Shown here one piece after another: positions 1 through 64,000 of a stretch of DNA of 64,000 bases. The notes below the pieces were generated by a model. The model saw only the letters and a list, made by a program, of their open reading frames with translations. It was not told the DNA's origin and searched no databases. Position 1 is the first letter of the stretch, and the number at the start of each line of letters is the position of its first letter. Location: contig OX387604.1 in assembly GCA_947568835.1 (NCBI GenBank), positions 1,572,001-1,636,000 on the forward strand. The letters run 5' to 3'. The position numbers and the translations under genes were made by a program. The stretch is from Protonemura montana (taxonomy: Eukaryota; Arthropoda; Insecta; Plecoptera; Nemouridae).

Positions 1-410
1 ACCTGTATCTGCCTACCGACATCCCAGTGCTTATAATAATCGCTTGAAGGGGCAACGCATCAAAGTACTGGCTTTCTTGCCTTCTTACGGTGGTCACAGA
101 CACCATCGCATTCTACAAATAACTTTATTATATTACAGTTGACATGCAGGTGTAATCTCGAGTCATCTTCTAGCATTATGCAATATCAAAAATTAAACAA
201 GGTTATTCAGAAATGGTTTGAGTAAAAAATGATAGGCTAAATCATTCCAAGGTTTAATGTTCAGAGTACGTAAATCAGAATAAGTGGTAAAATAGATGGA
301 ATAATATTTCGTTGGAAACAGTATTCAGAGGAGCTATAAGCTTTGTCAAGTGTGATTGAGAAGGAATGTGTAATCATGGTGTAATGCAAGTACAGTCGCT
401 TGAGTGATGT

Positions 411-450
411 CATGTAATGGCATGTAATGTCATGTAATGTCATGTAATGT
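411..450. repeat. 10-bp tandem repeat, 4 copies
   Basis: Four near-identical copies of CATGTAATGT run head to tail; the first and last differ by one or two bases. It lies in AT-rich DNA with no gene nearby. Confidence 0.85.
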
Positions 451-518
451 TATGAATGTGGAATAGGCAACAGGGGTAGGATTAAAAGTGTGTTAAAGGG
501 ATGCAAGTGTGAAAGATT

Positions 519-560
519 GTATCAAGGCTTGTATCAAGGCTTGAAGATTGTATCAAGGCG
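519..560. repeat. Short GTATCAAGGC repeat cluster
   Basis: Three copies of GTATCAAGGC are separated by short TTGAAGATT-like spacers, an imperfect tandem array about 100 bp from the preceding repeat. Confidence 0.7.
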
Positions 561-3500
561 AATGCTTTGCATTTGTGCTATCGAGACCCTTTTGGAGTGC
601 GATTGCCACAAATGCATGATTTCTTTAAAGTGAACACAGAAAATAATCTGAGTGAAAATACAAACAAAATGTAACTCTTTCAATCCTAATTAAAAGTAAG
701 TGTGAGAAATTGAATAGGGAGTACCTGTCTCTGGACGTTAAACATATTTTATAAGATCTGGCTAAAGTTTACGAATAAAAAAATCATTAGTTGACTGATT
801 GGAACCAACTACGTATCAGATTTCAGTTGAAAGATTTCGATTGTGTCTTGCAAATTTAATAAAAATCGGTGTAGACGTTCGGTTAGTACAGAACGACGCT
901 AAAGAGACAGTAAAATGAACTCTTAGCTTCACTCGCTACGCTCATCGAATGAGAGACAAGATGAGATGGCTCCAGAAAACTGATCCTACACGTGTCTATG
1001 AGTTTTTTGTAATAACGTGCGTTTGCACGCAAACGCTTCTTAAAAAAACCTGCGTCAAACCGCTCTTTGAAACCACTTTTTTAGCAAGCGTTTTTTGTTC
1101 ATAATTATTTCTCCAGTGAGTACAAAATTGTGAGTGTGCTGATGCCAATACCGATTACAACATAAAATCACCGTTGTTATCACAAATCTCAAACACACTT
1201 TTGAAATGATATAATTATTGCCGTCTCACTGTGGCGAAACCCCTAGGAGTTCCACCTAGCGCAGAAATTAACCGATATGCAAAAATAAAGCACTAGAGTT
1301 GTTCGAATTTCGAATAAAAAATGGTTATTGGGTGCAGTTAGACGATTTTCCAGTCAGAGATACAATTTGAATCTATTAAGATGGACATTTTAGGAGTTAA
1401 GGTTATTTAAAAACACACTAAATGAGCCCGAAGCAGCGACATGGACAGCAAAAACCATTCGTTCTACAGAAACATGATTTAATAATCTTAAATGAAACCT
1501 CTCTGAACATCTTTTGAGACCGGGGTTTTGAAAGATTTCTTCATTACACTTATCATAATATGTTTTGATACCCCTCCGAATCATTCCACGTTTTCATTGT
1601 TCTGCACATTTTGTACATCCATATGAAGCAGTAATTCACAGAAAATCCACACTGGCTTCGTAAAGAAGGAAAATTATACCATAAAATGTTGATACTATGT
1701 TCTTAAAAAGTCGCCCAAAATACCTTCAAACGACGTTTAATTGATTATTAGAAGCATTCCTCTTTTTTTTTTTTTATTATTTAAAAAAATATGGTCATGA
1801 ACCAAGGTTTTATAAATTAAGCTGAATTGATTGAAATATGTCGTAACTTTTTGTTCAACGAATAGTTTTTTTTAATGGTATTTATACGTGTTCACTTTTG
1901 GACCCAAAAAGCGGCTGCAGCCTTAAAAAAGCACACTCACGGATTTCCAGACCCATGAATGTGTCCCTTCCTTTTATATTATGAGACTCGCATTAGAAAC
2001 CTTAGGAAACTAGAATACAAATTGGCTTAATTCTCTCAGGTATTGGGGTATGGCCAGTATCTGGGTATCCTAACAACATTCACTATCAAATTTAGTCAAT
2101 TCTCCCAAATAAGACGCAGCTTTTTGGAAGCACAAAATTTGTTTCAAGTCGGTATTTCGACTTTGTATCCCGTATTGTAATTAAGCATTGTCCTTGCACG
2201 TGTATATGAGTTGTAGCCAAATGATCACACGTTTTAACCACGATGTTTTAATACTTGAGTTACGTACAAGATATAATATGGACAGCGCTCGCCTTTTAAC
2301 AATAAAATCGCGAGTGGTTTTTAGTTTTGGCTATATTTGAGAGAATGAAGTTCACCACACCACCAGTGAAGCAAGCCACCATTAATCTCACAATAACGAG
2401 AAACCGTAAAGGCCCAACGTACCAATATTTTAATAAGTCAAGCATCTTAAGTACCACGTTAGTTACTTATAACCATTAATATTCTTAACTAAGTTCGGGC
2501 CCAGTCCTTGGAGCGTTCTGAAAGCTAAGGACCTCTTGGGTTCTCGCTGTCTTTTACTTCTCGCCTCGTCTCTTCAATTTCACATAATTAGGGATATACA
2601 ACACATTAAATATTTATCTTGTATACCGATCGATAACTCAGTTGAATTTAGATGGCTTCAATTATACATATTGAGTGCATGCTCTGCTCTCATGTATTTA
2701 CAAACCATATTATTTGTTATTTAATACGACGTAAGCTATGAAGCGCACAATATTATTATGAAATGGTACTTAAGTAGGTAGTTATACTTAATAAAAAATA
2801 TCGAAAAAATTGTCGAAATTTGCCGATCTGTTCATCATTTCATAATCCATCTGGCAGCGGTAGGTTAGTTTTTTATGTTCCTATCAGAGATCGTTCCCAG
2901 GAGGAGTGATTTTGCTTATTCAATCGACTTACCTACTAACAGCGATGCACCACAGGTTTTACGATATGACACTTGCTTTAGACGATTGGCACCGAGTTTG
3001 ACTGGTGGCTAGCCAGAAGTCCTGAAATATTTATACACTTGGTTTGTGTCTATATTGATTGATGTCCATTTTCCAGATATAAATGTAACATAACTGTCAA
3101 CGTCAATTGACTAGCGATTCAAATTTCCAACAGCTACAGCCACAACTGAACAACAAATAATAAATTTTTTCAATGAAGCAATTTAGTCAGACAAGAACGA
3201 CGCGTGTTACAGCTGCCGTTCGCGCTCGGGTCAGATTCTTCAATTCAACTGTTTTATCTTAGACCTTCTCTTGAATGCACGGCCCATTGTTGCCGCAAAC
3301 GGCGCTGAAGTGCAAATTTAAATAGTTTCGAAATACACCTTTATCGCGCCTGATTTAAAATGATAACATCGTCTGTCTGATTACGTTTTTTTTGTACTGA
3401 AATTAGGAAAAACATAACGCGTCTAATTTCGGGGCAGGAAAAAGGAATCTCTATAAATCTATTTCAGATTTAGCAAATATAATCTAGATAATCTATCATA

Positions 3501-6500
3501 TCTAATCTAATGAATCAGATTCATAATATGATAAGCTGATTACTTTAGAACGCCACAATCTACTATCGTTCGCGGCACATGGTGTTCATTTTCACTTCCG
3601 AATTTCCAGAAGAAAGTCCTATCCCGGTATCGATGATGTATGCTGCAGGAAAGTGCAGTAACTCAGGAGCGGTATAAAGCCAATGCGCAGCAATACCTTA
3701 CAGGCAGTTTACTTCTTTTCTTAAATCTATCATTATTGAGAAGTATACCAAATTTAAATTACCCCGTCTACAACTAATCTTAAATAGCGGTGTGAGCTGG
3801 CACCTTGTGACTCTGTCTGATCAACTCCAGGGGCCTCTCCACAAAGCTGAATCCCCATGCATTTGGGGGTAAATTTATTATCACCATGGTAACAACCTCT
3901 GCAAACCTGGGAAACTAGTCTGCCATCAGCTGATCATATTTAAACTCTGGAGGTTATTTTTAAGTCTACTTTGAGAGTCTGGCACCTGCGGATAAGGGGG
4001 ACTCAACTCGTCCGTGAAATTTCACATGTAAGGCAGCAAAATAATCTATCCACACCAAGTGATGGAACCGGTATTAACAGCCTCAAATTTACCTCAACCG
4101 CATAATTTTGTTTCGAACGTCACAACGAATAAAACGTACTATTCTTGCTGCATTTTCTTATTTTTCTCCTAGATCTCTCTCCTAGATCAAAAGCGTTCCT
4201 GGCGCCTGCTTAAAGCACGCTTCACAAACTATTGACTTTCGAGTTTAGTAGAAAATGAAACGATTGCTCAATACTACTTCATCGCATTACATCACAAGCA
4301 ACCGCTTTAACTTGATTTGCTACTCTGATTACCTCGCAGAAATTCAGACAATGTCACGGAAGGGACTTGGGTCTATTAGCTTCCTCTAAGGTACTTGGTC
4401 CTGGGTTAGATAAAGCGTTGCATTCGCACATCTGTGTGTGCATTGGCAGAAGAACGATCTGGCATCCATCAAAGACATGTATGGTGATGATTACAACTTG
4501 CATCAAGCACACTTATTAGCATGGAGATCATCGGGTGAGGAAGGAATGACGATTGCAGAGAGCCAAAATCAACAATTCCCGACAGATGGATCCTGTTTGC
4601 TTTACGACCAACTTCCCTCGGAGCTAGAGTTCCTCGAATCAAATCTTGAAAAAAGTTCAACCCAATTGCTTTTATAGACAGGTCAGCACACCCGCGGTAA
4701 GGTAAGGTACATAGTTTATAAGATTAAAGAAGATATATTACAACCCGCGTTTGGTTCTGAACATCATTACACCGATCCGGTGCAATATTGCGCAAATTCA
4801 AATTTTGCGGTAAACATACTCTAGATATCTGTAATTGTTTGGCCTGACACAATTAATTACATTTCTTATCTCAATTTGCGATAGAAGTTTTCTGTTTCAG
4901 AGCAGATAGTATGACTAAATTAGTAACCAGATGACTATTGACTGTTACAATATGATAAGTTCAAGGTAAGCTTTGCACATTTAAATGCGCTATGTGCAAG
5001 GTACTCGGGTTGTTCCCAGTTTTATATGGTTGTATGCTTTATTTCTGCAATGCCTTTTTATGCTTTCGGCAGACAGCAGATTCACGAGTTGTTTCAGTGT
5101 TTAACGCTTTAGATATCCGAGCACATCCCTTGACAAACCATGTCCAGCCAGGCCATTTTTCGGGTCGTCGCAAACTCTTCAAAACAGCACATCACCAAGA
5201 AACAACTTAAAACATCTCTATCAAAAATTTTCTGAACTTTTCATAGGTCTCTGAAGAAACGTTACCTATCATGTTTTTCTCATCACGGTCACAGCATTGA
5301 TTTACTCCCATGCAGGCTCATTTATAATCGAAGTCAACAAGTGTTCAGAATTCTCAATCACGCAAACTTTAAAGAGGTCAACATTCGTCAATTCCCTTAT
5401 TTTGCAACTTACTTATAGCTTGTAACATTTTGACGTGAATTAATCTTGTTGTACATAATAAAAGCAATGATAATATAATGTTGTTCATTAGTTCATACTA
5501 TTGTAGTGAATTACAGTCAGATTTGCCGAAAATTGAAAAACGAAGTTGCCAAAGCACCGTTTACGGGACGAAATTCAGACCACATTAAATTAAATATCAC
5601 CAAAACGCCGGAATACTTAAAAGATATTACGAAGCCGGCGACGCCGAAAAACTGATTGAAGATTACCTGGTAAGAAGCAGTGAGTAGTGGTGTGTGTCCG
5701 AGGTCTCGTACCTCAAGCAGGAGTGTCTAGGAGCACCTATGAGAGCAGTTGTACTGAGCGTCAAAGAGGAGACGAGTCTGCCGACGCAATGTCGCACGAG
5801 ACCGAACACAGACTGACTGACTTACTGGCTGACTGACCCAGGCCGGCTAGCTAGCGACCGGCACCTAGCAAGAACTACCGACGACTGTAATCAGTTGTCA
5901 CATGTGATGAAGCCGCTGCTGTTGTTACTACTGCTACCGCCGCGCAGGCTTTGTTGTTGCTTTTTGTCGACACTGTTGTACCGATGCGTTGTGATGGGCT
6001 GCGGATGGCTGCGGATGGCTGCTCGTGATGACAGTTATGACGCCATCACATCGTCACTGGTCAGGTGCCAATGAACAGACCAAAGAGCACCGAGCAGACG
6101 GTTACATGTGGCTGCCAGAGGTGGCTGCCATAGCACCATGAGTTGCCGAGTCACGAATATCACGTCATCTGTGGAGAAGACCTGGAGAGAGAGATAGTCG
6201 GTCGGCCTTGGGGTCCACGACCAGGGCACAACTGCCCAAATCACGGCAGATGGGTCTCGACTCCGAAGCCCCCGCCAGCCAGCAATGAGCAAACAGAACA
6301 CAATCAAACGACAATATAATAGGGATTTCAGGGGCGAAGATTCTCCTTTGTTGTTTACTTGCGAACCATGTAACCAATTATTATAATGATATTCGGTTGC
6401 CGTACACAAATTAATTAGATAACCATGAAATCAATGTATTTGCAAAGAGCAGAATACAAAAATTCGAAAAAATGTTGTTAAAAAAACGAACTTTGGGGTA

Positions 6501-7183
6501 CCAACCATTATGTGAAAGTTTTTTCCTGTCTAAGGATTAGGTGCAACTGAGGATGACAGCATATAAGAATGTTTCAGAGGGCTCTCTGCAGAAGAGGCTG
6601 AGATTGACTGGTGACCACTGGTGACCTAAGCTGGTCACAATTGACTCCCTAAGAATATGGGTCATCACAGCTTTCTAGCCACTTCAGCTACACTCAAAGC
6701 TGCAAGTTACGAATATTTTTAGTGAGGTATTCTTCCTCAGTCTGCCTTTTCATCGACAGTAAAAGTATACCAGCTGAGCATAACTGGAAGTAGCATAACC
6801 ACTCCCTTCTCTAGGATGAAACCATGCTACCAATTGGTATTGCACAAATAAATAGCAATTCACAATTTGTATCGTTTATTGGAATAAAATACAATATTCA
6901 TCATGAGTCAACAACATTCTATCAGATAATTCAGATTACACTTGAGTGGCTTGCTTATCCAAATAATACTCATGAAATAAAGCAAATTTTACCATGGCTT
7001 GCAGGGTAAGTTAAAGCTTGTCACCGGGTTTTGGAATGAATAACGACACAAAATAGCAACACTCCAAATTTGGAGCATGCTTAAGCCTACTGGAAAGTAA
7101 CAAGGCAGGGATGCCTTAGGTAGGCACATAACATAAAGCACACCGCTCTCTAATCACCCTAACAATTCCAGTCCCTTATTTTG

Positions 7184-8028
7184 CTACAGCAAACTCTTAA
7201 TTGAATATAAAAAGCTTGTAATAATTGGTGCAATTCTCTCTGGATTGTTATTGTGCACGTCGTGGTTGCCTTCAACCAGTTGAACAGTGACATTTTTTTT
7301 TGCCTTGTATGCATCGACAACAGTCTTGAAATCATCCATTTCAAAGAAGCCAACAGTTTCTTGAGCAAGAATGATGAGGTGCGGACAAACTATTTTCTCG
7401 ACCACCTCCAAGTGTTGTTCAACGTACATGAACGGACGCAATCCATTCTTGAGCCGCTGATCTGTTCTAAAACGGTACCCATTGGTAGTGATGAGCAATG
7501 AACGAACGATCAGGGCTTGAGATGCATCAGTGGAGAGCTTGCTACTTCGATTTTCCACCATTCGAGAGAGTGCCTCTTCGAATGAGTAGACGGGCGCCTC
7601 CCTTCTGGCCAGCTTGGTCTCCAGGTCAATGAGGTTGTCGTAAAGCATGCGCTGGCGTGTGAGTATCGAATGTGATGGCATTATCGGGGTTGTCGTGATC
7701 GCATCCAGCATTATGAGCTTGGAGACAGTTTCCGGAAAGAGGGCGGTGTAGAAAGCCCCGATCTGCCCCCCCAGGCTGTGGCCCATGTAGTGGAACTTGG
7801 TCCATTGCATATGCACGATAATCCTCTTCATGGCTGTCACGTAGTCCAGGAAGTTGAGGGGTACTCCAGATGGGAAGTGGGAAGAGTGCCCATGCCCCGG
7901 AAGATCCACTGCGACGAAGTAAAACGAGTTTGGAAGCAGAGGGATGAGTCGGTCGAACGAGCCTGCATTGTCTTGGATTCCGTGGACTGCAAGCACGGGC
8001 CAGCCGCAAGGGTCGTTCCAGCACTTAA
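7184..8028 (-). CDS. Serhl: SERHL-like exon 2 (terminal, catalytic domain)
   Basis: One uninterrupted exon carries nearly the whole hydrolase fold, from VKCWNDPCGW to the stop after SIKSLL. The acceptor is TTTTTCAG|TT. The first two bases complete the split Val codon from exon 1. Confidence 0.92.
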
Positions 8029-8668
8029 CTGAAAAACCAATAGCAAATTTCTCATGTTAGGTTAGCTCAGTTGTTATGCAGCTTACTTTTGGGGTAAGCA
8101 ATCCTCATTTCAATCAGGTAGGCAGCTACTTATGAGTAAGCTGGTTTCTCAAAAAGCTTAAGGCCCACTAAAAGCATGTGCCTCGCCGAGCGCTCATATA
8201 CCAGTTTTTCTAAGACCATCAAAATTTTATTCATCCAGAAGTTTACCTATTTTTTAGGTGCATTATCTTTTGGCTTTTACAGCCCCAGCAGTTATACAAA
8301 GCCGGCGCTGTAGGTAAGACTGTCAATCAACGTCAGCATGCCACCTTGAAGAGATGTCAATAGTTGTATCAAGATTTAGTTTCTTTGTTAGTTTCTGAAC
8401 TAACAAGTTAGTGTACATGACATTGGGCAGTTCATCACAATGTAAGGTTGGGTAAGAAAAGGTTCTCGCAGCAGGCTTAAAGTCTCTGCTGTCAAGCAAA
8501 CCTAAAACAGACTATATTCAAGGTAACCTCAATCAAGAGTTGTTCATTGATTTTCAACTTTGGCAGCACGAAGGTAGACTCACCTGAAATTTGACCCCAT
8601 GGTACAGGAATCTCCTGCTCCGAACAGAATCCAGCAGAAATTGTCGCTGAAGGTGCTACAAGAGCCAT
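7184..8668 (-). CDS. Serhl: SERHL/kraken-like serine hydrolase (alpha/beta hydrolase fold), 2 coding exons
   Basis: Complete coding region in two exons, 8668-8584 and 8028-7184, joined in phase 1 to give 309 residues, close to vertebrate SERHL and fly kraken. The family are alpha/beta-hydrolase serine hydrolases; peroxisomal or vesicular locations have been reported and the natural substrate is poorly defined. Visible landmarks are the N-terminal IPVPWGQIS, the oxyanion-hole HG (residues 44-45) in VLAVHG, DNAGSFDRLIPLL, VDLPGHGHSSH, the nucleophile elbow GHSLGG (Ser113), and VEGNHDVH near the C terminus with the likely catalytic His284. The acid residue is probably Asp137 or one in the C-terminal third. 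A TTTCAG acceptor seven bases before the ATG implies at least one upstream non-coding exon. The gene stands alone and points left. Family assignment is strong; substrate is unknown. Confidence 0.93.
8584..8668 (-). CDS. Serhl: SERHL-like exon 1 (coding part)
   Basis: It encodes 28 residues from MALVAPSATISAG to VPWGQIS plus one base. The donor is CAG|GTGAG. The ATG follows an in-frame-compatible acceptor, so transcription probably starts in a separate upstream exon not identified here. Confidence 0.88.
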
Positions 8669-10316
8669 GCTTCTACTGAAACAAATTTAACGAGAGTATC
8701 AAAACCCCTTTTTTGTTTTCTTTAGTACTTGCAAAAACTGCTGATAATTGTATTAATTGATTCTTCTGCCATTTTTATGCAGCCAAAATTGTACTTGCTC
8801 AAAAATACCTATTCTGTAATGAAATTAAATATATTTGCAGCTTAGGATAAAACACATGATATACAACCATTCTGGTGGTTGCTTGTTAATTTAGTTCAAG
8901 AAAGATTGTTTATTGGGATTTTAATCAAATTAATCTGTTTCTCTTGTTTTACTGCCATATTCCCAAACCAATTAAAATACGTATTGTAGTAAAAATAGGC
9001 TAGTCTAAGTAATTTTCGTGAATGTGGTCCCCCTCTTTGCAATGTCTCCAATTACAGTCTAAAAGATGACATTGCAAGAAAATGCCAAATATTACACGTT
9101 TCATTTATTTTCAAGGAGATAGGTACAAATCTACAGGTTATCAAGTAAATGTCCAAAGTCCAGTGCCAGCACATAATATTGCATAATGTAAGTAATGTCT
9201 GTGTAGTATAATGCAGAAGAAAATATGTAGGTGTCCCGCATTATTTTGAAGAAAAAAATCATGCATGGAAAAACCCATTACACTAATTATTAAATCACAC
9301 AGCTCGTTCAGACATTACTAACAAAACCGGTATACCTCTATCAAACTTAAAATTCGACGTGTGATCACAACTTCGATATACCGTACCTACTTTAAGATAA
9401 TTTCTTAAAAGGAAGCAGAACTAACCTTAAAGGAGGTGTCTACCGACGAAATGCCCAGTGCACCAGACAAATTGTCAGTTCATTTTAACACCTCGTATGC
9501 ATAGCCTCTTCAGACAAGATTTTTTTTCAAATGTTATCTCATCGATTAGGATGATAATAAGTACACATGTAGCTCACTCGCTCTTTCAGATTGAACCTCT
9601 CAGATTGATAGGTCAGGTAACTTCTTGGAGCAATCACGTTGGGTATGCACAAAGACGGTAAGCAGTTCGGTCTGTCATTCTGTCAGATGTTTAAAGCAGG
9701 AGGGAAATTCAAAATGCATTTTTGGTCAAAGCATATGTGCCAACCATTTACTGATTTACATCCTTGATGTATTATAAATCAAGTCATACTAATTCATGGA
9801 TCGAAAACTAACCTTTGATATTGTTAAGACCAATATTAAGACTATTATTTGAGCTTGGCCGAAAGATCTCGCTTGGCAAAGTGAGAGATCGTAACTTGCT
9901 GGGATGTAATCTAGATTCTACTTGGAAAGAAAGGAATATAATATTATGCTTACCAAAGCTGCAGTACACAATCAGAACCGTTTAACCCGGGAGCTGGTTT
10001 CTCTCTGGCACACTTGCCGACCACATGAATACAGCTGGGCCATTTGTATATTGCTGACGCTTATCGTGCAAATTCCTACCTGGACGCGACTGCTCACCTA
10101 AGCATTAACTGCAACCATGCAATTCGCAACAATATTGCCGAAACATTTTTAACACTCACAAATTTCACTGTGTTCAAAATGACTTCATATACAGTTCCAG
10201 AAAATGCAGTTCAATGAACAATCACAGCCTCATGGTTCCACTTTTGCTCCCTGAAGATCCATCACTCATAAAATAAACAAATTTATTTAAAAAAATGGAA
10301 TTTACATACCCTGATA

Positions 10317-10375
10317 TCTGATTTAAATTGCAAATGCTTGTAACAGACAGTCATTTATTATAAGGAACACTAATA
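10317..10375. repeat. Degenerate relic of the tRNA-SINE tail
   Basis: It matches, with many differences, the arm of the foldback at 32281-32500: a TTTAAATTGCAAATGCTTG segment followed by TTATTATAAGGAACACTA. This suggests an old dispersed copy of the same element. Confidence 0.5.
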
Positions 10376-10490
10376 AAATAAATGAATACCTAGATCTCAG
10401 ATGCGTGTCAAAAACAAATAGGTTGCGGATAGCTAAGAATGATATTCACACACCAAACCTAAGCAAAAGCAAATCAAGTATAGACGAAAG

Positions 10491-10537
10491 GAAAAAGGAA
10501 ACCTAACTTAACGAAGTTGGGTTTCCTTCTTTTTCCA
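10491..10537. repeat. Imperfect inverted repeat (hairpin)
   Basis: A GGAAAAAGGAAACC arm is followed, after AACTT-AACG-AAGTT, by GGGTTTCC and TTCTTTTTCC. The arms pair over about 20 bp with one wobble and a small bulge around a 4-nt loop. No element could be named. Confidence 0.65.
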
Positions 10538-13500
10538 CAGTAAATATACCATATCATATGGCATGTGGCAAATACATTTCATGAAAGAGTAAACCAATTC
10601 CAGGAGCTAAATGGACCATTTGAGGAGCTAAATAATAATTATGAATTATTATTAAAAGATGCGGTTATGAAGCAGACCAATTTATTATCGAAAAACATGA
10701 TAACAATGTAATGAACAAAGTAAAAATGTTTGAAAAACAAAGAAGTATTATGTGAAAAGTACATCTCCCATGAAAAACCAGGGAAAAGCAATAGGTTATA
10801 TTAGGTTACGATTGAGCTGTAAAATGTAATAAGAACAGTCAGTCAAAACTCAACATTGCCTTGCTGGTTTAGCTAGTCACTTGTGCATCATTTGCAGATC
10901 AATTCTACTTTCCCAACACTCAGGTGACACAAGATACAGGTAGGCAATTTAATGATCTTTGCCTAGAAAATAATTACACACTGAACTAGATTGTACTTTG
11001 TAGAGCCAAGTGGTAAGAAATGAAAATTAAAAGGGCGTCAAGACGATTAAGGTGAAGACACTGACACGGTCATGTTGTGACAATCCACACACAAATACTA
11101 ATATGCCAGCCAGCTTGATGTGTATGGTTTCATCATTTGGCTGAATTCAAGCAGCAGTGATTCACAAACCATGTTAAATACAGTAGTTATCAAGAGCAGC
11201 TCAACAATCAGGTGGGTCTAGATAGTGGCATATTGATTGTACCAATATGATGATGCCTCAACACAAAGAGGCCAGTTTCCAAGAACACAAAACATACAGC
11301 AAATTTCAGGACGAAATCATTTAAATTCACAAGTTATGATTCTAATTCAAAAGGTCATTATTTTACTCCTACTATAGCTAAGCAACAGTTTCTAGCTAGC
11401 CTGGTACAAACCATAGACCGTAATGCAAGCCGTCTGCAAAATGTCATCTGGGACGAGGTCATTGACTTTAAGAAAAGGTAGGCAGAACGAGATCATTCAC
11501 TCGTGTCTGGCAACAGTTAGGGGATGCTTCTCATCCAAACTATCATTGCAACATGGTAGAAAATCTGCTTGTTTAGAAAGTAGACCGTTAACGGAAATCT
11601 GTTAGATGAATTTAGTGCTCCGTGGACCAGTGGTGTAGCACTGAATAAAAATGTGTGTTTAGGTACTATGATTTTCCAAAATTTCAGGGTTGAAGAGAAT
11701 TCCAAAAATGTTTTTGAGTTTCATTTATTAGATATGCAGGACATTCTACCCTACCTGAACTTATTACGAGCAATGATATTTATCGGAAACCCATTATCAA
11801 TTTTTCCGCAATTAAATGTGGATGTTAATGCTTCATGTGGAGTCAGTTTATTGTATTGACATCAGATTAGCAAAATTCGTAGGCCAATGACAATCAAGCC
11901 AAAACGCTGATAATTGAAAGCTGCAAATTACAGCAGTTAGCAATTTTGCTTGCCACCTCATAAGTGAGTGTATCATTGTATGTCTAAAGATGGGTTTGTG
12001 CTAAATAGACTAATTTATTCAGGACTACACCACTGCAGAGGACAGGTCATCAAGTGCCCAGATTATGGTTTTGAAATGGAATTATCCGGTGAGTCTCATA
12101 CTTGGAATGAGTTCATAGTTATTCGGAAGAATTTTCTACTGGAGCAACTTGTAATTTGCACATTTTTAAAACAACATTTGTGTTTGCGCTAACTGAGGGT
12201 TCTCCGCAAGCAGAGAGAAGTTAATCCTGTTTGAGAGACTGCTGACAGCATCGAAGGACTTTATACCCCCTCCCCACCCCCCAAGCTTCAGGCAAAATTC
12301 AAACAAAATCAAGATATTTTTTGTGATGCATTGACCAACAAAATGTAATAATTTAGGCAGGGTTAATCCACAAGCAGAACAACAGGTTGCAGGACAACTT
12401 TTCAAGCATTCAATCCACACTAGTTACTTCTTACATTTTAGTAAGATGCTACTAGCACAAATCTAAAGCTAGGATAATTGTATTTTAATCTGTTGTACAT
12501 TTTTTTTTAGTGGAGCAAGCCATTATAAAAAAGTAAGAAAAATCATCACGCTTGTTGGTGTAGCAAGAAAAAAAAAACTTTGCTAGAATTTCTGCGTTAC
12601 CACAAGAGGGGTGAGAAATCACCTCCGCAGATTAAATCATTTTGACTACCTTTTCTTGCCAGATATGACCATATTCCACTATCCCCATTTTTCCTTCTTC
12701 CCTTGTTTTTTTTTTATCATTGAGCAACATCAACTATTTGAAACTAAGTATCTTGTACCAATATCAATTAGAAATAAGTAATAGCTATTATTCATTTATA
12801 ATATTAATCATCACAGCAATTAAACTCGAGAGGATCTGCCAATCACAGAGCCAAGTATAAACATTTTTTTAAATATATATCCGACGGGCAATTTTCTAGA
12901 GTGGTATTCCTAAATTTGCGTAAGCGGCTAGCCCAACTGTGCGAACACACTCGAGCCTATGGCTGTAAATTTCTAACAGGCCCAGAGCTAACCGCCCGCT
13001 TTCAGCAACACCTGGCACCATTCTTTCGGAGGAGTGGCGAACAAGCAGTCAGGCCACAACTGATACCAACCATAAGAATTAAAAAACACAACACCATTAA
13101 TATTCAATTTTTAATTCAAGACAATTTTTTTTGGATGATTTTCATAAGAGATTGATGACAGATTAATGGTTTTGCAAATTACGATTAACGGATTGGTCTG
13201 GTGATGATTGAAAATATCTCCTAACAAAAAGCAATAGTCAGCAAAATTTTAACAAACAAAAAAATACAGTGGTGATGTTTACCCACAAAACCTCTTTAAG
13301 CCCAGCTTACTCAAATCATAACTAGAATCAATTCCTTGAACTCCATCTATTTACTCTGGAAATATGATCTGGAAGATCAGTTGTTCATTGACGTTACGAT
13401 GGTGATTGTTAACGAATTTGAAAAGACATAGAATTAATAGTGGGAGTGTCATAAAAGAAATGCACAAATAAAGTGGTTGCATAGAGAGGTCAGTTATCTT

Positions 13501-15351
13501 CACTCATGGTCTTTGCTAACAATCTTAACAATTTTTGTTGACTTGGTTTACGTTACGCGTTCATGACTGCGAGTTCATTGATTTGTTTCAATCAAGATCG
13601 AAGGAAAAATAAGCATTGTGTAAATGGATTTCTTTTCAGCTTAATCGTCTTGAAGGCTTAAGGCTTAAACGACACATTGATTGAAGACCAGATTGAGCTC
13701 AACGGAATGATCCAAGTCTTGATTTGTGTAAACTACGCTGTACAGTGCAAACAATAACTTCAAGGTTTTTAAACAATATTCAGTTACCTGTATTTACTAA
13801 AAATCTATTTTGTTCACCAAAACAAGCGAGGCCAAGCTAACAGAAATTTTACGATAAATTTGGATGTTTGAATGCCAGCCCCCCCGGCTAGAAAATGATT
13901 TCTCTATCCACATGAGCTGCAGGCAAAATAAGCAAACTAGCTTGGCCTCTACACATTCAGCCAAATGACTTGCTTTTGGTTGGTTTCAATAAAGATGGTT
14001 TCAAAAGTAATAAAAAAAAAAGCCATTCCTAGAAATTTTGCATGGCATGGCATAGAATCAGAATAGAATAAAATAAATAAAATAATGTGGATATCAAAAC
14101 CCCAAACAGATTACAAACTTGAAAAATGAATAGTAGCCATGATTTTGACAGAAAATGGAATCCTCAATTGCGCTTGCAGATCGCTCTGAAAGCCACGCAG
14201 TTGCACACACAAAAAACGTAGTTCGTGGCCAATGCCCATTGCGTGGTCGTGTGCTGAAGTTGCTATTAACTCTTACAGGAAAACATGTGCACGCACTACA
14301 ACTTCTCATTTATTCAAACAGATGCTCTAATCACACATTCTTATTTACTTCGTTTAATCATTTCAACCCCATCAGATGCTATCTAGACGAGCCAATAAAA
14401 TACGTATACATAGTAGTAAGGATCCTCGGCATACATTTAATTTTACTTGTAATCGTTGATGAAAACGTAAAGCTTGCAAGAAAAACTAGACCGCACCTCC
14501 GGCCCGTTCATCGACGAAAAAGACAGAAAGAGACAAGACAAAAAATACAGACAATCTCCATTGGCACCGGTGCGTAGTGCATATCGTAAGAGCCTGGCAT
14601 CTCTCGCTCCAAAAAGTAGGCGGAGCAACTTTTCTAACGCAGCCGTGCAAGAAGAGCCACCTAATGTTATATGTACAAATGCATGGACACGATAAACATT
14701 ATCAAACGAGCCAAGAGGCAAAGAGCGCGGTCACGTTCCCTCCACTCATTCATTCATTCTGCTAGCGCCTAATCCAGAAAATATTTACAAAGGGGATGCT
14801 AGTGGCTGCATTCTCCAAATCGCCCCACCAAGCTATCATTTACAGCAAGCCGTAGCAGGTCAGTCACAGTAGTTTAAACAACATTTTGTCTGATTCGATG
14901 CCATCCCGCGCCCAGCCACTACGTAAAGTTTACAAAATAAAAATCTTTCGAAAACTTCCTGGCAAGTAAAGGGTTAAGAATGGCGCTCGTTACGAGGAAC
15001 CCGCGCCTGCAGTCTAACGACATGCCAGTTTCTATACAGCATTTATCCCGTATCAAACACAACTGATCTTATAAAATGTTGCTCGCCGGAAGAAATTTCC
15101 ATGGTGCAAAGAAATCCTAGCCTATCGGCAAGTACCCATACACATAGTCCCCTCCGTAGAGCCCCGCAAACTAACAATCGAAAACATCCATACAAGTAAT
15201 CTTATACAAAGTAAATATTAGGTATCAAAAAGAAAAAGAAACTAATTCAGAATCACATATGGCCGGGCGAGCGGTTTCGCCGACCGATAGTCTGCCACGC
15301 GATCACTCACAGAATCTACACTGCGCGTGTCGCGTGCGGGCTACGAGGCTA

Positions 15352-15753
15352 TCATGTGTGCTGTTTCACAACGATCACCCCCGGCCGCTGCTGCTGTTGC
15401 TGCAGAGAGCGAGCCCCGCCGTTGCCAGCGAGCGTGTGGAACTGCAGGTAGGGGTTCATCTCCACCTTGAGCAGGCGATGCGCTACTTGCTGCTGCGTGG
15501 GCTCCCCCACGCCCCCCTCCTTCTTAGTCAGCGCCAAGGGGGCCAGCTGCCCAGCATGAGGTGGGACAGGATGCGGGGTGCCTCCCCCTGCGGTAGCAGC
15601 AGGGGGCTCGTCGCAGAAGAGGTGGTCGCCCTCGAGATGCCGAATAGCTTCAACAATTGTCTCGAGGTTCTGCCGCGAGGTGCTGTTTAGGAAAAGTCGC
15701 GCTTGCGGGATCACGTCCTCGCATGTCGGGGACGGCAGCCGCTCCACCTCAAC
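15352..15753 (-). CDS. TFAP4: TFAP4 exon 5 (terminal)
   Basis: It begins VEVERLPSPTCEDVIPQ, contains the AP-4 signature TSRQNLETIVEAIRHLEG and a Gln5 run, and stops after VVKQHT. The acceptor is CCGCAG|GTT. Confidence 0.93.
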   Translation of the reverse strand, partial: VEVERLPSPTCEDVIPQARLFLNSTSRQNLETIVEAIRHLEGDHLFCDEPPAATAGGGTPHPVPPHAGQLAPLALTKKEGGVGEPTQQQVAHRLLKVEMNPYLQFHTLAGNGGARSLQQQQQRPGVIVVKQHT

Positions 15754-18700
15754 CTGCGGAGATGAGACAAAGCAACAATCAATCCCCAGTCTTCGTTGAG
15801 TACATTGAAAAAGCAGAAGGGACAGAGATAAATAAACCGTATGAATAGGTCACTAATAGGTCACTTAAATTATAGGCCTAGTTCTGCCAATTTCTTTCGA
15901 GTCCCAATCTAGGTCATTAAGAAGTTCAAAATCTTACAAATGGGTCAAGTTGGGACAAATGGCAACAAGTTTGCTCACATTGAAAAAATATTGCTCTCGA
16001 GAAACTTCCTTTCCAATGGCTAGGGGCAGCTTGTACTGAAGGGCCCAGCAGCCTGCCCATTCCAAAAATTGGGGGAAAAAAATTGACTTTGTCATTGATA
16101 TGACAGACATACCCTTTTTTAGCTCGAGCTCTGAGAATTGACCTTATATAAAACCCTTAATCCGTTGCTAAAGCCCGAAATAGTTTGTATCAGTCTGGGA
16201 TGTCTCATTCCACTATATCTTTATAGAAATCGTAAAAATTTGGTCGAAAACGCCGGCGCTTGCGCTAGATCACTTCGTTTTTCGGTTTTACATCCCGCTG
16301 TGGCATTTTCACAGTGATTTGATCGGGTTTTAGTGGTGAAATGTTGAAAATTAACAAAAAATTAACGGAAAATATTCGACAACAATGCACTTTTTTGGTC
16401 ATTTCACCATCGAATTCGTAGCAACGGAAATATAAATTTTAGTGCAACCTTGAGCCCTGAATTTCCGTTGCGACGCTACAAAAAGGCTGGCAAAAAGATC
16501 TGTTCTGAGGAACTGAAATTGCTGAAATCAACTCAAATTTACACATCACTCTTATCTGTCACCTAACACACGGCAGCTGCCTACGCAGCGGGTGGGTCTA
16601 CTAGTGTTCATTTAAAAACCTAGTCTGCACCTAGAGCAGTCAGTGGTTGCTACTGAACAATTATTTTCTAGCCTGTACCAGTATACCAAACGTGAAGTTT
16701 AGCGCCAAAAGTACCTCGATCGATTTTTCCGCATGCTTTCGCTTCAGCAGCGCCCCTCTTTAATCAATAAATATTTAAATCTGCACTTTGGTCCTTGGTA
16801 TATAAGTTGTCCAAATTGCGCACTGTGCCTTAGGGTGCCAAACAACCAAAGAGGGGACAGACCTTTACCTTCGGCTCAGCCTTGATGGCAGCCTCCAACA
16901 CAGACGGCAGCCGCGGATCCATCTCGTCAGGATCCTGGTGCTCCGAGAGGGAGTGGCAGGGGGAGGCGGTGATTGGCATGGAAGGCGGCGGAGACGGCGG
17001 CATGTCAATCGTGGTGGTATGCCCTACAAGGGGCAGGGCGCAAGCAGTCACCACCTGCAGTTGGGCCACTGCCTCGTCTGCCTCGGCTTCATCCACGTCC
17101 ACCTCCAGCTCCGTGTCTGCCACCAGCTCGTGCTCCACGACCTGCAATACCAGTATAAGCGTCAAGGACAGGTTCCTAGTCTAGCCACAGATAAGCACAG
17201 ATACTGATGCATGCTTTGGGAGGTGGGTGCTAAGGCAGATAATGTAAAAAAGCCCTAACCCAAGGCCCAGGCGTCGAGGAACTTTTGATTTCTTTAAAAA
17301 CACTAAGTGAGCACTGTCTTAAGTTTGTAATAACTAAATATTTTGACATATTACTCACAAAAATTCTATCTAGAAGGCAACCTTGCAGTACTCTGCCATT
17401 TAATAACATCATAAATCTGGATGGTGAAAAAATGGTGGACAATGATTTTGCCACCTGCCAATCAAACCACTCATTCGATGGTTTCACGTATTATGTGCAA
17501 AGCGGCATAATTACTGCAGTCATAGCACAAGAATACGTTACATAGACCGCCTAGCTAAGTATCAATCAAGCAGGCACAAAAAGCTGGCTTCACTCGTGAC
17601 ACGACCAATTTGTTAGCTCACCTCTTGGTGGTGGTACTGCAGATGAACCTGCTGGGTGATCTCGCGAATCCTCTCCGGGTAAAGCTGGTGCTCCAGAGAG
17701 CGCACCTGGTCCTCCAGGTGCATGCGTAGACGGCGCTCTCTGTCCAGCTGCCCACGCACCTCGATTACGTCGCGCTCCCCGCCGTCGGGACAATGTGCCA
17801 AGATGGTGATGGGCTCCGGAGACATGGAACCGAGTCCCTCGTCGGAAGACTCGCTGGTCAGCAGAGGCAGGGAAGCCAGAGCCACCCCAGCGTCTAGCTT
17901 CCGCTTTTTCGCGCCGGTCACAGTCCCCGTTACAAGCCCCGTCGAATCGAGCTGCCCCTCGTGCTGGTTCACCAGACGCTTCAGCTGACAATTCTGCGAC
18001 AACAGGCTAGTCTTCTCCTGCTCCAGTTGGTAGATGTACTCGGCAGTCTGCTGCAAGATGGCTGCCTGAAACGTGACAAAGAGAGCATGTTCAGGAAGGA
18101 AATCGTAGCTGATAACTTGCTACAAGTGATAATCACAAACTTGAGCCACAGGAAGCAACTGATAATGTAATGTCCAAATATTTTTGACCTGGCCAATTAG
18201 CGATGTTGGTTTACTCATACCATACTCAGTCATAATTATGGGTATAGGTTTCACCGGGTTGCCACATGAAGTGGCGAATACAAGTCAGGGGTGCAAGGGT
18301 AACACAACATAGAAAAAAAGAAATTTACAAACTCTTTATTCTACTGTAGTTGCTCAGGTATGGTCCTAGCCTTGGACAAAATTTCAGAGCTCTTCTTTAA
18401 AGTGGCCTATGAGCAAACTATAAGGCATGTATTACGAATATAATGTATTTATAGTATTCCTTGGAATTTTGGTACATTTTGAAATGGAGATAGTTTTGCT
18501 TTTTACTGGTATGCATTTACTGGTACGTCATCCTCCAATGACAACATTTCCTTTCAATTGAAAACTTGACTCGGATAAAAAGAGCGCCATTAACATCAGT
18601 CGCTGCAAATTGTTTGCCTGAGGTGACATTTGTTGTGGCTAAGGCATGAAAGTGCAAGCGCAGATTTTCCAGTCGCTAGTCGGTAGCTGCGTGATAGTAC

Positions 18701-21700
18701 TCATGCAGGATAAGTGACCAGCCATACAAGCTTATACTATCCATTTTGACCAACCATTTTTACTGGTGGTTCCAATCCTGAAAATACTATCGTCATTATA
18801 TCTTCGGGCTCTATTAATAGTCCCCCCCCACCCCACCCGAGGGTGGGTCGGGTGGAGAGGCACGACGCGCCTAGCCTCCTGACGGTCTACGCTCAAGGTT
18901 GCCGTTGGTCTGCCGTGCGGAGCGGCGCACAGCCGCATTCTTAGCCTCCTCGCATTCCTGTCTCAGTCCTCCCCTCGTCGCCCCTGCCAGCTTGGTCAGC
19001 CGGTTGAGCCAGCCATCGCTTCCATTGACATACCCCCCCTCCCCCGGCCCTCTTTTCACAGCATGGCGGTCGACATCAGCTGGCTCCGCCCAAAGGACAT
19101 GGAGCCGGTACCCTACCGGCAAAGAATTAGGTGCGCGTGCACCGGACGCTGAACTGCAGCGGCACGTTGTAGCTAGCTTCAGTAAGCCCGTTTTCTCATC
19201 TGCTGACTACATCCATTCTTGCCCACGTCGCGTCAGGGCTAGCCAAGCGACGGCCGTGTAAAAATGCTGCTTATGGATGGACGAGGGGAACCATCTTTAA
19301 GTAGCATCGATCGGGGTGGAGCATTTGGCAGTCGCCCCGTAACACCATGAACGCGCACGACATTTCTTGAGGTTACATCTTTGGGGTTTGGCCCCAGTGG
19401 GCCTTCTTGCAGACAAGACGACACCAATCGCCAGGATGGCATCGCTACCCACGAGGAGCCCCAAGCGAACCGGCGGGGCAGCGTATCTATTTATAGTCTG
19501 ACCAGCCAGCCAGCCGATGGATGGGAGCCCGCCGTGGTATTGACCGTACTCCGTGTTGGCCCTGAGCCTGCCATGCCTCCCCCCCTTCCCCTCACGGTCC
19601 TCATGCCGCCCACAACCCCGGCGCCGCAAGAAGCCGCGACGCATAACACAGCTGTTCCATTTCACCTCCGCCCGATGCGCCGGGCTTGCTTCGCACAGGC
19701 ATCCAAGCCACCCGATGTTGTCACAAGCGGTGGATGGCAGGCGGCGCCGTAAGCATGGCTGGGCATGGAGCCTGACGTAAAGCTGTATCTTATCATAAAA
19801 CCGTCTCGATATGCAATTGCCAACAGTACCAGTCAGCACCAGCGCAGCCCAACAGCATCGTTATCTTTGTTTACGACAGCCAGCTGGCTCAGATCGCGTG
19901 GCACAGCATTGCGCTGAGAACGAGCTGCCGGCTAGACAGCTGATTTGCCGCGAGAGGCTAGCTAGCTCAGGCACTGGCACAACCCATGGCAAGATGAAAG
20001 CGAACGTATGGAACCAAAGGAACACCGACCAAGCTCCTCGCGGGGAAATGAAAGGAAGAGCATCAAGCCAATGCCCGTGACTTACGTTGTTAGTAGCTTA
20101 CTACCTACTCAAATATCTGCGTAGGATTTCAGAGGACGAATAGCGTGTCAAGAGTTCCTTGGACATCTTCAAACCCAATTTATTAGAGTCTTATCAAGAC
20201 AGCTCAAATAAATCTCCCCCGTCTAACGCCGATTTCACAGTCACTCAGAACCAAAATGGTATCCAAATACAAAGAAATTGCCGTAAGCACGTAAGCCGTA
20301 AGCACGAGTCAAATATTACGAATCCCTTAACCATGGATTGTAACTTGTACTTTGATTGTAATTAAAAGTCGAAAACTGTTACAACTATCAAGAATCATGT
20401 CATTCATATGGAGTCCATGCAATATACGCAGATTTTTTTACACCTCGGCGGACTAACATTAAAAAAAAAAACGCATACTCTTTGACGAGCCGTGCCATGG
20501 ACGTTCTCCGAAACTGTTCAGCCAAAAATATCGCTTTCAAAGTTGAATACCAATAGAACCTCAAAAACACATCTGACCAAAACTTCCAATTTCAGGACAT
20601 CGTTCATCCATTGATCTGATGATGTGCACGGATCTTGTAATACACCATCAGGTCTGAGCGAACGAACCCCTGATCCCGCCACTGAACACAATCCAGAGAC
20701 AGGCATGGGGATGTGGGGCTGATACGGATAACGCCCCAAAAATTCTAGTGCCAAAATAGAGTGCGAGTAGAAAATAACGCAAGTATTGCACACCTGGTCG
20801 ACAATTCTGGTCACAATGTTGTAGTATATAGTCGAAGGATCAAGTAACTAAGTGGCTGCCAGTGCTGCCATGGCCACGCCAGTAAACAATGGAATGTGTA
20901 GTGTGTAGACTGGTAGTAGCCGACAGCACACGTGTTAAGTCTGACATGGTAGTGCGTCTGTCCATTCACTGGCCCATTGATACGTCGTCGTCGCCGGAGA
21001 GGCATAGGAGAGGGAGGGGCACCCTTTGCTCCCTTTCCCGGGCACACAACTAGAAAATGTAAGAAGTGGCCAACTTGATGGCAAGCGGTCGGTGGTGCCA
21101 AGGCGGTCAAATGATTCCAGGTGAGCTCTTCGCTAACAAATCACGGGGTCGGACGATATTCCTTTCCGGAGAGCAAAGGACTCGTGCGTGGTGCATTTCG
21201 AGCTGTGTTGCATAAACACGGCCTCTGTGCAAGTCTTGGGGATGTCAACATGGTTTTACCTCCCAGCGCCCGGAGCGAACATTTTGGATTGTGGTGGCGG
21301 TTTTGGGTCGGGGCTAGACCCGGCTGTGCCCCCCCCCCCCCGTCCTCCACCATCACCCTGCGCGCGCCTACGTCTGTGGGAGCATAGGCCAGCAGCGAAC
21401 AAACTGACAGGAATCAATACTCCTTGTCTAGACCTCGCCAAAACCAGCCGAGAAATGTTGGCGTATCCACACACCCTCCGCCCTTGTGCACCCCCACCCC
21501 AACCCCGCCTGCGCTTCTCGACCCCTACCCTTGATGACCCGAACGAGCACTCCTCTCCCAGGCGGGAAGGGGCAATCTTAAAATCAACTCCCACACGAAT
21601 GTTCGGCAATTGAAAGCCAACGCACAATAGGAAGATATGTACCATTATTGCAGATTATATTTGTGATAGCTATAGGTACTAAAAAAAAAAAAAAAAAACA

Positions 21701-24700
21701 CAGACCCCTTAATCACTGGTACACCTATATATATTTGGCAGCCAGAGAATGTGGGAATACAAATCGACAACGGCTGCCCAAATTTGAGACAAACTGACAA
21801 AATTGCTTGAATCCCTGCGCAGGCGTTAGATCGTTGACTAGATCGATCGTAGATCACCCACTATTTTGTCATCGTGACCGAGCTTTAAATGGATTGTTAT
21901 CGGAGACCTTAGCGGATCATCGCTCAGTTTAGCTTTAGGGTGCATGGGTGTCTGCGTAGATGCAAGCCCACAGCGTACCCATAGTAAGTGGAAACCAAGT
22001 GTATATGATATTTTCAGAATAAGACCACCAGTAGAAATATAAAACGTACACCCAAACCATGAGGTCAATGTTGCTACAAGGCTGTGTCACCCAATTTTGC
22101 TTCTGTTACGAATTCCAAGAGTACTTTGGAGCATACAGAGATGGCAATAAGCAACTTACCTTGCTCAGTTTCTCGCCTTCGTGGTGTGGCAGCAGCGTGC
22201 GAAGCGACTGGAACCCAGCGTTGATGCTCTGCATTCGACGGCGCTCGTTAGAGTTCGCAATCTCCCGGCGGATCCTCTTCTCCTGATCCATGTTGTTGGG
22301 ATTGCCAGGAGATGCTGCACGGTCACTCAGTCTGCAAAGCAAATAGCCACAACATGGTCAAACCACCATCCAGCAGTAATCCCAGCTAGTTTGTTCCCGG
22401 GATCACGAACACCTAGCCTAACCAAGATGAATCGGAGATCAAGGCCATATTACTACTGCCCCTGGCATTATCAGTGATATCAGGACAAGGGCAAGCAGGG
22501 GTGGGGGATACATTCATAGAATGAGATATCAACACGCTTAGTTTGATTTAAGCTTTGCCAAGAGCAGCCAAGAGGAACAGTCATTCAACAGGAATCATCC
22601 AATTCTTGAAATGGCATGAGTATAATAATTGTGTCTGCTGCTAGCAAGTTATGAATCACGCCGCTCGGCGGGTCGAGACGTCAGCTGACCGCACAGCTGA
22701 TTGTTCAGCTGATAAGCGTCGCCGGCCCGTGGGATGGGCACTGTAATCGGCGATAACACAACGCTACTGTGAACATTTGACCCCATTCTAGGCTTTCGGG
22801 CAGGGTGCAAAATGTGACAAGCTGACAGCTCGATGTCAGCTGACTGCACAGCTGATTGTGCAGCTGAATGTGCAGCTGATCATGCCCGCTCGGCCGCCCG
22901 CCAGCAGCGTGCCCGCTTGGTGGGCACCGACCGACGCGGGCCCAAACTCCGCAAGGTCATCGCATAACAACAACATCGCGGCGAGCTCTAACACTGGCGT
23001 GATGGAACCTGATTGAAAAAATTTGATCATGGCTGCGATGAAAATAAATCACATGCCGATCTACCAAAAGTGATCTACGTTGAGATCCATATGGGATCAA
23101 ATCTGCCTACGACTCTGCGGCAGGAGGCGACAAAACACCCCCTCAAAAACGCAAAACAAACGAAAATCAAATTCTAACCAACCGATTAGTAATGTGCAAT
23201 CAATTAGATCATTGACTTGATCAACAATTTGATCGGAACATTGTTAGTACCTCAAGATATTGGACTCATTAATACCCTAAAAAGAAGAAGAAACATCGCA
23301 CGAGCCGTTTAAATAATTTCTCCCGATAGCTCGTGCTTGTAAACAATATCCAGAGACTGGGATTGTTGCCGAGGGTTTCTAGATTGAAGGGGTTTTAAAT
23401 ATCAATCCGCCGAGCTGGCAAAATATCTGCTCAATGTCATCATGGGCAACAGTCGCTGGCCGGCGAGGGTTAGCACCAACTAAGGAAATGCAAATCACCC
23501 CAGAATCAAAAACAATTGTTGCCGTCTAGCAACTGAGAGATGCTCTGGATTCCTATGATATATTTCGAAGGGTTTTGACGAAAGCGCCGAACTATAGAAG
23601 AATTAACTGAACTGTAGAGTTTGGTAAGAACTCGCGAGCATAGTTCGGTGCATTCGTTGGTAAAGACTGTCCAATCCGAATCCTTCAGCGGGTCACATGA
23701 GAGCAACCAAATATCCTATCATCATCCCTACTCTCCATGAAAGCGTTTCTAGCACAGAACGTCTCTTCAGTCCAACAATAATTTAACTAGATACCAACAA
23801 TACTTTTACTGAACTGCTACCCGACGTTCATTCTGTACGTGACAGCAACAATGAGCTGTCATTTTTCAACTTCGAAGTCAATGTTAGTCTCATAAACACA
23901 AACCCTTCTAATAAGAAGAACCCTGAAATACGAGAAAAACAGTAGAGGCGTTTTTCGTATATTTTAAGTTAACTTAACCATTTTAGTGCGTACCTAATAT
24001 ATAATAAAATAGGCATACTATCATTTTGTGGCATGTAAAGAATAAAAATACGCAAAAAATAATGCGTAGTTAGAGAAAAGAAATCCAATTGAATCATATA
24101 AAAATATCCTATAAACATTCTATATCATCTCCGACACTACCTGCGCAAAAATTGACGTTGCATAAAAAAATGTGTTCGCTGCAATCAATCATATCGATCA
24201 ATTATTATGCCACAAATGAGCTGAATAGCTTTGTTGTTGGCGGCGGCTGGGACGCTCATGCACGGGATAGCTACACCCGCATAGTTTACAAGTTTCCTAC
24301 ATATAAGCAAAGCTGCTTTTAGCCAGGAAATATTATTATTATATCATATGTTTAGAATGACGCTGGTGATTCATAACGATAGCTAAGTGTTGTCCGGTAC
24401 CAATCCATTTACAAAGGTTATATTGGAAAAACATGGCGAGCAAACAGCTGAGTTTGTCGGCTGGCTGGTGAATCGAACCAGCCAGCCGTTCTCGTAAACG
24501 CCCTAGCTTCTGAGTACAGCTTGGCTGCCATGCTTCCGATAATACGACCTGCGCCGGTTGCCAATAACCCAGTTGACAACCGCACTAAAGCCCAGTTGGA
24601 GATAACATGATGCGCATAATATTTATCTTGCATGTCAGTACAAATATTGCATTATCTAGCAATCTAATATCGCCTAGTGGGGCCAGTAATAACGTGGACA

Positions 24701-24870
24701 CCCACCCACCGGGATCGCGTCATGGCATGGCATGGAGTAAGGTCGGCGGGCCGTCGGCTCAGTGTGCGTCGTGAGATTGCTTACCTGCATAAACTCCCGA
24801 TCACTTCTTCATCTGGATGATGCAACTCATCCAGGCACCGCTGTTCTTCACTCCGATTAAACACTGACAT
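15352..24870 (-). CDS. TFAP4: Transcription factor AP-4 homologue (bHLH-leucine zipper), 5 exons, complete
   Basis: Five exons (24870-24785, 22331-22160, 18065-17622, 17141-16869, 15753-15352) join in phase to 458 residues. AP-4 is a nuclear bHLH-ZIP factor that homodimerises and binds symmetrical CAGCTG E-boxes; the fly gene is cropped. Residues 22-28 match the conserved EVIGSLC leader. The basic region and HLH span about residues 46-105 (RIRREIANSNERRRMQSINAGFQ is near-identical to vertebrate AP-4). They are followed by a first zipper (EYIYQLEQEKTSLLSQN) and a second coiled coil (about 190-230, EDQVRSLEHQLYPERI). DEGLGSMSPE and SRQNLETIVEAIRHLEG (about 350-367) are further AP-4 signatures. 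An acidic, Pro-rich segment lies at 235-325 and a short polyGln near the C terminus. It is longer than human AP-4 because of the acidic insert. Tandem with Sfmbt, which lies about 3.9 kb upstream. Confidence 0.97.
16869..17141 (-). CDS. TFAP4: TFAP4 exon 4 (acidic and proline-rich segment)
   Basis: It codes for 91 residues. The first third is very acidic (ELVADTELEVDVDEAEADEA) and the middle is Pro/Ser/Thr-rich. Both junctions are phase 0 (acceptor TTGCAG|GTC, donor AAG|GTAAAG). The segment is poorly conserved against vertebrate AP-4 and is assigned by splicing phase and position. Confidence 0.87.
17622..18065 (-). CDS. TFAP4: TFAP4 exon 3 (helix 2, zippers)
   Basis: It begins AAILQQTAEYIYQLEQEK and ends in the second coiled coil at QYHHQE. 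It includes a basic KKRK tract and the conserved SSDEGLGSMSPE motif. Acceptor is TTTCAG|GC and donor is GAG|GTGAGC. Confidence 0.95.
18700..21620. other. GC-rich, CpG-rich blocks inside TFAP4 intron 2
   Basis: Intron 2 (18066-22159) contains two GC-rich blocks, about 18810-20080 and 20980-21570, set in AT-rich DNA. They hold long C runs, and long frames are open by composition on both strands, but I see no splice-flanked recognisable exon. They could be intronic regulatory DNA, an alternative promoter or an old insertion. Confidence 0.5.
22160..22331 (-). CDS. TFAP4: TFAP4 exon 2 (basic region, helix 1 and loop)
   Basis: It encodes the DNA-binding basic region ERRIRRE-type block, ANSNERRRMQ, helix 1 and the loop up to GEKLSK. 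Acceptor is TTTGCAG|A and donor is AAG|GTAAGT. The exon boundary after LSK is where vertebrate AP-4 continues AAILQQTAEY. Confidence 0.96.
22682..22878. promoter_or_regulatory. TFAP4: Two 12-bp-phased arrays of CAGCTG E-boxes in TFAP4 intron 1
   Basis: CAGCTG occurs at 22682, 22694 and 22706, and again at 22837, 22849, 22861 and 22873. Within each array the spacing is exactly 12 bp. The two arrays share the start TCAGCTGACYGCACAGCTGA and lie 155 bp apart, so the second looks like a duplicate of the first. CAGCTG is the recognition core of AP-4, the product of this same gene. The positions and spacing are read directly; binding and autoregulation are inferred. Confidence 0.7.
24457..24487. repeat. 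12-bp perfect inverted repeat with 7-nt loop
   Basis: CGGCTGGCTGGT and its exact reverse complement flank GAATCGA. On the minus strand the loop and inner stem read GGTTCGATTC, a match to a tRNA B-box (T-arm), so this may be a relic of a tRNA-derived element. No A-box partner was recognised. Confidence 0.7.
24785..24870 (-). CDS. TFAP4: TFAP4 exon 1
   Basis: It codes for MSVFNRSEEQRCLDELHHP through EVIGSLC plus two bases (AG) of a split Arg codon, with donor CAG|GTAAGC. The ATG sits about 128 bp downstream of an E2F-like site and E-box, which fits a promoter-proximal first exon. Confidence 0.93.
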
Positions 24871-27800
24871 TATGCTTGGTTTAACGATAGTCAAATCACA
24901 AAATATTGTCTCTCACACGCGCAAAAAATAACCATCAACACACGCCAGCCAGCAGCCAGCCCGCACTAGCACTACGCAGTGTTTCGTAATGGCGAGCTTT
25001 GGCGGGAAACAGCTGAAGTTTTCTGGCACGGTTGTACAACTGGGTGTATCAATACGCATTCCCGGTTCGGGTTGTAAACACGTTCATCGAAGATCACCAC
25101 TTATGTTCATATCATTGAATAATTATTTGAATCATTTGAAATGGTAAATGTATCACAATGTATTATATGCGTAGCGATATGAAATAGCCGACTAAACACC
25201 TGGTACTAGTTGGCTGTCTCGCGGAGTTGGACGAGTGATGAGTAAACTGGACGGGCGGGAAGTATCCGATCAACATCTGCCAGCTGTGGCCGGCTAGCCT
25301 CGCACAGGGTCATTGTCTGCAGCGCCAGCAAATATTCCCCTCCTAGCCTCAAACTTCACTATTATTCAGCCCAGCTGGTAGATTTATTGAACATAGCACC
25401 AGCAACATACACACTAAAAATAATGAAATTATTGTTCTCTTAATGTCATTTTAAATAGTTAAATACTGAAGCTCTTCAGTAAAAAGCTAGTGTAATAAAA
25501 GGCGAAATTTCTATGGTAAAAATTTCGTTTCAGACCGAAAATATTGTATAACTCACACAAAATTGGTCACAGGCAATGCATACCATGCCATCTACCCGAC
25601 AAACTAGCAGCTAACCGAAGCAACGGCTCTAAATTTGAATTAAGCGGTAAGCATTTAGCACTTGGCATTATTCTGAGTAATTTGAAAACACGAGGACTTT
25701 AATCATTAATTGGAACGATCCGATCGATACTTGATCAAGGCAACATTATAAATGTTTTTAAATGTTTGTATGTTATAATACAGACATGTTATTTAAGAGA
25801 AGAAATATTTTAGTTTTTAAAGAATGATGACGACCTTTTCCACACTTCTTACTCTGAAAAAAATCTCAAATCAGATGAGAATCAAAAAATGAAATCAGAG
25901 TTGTGCCATGGTTGTATGGGTCGACACAAATCTAATCACAAAATAAATTAGTCGAGGCTAAACAGATGTATCCATCCCATTAAAACCTTCATAACTTAAA
26001 TTAAATGACAAAAATGCATTACCAATATCTAATATTTTCTAAACAAGTAATTTTTTAACAAAATATGTTTTATTCACAGAAGCCTGTACGTAGTGCTGTG
26101 TTCTGGGTGTGAAGCACCTTTGTACATAGTATTTGAAGTCTCCTAATTTTCTTAAAATAGTATTTTTTTTATAAATTAAGAAAAACAAGGGTCTCAAAGC
26201 CATCAAACAAATTTTAAGCAGGCCGGCACATCAGAAATTCTAAAAAAGTTTAAGAATCGCTGATCAACAACATACTTAATTCTGTGTGCGTAAGTGGGAA
26301 CAATTTTTGCAAGCAAAATTTGGTCTGTTTCCTGGTTTATAAACTCTCAATTATTGATTTAACTCTCTCTGAGAATTGAAAGCTTTTCTAACTTACTCAT
26401 TGCCATGAAACATGTTCCGAGTTACGGAGTCCTGAGCTGTCAATGTTTGCAAGTTGTCTACATTCTACAATACCTTGACCACTGAACAGTGATATCGGTG
26501 CTATTGCAATAAATTCTTTATTAAGAATATTCACTCATAAAAACTCATTACCCTCAGGACTTTGAACATCACTTAGTAGGGCAGCGGCATAGCTGAAGAA
26601 ATCAAATTGAAAAAGTGAGCTATTCAGTAAAAAAAGTGTATCAGGTTTTTAGCAGTAGGAACCAATATAGCCTGGTAAATGGGACATGGATTATTATTTT
26701 AATCCAGGTATCTCTGGCATAGCTTCTGCTGGTTTATCAAAGGAGTCCTCTAGCCATTGACTTTAAAATGGCCCCAAAATGCCAAAGTTAAAAATTAAAA
26801 ACATGGAATATCTTGCTATTCCACTGTTCACATTTAATATTAGAAAAAGGATTAGTAGGTGCTTAAGAAAAATTCAAGACAATCAACTTCATAGCCCTAT
26901 TTATTTTCATTTTTTTTTTTAATCTGGTCAAAACAAACATTTGGTTGTCAATGCCAAAGTTGACCACTCTGAACACATGCTCCATGAAGATCATAATAGC
27001 ACAATTATTGCATTGCATACAAAAATCATATATTTTTAATAAACATTTCAATATGCTCCGACTGTTGATCCAAATTTCAATACAGTTTACCATATGACAA
27101 AAATAATCATTATTTTATTTTTCATCATCATTCTTACTTTTCAATTGAAATCATCATCATTAAGGTATTGTAGTAGAGTAATTTTTGGTAACAATTATGC
27201 AAATCGATTTGCGTGATTGTTCCAAAAAATTCCAGTGGCAAACAGCACTATTGTAGGCAGCAAAAATATCTGCCTGGTTTAAGAACTGCTTATAAGTAAA
27301 TTTAAAGAAAAATCGTTCGTTGGCATCGATCAAATAATTGTCAACATTGCCAAAGTGTTAATACTAAATGTACGTGGAACTTCGACACAACCTGAGCATT
27401 CTACATCGAAGTACACCAGGACCATATTGACCGGTCCAAAGTATAGGAGTGAAAGAACTCTATTCCTTGTGCAGAGAGATTAGCTACCCACAGATCCACA
27501 GCAGTAGCCTGCATCACACACAAGAATATTGCTGCTGAATATTGAACATGACTGGTGCCAAATATTAATTAAGCAATAAAACGTGGCTAAAAATATACGG
27601 TAAACATGTAGCTAAAAAAAAAGAAAGGCCAAACCAGAGTATGTCAATGACTCACAATCATTGCAAATTTGTCTGGGGATTTAAATGTAACAATCAGTGC
27701 TTCATTTATGTATCAAGATGGGTTCCCTAACTGCTCGACACATTTAGAGAAGTGATTTCTGCAGCAGTTGGTGCAATTGGCAAGAAAATCCAATAGATTG

Positions 27801-28720
27801 CAGATAGGTACCAATTAGGTTTGGTAAGACAATTCTATAATGAAATGCAACAAGGCAACAATGCTAGGCCAGAAAATGGCACACATTTGGGATGCATTAG
27901 ATTGGTGTGAGTTGACGTATCATTTGGCCCATGAGTTATGTGTTAACTCATTATTCGAGAGGAGGCAACCGTGAATATAACATTCTCGGTTTCTCAAGTT
28001 ATCAGTCCCATTACGTCGCTGTGGCTTTACCCGACATGAGAAAAGAACAAACGTCTCCTAACGTCTTGATAACGATAGTGATTGTACTTTGTGTGGTCGC
28101 ATTAATAAATATCTGCACCGTCCAAAAGAAGGCACTTTATCGGGTCTAACACATTTACAAACGATTGATACTAATATGTTGTGTATGAAATTATCTTACT
28201 AGACTTCATTGATCAGAGGTATGTGCTCAGCAATAGCTTTACTGAACAACTAATCAGTAATCGGGTATGTAGGTATATTTCTATACACAAAAATGACATT
28301 AGTGAATGAAATTAATTGACAGTTTGCAACCATCTCTGACTCCTTTGGTTGGCTAGCATCGAAACCTTCGAAATCTCTAAAAAAAAAACTCGTGATGTCG
28401 TAACACCAACTGATTGGATCAGGCTGGTACAAAAGCTGATGGGCAGATAGTGTTTCTTGCCCTTAGATGCCATGTGGAATAGAGTTCTTCCTTCCTTTCT
28501 AACAGAACAAAGTAGGGCATGAAAGCTACTTTTGTTGGGATCAGTAGCTGGCACACACTATTAGCAGCCACTATTAGCAGCCAGCACCGAACTTGTTCCA
28601 TAATTGCCTCGTCACGCTAGTTAGAATTATTGTTCATTATCACAGACTTAAGGGCGACTCTTTGGTGCAAACACGGGGAAATGGAGAGTCCGCTATCGCA
28701 CGTTCACTCACGTGGGCGCA
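24871..28720. other. Sfmbt-TFAP4 intergenic region
   Basis: It holds the TFAP4 upstream region on the left (24.87-25.4 kb, GC-richer and with E-boxes) and the Sfmbt 3' flank on the right. The middle is AT-rich with no recognisable exon. A 72-codon plus-strand frame at 27931-28149 ends in a hydrophobic segment; it is discussed separately and not called a gene. Confidence 0.5.
24998..25015. promoter_or_regulatory. TFAP4: E2F-like site abutting a CAGCTG E-box, TFAP4 promoter
   Basis: TTTGGCGGGAAA (24998-25009), a textbook E2F consensus match, is directly followed by CAGCTG (25010-25015). The pair lies about 128 bp upstream of the TFAP4 start codon. Further CAGCTG copies occur upstream at 25281 and 25372, and one lies inside intron 1 at 24445. 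This suggests cell-cycle control combined with AP-4 or other bHLH input. Confidence 0.6.
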
Positions 28721-41877
<13,157 letters not shown>

Positions 41878-42688
41878 GTTGAACTGTCGTTTGATCTCAT
41901 TTAAAACGCATCTGCCGAACAGCACTAGGTACCAAAAGATAGTTAAGCAATGTCTTAAAAAGTTTAAACGCAGTGCATCTATATAGGTTTTGAGATTTGT
42001 TGTAAAATGTTCACTGTCACAGGGGTATGTATGTATGCAAGTTAGTGGCCTAGGCTGTAGGGTAGGCTGACATCATATGTACGCTCAAATATTGCCGCAC
42101 CAGCCGCACAACGGAGTTTTGAAACTTGTCTTGACTCTTCCTCGCAAATACCCATTTAAGCAGAGGCCACTATCACAAGGTTTAGGAATAGTTAGCAAAT
42201 GATGATCTTCTATACTAATATAGACCTCATTCCCCTTTCAACTAGGCGACAATGCCAGCCAAGTGATGCCAAGCTAACGACACGAATACCTGGTCAAAAC
42301 CAAAACATTGAGTTTGTTTCCTCACGTTGGTACGTTTGATACAAAGTCCGCGAAGCTCGATATGAAATTGGAAATTTCTGCCGATTTGTTATTAAATATT
42401 TGAACCAAATCTGAATTAGACACACTTTCTACTTCATTAATATCTAGATATAGTATCTAGATACTAATATAGTACTACTAAACTAAACTACTAAACTGTT
42501 CATACTTCAAAAACGAGCTGTTAAGAGCCTGGCTAGGGTGAGTTATGAGTTATGACCCAACCACACCGGGAACGTTTCATAAGGACACATGCCGACCGCT
42601 ATTTCAAAAGTTCAACATCCTACCTCTGCCTAGTCTGTACATATACAATATTTTACAATATTTTGTTTTTACAATATATTTTTTATAC

Positions 42689-42738
42689 AATATTTTCGAT
42701 GCAATTAGACCTTTCGGTCTAATTGCATCGAAAATATT
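42689..42738. repeat. Perfect 23-bp inverted repeat with 4-nt loop
   Basis: The arms at 42689-42711 and 42716-42738 are exact reverse complements (outer end AATATTTTCGATGC, inner end ATTAGACC) around the loop TTTC. It is preceded by an AT-rich series of ACAATATTTT repeats. It lies about 0.8 kb upstream of the Sfmbt start codon. It could be a transposon end, a cruciform site or an unusual RNA hairpin. Confidence 0.9.
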
Positions 42739-42924
42739 CTACACCACACGGAATTTGCGCACGACATTGTGTATGTTTTGGTATTTATAGTTAGATTTTG
42801 CTTTTGCGATATCTTTTGTGCACATGGGTGACATGCATATTTTGGGAACGTTGAAGCAGATCGTTTGGCGGAATTAGGTTGGCAGGTAGGTCGCGAGGTA
42901 GGGTAGATAAAAGATGACTAGGGT

Positions 42925-43421
42925 TGGTATCTGGCCATGTGGAACTGGTATAATGGCGTCGGTGAATGAGTGGATGATGATGAGGATGATGATGAACGTA
43001 ATCTAGCCTGGAAGGAAGAAGGGAAAACCCGGTGCCGGCACGTGGCTTACTCTGTCGCACAGAGCCAAGGGGACCACCGGCTTAAAGTCCTTTCTGAATG
43101 ACGGTACAATGTGAACAACAAAATTCTTCCATAAATCCATGCTGTCGAGAGGTTGATAAGCAAGGCGAGTGAAGTTCCTGTACTAACTTTCATCCCTCCA
43201 ACCTCTCTCCCGAACAGAACTGGTCATGTGTATGATAGTCACCCATCCAATACCTAACCCAGCGCAGTGTTGCTTAACTTTCATCCCTCCAACCTCTCTC
43301 CCGAACAGAACTGGTCATGTGTATGATAGTCACCCATCCAATACCTGACCCAGCGCAGTGTTGCTTAACATTCATCCCTCCAACCTCTCTCCCGATCAGA
43401 ACTGGTCATGTGTATGATGGA
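42925..43421 (-). mobile_element. 5S-derived SINE with triplicated head
   Basis: The minus-strand body at 42925-43186 includes the conserved CCGGTGCCGGCACGTGGC and AAGGGGACCACCGGCTTAA blocks. The 91-bp head unit is then repeated in tandem (43187-43277, 43278-43368, and a truncated third to about 43421). Two units contain, on the minus strand, GTTAAGCAACACTGCGCTGG and ATTGGATGGGTGAC, clear 5S rRNA matches. Confidence 0.8.
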
Positions 43422-43445
43422 CACTAATCCTGAAAGGTAAAAGAT

Positions 43446-45505
43446 TAGTTCTACGGTAGGTAAATAGGTTGGTATTAGGTTGGTACTAGGTTTGTACAAG
43501 GTTGGTATTAGGTTGGTGTTAGGTTGGTACTAGGTTTGTACAAGGTTGGTATTAGGTTGGTATTAGGTTGGTACTAGGTTTGTACAAGGTTGGTATTAGG
43601 TTGGTATTAGGTTGGTACTAGGTTTGTACAAGGTTGGTATTAGGTTGGTACGAGGTTGGTATTAGGTTTGTACAAGGTTGGTACTAGGTTGGTATTAGGT
43701 TTGTACAAGGTTGGTACGAGGTTGGTATTAGGTTGGTACAAGGTTGGTATTAGGTTTGTACAAGGTTGGTATTAGGTTGGTATTAGGTTGGTACGAGGTT
43801 GGTATTAGGTTGGTACAAGGTTGGTATTAGGTTTGAACAAGGTTGGTATTAGGTTTGTACAAGGTTGGTATTAGGTTGGTATTAGGTTGGTACGAGGTTG
43901 GTATTAGGTTGGTACAAGGTTGGTATTAGGTTTGAACAAGGTTGGTATTAGGTTTGTACAAGGTTGGTATTAGGTTGGTATTAGGTTGGTACTAGGTTTG
44001 TACAAGGTTGGTATTAGGTTGGTATTAGGTTGGTACTAGGTTTGTACAAGGTTGGTATTAGGTTGGTATTAGGTTGGTACTAGGTTTGTACAAGGTTGGT
44101 ATTAGGTTGGTACGAGGTTGGTATTAGGTTTGTACAAGGTTGGTACTAGGTTGGTATTAGGTTTGTACAAGGTTGGTATTAGGTTGGTACGAGGTTGGTA
44201 TTAGGTTGGTACAAGGTTGGTATTAGGTTTGTACAAGGTTGGTATTAGGTTGGTACGAGGTTGGTATTAGGTTGGTACAAGGTTGGTATTAGGTTTGAAC
44301 AAGGTTGGTATTAGGTTTGTACAAGGTTGGTATTAGGTTGGTATTAGGTTGGTACGAGGTTGGTATTAGGTTGGTACAAGGTTGGTATTAGGTTTGTACA
44401 AGGTTGGTATTAGGTTGGTATTAGGTTGGTACGAGGTTGGTATTAGGTTGGTACAAGGTTGGTATTAGGTTTGAACAAGGTTGGTATTAGGTTTGTACAA
44501 GGTTGGTATTAGGTTGGTATTAGGTTGGTACGAGGTTGGTATTAGGTTGGTACAAGGTTGGTATTAGGTTTGAACAAGGTTGGTATTAGGTTTGTACAAG
44601 GTTGGTATTAGGTTGGTACGAGGTTGGTATTAGGTTGGTACAAGGTTGGTATTAGGTTTGTACAAGGTTGGTATTAGGTTGGTATTAGGTTGGTATTAGG
44701 TTGGTATTAGGTTTGTACTAGGTTGGTATTAGGTTGGTATTAGGTTGGTATTAGGTTGGTACTAGGTTGGTATTAGGTTGGTATTAGGTTGGTATTAGTT
44801 TGGTATTAGGTTGGTACAAGGTTGGTACGAGTTTGGTATTAGGTTTGTACAAGGTTGGTATTAGGTTGGTATTAGGTTGGTATTAGGTTTGTACAAGGTT
44901 GGTATTAGGTTTGTACAAGGTTGGTATTAGGTTTGTACAAGGTTGGTATTAGGTTGGTATTAGGTTGGTACTAGGTTTGTACAAGGTTGGTATTAGGTTG
45001 GTATAAGGTTGGTATTTGGTTGGTATTAGGTTGGTATTAGGTTGGTATTAGGTTTGTACAAGGTTGGTATTAGGTTGGTATTAGGTTGGTATTAGGTTTG
45101 TACAAGGTTGGTATTAGGTTTGTACAAGGTTGGTATTAGGTTTGTACAAGGTTGGTATTAGGTTAGTATTAGGTTGGTACTAGGTTGGTATTAGGTTGGT
45201 ACAAGGTTGGTATTAGGTTGGTATTAGGTTGGTATTAGGTTTGTACAAGGTTGGTATTAGGTTTGTACAAGGTTGGTATTAGGTTTGTACAAGGTTGGTA
45301 TTAGGTTGGTATTAGGTTGGTACTAGGTTTGTACAAGGTTGGTATTAGGTTGGTATTAGGTTGGTATTTGGTTGGTATTAGGTTGGTATTTGGTTTGTAC
45401 AAGGTTGGTATTAGGTTGGTATAAGGTTGGTATTAGGTTAGTATTAGGTTGGTATTAGGTTGGTATTAGGTTGGTATTAGGTTAGTATTAGGCAGGTACT
45501 AGATA
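43446..45505. repeat. 2-kb minisatellite, 11-bp unit GGTTGGTATTA with higher-order structure
   Basis: Roughly 185 units of the 11-mer GGTTKGTAYWA follow without interruption. Main variants are GGTTGGTATTA, GGTTTGTACAA, GGTTGGTACTA, GGTTGGTACGA, GGTTGGTACAA and GGTTTGAACAA. They are arranged in nested higher-order repeats: a 44-bp, 4-unit pattern near the start and a 99-bp, 9-unit pattern from about 43.75 to 44.6 kb. The unit length is not a multiple of three and TTAG stops occur in every frame, so it is non-coding. Confidence 0.97.
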
Positions 45506-46066
45506 GATTCTACTTCTTAAAAATCCGGGAGAGGCAAGCGTTTTTCAGTGAACTGAAATAAAGTGCGAAGTAGGAATTGACTTTAGCATCCCTCCTCCCC
45601 CGTCAATCTGAACTCATTGTTTATTCAAAACTCAGAAAACCCATTCAAAATAAATGTGTCATTTAACGGCGCCGCTCCGTGACGTGGAAGAAATTACCTA
45701 GATTCTTAGAAAGAGACAAGAGTTTTAAAAAACATCTTCGACTATTCTTAGACGCAGTGTCGCTTAATTGCAGTAAATTTATTTGCGTTGCAATATTATT
45801 ATTGTCAATTGCTCACTGAGGGGGTGAAAAGAGTCTGTGATAATGTTGCAGAGAGGATAAATTTGCATAACAAGTCAAAATGCGTGGAAACTTGAGAAGG
45901 CTGGCCAACCCTTCGCAGCCTACACACGAACAAAGTAATTATGTTTTGTTTCAGTTGTTGGATTTGTACGCTAAGGGAGCTCGTTTTTTTTTTTAGAGAC
46001 ATTTTGGTTAAAAAGCAACCAGAGTTACTCGAAATAAGTGCGCCTTCTTTTATAAATAATTTTTTG

Positions 46067-46285
46067 CGTTGTACCGTCCTTCGGAAGGGACGTTAAGCCG
46101 GTGGTCCCCTTGGTCTTCGCCAAGAGTACGCTACGTGCTGGCACAGGGTTTCCCCTTCTCCCTTCTAGGCTCGGTTAGGTTCATCATCATCCTCATAATC
46201 ATCCGCTCTTTCACCGACCAATTAGACCAGTGCCGCAGGGCCAGATGTCAAAACAGTGCGTCGTTAAACACCAATAATCGATAAA
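46067..46285 (+). mobile_element. 5S-derived SINE body, 5' truncated
   Basis: It starts at TTGTACCGTCCTTCGGAAGG and runs through GACGTTAAGCCGGTGG, TACGTGCTGGCACAGGG and CATCATCATCCTCATAATC to CAGTGCGTCGTTAAACACC. The 5S-like head is missing. Confidence 0.75.
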
Positions 46286-46914
46286 TTTATAAATCAGATG
46301 GGCGCCGAATAATCTTCTTAGTAATACATTCTTAGGGGTGGGGGGACGTTTTTATTTCGATACGCTTCAATTACCAGTATTTTTGTATTTTTAGGGATGA
46401 TGATTGGAAATAAAGTATTTTTACATAAATACTCTGATAAAAAAAAATTGTAAGTAGCTGCAAAACTTTCCATCGGTTTGATTCACATAGAAAATCTCAA
46501 TTTTCTACACACTCTTGTTGAAATACCGTAGAACATTGTTTTACCAGTTCTTACAAATAGGTTCCAAATACCGAGTACAAGAAAACCTTGAGCTTGCTGA
46601 GTCTACTCCTGGACCTCCTGAATAAATCCGGTCCTGCTGAACAGATGCTGGAGACGTCCTAACCTTCTGGATTTCATTTGTTTGGGAATAGATTTTTCTA
46701 GAATCTGCTATCTGAATCCAATCTTATCTTATCACACCCAAAAATCATAAAATCACGACTTTTTATTTTAATATTTGATTAGCGCGGATGTATGCAGCAA
46801 TTTCGAAGATAAATTTCACTCAAACCGTTCAAAGGAATTATTAATAATTTAAGATTTATTTAAGTTAAGGGAATTAACTACTATAAAGATCCTCAAACTG
46901 TTAAGTAGAAGTCA

Positions 46915-47215
46915 CTGTTTTGACAGCGTGTCCTAAAGCTCTCTTATAGTGGCGTTAGTGGAAGAAAGGGTGATGATATGGAGGATGAACTTGGCTTAAA
47001 AGGGAAGAGGGGAAACCCGGTGCCGGCACGTAGCCTACTCCTGTCGAACTGCACCAAGGGGACCGCCGTGGTAACATATCTTCTAAAGAACGGTATAACT
47101 CAAACAACATGTCCATGCTGTCGAGTGTTTGATAAGCTAAGTGAATAAAGTTGGACCTTATAAGCAAAACCATGCACATGTTTTTGCTGGTCACCTATCC
47201 AGTATGGATAGAGCG
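46915..47215 (-). mobile_element. 5S-derived SINE, diverged
   Basis: It shares the family body in reverse orientation (CTGTTTTGACAGCG, CCCGGTGCCGGCACGTAGC, CACCAAGGGGACCGCC) and a decayed head near 47200 (GGTCACCTATCCAGTATGG). It is inverted relative to the copy 600 bp to its left. Confidence 0.7.
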
Positions 47216-48220
47216 GAGCTGGAACATTTTAATGAGCTTCAAAATTCTTACAAAATAAGCACTAAGTTTTCTGAAAGATGTTATGTGAAAAGATGATTAT
47301 CTACTAAAAGAGCAGGTTATAAAAAAAACTATATATGAGACCATGGGGTGATAACAGTTTTTCGGTCTGGTCTAGTACGCCCATGTACGTTCATTTTTCG
47401 CTTGCATGTACAACCTAAAGAGCTGCAAGTTTACCAGCAAAAGCACCAAGGCTTTTCTGGGTTGAGGGAATCGGGGTTCGTTCAGATCGGGGAGGGGGGG
47501 GGGGGATGCTTTCTGACGTAAACGTCCCACGATCCTGGTCACGTGTCGTGAGGAGCTACACTCGTCTCCAGACCGCCTACCCGCCCACCCGACTACATGC
47601 CCACCCGCCCACCTATGACCACCGCGCACGCTAAAAACTGCGGCCCGTTGGCCAGCATAAGACCTGTTCGAGCTCTTCAAGAGGTTACAATCAGGCAGTG
47701 TGTTGAGTAGCACCCCGTCTCGCTGTTCCCGTTCTGCCTAGCTGCAACAATCAACCATCAAACGTCAACCTGCAACAGTCAACCGTCAATTCATTAGACG
47801 TTGATAGCCAAGCGCGGGCCGTCGACAGTTGCCAGTTGCTCCTCGCTGAAGATCTGCTACCAGTTCTGTTAGAACTTTGTGCACATCGCTTGCAAAGGTA
47901 TGATCTTAGGAAAGATCTTTCTTGGTGAAACCCACGGGGTTGTTATGAGCGTGGCAATTTTATCAGGGGTCGAAAGTCTGGGATGATTGCTTGACAAATA
48001 CTTTGTCAGTAGTGTCTACGCTCATCTGCCAGGTAGAGGTTTTTCATGGGTTGCAAATTGACCGAGAAATTCAGCAATAGCCACGCCTTTGTACTGTTTG
48101 TATCCAGAGTGATTTTATTCTATGGAATAGGTTAGACTTTGGGTTGTTGTATTGTGTATTGTTGCATTGTGAATGCTTTGATTGTGGATTGTTATTTGTA
48201 CTAAGAAGTGTTGTTACAGG

Positions 48221-48323
48221 ATGCTGGCCACGTGGCGGCTTGTGGTAGCTCTTGGATTACTCGCTCTCATCACTCAACTTGCAGCGAAAGATGCCTGGGA
48301 GAAACCGGGCTGCCACAAAGTCG
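48221..48323 (+). CDS. Gpa2: Gpa2 exon with start codon and signal peptide
   Basis: It encodes MLATWRLVVALGLL to KPGCHKV plus one base; donor GTCG|GTAAGT. A branchpoint-like TACTAAG and TTACAG acceptor lie directly upstream of the ATG. Confidence 0.93.
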
Positions 48324-49955
48324 GTAAGTCCACGGAAAGTCCACTGAAAGGCCATGCTAAGTCTAAGGTATAATAGAGCCACCTTTACGTCTGCAGCTAT
48401 CGAACCATTAGGGGCATCTATGTAGTCCTTATGTCCTGATCACTTTTCCTCTAAAGAAATAGGAAGTCGAGCCTTGCAAAACCTTGAGGATTGCTACGAA
48501 GCCGATAGAAGCTTAAATGAAAAACTATTTTGTATTTGCGATCAAATATCTGTACATGGAAGAGGCTGGATGCTTCGAAAATACATGGCCCAAAGAAACG
48601 AATCGTATAAAATAATTATTCCCATAGCATTTAAATTATGTATCTTACATGCACACAATTACATTTGGGGCATTGGTTCAAAAGCTTCGCTTCTTTAGCA
48701 ACATTCAGCCCGAGGTTTTGGACTATTTTGTAAAAAGCGCCATGTAAGAGTCAAAATCCACTGGCCCACTGATACACTGATTTATCATGGTCACTGATCT
48801 GCACTCCTCAGGCCACACTCGCAAGATCAGCATACCAGACTGTGTAGAGTTTCACATCACAACTAATGCGTGCCGCGGATTCTGTGAGTCCTGGTCCGTA
48901 CCTTCGGCGGTTGACACGCTCAAAGTGAACCCTAACCAGGCGGTTACTTCAGTCGGCCAGTGCTGCAACATGATGGACACAGAGGACGTAAGCACTTAGT
49001 ATAAAGCATGCTCTCTTGGCAGTGCTAGCTATTAAACTCGAATTAGACTTGTTGTGTGGATGATATTTATTGTCCAACATTTCAAATTGCCATTAGATAC
49101 GGATGATCTTCCATTCTTCTTGCCTAACGAGTTTTGGAGCAAGAATTCTTTCGATTGTCACACATTTTTAACGTTTATAGTCCAATCAGAATGAGACAGA
49201 GTTCGGACTTGGACTATGGGACGCCTACATCCACCTGCTGAAGAGTATGTTCCCCAAAGACAAGCGGAGAGTGACCGCTAAACCCAACGACCTCCATAGA
49301 AATATATATCCAATACCGTAAAGATGTCCAATTTGGTGCGGTGAATGTAGTCTTCACCACAATGCAGATTTTCACACTAAGTCAACACATTAATTTCCCA
49401 TCCATGATATCGTTACTTTTGGAAATAGCTTGACCATTTTTTGAGTCAACTTGAGATTTTGATAAAAGCTCAGAATTTGCAAATCGCAATAGTTACAAAA
49501 ATACAGGCATTGCATTTGATTTGAAATCAAATACAAAAGAAATTGTTAGAAATTGTTACGTAGGACTGACATCCAGGACTTTGTCCCCCTGAGAAATACG
49601 CATCCCGGACAAATCTTGACATTTTGATTAGCGAGTCACTACTTACATTACTTACTCTGCTATTGGAAACCATAATTCCCTACGGCTTCTTTCAATTTCA
49701 CTCGTTAACTTACTCGAAAACGCCAGTCCCCTAGCAACCATTTTGTCCACACAGTTGACGGTCTGACCTATGGTTGATTGAGTTACCAACATCGCGTGGT
49801 CTTACGCAAAGACCAGTACACGCTATGTCTGGATTTGTCTAAGATTTTCTCCTCTTTTTCAGGTCGAGGTGAGAGTAATGTGCTTGGAAGGAACAAGAGA
49901 TTTGGTGTTCAAGAGTGCGAAGAGCTGCTCATGCTACCACTGCAAGAAGGACTAA
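48221..49955 (+). CDS. Gpa2: Thyrostimulin alpha subunit, glycoprotein hormone alpha-2; 3 coding exons, complete
   Basis: Exons 48221-48323, 48812-48987 and 49863-49955 join to 123 residues. A signal peptide (about residues 1-22, LVVALGLLALITQL core) precedes a mature chain with ten cysteines (31, 45, 55, 59, 85, 86, 100, 115, 117, 120), the cystine-knot set of GPA2. Diagnostic segments are CHKVGHTRKISIPDC, TTNACRGFCESWSVPS, QCCNMMDTEDV and the terminal SCSCYHCKKD. GPA2 pairs with GPB5 to form thyrostimulin, a secreted ligand of LGR1-type receptors linked in arthropods to ion and water balance and to reproduction. The ATG follows an acceptor (TTACAG|G) by one base, so a separate non-coding first exon is expected. 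An AATAAA lies at 50675-50680. Its partner gene Gpb5 converges on it about 3 kb downstream. Confidence 0.96.
48812..48987 (+). CDS. Gpa2: Gpa2 middle exon (cystine-knot core)
   Basis: It carries five of the ten cysteines, including the adjacent pair in GQCCNMMDTED. Acceptor is CCTCAG|GC and donor is GAC|GTAAGC. Confidence 0.95.
49863..49955 (+). CDS. Gpa2: Gpa2 terminal exon
   Basis: It encodes VEVRVMCLEGTRDLVFKSAK and the closing CSCYHC cluster, then TAA. The acceptor has a strong pyrimidine tract (CTCTTTTTCAG). Confidence 0.95.
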   Translation, partial: VEVRVMCLEGTRDLVFKSAKSCSCYHCKKD

Positions 49956-52935
49956 GGCTAACTTCACTAAGCCTGGGCTCAGCTGACCTTACTCAATGAA
50001 GCACCTAACCTTGGTCCTACTCCCCCCAAACCCTAACAAAACCACCACCACACATATTTGCTTGCAAATCATTAACTCCAGAACCAACATCGTTACTCAG
50101 AATTCTGGAAGTTTCAGCATGTATTTGTATAGAGCCAAATATTACTTACCTTAATTTTTGAAATAGTGATGTTGTAAAATCTGCATGGATTTGAAAAGTT
50201 TGCAGAGTTTTTCAACTTGAAATTGTTGCTTTAAAGAGATACAATAATTTCTGTGGCTATTTTCTAAAATTTGTTTCTTGCATCACTTATGATGTTCTTT
50301 GAATATAGTTCTGCCAGACATTATTAAGCTGCATGTACCCAGCAAATGTAATTGTTTTTCATTATTACCATGTAAAGGATGGCGCATTTAGCTAAATAGA
50401 TCGCAGGGTGTATCTCAATCATGATTACTTTTAATAGATGTATGTAAATCACGGCTGTAGTTCAATCACAACCCTGGCATATTTATTTTAGGGAAGTTGT
50501 GAAATGGTAGGTACAGAAAAACTACTGCGCATGCGTTTTAGAGCAAGCCCGGAAAGTATTCTGCTGTTCATCTTGTGCAGTAATTATATGTCAAGCTTTC
50601 AAGTCAAAAGCAAATCAAGCTCAACGAACCGTCACTTTTTCAAACCTTTATTGATTTGACCTTATCTTTGACAGAATAAATAAGAGATGAACTTACTCTG
50701 GTTTTATTATTAGTGGAAGGAAATGTGTCAAGAAGAGAGAAGAAGCGAGATTTCATGAGATCTGAAACGATGGAGACAATATAAATATTGAAATAAGCAC
50801 TTTTCTCTCTTGTCACTTGTATATCATTTTCACTTTACTAAACTTATTTATCCTTAAAAAAGTCTTCGTAAGATCTTAGAATCATAAAATCGTCCAAGGT
50901 AAAATAATGCTATATTTTTTTTTTGTTAAAGAGAAGCTTTTTTGAAAGTTGTACCTGTACCAAGCCTGCCATGCACCTATGTATCCAACATGCTAATTAA
51001 AACTGATCAACACTACTATTAAATTCATTCATTTTCTAGTCGCATCGTACTTCGCCAGCGCATTAGGGATGAATATTGATAAGTAGGTCAGAACAAAAGT
51101 ATGAATGAAATTTATGAATGGAAGGGTTTGTTAGAGCGTAGAATTTAGAAAAGAGAACACACAAAGAGGCTGAGAATCAGCTGTTCTGAAAGCAAATATC
51201 ACAGTCAAATCTCGATCAGTATGAATTCCTCAACCAATCCATGCCGTCGACAGCCGTTAAAGAATGAGGTGAGTTATACGTTACACTTACTTCAATTAAC
51301 CTTTCTCCCAAATAGATCCATTTTTCACCTTTAATGGTTACCCATTGAAAACCTGTCGCGGCGTAGCAATTAGCAAAGTTGCTTTGCCGTTGGCATGGCA
51401 ACGATCAACAGTGAATGACGGCAACGCATAATATGCTCTTCGCCAAACTCCAACATCACGTATTTTTGAGGAAATTCGGATTTATTACGGAGATAAAAAA
51501 TAAGAAAATAGATCTATAATTTGCCTTTGTGAAGCGCCTAGCCTGGCCCATTGCCTGAAGTGCGTGCACTGTATGTGCGTGCATACGCTTGCGTGAGCGT
51601 GCGGTGATAGCTGCAATCTACTAATGTCTCCAATACACCCCACCAATACTGGGATGCTGGGAGTTGTCACGATTTTTTTTGCAGCTAGCGATCAGCTGTC
51701 ATTAGCTGGAATTAATTGCACTGCGACCAAGAGTTGGAGAAGGGGTTTTCAATCGAAGATGTACTTGCACTGTTGACCAATCTTTTGATTACCAGTAGCA
51801 GGATCATTAAGACATTGCTTCATCTCATCCTGTCTCGTGTTATCAGAACTCACTTAAAAATAGCTCAGCCCCCATTCACCCCCTTTCTTTTCAGTCAGCT
51901 GCTTAGATTGAATAATCATCCAATTGCAATGCAGATGCAACAGTGCGGTATCTTTCTATTACGTTACCACTTTCTTATTTATTTCTAGCAGGGCATTGAA
52001 TCAATACTAGAAATAGGTTGCTTGTAGAAATTATATGCTTATAGATAGTAAAATCTGAGCGAAAGAAAATTATTTTTATTTCAATAAAATTAAACACAGT
52101 CTTTATAAATTGGTTAGATTTTATTACACTTTATAGAGTAGCACTTTACATGCATAGCGAACATATTGGACATCTTTAAGTGAGAACTTAATATGTGAGG
52201 CGTGTGTGCGGATAAAATTAACGATATATTTCAGCAGCCGCTCAGCAGATCATTTGATTGACAGCTTCCAATGAAGCATCCATCATGAGGAGCTAATGAG
52301 CTTCGTGGGTTGCATCTCGTGGCTGAAAGAGGACGAGAGCTTTCCCCTCCCCCCCCCCCTTCCTTTTAACTAGACTTAGGGGTAACATGTATAGTGCGTA
52401 TCCTACAAACACACAAGGTTTAGCACAAGGAGGATTTAAAACTGTGAGTACATGATGGAAAAGAATGCTTTTTAATTTCACTGATTAACAGTTTTATGGC
52501 CGATACAGCGATTGCCCCAAAGAGATTGATAGAAAGATGGTACAAAGATGGTAGAAACATTTGGTTATGGAAACACTTATTTTTGTATGTTTCTGGTCTA
52601 CATGACTGGAGTAAGTTTCCACTAGAGTGGATCGGGATCCCAGTGTTGTCACTTTAGCAGGGCAATTATTGTTTAACGAGCGATCGATAAAGAGATGCAT
52701 CTTCAGCTTGAGTCTACCTCCAGCGTCAGTCGTAAGGAAATGGACCGTTAATAGTGGAAATTCGAACAGTGAATGTGTTCAAATATAGGTCAAGCTATCG
52801 AGGAAAATGTAAATGAAAATCTCTTATTTTTGGGGACCGCCTTTACAGGGTGTTTTAGTTGTTTAAGAAGTAGGGCTTTTGGCTGCGCTGAGCTACGCTG
52901 GGTTGTGCCGAACTGCGTTGGGCTGCGCTGGGCAG
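49956..52935. other. Gpa2-Gpb5 convergent intergenic region
   Basis: Both genes end into this AT-rich stretch, so much of it may be 3' untranslated sequence and flanks. Candidate poly(A) signals lie at 50675 (plus) and in TTTATT clusters near 52070 (minus). I see no exon, RNA gene or transposon. A poly-C run lies at about 52349-52360. Confidence 0.5.
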
Positions 52936-53181
52936 CTAGCGCTTGCCAAGACCTGCAAACGGTCCGCTGCGCTGCCCACGGTAACGCAGACCCTCGCAGC
53001 TAGCTTCAGCAGACTTGCAGACTGCGCAGCGGCAGGAGACTGCGTCGAGAGATTCGTAGCGTTCGGTGCCAGGTTCAACTAACGCGTCGCAGTTACGCAG
53101 TGTGATCACGGACAGTTGACGAGTCTCATGTTGACAAACTGGGTGGGAAGACCGCTTGTAAGGGAACCGCCAGTCAGAGAT
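52936..53181 (-). CDS. Gpb5: Gpb5 terminal exon
   Basis: It encodes ISDWRFPYKRSSHPVC to SCEGLRYRGQRSG and FAGLGKR with six cysteines; the acceptor is GTTACAG|AT. The stop lies next to a GGCTGCGCTG-type repeat just downstream. Confidence 0.95.
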   Translation of the reverse strand: MSDWRFPYKRSSHPVCQHETRQLSVITLRNCDALVEPGTERYESLDAVSCRCAVCKSAEASCEGLRYRGQRSGPFAGLGKR

Positions 53182-55991
53182 CTGTAACATGATATGTAAG
53201 GTTTAACTCAATGAGGTTTGGACCACAGCCTAGTGTTTTGGAGCTGTCCTGGAGCTGTCCTGAAGCTTTCCTGAAGCTGTCCTGAAGCTGTCCCGGTGTC
53301 CAATAAGAGAACGGTTCAGTGCTGTTTTGGCTTTGCAAGGAGAGAGTGACCTTGATGACAAAAATGCTCCCATCCAAGGACACACCCAAGGTCATGTTAC
53401 CGACAAAACAGAGTCGAAGGGAAATTAAATTGATTTTAGCTCTTGGTTCATCATGCAGAGTGTTGGGCAGTCCCACAGCCTTCGGAATCTGCTCACTTGA
53501 TTACAGACATCAGAAATTCGTGGAATGCAGGGAAGGCGGTGTACGGGGCATTGCTCGACACGCAATCGTTCATTCAGTTCGAGTGATTGGTGCCGGGACA
53601 TTGGTGCCGGTACATTGGTGCCGGTACGTGGGTACCGGGACATTGGTGTCGGTACGTGGGTTCCGGGACACTGGCCCAGGGCAGGACGTGTACGGTCTTT
53701 ATGTCTTGGCAAATTATTGGGAGGCTGCCACTTACCGACAATGCAATTATATAGCAGCTATCATGGGCTTTTTATCTGATTACATTTGGGTTGGTTTTTA
53801 GGTTTCAATCATCAAAGCAAGCATTCTCTTTTATTATTACTTGTAGTTTGTGCTCTGTCTGTACTCTACATTGTCTATCACTATCAAACCTACCATCATC
53901 TGTTGTTCACTTTAAAGCGTGAAGGTCGAAATGTATAATTTGATCTTCATTGGAATACGCTGATATTTTCTCAGCTTGAAATATCGAACTGTATTTTCTT
54001 ATAGCGAGAGGACAATAATTTGCTATCTGTTATATAACTTAAGCTGGGACTCAGAAGGGTAGCAAACCCGATGACAGTCTTGTTTATTTTAGCTGACTAC
54101 CGGGTCTCTTAAAATCGTGATCCCATTTGTTTTCAAGACGTGCAGTGCGTAGCTTGAAGGGAGGGAGCAGGGAGGTGGACCCCCCCAACCCCATCGAGTG
54201 GTCTAATTAATACGATGTGCATGCCGCACTGGAACCAGCTGTACGCGTCTTGAAAGATCTTTCAAAGGCTCGTGGGGGCTCGAGCTATTTTTAGGTAAAC
54301 CCTCATAGAAAGGGTTGGTGTTTTAGGGCATTACAGTAATTTACCGTTTGCTATTAATTAATCGATTGTTTCTTTTATTCTTCGATTGTAGTTTTGAATT
54401 GCAAAATTAATTAATTTTAATACAAATTTTGTAAGGCATTGACAGGGTTGGGAGATAGGCTGGGCACATAAACTGAAGTGCACGGCAACAGGAAGAAAAC
54501 AAAAAAACGACTCTTTAGAAAAAAAGATGGAAGATTTCGGAATTAATTGAAAATAGAGAAAGGAATAGTTGGTAGCATAAAGAAATTTAGACTATGTACT
54601 CAGACGATTTAAATGTGACAGATACAATTCAATAAACACATAAAAAGGCGTGAAGTTTTCCGCATGCTGCTAAGCATTTTCTGAATAGGTGAGCATTAGT
54701 TAAAAGTAATCCGAGAGAAAAATTCTTTCTGTAACATCGTAGCTACATTCAAGTCAGCACACAACCAATACACCCACCCACCTTCCCACCCACCTTCCCA
54801 ACCTCCTCCCAACCACCATCCCAACCTCCTCCCAACCTCCATCCTACGCACATAACCTAACTAGGCGTCGATGACCAAAATACAACTAATCTTTTAGTTA
54901 ACTTTCCCGATCAAGATAAAAAACACAGTCAAGATAAGCTTGAAACTTTTCACAGCTCGTTCCCCTTGTTTTGGTAAATGTCGGATAGCAACGTAGGATG
55001 GGTAAGCACGTGACCGCTTGAGCCGGGATTAGCACCTCTCGAGTCGTGGGTAGATGGGGCACACGGAGTACAGGAGGCACACGGGGCACACGGGGCACAC
55101 GAGGCACACGGGGGCACACGGGGACATACGGGGGCGCGTCGGCAGCGACCATTCATGACTGAGTCGTGATCTGACTCTACTATAAGAGACTGGCGTGCTG
55201 GGATTTAAGCCCCCTCTAGGCGATGACTTGCTCTTTTCCTTTTCCTACTTGTCTTGTCTCCTGTTCGCTTCTCAGCTTACTGGAACTACCAGCCTCGTTT
55301 CATTCGATCAGCCCTATTAAACCACGTGCTTCGTCAGAGATCACTGGTTAGGGCAACTACCAGGAGCGGAATCATGGTGAACTGATGTACTAACGGGCTG
55401 TCTTTAGAGGCGAATTTCCGAAACCAATTTTACAAGATCAGTTTCCTAGAACTTCAGGTACTTAAATAAGTCTCTTGATAGCGTAGGTTGCCTCTTAGTT
55501 CGAATCCTGTTGCATGATACAAAATGCAAATGGTACATGACATTGTTTGAAAAAGAGTTCCCCACCTAATCGCAAGATCTGATACAAAGGAGCGACGAGG
55601 AGTTCTTAGCGCGATGTACAGTTTCAAGACTGATGGTGTTTGCATGGTTTTCAGTAATTACCCTGATAAATGAATGAGACAGGAAGATGTACCAACCTCG
55701 TTAGAGTCGCACCGACCCCAGCAGGACATGACGCTGACAGTGTCCCAGCAAATCCTGCCTGCAGAGTCTGTTTTGGTGACGCGGTACGAATATTGCCTCC
55801 GATGGCACTCCAGTGTTGACGTGGGGTTCACGTCGGGGACTGCCACTGCGACCGCCACTGCCGAGGGCTGCACCGATTCGCTGCCTGCCACCAGACCTGA
55901 CATGTCTGCCATGCCCACTGCGCCCACCGTGCCCGCAAAGCCCACCATGCCCACCGACAGCCACGACACAAGCAGCAGGGTCTTCACAGCC
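52936..55991 (-). CDS. Gpb5: Thyrostimulin beta subunit, glycoprotein hormone beta-5; 2 coding exons seen, 5' start exon not located
   Basis: Exons 55991-55697 and 53181-52936 give 179 residues of the prohormone. The left part is a hydrophobic leader (TLLLVSWLSVG) and a degenerate VG/AV-rich spacer. The hormone domain follows: LECHRRQYSYRVTKTD, ICWDTVSVMSCWGRCDSNE, then after the intron ISDWRFPYKRSSHPVC, NCDALVEP, SCRCAVCKSAEASCEGLRYR. Ten cysteines match the GPB5 knot, and the junction and FPYKR motif are typical of arthropods. The first base of the upstream exon completes a codon begun in an unfound exon: a TTTACAG acceptor sits at 55993-55992, and the only in-frame ATGs in this exon lie inside or beyond the hydrophobic leader. 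The chain extends past RYRGQR to GLGKR. The donor GAG|GTTGGT is weak. It dimerises with GPA2. Confidence 0.94.
53242..53296. repeat. 11-bp tandem repeat, 5 copies, Gpb5 intron
   Basis: Five copies of AGCTGTCCTGA with one or two changes each lie about 60 bp upstream of the terminal Gpb5 exon acceptor. Confidence 0.85.
53590..53673. repeat. 14-bp tandem repeat, 6 copies, Gpb5 intron
   Basis: Six copies of a GTGCCGGTACATTG-like unit (variants GTACCGGGACATTG, GTGTCGGTACGTGG). An open plus-strand frame crosses it only because the array lacks stops. Confidence 0.85.
55056..55135. repeat. GGCACACGG tandem repeat, Gpb5 intron
   Basis: About eight copies of a 9-10-bp unit GGCACACGG(G) with small changes. 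The Cys/Pro- or Val/Pro-rich frames across it are composition artefacts. Confidence 0.85.
55697..55991 (-). CDS. Gpb5: Gpb5 exon with leader and first knot cysteines
   Basis: Hydrophobic leader, a low-complexity spacer encoded by a degenerate 9-bp repeat (about 55913-55966), then CHRRQYSYRVTKTD and CWGRCDSNE with four cysteines. A start codon in this exon would cut into the signal sequence, so an upstream exon is expected. Confidence 0.87.
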
Positions 55992-56125
55992 CTGTAAAGA
56001 AGCCCATCCACACTAACTCGTTTGATGGATTTGGGAATAGACGAGTAAAATGTTGGTTGGTCTTTGCTCTTTGAGGATTAGATGTAGTTTTCTTGGTTGA
56101 TGTTGATGGATAGATTTGTATTGTT

Positions 56126-56470
56126 TAACGACGCACTGTTTTGACGGCGGTCCCTGTGGAAATTGTTGAATTAGTGGGTGATGATGAGGATGATGACGAA
56201 TCTAACCCGGACCAGAAGAAAGAAGAGGAAACCTGGTGCCGGCACGGAGCTATCACTTGTCGACGAGCACCAAGATCCCATCTGTAGAACTCTTGAACAA
56301 CAGGACACCTCTACTAATCCATGCTATCGAAAGGTTGATAAGCAAGAGAAATGAAGCGATGTGCTAACTTTAATATCTCCAGCCTCTGTACTGAAAATAA
56401 CTGGTCACGAGTTTCTATGTTACCATCCAGTACCTGATCCAGCGCATTGTTGCTTAACGATAGCCTCGTT
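56126..56470 (-). mobile_element. 5S-derived SINE, near full length, upstream of Gpb5
   Basis: Reverse-oriented: tail TTTAACGACGCACTGTTTTG, body GATGATGAGGATGATGACGA and CTGGTGCCGGCACGGAGC, and head at about 56420-56460 whose minus strand reads GTTAAGCAACAATGCGCTGG, ATCAGGTACTGGATGG, a 5S rRNA match. Confidence 0.75.
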
Positions 56471-57781
56471 ATCAACTTGTCAAACTGTTCAAGGCTGAGA
56501 TTTATAAATGTCAAACGTATTTATATAGTTTAAATTGATTACACAACTTATTTAAGCAACAGATGCACCCGATGCACTATTCCGCAGTACGCATTCTAAA
56601 AAACCGAGCAACCTGAGAATTGTTAATTGCGGACGAGTTTATTTTCAAATGTTCAAATTGAAATCACGTGAGAAAAACCTCTGCCTTTATCCCAACGGGA
56701 TATCAGAAGCAAACGTGGACTTATGTTTTGTTTTCTTGAAATGTTTGCCCAAACTCACCACGATTGCTTGCAGTTACGTAAAGTGAAGTGAGCGAAATAA
56801 CTAGTGAAGCTGACAATTTTCCCACGTGAATTTCTTCGACATGCCATTCCAATAAAGTAATTTTCCATTGCAGCAATCAAACTCGGGGTACCGTCACAGG
56901 AACAAAAGTCACAACTCGAATCGACAAGAGTCACCAGCAAAAGTAAACACCGGACCATCTCAAGGGAAATCAGTTTCTATTCCAGTAAACACACATTTTC
57001 AGGACATTATTGCTGAGCACTTTTTAGTTTAGCAAATAATTGGAGCCAATACCTGAGTATTGACTGGGGACTGAGAGCTGTGCGCTTGAAATTAGAACAA
57101 ACATACAACGGTTAATAGATATACCCACGTACTAAAATTACAACAGAATTTGAAAATAGTCAGACGTTTAATCTGACCTCTGGGCAAGAGCAAAAAAGCT
57201 GAGAATAAAAAACTGGACACAACTGTAGTGAACTAGAATCGTTTTATGGAATTGCATGTGTTTTTTATTGTACTCTCGCCAAGGAGGAGTGTGAAATCAC
57301 TGTTGAAAAGTGAGAAGCCACCAGATCTGTGCTATAGGCGATAGTATATTTCCGATGCTGGTGGCTGCTGTCAGCGTGGCGGGTGTTGAATCTTTCGGAA
57401 ACCGCAAACAATTTCAAGCAAAGTCTTTCGACAACGTTTTTGAGTCGAAAACTGATTTATATCCAATAATTATTACTCACATGGAGCGTTGGCGAGGTAG
57501 CTAATGCGGGGTCTGTTACTGCCGGCTGCGTTGGCTGCGTTGGCTGCGTTGGCTGCGTTGGCTGCTGGTGACCGTAAAGATCTACTCGAGATCCAGCGTG
57601 CTCTCGTCCAGACCCTTATATCGCGGTGTTCCAACGTCGCTGCCAGAATCGGCGTCGGCGTCGGTGGCAACTTCGAGGCCATGAGGGCGGGACCGACGCT
57701 GTCTCCTATTGGCTGAGCAAAGCTTTCCTTCGTGAGGCGCCGTGTCCGACGTCGATGACGGCTTATCGGCCATCGGCCCAC

Positions 57782-57825
57782 ACCGGCCCGCACCGGCCCT
57801 CACCAGCCCGCACCGGCGCTCGGTC
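57782..57825. repeat. GC-rich CCGGCCC/CCGCAC repeat
   Basis: Four to five degenerate copies of a 9-10-bp CACCGGCCCG-like unit. Its GC-rich neighbourhood also includes GCGTTGGCT repeats at 57525-57560. Confidence 0.7.
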
Positions 57826-58786
57826 TAACGCTACAGGCGTCACAAACCAGGGATGTTAAGCGACTCACGACATTAATTACGAGAGCAGTAACGCTGAAGC
57901 GTGTCTAATTCGAACGGAGCAGCTTACTGTATCTTTACCTAGTATATACTTTCTACGTTTTATGTTTGAAAAATGCTTCTTTTTGACGTCATAGGGATTT
58001 TCTTTCATGTATATATAGATGTTTATGCTAAATAGTTAGCTGGATCAAGATAAATGAACACGTTTTATTCTCTGCTACCCCTCACTCCATTCCTACCTTA
58101 TACTTCGCCTCTCTCTCTCTCTCTCTCTCAACCAGCCCTCTACTGTCACAGCAAGGCTAACCGACCTATTACTGCTTGTTCAGTTTTACATCTTGCACCA
58201 ATAACCACGATGGACCCAACCGCGCTGACCCTAACCCTTTCAGGCCCTCAACTGCGCGACCCCATCATCTCAATTATTAATCAGACGAACTCGAGACAAA
58301 TCAATCAAAAAGCTCCTAGCCTTCGATCATTTTCGATCTTCCTCCATATCCTCCCCCACCGTCGTTGTGAAATCGCATGCTTTTGCCAAATCACCACAAG
58401 CTAACGATCAAACATCACTGTCATTGAATGTTACGATCCGACGTTTCATATTTTGCTTTTTTTGTTAGCTCTGATTAACAAAGATCAAGAAAAACCATGG
58501 AACTGGGAATAAATTTGGGAACCTCACAGCTTCTAATTAGAATAAACCGTGATACGGTGTCTTAGGAGCACGCACCTAGCAGGGTGGGGCGGGGTGGGGG
58601 TGGGGGGGGGGACAAAAAGTAATCTATATTACAACTGTAATTTCCAACTTTTCAAGGAACTGTGGCTGCCTTGAAACGCCGAACTTCCTCAATGAAAATT
58701 CTGTAGTTTTTATCGATATCATAGCTGCCTTAAGAGTAAAGAGTCATTACTTGCTCCTTGTGCGCCTCCGTGATTGCTACAAGAAC

Positions 58787-58866
58787 CTGCAACTTGCTGC
58801 AAGATGCTGCAAGGTGCTGCAACTTGCTGCAAGGTGCTGCAACTTTCTTCAAGATGATGCAAGGTA
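58787..58866. repeat. 10-bp tandem repeat, about 8 copies
   Basis: Units alternate CTGCAACTTG and CTGCAAGGTG with minor changes (CTGCAAGATG, CTTCAAGATG), so there is a weak 20-bp super-period. Confidence 0.85.
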
Positions 58867-58892
58867 CTCCCATGTTCTCAACATACAAGGGG

Positions 58893-59049
58893 ATGATGGT
58901 TTTTAGACTCATGTCTACTTGATTTATCCTTAGCACAAGTTTTTAGAAAAACTATTTGAACTGGGTTTTGAATGCTAAGTAAAGGGCTTAAAGCCCTTTA
59001 AGCCCTTACTAAGCATTCAAAACCCAGTTCAAATAGTTTTTCTAAAAAA
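58893..59049. repeat. Head-to-head pair of the CCAGTTCAAATAG dispersed repeat
   Basis: A minus-strand copy (58893-58981) and a partial plus-strand copy (59007-59049) face each other across a palindromic AAGGGCTTAAAGCCCTTTAAG spacer, which gives a foldback. The units match the copy at 39800-39887 almost exactly. Confidence 0.8.
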
Positions 59050-59867
59050 AATGCAAGGGGATCCTTGAACAAAACTGCAAGCGAGCATTGTGGCTTCTTC
59101 TAGCTGCAGCAAACGCTAAGTTGCCATCCAAATAATAACAGTTCATACAACAAAGTAAGCAAGCATTATATTCTTCCTCATCTTCATTAGAAGCATCTAT
59201 ACGCTCGACCGCATGATTATATACGTACATGGGCAAAGCCATCAAGTAATTTCCTGCCTTTTCCGTGCTACGAGGAGAAAAGCATCGTAAATTTTAAACA
59301 CATCTGAACCGATTAAGATTGAAGGATCAGCTGACGTGCGTGGGTGCAGTGGTGGGTGGGTGTGGGAGAGTTAGGGTTATAAACAATGGGCAGGAAATTG
59401 CCCCAACCCAGTGTGCACCTCCATTCATGGTCCAAACGCACTGCGGCGCCCTTCGCTGACGTATACCAGGATTCCGGTTCCGGCCTATGTTTCTTATGCG
59501 TCTTTCTTTTATCCCGACCCCCTCATTCATGCACCGAGCGATTTAAAACTACCTTGTCCATCTCACTACAGTGAACAAATATGAACGCGTACTAAATTAA
59601 CCTATATTCAACATATTTTAAAATGTATTCCATCCCGTAACTACAATATAGTTTTCACAGTCTAAGTCACAAGTACGCCAAATGAATCAAATTTAGCAGA
59701 ATACTTGTTTTAATATTAAATTGTATTAATTATGCAAAAACACGACAGAGAGTGCCATGAATCATCGTTTTACACCCACGCTTTAAATATTTCATTGTGA
59801 TGAACTGCCCGATGCCGAGCTGGGTGACTGTTTTCGGTTTTCAATTGGTTTGCATAGTTTTAATGTG

Positions 59868-60168
59868 TGACAAGTCTACGTGCGGTCGTGTGATCAGTCT
59901 ACGTGCTGTCGTGTGATCAGTCTACGTGCTGTCGTGTGATCAGTCTACGTGCTGTCGTGTGATCAGTCTACGTGCTGTCGTGTGATCAGTCTACGTGCTG
60001 TCGTGTGATCAGTCTACGTGCTGTCGTGTGACAAGTCTACGTGCTGTCGTGTGATCAGTCTACGTGCTGTCGTGTGATCAGTCTACGTGCTGTCGTGTGA
60101 TCAGTCTACGTGCTGTCGTGTGATCAGTCTACGTGCTGTCGTGTGATCAGTCTACGTGCTGTCGTGTG
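59868..60168. repeat. 23-bp satellite, about 13 copies
   Basis: GTCTACGTGCTGTCGTGTGA plus TCA is repeated about 13 times with very little divergence. The first copy has GCGGTCG and two copies have ACA in place of TCA at the end. Such homogeneity suggests recent expansion. Confidence 0.95.
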
Positions 60169-60968
60169 AGATTCGGCCGATACGGTCATGATCCATATTG
60201 CATATAAAACCCCAAAATCATAGCCCAAGGATCAAGGCCTCCTCTAAGCGGCCGGTCACTGGAAAACGATGTAGCACGACGGAACTCTTTTCCGGATCCA
60301 GGATCTTGCTTTCAAAACCGGTCCCGTGAACGCCAGGAAAACCCAGCATCTCGGGGAAAGTGTGGCTGGAAGAGTGTTGACATATTTATAACTGAATTTC
60401 GAACTGAATTATTTTGGTCTAGAAGGTTTCACCGATCGCTTCAAGTGTATGAAAATGTAAAATCAGGATTCAGGATCATCAGCATTCCAAGTAAAATCTC
60501 AGGTATCACGCATTGGACGTCGATGCTTGACGCAAGAATTGAACTACGTCTGATAGACGGTGATAAACTCTGGAACACGAATGCCCCTCGCTTGACCTCT
60601 CTCTGTCTTTTCTCTCAGCATCTTTCACTGCGTAGATCTTGTTGCCTTTTTGAGTTCACTTTCCTTTCCTTTGCTGTCTTTGTGGTCGCTACTTCATAAG
60701 TTGAATTCAGCTTTAAAAACGAGGCTTCCCCATTAATTATATTTCTTTAATTATTATTTGTTTGGAGTCATGCTTTTCGTCAAATTGTGGATGATATTTT
60801 TATTATTTATTATTTATATACTTATAATTTACTATCTTGGCAGACCATTTCAAAAGTGTTTTCCTACGTTAGTGCTGTGGTCCTTTATTTAGCTTTTCGA
60901 GGTGATTTATGCGTCAACCACCTTCAACCAATACTGCATTTACATCTTATTCAATTCGGTAAATTCAT

Positions 60969-61062
60969 AATGGTTTTTAGACTCATGTCTACTTGACTTA
61001 TCAAGTTATCCTTAGCACTAGTTTTAACAAAAACTATTTGAAATGGGTTTTGAATGCTACGT
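60969..61062 (-). repeat. Dispersed repeat family copy
   Basis: ATGGTTTTTAGACTCATGTC through TTATCCTTAGCACTAG to GGGTTTTGAATGCTA; reverse orientation of the unit at 39800-39887, with a short TATCAAGT insertion. Confidence 0.75.
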
Positions 61063-61240
61063 AAACAAAAAGAAAAAGACTGTTCCTCTTACAAAAAAGA
61101 GCACCAAGACGAATGAGAAATACCAGCTCAGATCCTTGGTCTGAGTTTTAGGTGATAGACTCGTGTAGAACCCTTTTTAGAAACTGAAATGTACTGACGT
61201 TAATATGTTTATATAATTGTAATGTAATTATGTATGTGGT

Positions 61241-61981
61241 TAATGGCAAGAGATTGGTTAATGGTAAGAGCTTGGTTAATGGCAAGAGATTGGTTAATGG
61301 CAAGAGCTTGGTTAATGGCAAGTTAATGGTTAATGGCAAGAGATTGGTTAATGGCAAGAGATTGGTTAATGGCAAGAGATTGGTTAATGGCAAGAGATTG
61401 GTTAATGGCAAGAGATTGGTTAATGGCAAGAGATTGGTTAATGGCAAGAGATTGGTTAATGGCAAGAGCTTGGTTAATGGCAAGTTAATGGTTAATGGCA
61501 AGAGATTGGTTAATGGCAAGAGATTGGTTAATGGCAAGAGATTGGTTAATGGCAAGAGATTGGTTAATGGCAAGAGATTGGTTAATGGCAAGAGATTGGT
61601 TAATGGCAAGAGATTGGTTAATGGCAAGAGATTGGTTAATGGCAAGAGCTTGGTTAATGGCAAGAGCTTGGTTAATGGCAAGAGATTGGTTAATGGCAAG
61701 AGCTTGGTTAATGGCAAGTTAATGGTTAATGGCAAGAGCTTGGTTAATGGCAAGAGATTGGTTAATGGCAAGAGATTGGTTAATGGCAAGAGATTGGTTA
61801 ATGGCAAGAGCTTGGTTAATGGCAAGAGCTTGGTTAATGGCAAGAGATTGGTTAATGGCAAGAGATTGGTTAATGGCAAGAGCTTGGTTAATGGCAAGAG
61901 CTGGGTTAATGGCAAGAGCTTGGTTAATGGCAAGAGCTGGGTTAATGGCAAGAGATTGGTTAATGACAAGAGCTTGGTTAA
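61241..61981. repeat. 18-bp minisatellite, about 41 copies, open in several frames
   Basis: The unit is TTGGTTAATGGCAAGAGA, with a common C variant (GAGC) and a rarer variant in which ATGGCAAG is followed by TTAATGG. Because 18 is divisible by three, stops are absent from two plus frames and one minus frame. The translations are (VNGKRL)n, (MARDWL)n and (NLLPLT)n. Apart from the repeat there is no sign of a gene. Confidence 0.95.
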
Positions 61982-62040
61982 GTCAAAAATTAATGCCAAT
62001 TAAACAAGACAAATCGCAATATTATCTCGATTTAAATACT

Positions 62041-62248
62041 GGTTCTACATTTAAAAAAGGACCAGCTTCATGCTGGACTTCTATATTATAATTCACTTCC
62101 TCCAGAGCTGAAAGAATATGAGGGTTCAACATTTAAACAGGGTTTGAAGAGCTACCTTATGAAAAGCTGTTTTTACAGCATAAAAGAATTTCTTGAAAAT
62201 TCAAAATTACTTTCCTGTGTGACATTCTCATATTGCTTATGGAGTTAA
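62041..62248 (+). pseudogene. 3' end of a non-LTR retrotransposon reverse transcriptase, relic
   Basis: One frame reads KKDQLHAGLLYYNSLPPELK, EYEGSTFKQGLKSYLMKSCF and YSIKEFLENSK before a stop at 62246-62248. The YNSLP-x-ELK, FK-x-LK-x-YL and YS-x-EFL pattern is the usual C terminus of LINE-type ORF2 proteins. A short (TATTA)n tail at about 62249-62276 fits a LINE 3' end. Everything upstream is gone or replaced by the 18-bp minisatellite. Confidence 0.7.
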
Positions 62249-62284
62249 AATATATTATTATTATATTATTATTATAAAGGACAA

Positions 62285-62348
62285 GTAAAATTTGCCGACG
62301 TTTCGTAACATGTACTAGCTACTTCTTCAAGGGTTAAAGCAGTCCCTG
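62285..62348 (-). repeat. Dispersed repeat with hammerhead-like CGAAACGTC motif, copy 1
   Basis: The minus strand reads CCCTTGAAGAAGTAGC, then ACATGTTACGAAACGTCGGC. It is about three-quarters identical to 63101-63163 on the opposite strand. The layout (CTTGAAGAA, short stem, GAAAC) resembles a degenerate hammerhead ribozyme core of the kind carried by Penelope-like retroelements. Confidence 0.5.
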
Positions 62349-63100
62349 GTGTCAATTCAATTTTACTTTTTGTCTGTTGAATTAAACAAATGTTTATGTA
62401 TGTATTTCCTTAAATTATAAATGCAAGTCATTATCAGGACATTTTTTTATTATAAACATAATTTCCCTCTCAAAAATGTGTTCCCATCTCAGTCTTAACT
62501 CAACATAAGGTCCTCATTGTCGTGACCCTCGTGTAAAGCTGTAGACTTCTTCTAGAAATATATAAATTAAAAACCGATCTGTCTATCGTTAGCTGTGCCG
62601 ATCAATTATCATACTTCTTAATCGGCCAAGTACTTAAAGACTTTAAGACACGTAACAGCAAAAGCAACCTTCTAGCATTTGCTATAAGAAAAAATACTGT
62701 CTTAGCTGTGGTCTTAGTAGTCGAAAGAAATATATGGGCGTCACAAAAAACTGCCAGATTGGGCGTAATGATCGAGTTCAGCCCTGATCTTTTCAACTTC
62801 ATTCTTCCCCAAGCAAAATAAATTAATATATAAATAAATTTGGTCCACAATTTGAAGAGATTGTTTCTTTGTTTTAAACTGGCTGCCTGACAATCTTTTT
62901 ACTTTCTCTCAACGATGTAAGAAAAAACACATACACATAATTGGTTAGTTAGTAAAAAACGCCAATCTGTTCGGGATTTTATTTCAGAAAATATAAAATA
63001 GTTTAGTTTGTGAGTTATTGACCCTGATTAGTTTATTTAGATGCATTTAGGATGTCTGAACTAGATTATTTTGTGTGGTTCTTTTGATATTGGAAAATTG

Positions 63101-63163
63101 TCAGGACTGCTCTTACCCTTGAAAAAGTAACAGGTTCAAGTTACAAAACGTTGGGAAATTTAG
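63101..63163 (+). repeat. Dispersed repeat with hammerhead-like motif, copy 2
   Basis: CCCTTGAAAAAGTAAC, loop AGGTTCAA, GTTACAAAACGTTGGG. The GTAAC/GTTAC arms pair perfectly where a stem II would be, but the core G of GAAA is changed to A. Inverted relative to copy 1, about 0.8 kb away. Confidence 0.5.
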
Positions 63164-63169
63164 TTGTTC

Positions 63170-63201
63170 TTCACTTAGCATTCGAAACCCAGCTTAAAAA
63201 A
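63170..63201 (+). repeat. Fragment of the CCAGTTCAAATAG dispersed repeat
   Basis: CACTTAGCATTCGAAACCCAG matches the left end of the unit at 39800-39887; the rest is missing. It directly follows the hammerhead-like repeat. Confidence 0.6.
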
Positions 63202-63294
63202 CAGGTATGTTTTGTTACAACTGGTCGAAGTATTTTCGAAATTTTGTTCAAACGGGAAAAACAATACCTTCAGAGTAGGGCTGCCATAATTAGA

Positions 63295-63395
63295 TGTTAA
63301 AGTTGAGTGCATGTTAAAGTTGAGTGCATGTTAAAGTTAAAGTTGAGTGCGTGTTAAAGTTAAAGTTGAGTTTAAGTTCATGTTAAAGTTAAAGA
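63295..63395. repeat. GTTAAAGTTGAGTGCAT tandem array
   Basis: An irregular array of a 17-bp unit GTTAAAGTTGAGTGCAT interspersed with extra GTTAAA hexamers, five to six units in all. Confidence 0.85.
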
Positions 63396-64000
63396 GCAAG
63401 AGATGAATTGTATCGAAATAATGGCCAAACAATTAATTACAAGCGTTGATGTCGATGGCCGGTACTCTCCATCTTTGTAGCTTTCTGTGAATTCCTGTAA
63501 CCATCCCCAAATAATCTTTACCCCTTCTCCCTGCAGACAAGCTTTTATTGGTTGGAGATCAACAAGAATTGTGATCAGAATTACTACGTCGCTAGGCATT
63601 AAAGATTCGTTGATAGTGAAGAACCCTCGATAGTACGTTTTTAATAAATTAGTTGGGAAATCGTTTAATCAAGAATTCGTCAAGTCTTCGATAGTGAGAT
63701 CAGGAACATTTTTGCAGAGGGATATTTTTATTGGATTGGTTAATAAAAACACTAATTTAAGGATTGACCTGTGGTTGGTTTCTTTCAGTCAACTGGCTTT
63801 ATATATTTATATTATATAACAATATTTCAACTTATCCTAATCTGCCATTCAGATGCTAATTGAAGAGGAAAGAATATTTCAAACGGACTTTGTGTATCAC
63901 CCCTAGCGCAGAAATCCCTTCTTAACGTCATTACGTCTTACAATAGTCATTCATGGAAATTTATATTAAAAATCTATTTCTGGACCTGAATCTAACCATT

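Follow-up and report, generated by a model that had tools for sequence, protein, structure and literature searches.

The TFAP4/cropped-like gene and its surroundings

The window analysed here is the whole 64,000-nucleotide stretch of Protonemura montana DNA, and positions are given in its coordinates unless a contig is named. Its minus strand carries a TFAP4/cropped-like gene, and two arrays of CAGCTG hexamers lie in the predicted intron 1 of this gene. The gene model comprises the following features.

24785..24870, minus strand: predicted coding exon 1, encoding MSVFNRSEEQRCLDELHHPDEEVIGSLC followed by a split codon; its phase fits exon 2
22332..24784, minus strand: predicted intron 1, 2,453 nt, holding the two arrays upstream of exon 2 at a distance of 351-547 nt
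22160..22331, minus strand: exon 2, encoding the basic region and the start of the helix-loop-helix (LSDRAASPGNPNNMDQEKRIRREIANSNERRRMQSINAGFQSLRTLLPHHEGEKLSK)
17613..18065, minus strand: exon 3 region, encoding the rest of the helix-loop-helix and the leucine zipper (AAILQQTAEYIYQLEQEKTSLL); its low end, 17613, is the end of the open reading frame and not a mapped donor
15352..15849, minus strand: open reading frame with the presumed last coding exon (STSRQNLETIVEAIRHLEGD), which is tentatively assigned to TFAP4 by likeness

The open frame around exon 2 (22106-22357) matched PF00010 with an E value of 8.5e-13, and Pfam gave no match in three of the four presumed TFAP4 open frames, the one at 15352..15849 among them. 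The bHLH domain is interrupted by an intron within the helix-loop-helix and followed by a leucine zipper, as in TFAP4/cropped, with exon 3 continuing AAILQQTAEYIYQLEQEKTSLLSQN. The gene probably resembles TFAP4 in particular, and EEVIGSLC in exon 1 presumably resembles the N-terminus of vertebrate TFAP4; the three matches in the PDB were other bHLH proteins. The donor of exon 1 at 24785 obtained the best score (11.5) across 22331-28720 under a table of donor-site scores. When the 43-residue exon-2 peptide was searched against the genome, the TFAP4-like gene was the sole match (two candidates scored), which gave no sign of a second, closely related AP-4 gene. The TFAP4-like identity put forward in the original prediction is supported, and the placement of the arrays in intron 1 rests on predicted exons 1 and 2.

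Two other assignments of the array region were rejected. The stretch at 22.5-25.4 kb keeps its CpGs, which would suit a promoter, yet predicted exon 1 lies at 24785-24870, so that in the gene model the array is intronic; transcription may also start closer to exon 2. A coding repeat was also discarded, as the predicted TFAP4 exons do not cover the array and the open frames across it look incidental. Beside the CpG-intact stretch, the observed/expected ratio of CpG falls to between 0 and 0.44 at 25900-27199, perhaps marking a methylation border around the 5' end of TFAP4. Further upstream of TFAP4 lies an L3MBTL-like neighbour on the minus strand (28721-36508), in which Pfam identified a SAM domain (28721-28924) and an MBT repeat (31172-31465); additional MBT-like open frames on this strand, judged by eye, extend up to 36508. 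An alpha/beta-hydrolase open frame of 290 aa was also seen at 7184-8056 on the minus strand.

Structure and duplication history of the arrays

Seven perfect CAGCTG hexamers lie within 197 bp (22682-22878), three in one array and four in the other with exact 12-bp spacing, and all coordinates given for them in the original prediction were right. The hexamers, their worn neighbours and the duplicated block are as follows.

22682..22711, strand not applicable: array 1, three CAGCTG starting at 22682, 22694 and 22706, 12-bp spacing
22837..22878, strand not applicable: array 2, four CAGCTG starting at 22837, 22849, 22861 and 22873, 12-bp spacing
22818..22836, strand not applicable: worn units bordering array 2 on its left, with CAAGCTGA at 22818-22825 and CAGCTC at 22826-22831
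22677..22712, strand not applicable: duplicated 36-bp block, copy 1, identical to copy 2 at 33/36 positions
22832..22867, strand not applicable: duplicated 36-bp block, copy 2, identical to copy 1 at 33/36 positions

All seven copies read CAGCTGA. The six bases 3' of the hexamers are, in order, ACCGCA, ATTGTT and ATAAGC (array end) in array 1 and ACTGCA, ATTGTG, AATGTG and ATCATG (array end) in array 2. The worn CAGCTC begins 11 bp before the first perfect CAGCTG of array 2. TRF reported array 2 with a period of 12, 4.0 copies and 80% match, that is, as head-to-tail units of constant period, the hallmark of a tandem repeat; array 1 was absent from the TRF output at score 50. As to the "microsatellite-like slippage" suggested earlier, a unit of 12 bp is usually called a minisatellite.

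The two copies of the 36-bp block are 155 bp apart, and all three of their mismatches fall outside the hexamers. The sharing between the arrays, previously put at about their first 20 bases, is real and extends further, over 36 bp at 33/36 identity. Because the arrays share this block, the proposed tandem plus segmental duplication of an E-box unit is well supported, and the cluster is best explained as having arisen by duplication rather than by independent hits. In the history that we propose, a unit containing CAGCTGA would have been duplicated in tandem, and the three-unit 36-bp block would then have been copied 155 bp away, or a single longer array would have been split; later drift would have affected the spacers and edge units.

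Background frequency of CAGCTG

The window contains 36 CAGCTG, compared with a mean of 14.4 in 100 shuffles (sd 3.9, largest 23). Among 60 sequences of 64 kb simulated with a first-order Markov model, which was trained on window positions 20001-26000 with the array included, the most CAGCTG found in 197 bp was three, and no CAGCTG pair at 12-bp distance occurred. The density of the hexamer was 0.56 per kb in the window versus 0.37 per kb in the background, which consisted of 14 stretches of this genome, each 10 kb long and with 0 to 10 CAGCTG. With the arrays left aside, nine CAGCTG lie in the gene body (15352-24871) versus 3.5 expected (p 0.01), three of which (15544, 17745 and 17982) are inside presumed coding frames, and the 1 kb upstream of the TFAP4-like start codon holds three versus 0.37 expected (p 0.006). 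These Poisson p values are optimistic because the background stretches differ so widely in their counts (0 to 10). The remainder of the window contains 17 CAGCTG versus 19.9 expected.

Other 6-mers with at least seven copies in 197 bp, homopolymer words excluded, formed 22 regions in the 140-kb background. Six of these regions were inspected and proved to be satellites or irregular GC-rich or coding-like clusters; among them, resemblance to the CAGCTG array was only partial, in the GAAGAA region of L015. As a separate observation, GCTAGC occurred at 1.65 per kb in background stretches L009-L022 and at 0.33 per kb in the window, and it is perhaps satellite-derived.

Genome-wide occurrence of the arrays

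A DNA search that skipped simple repeats returned a single match for the 281-bp array stretch in the 258-Mb genome, namely the stretch itself. The degenerate two-unit pattern CAGCTGANYGYNCAGCTGA had six matches in the genome, five of them at the AP-4 locus; two units that come close to this pattern at C3:23386126 (L027) are most simply put down to chance. An origin as a dispersed repeat is ruled out by the single DNA match together with the local position of five of the six CAGCTGANYGYNCAGCTGA matches. Dispersal of the 12-bp unit across the genome, which the original prediction had named as counter-evidence, was not observed in these searches.

Three CAGCTG phased at 12 bp gave 51 forward-strand matches, and the 50 listed ones fall in eight loci. 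In the seven other listed phased loci, five of which were read as sequence (L001 and L023-L026) and two by their matched strings (C13 and C14:2269), the spacers of the matched strings are identical or differ at one position. Only the AP-4 locus, among the eight listed, combines perfect hexamers with spacers differing at more than one position. Moreover, the hexamer itself varies at neighbouring units in L024 (CAGCAG and CACCAG) and L025 (TAGCTG). Loose three-site CAGCTG clusters had 1,077 matches in the genome versus 166 for the reversed word, and many of the loose triplets among approximately the first 100 matches listed belong to an 8-bp CAGCTGAC repeat.

Several other repeats were seen in the window and the genome. 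Among the matches listed, CAGCTGACCAGCTGACCAGCTG recurs with an 8-bp step on G000 C1 and C2 (for example at C1:292667 and C1:3726067), several times in copies about 1.09 kb apart, which suggests a family of tandem or mobile repeats. The window also contains a 2-kb satellite at 43465-45492 with an 11/22-bp unit (TAGGTTGGTAT; 92 copies of 22 bp in TRF), adjoined by a 91-bp repeat at 43184-43418, and two minisatellites, one at 61237-61981 (18-bp unit, 41 copies) and the other at 59865-60169 (23-bp unit, 13 copies). In addition, a second full COX1 match at G000 C4:5760925-5762262 scored equal to the C34 copy, and partial COX1 copies are present on C4 and C12; these extra copies represent either mitochondrial sequence included in the nuclear assembly or a misassembly. 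Mitochondrial proteins read with translation table 5 point to an arthropod.

Changes in hexamers and spacers

Of the changes inferred within the arrays, six lie in the 30 positions of the internal spacers and none in the 42 positions of the hexamers (Fisher p 0.004). When the worn edge units were included, eight of 36 spacer positions and two of 54 hexamer positions had changed (p 0.013). The change events were counted by hand, and the contrast is post hoc, between parts of units that were themselves recognised by the hexamer.

As a control, we collected the TRF arrays in the window and the background (204 kb) with a period of 9-16, at least three copies and no more than 92% match. Four of these 24 degenerate short arrays, array 2 among them, have a block of seven or more invariant columns. 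The control scores ungapped columns and, of the two CAGCTG arrays, judges array 2 alone, with three whole units in the TRF borders and four in the borders drawn by hand. The other three long-block arrays are at window position 58787 (81% match), L014 9701 (87%) and L020 1931 (90%), of which only that at 58787 is as degenerate as array 2. Since four of 24 control arrays hold a long invariant block, a kept hexamer with drifted spacers need not mean selection. The spacer/hexamer contrast, the uniqueness of the AP-4 locus among the eight listed loci and the gene-wide CAGCTG excess lean toward function, and they are post hoc and small.

Competing explanations for the arrays

Taken together, the array in intron 1 of the TFAP4-like gene is probably a short minisatellite of degenerate 12-bp units, with a cluster of bHLH sites as its by-product. 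It resembles other short degenerate minisatellites in its period of 12, its three to four units, the 80% match of array 2, the worn edge and the two-step duplication; it differs from them in that the unchanged core here is the very word that the product of the host gene binds. The by-product would be seven strong E-boxes in an intron, nearly on one helix face, because a step of 12 bp should turn successive sites by about 51 degrees and leave neighbouring dimers near one face. AP-4 homodimers or other CAGCTG-preferring bHLH dimers would be expected to occupy these sites wherever chromatin is open. An effect on AP-4 transcription is conceivable but doubtful, and its likeliest form would be dose-dependent feedback through the homotypic site cluster.

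A rather unlikely alternative is that the arrays are maintained for autoregulation, in which AP-4 homodimers would fill the seven sites and recruit activators or repressors to give steep feedback, with selection keeping CAGCTG as the spacers drift. The preference assumed for AP-4 is in print, as the factor is described as binding mainly CAGCTG and exclusively as homodimers (PMC7914591), although a table in another source files Ciona AP4 under bHLH group B, binding CACGTG or CATGTTG (PMC7693978). CACGTG does not occur in predicted intron 1. The hexamers are invariant where spacers have changed (p 0.004 to 0.013), and the hexamer varies in two other phased arrays (L024 and L025); however, long invariant cores are also found in other degenerate arrays (four of 24, array 2 included), and array 2 has worn units along its left border. 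The excess of CAGCTG outside the arrays (nine versus 3.5 in the gene body and three versus 0.37 upstream) also favours autoregulation. Homotypic clustering is reported to boost binding and response, and some bHLH factors pair on tandem E-boxes, in a passage that does not name AP-4 (PMC8431614). In human TFAP4, control by MYC/MYCN through CACGTG E-boxes in intron 1 is known (PMC5342392, PMC6172192). This presumed orthologue also has an E-box cluster in intron 1, but its sites are CACGTG bound by MYC/MYCN, whereas those described here are CAGCTG, with no CACGTG. The autoregulatory enhancers of HES-1 (N boxes), Drosophila atonal and Math1 likewise have several sites for the gene's own factor in or near the gene, but function is reported for them and conjectured here, and the sites here form a phased tandem repeat. 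For several bHLH genes of Ciona, negative autoregulation is suggested in passages that do not count AP4 among them (PMC7693978). No report of AP-4 binding to its own gene was found in a search of largely open-access literature. Considering what is published on AP-4 binding, bHLH clustering and TFAP4 intron 1 control, feedback would be plausible, and real AP-4 feedback through the array is possible but less likely than not. It is improbable that the intron has grown a feedback dial, in which 12-bp slippage would multiply sites and copy number would tune self-control and could vary between individuals.

AP-4 probably prefers A or T beside its site, and proneural factors G or C. The base after CAGCTG is A in all seven sites and C in none, which would speak against the array being the target of another CAGCTG-preferring bHLH factor of the achaete-scute, MyoD or E-protein type, with the AP-4 gene downstream of that factor and not a self-regulator. 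The seven A-flanked sites are not seven independent facts, because the units descend from one another. Group A bHLH factors are described as binding CAGCTG or CACCTG (PMC7693978), but we consider this reading very unlikely. An RNA-level element, that is, a structure formed in the intron ahead of the 3' splice site of exon 2, appears weak and extremely unlikely: folding of the transcribed strand is slightly stronger than that of shuffled sequences (z -2.36; 3/200 shuffles as good), but an array of palindromes folds by nature, Rfam at gathering score gave zero matches in 22100-25500, and the array is 351-547 nt away from the splice site.

Implications

The match between the motif and the gene that holds it is striking, yet luck could yield it in a whole-genome reading for such coincidences. 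Transcription factor genes number on the order of 600. Taking this figure with about eight phased loci per motif and a 12-kb gene in 258 Mb, we infer as a rough estimate that about 0.2 such self-motif coincidences would be expected per genome. If the array is not functional, it would serve as a useful warning that, in genomes rich in repeats, chance can produce self-matching motif clusters. Should the array prove to be bound and to tune AP-4, this would represent a clean natural feedback loop, with its gain set by the copy number of a tandem repeat.
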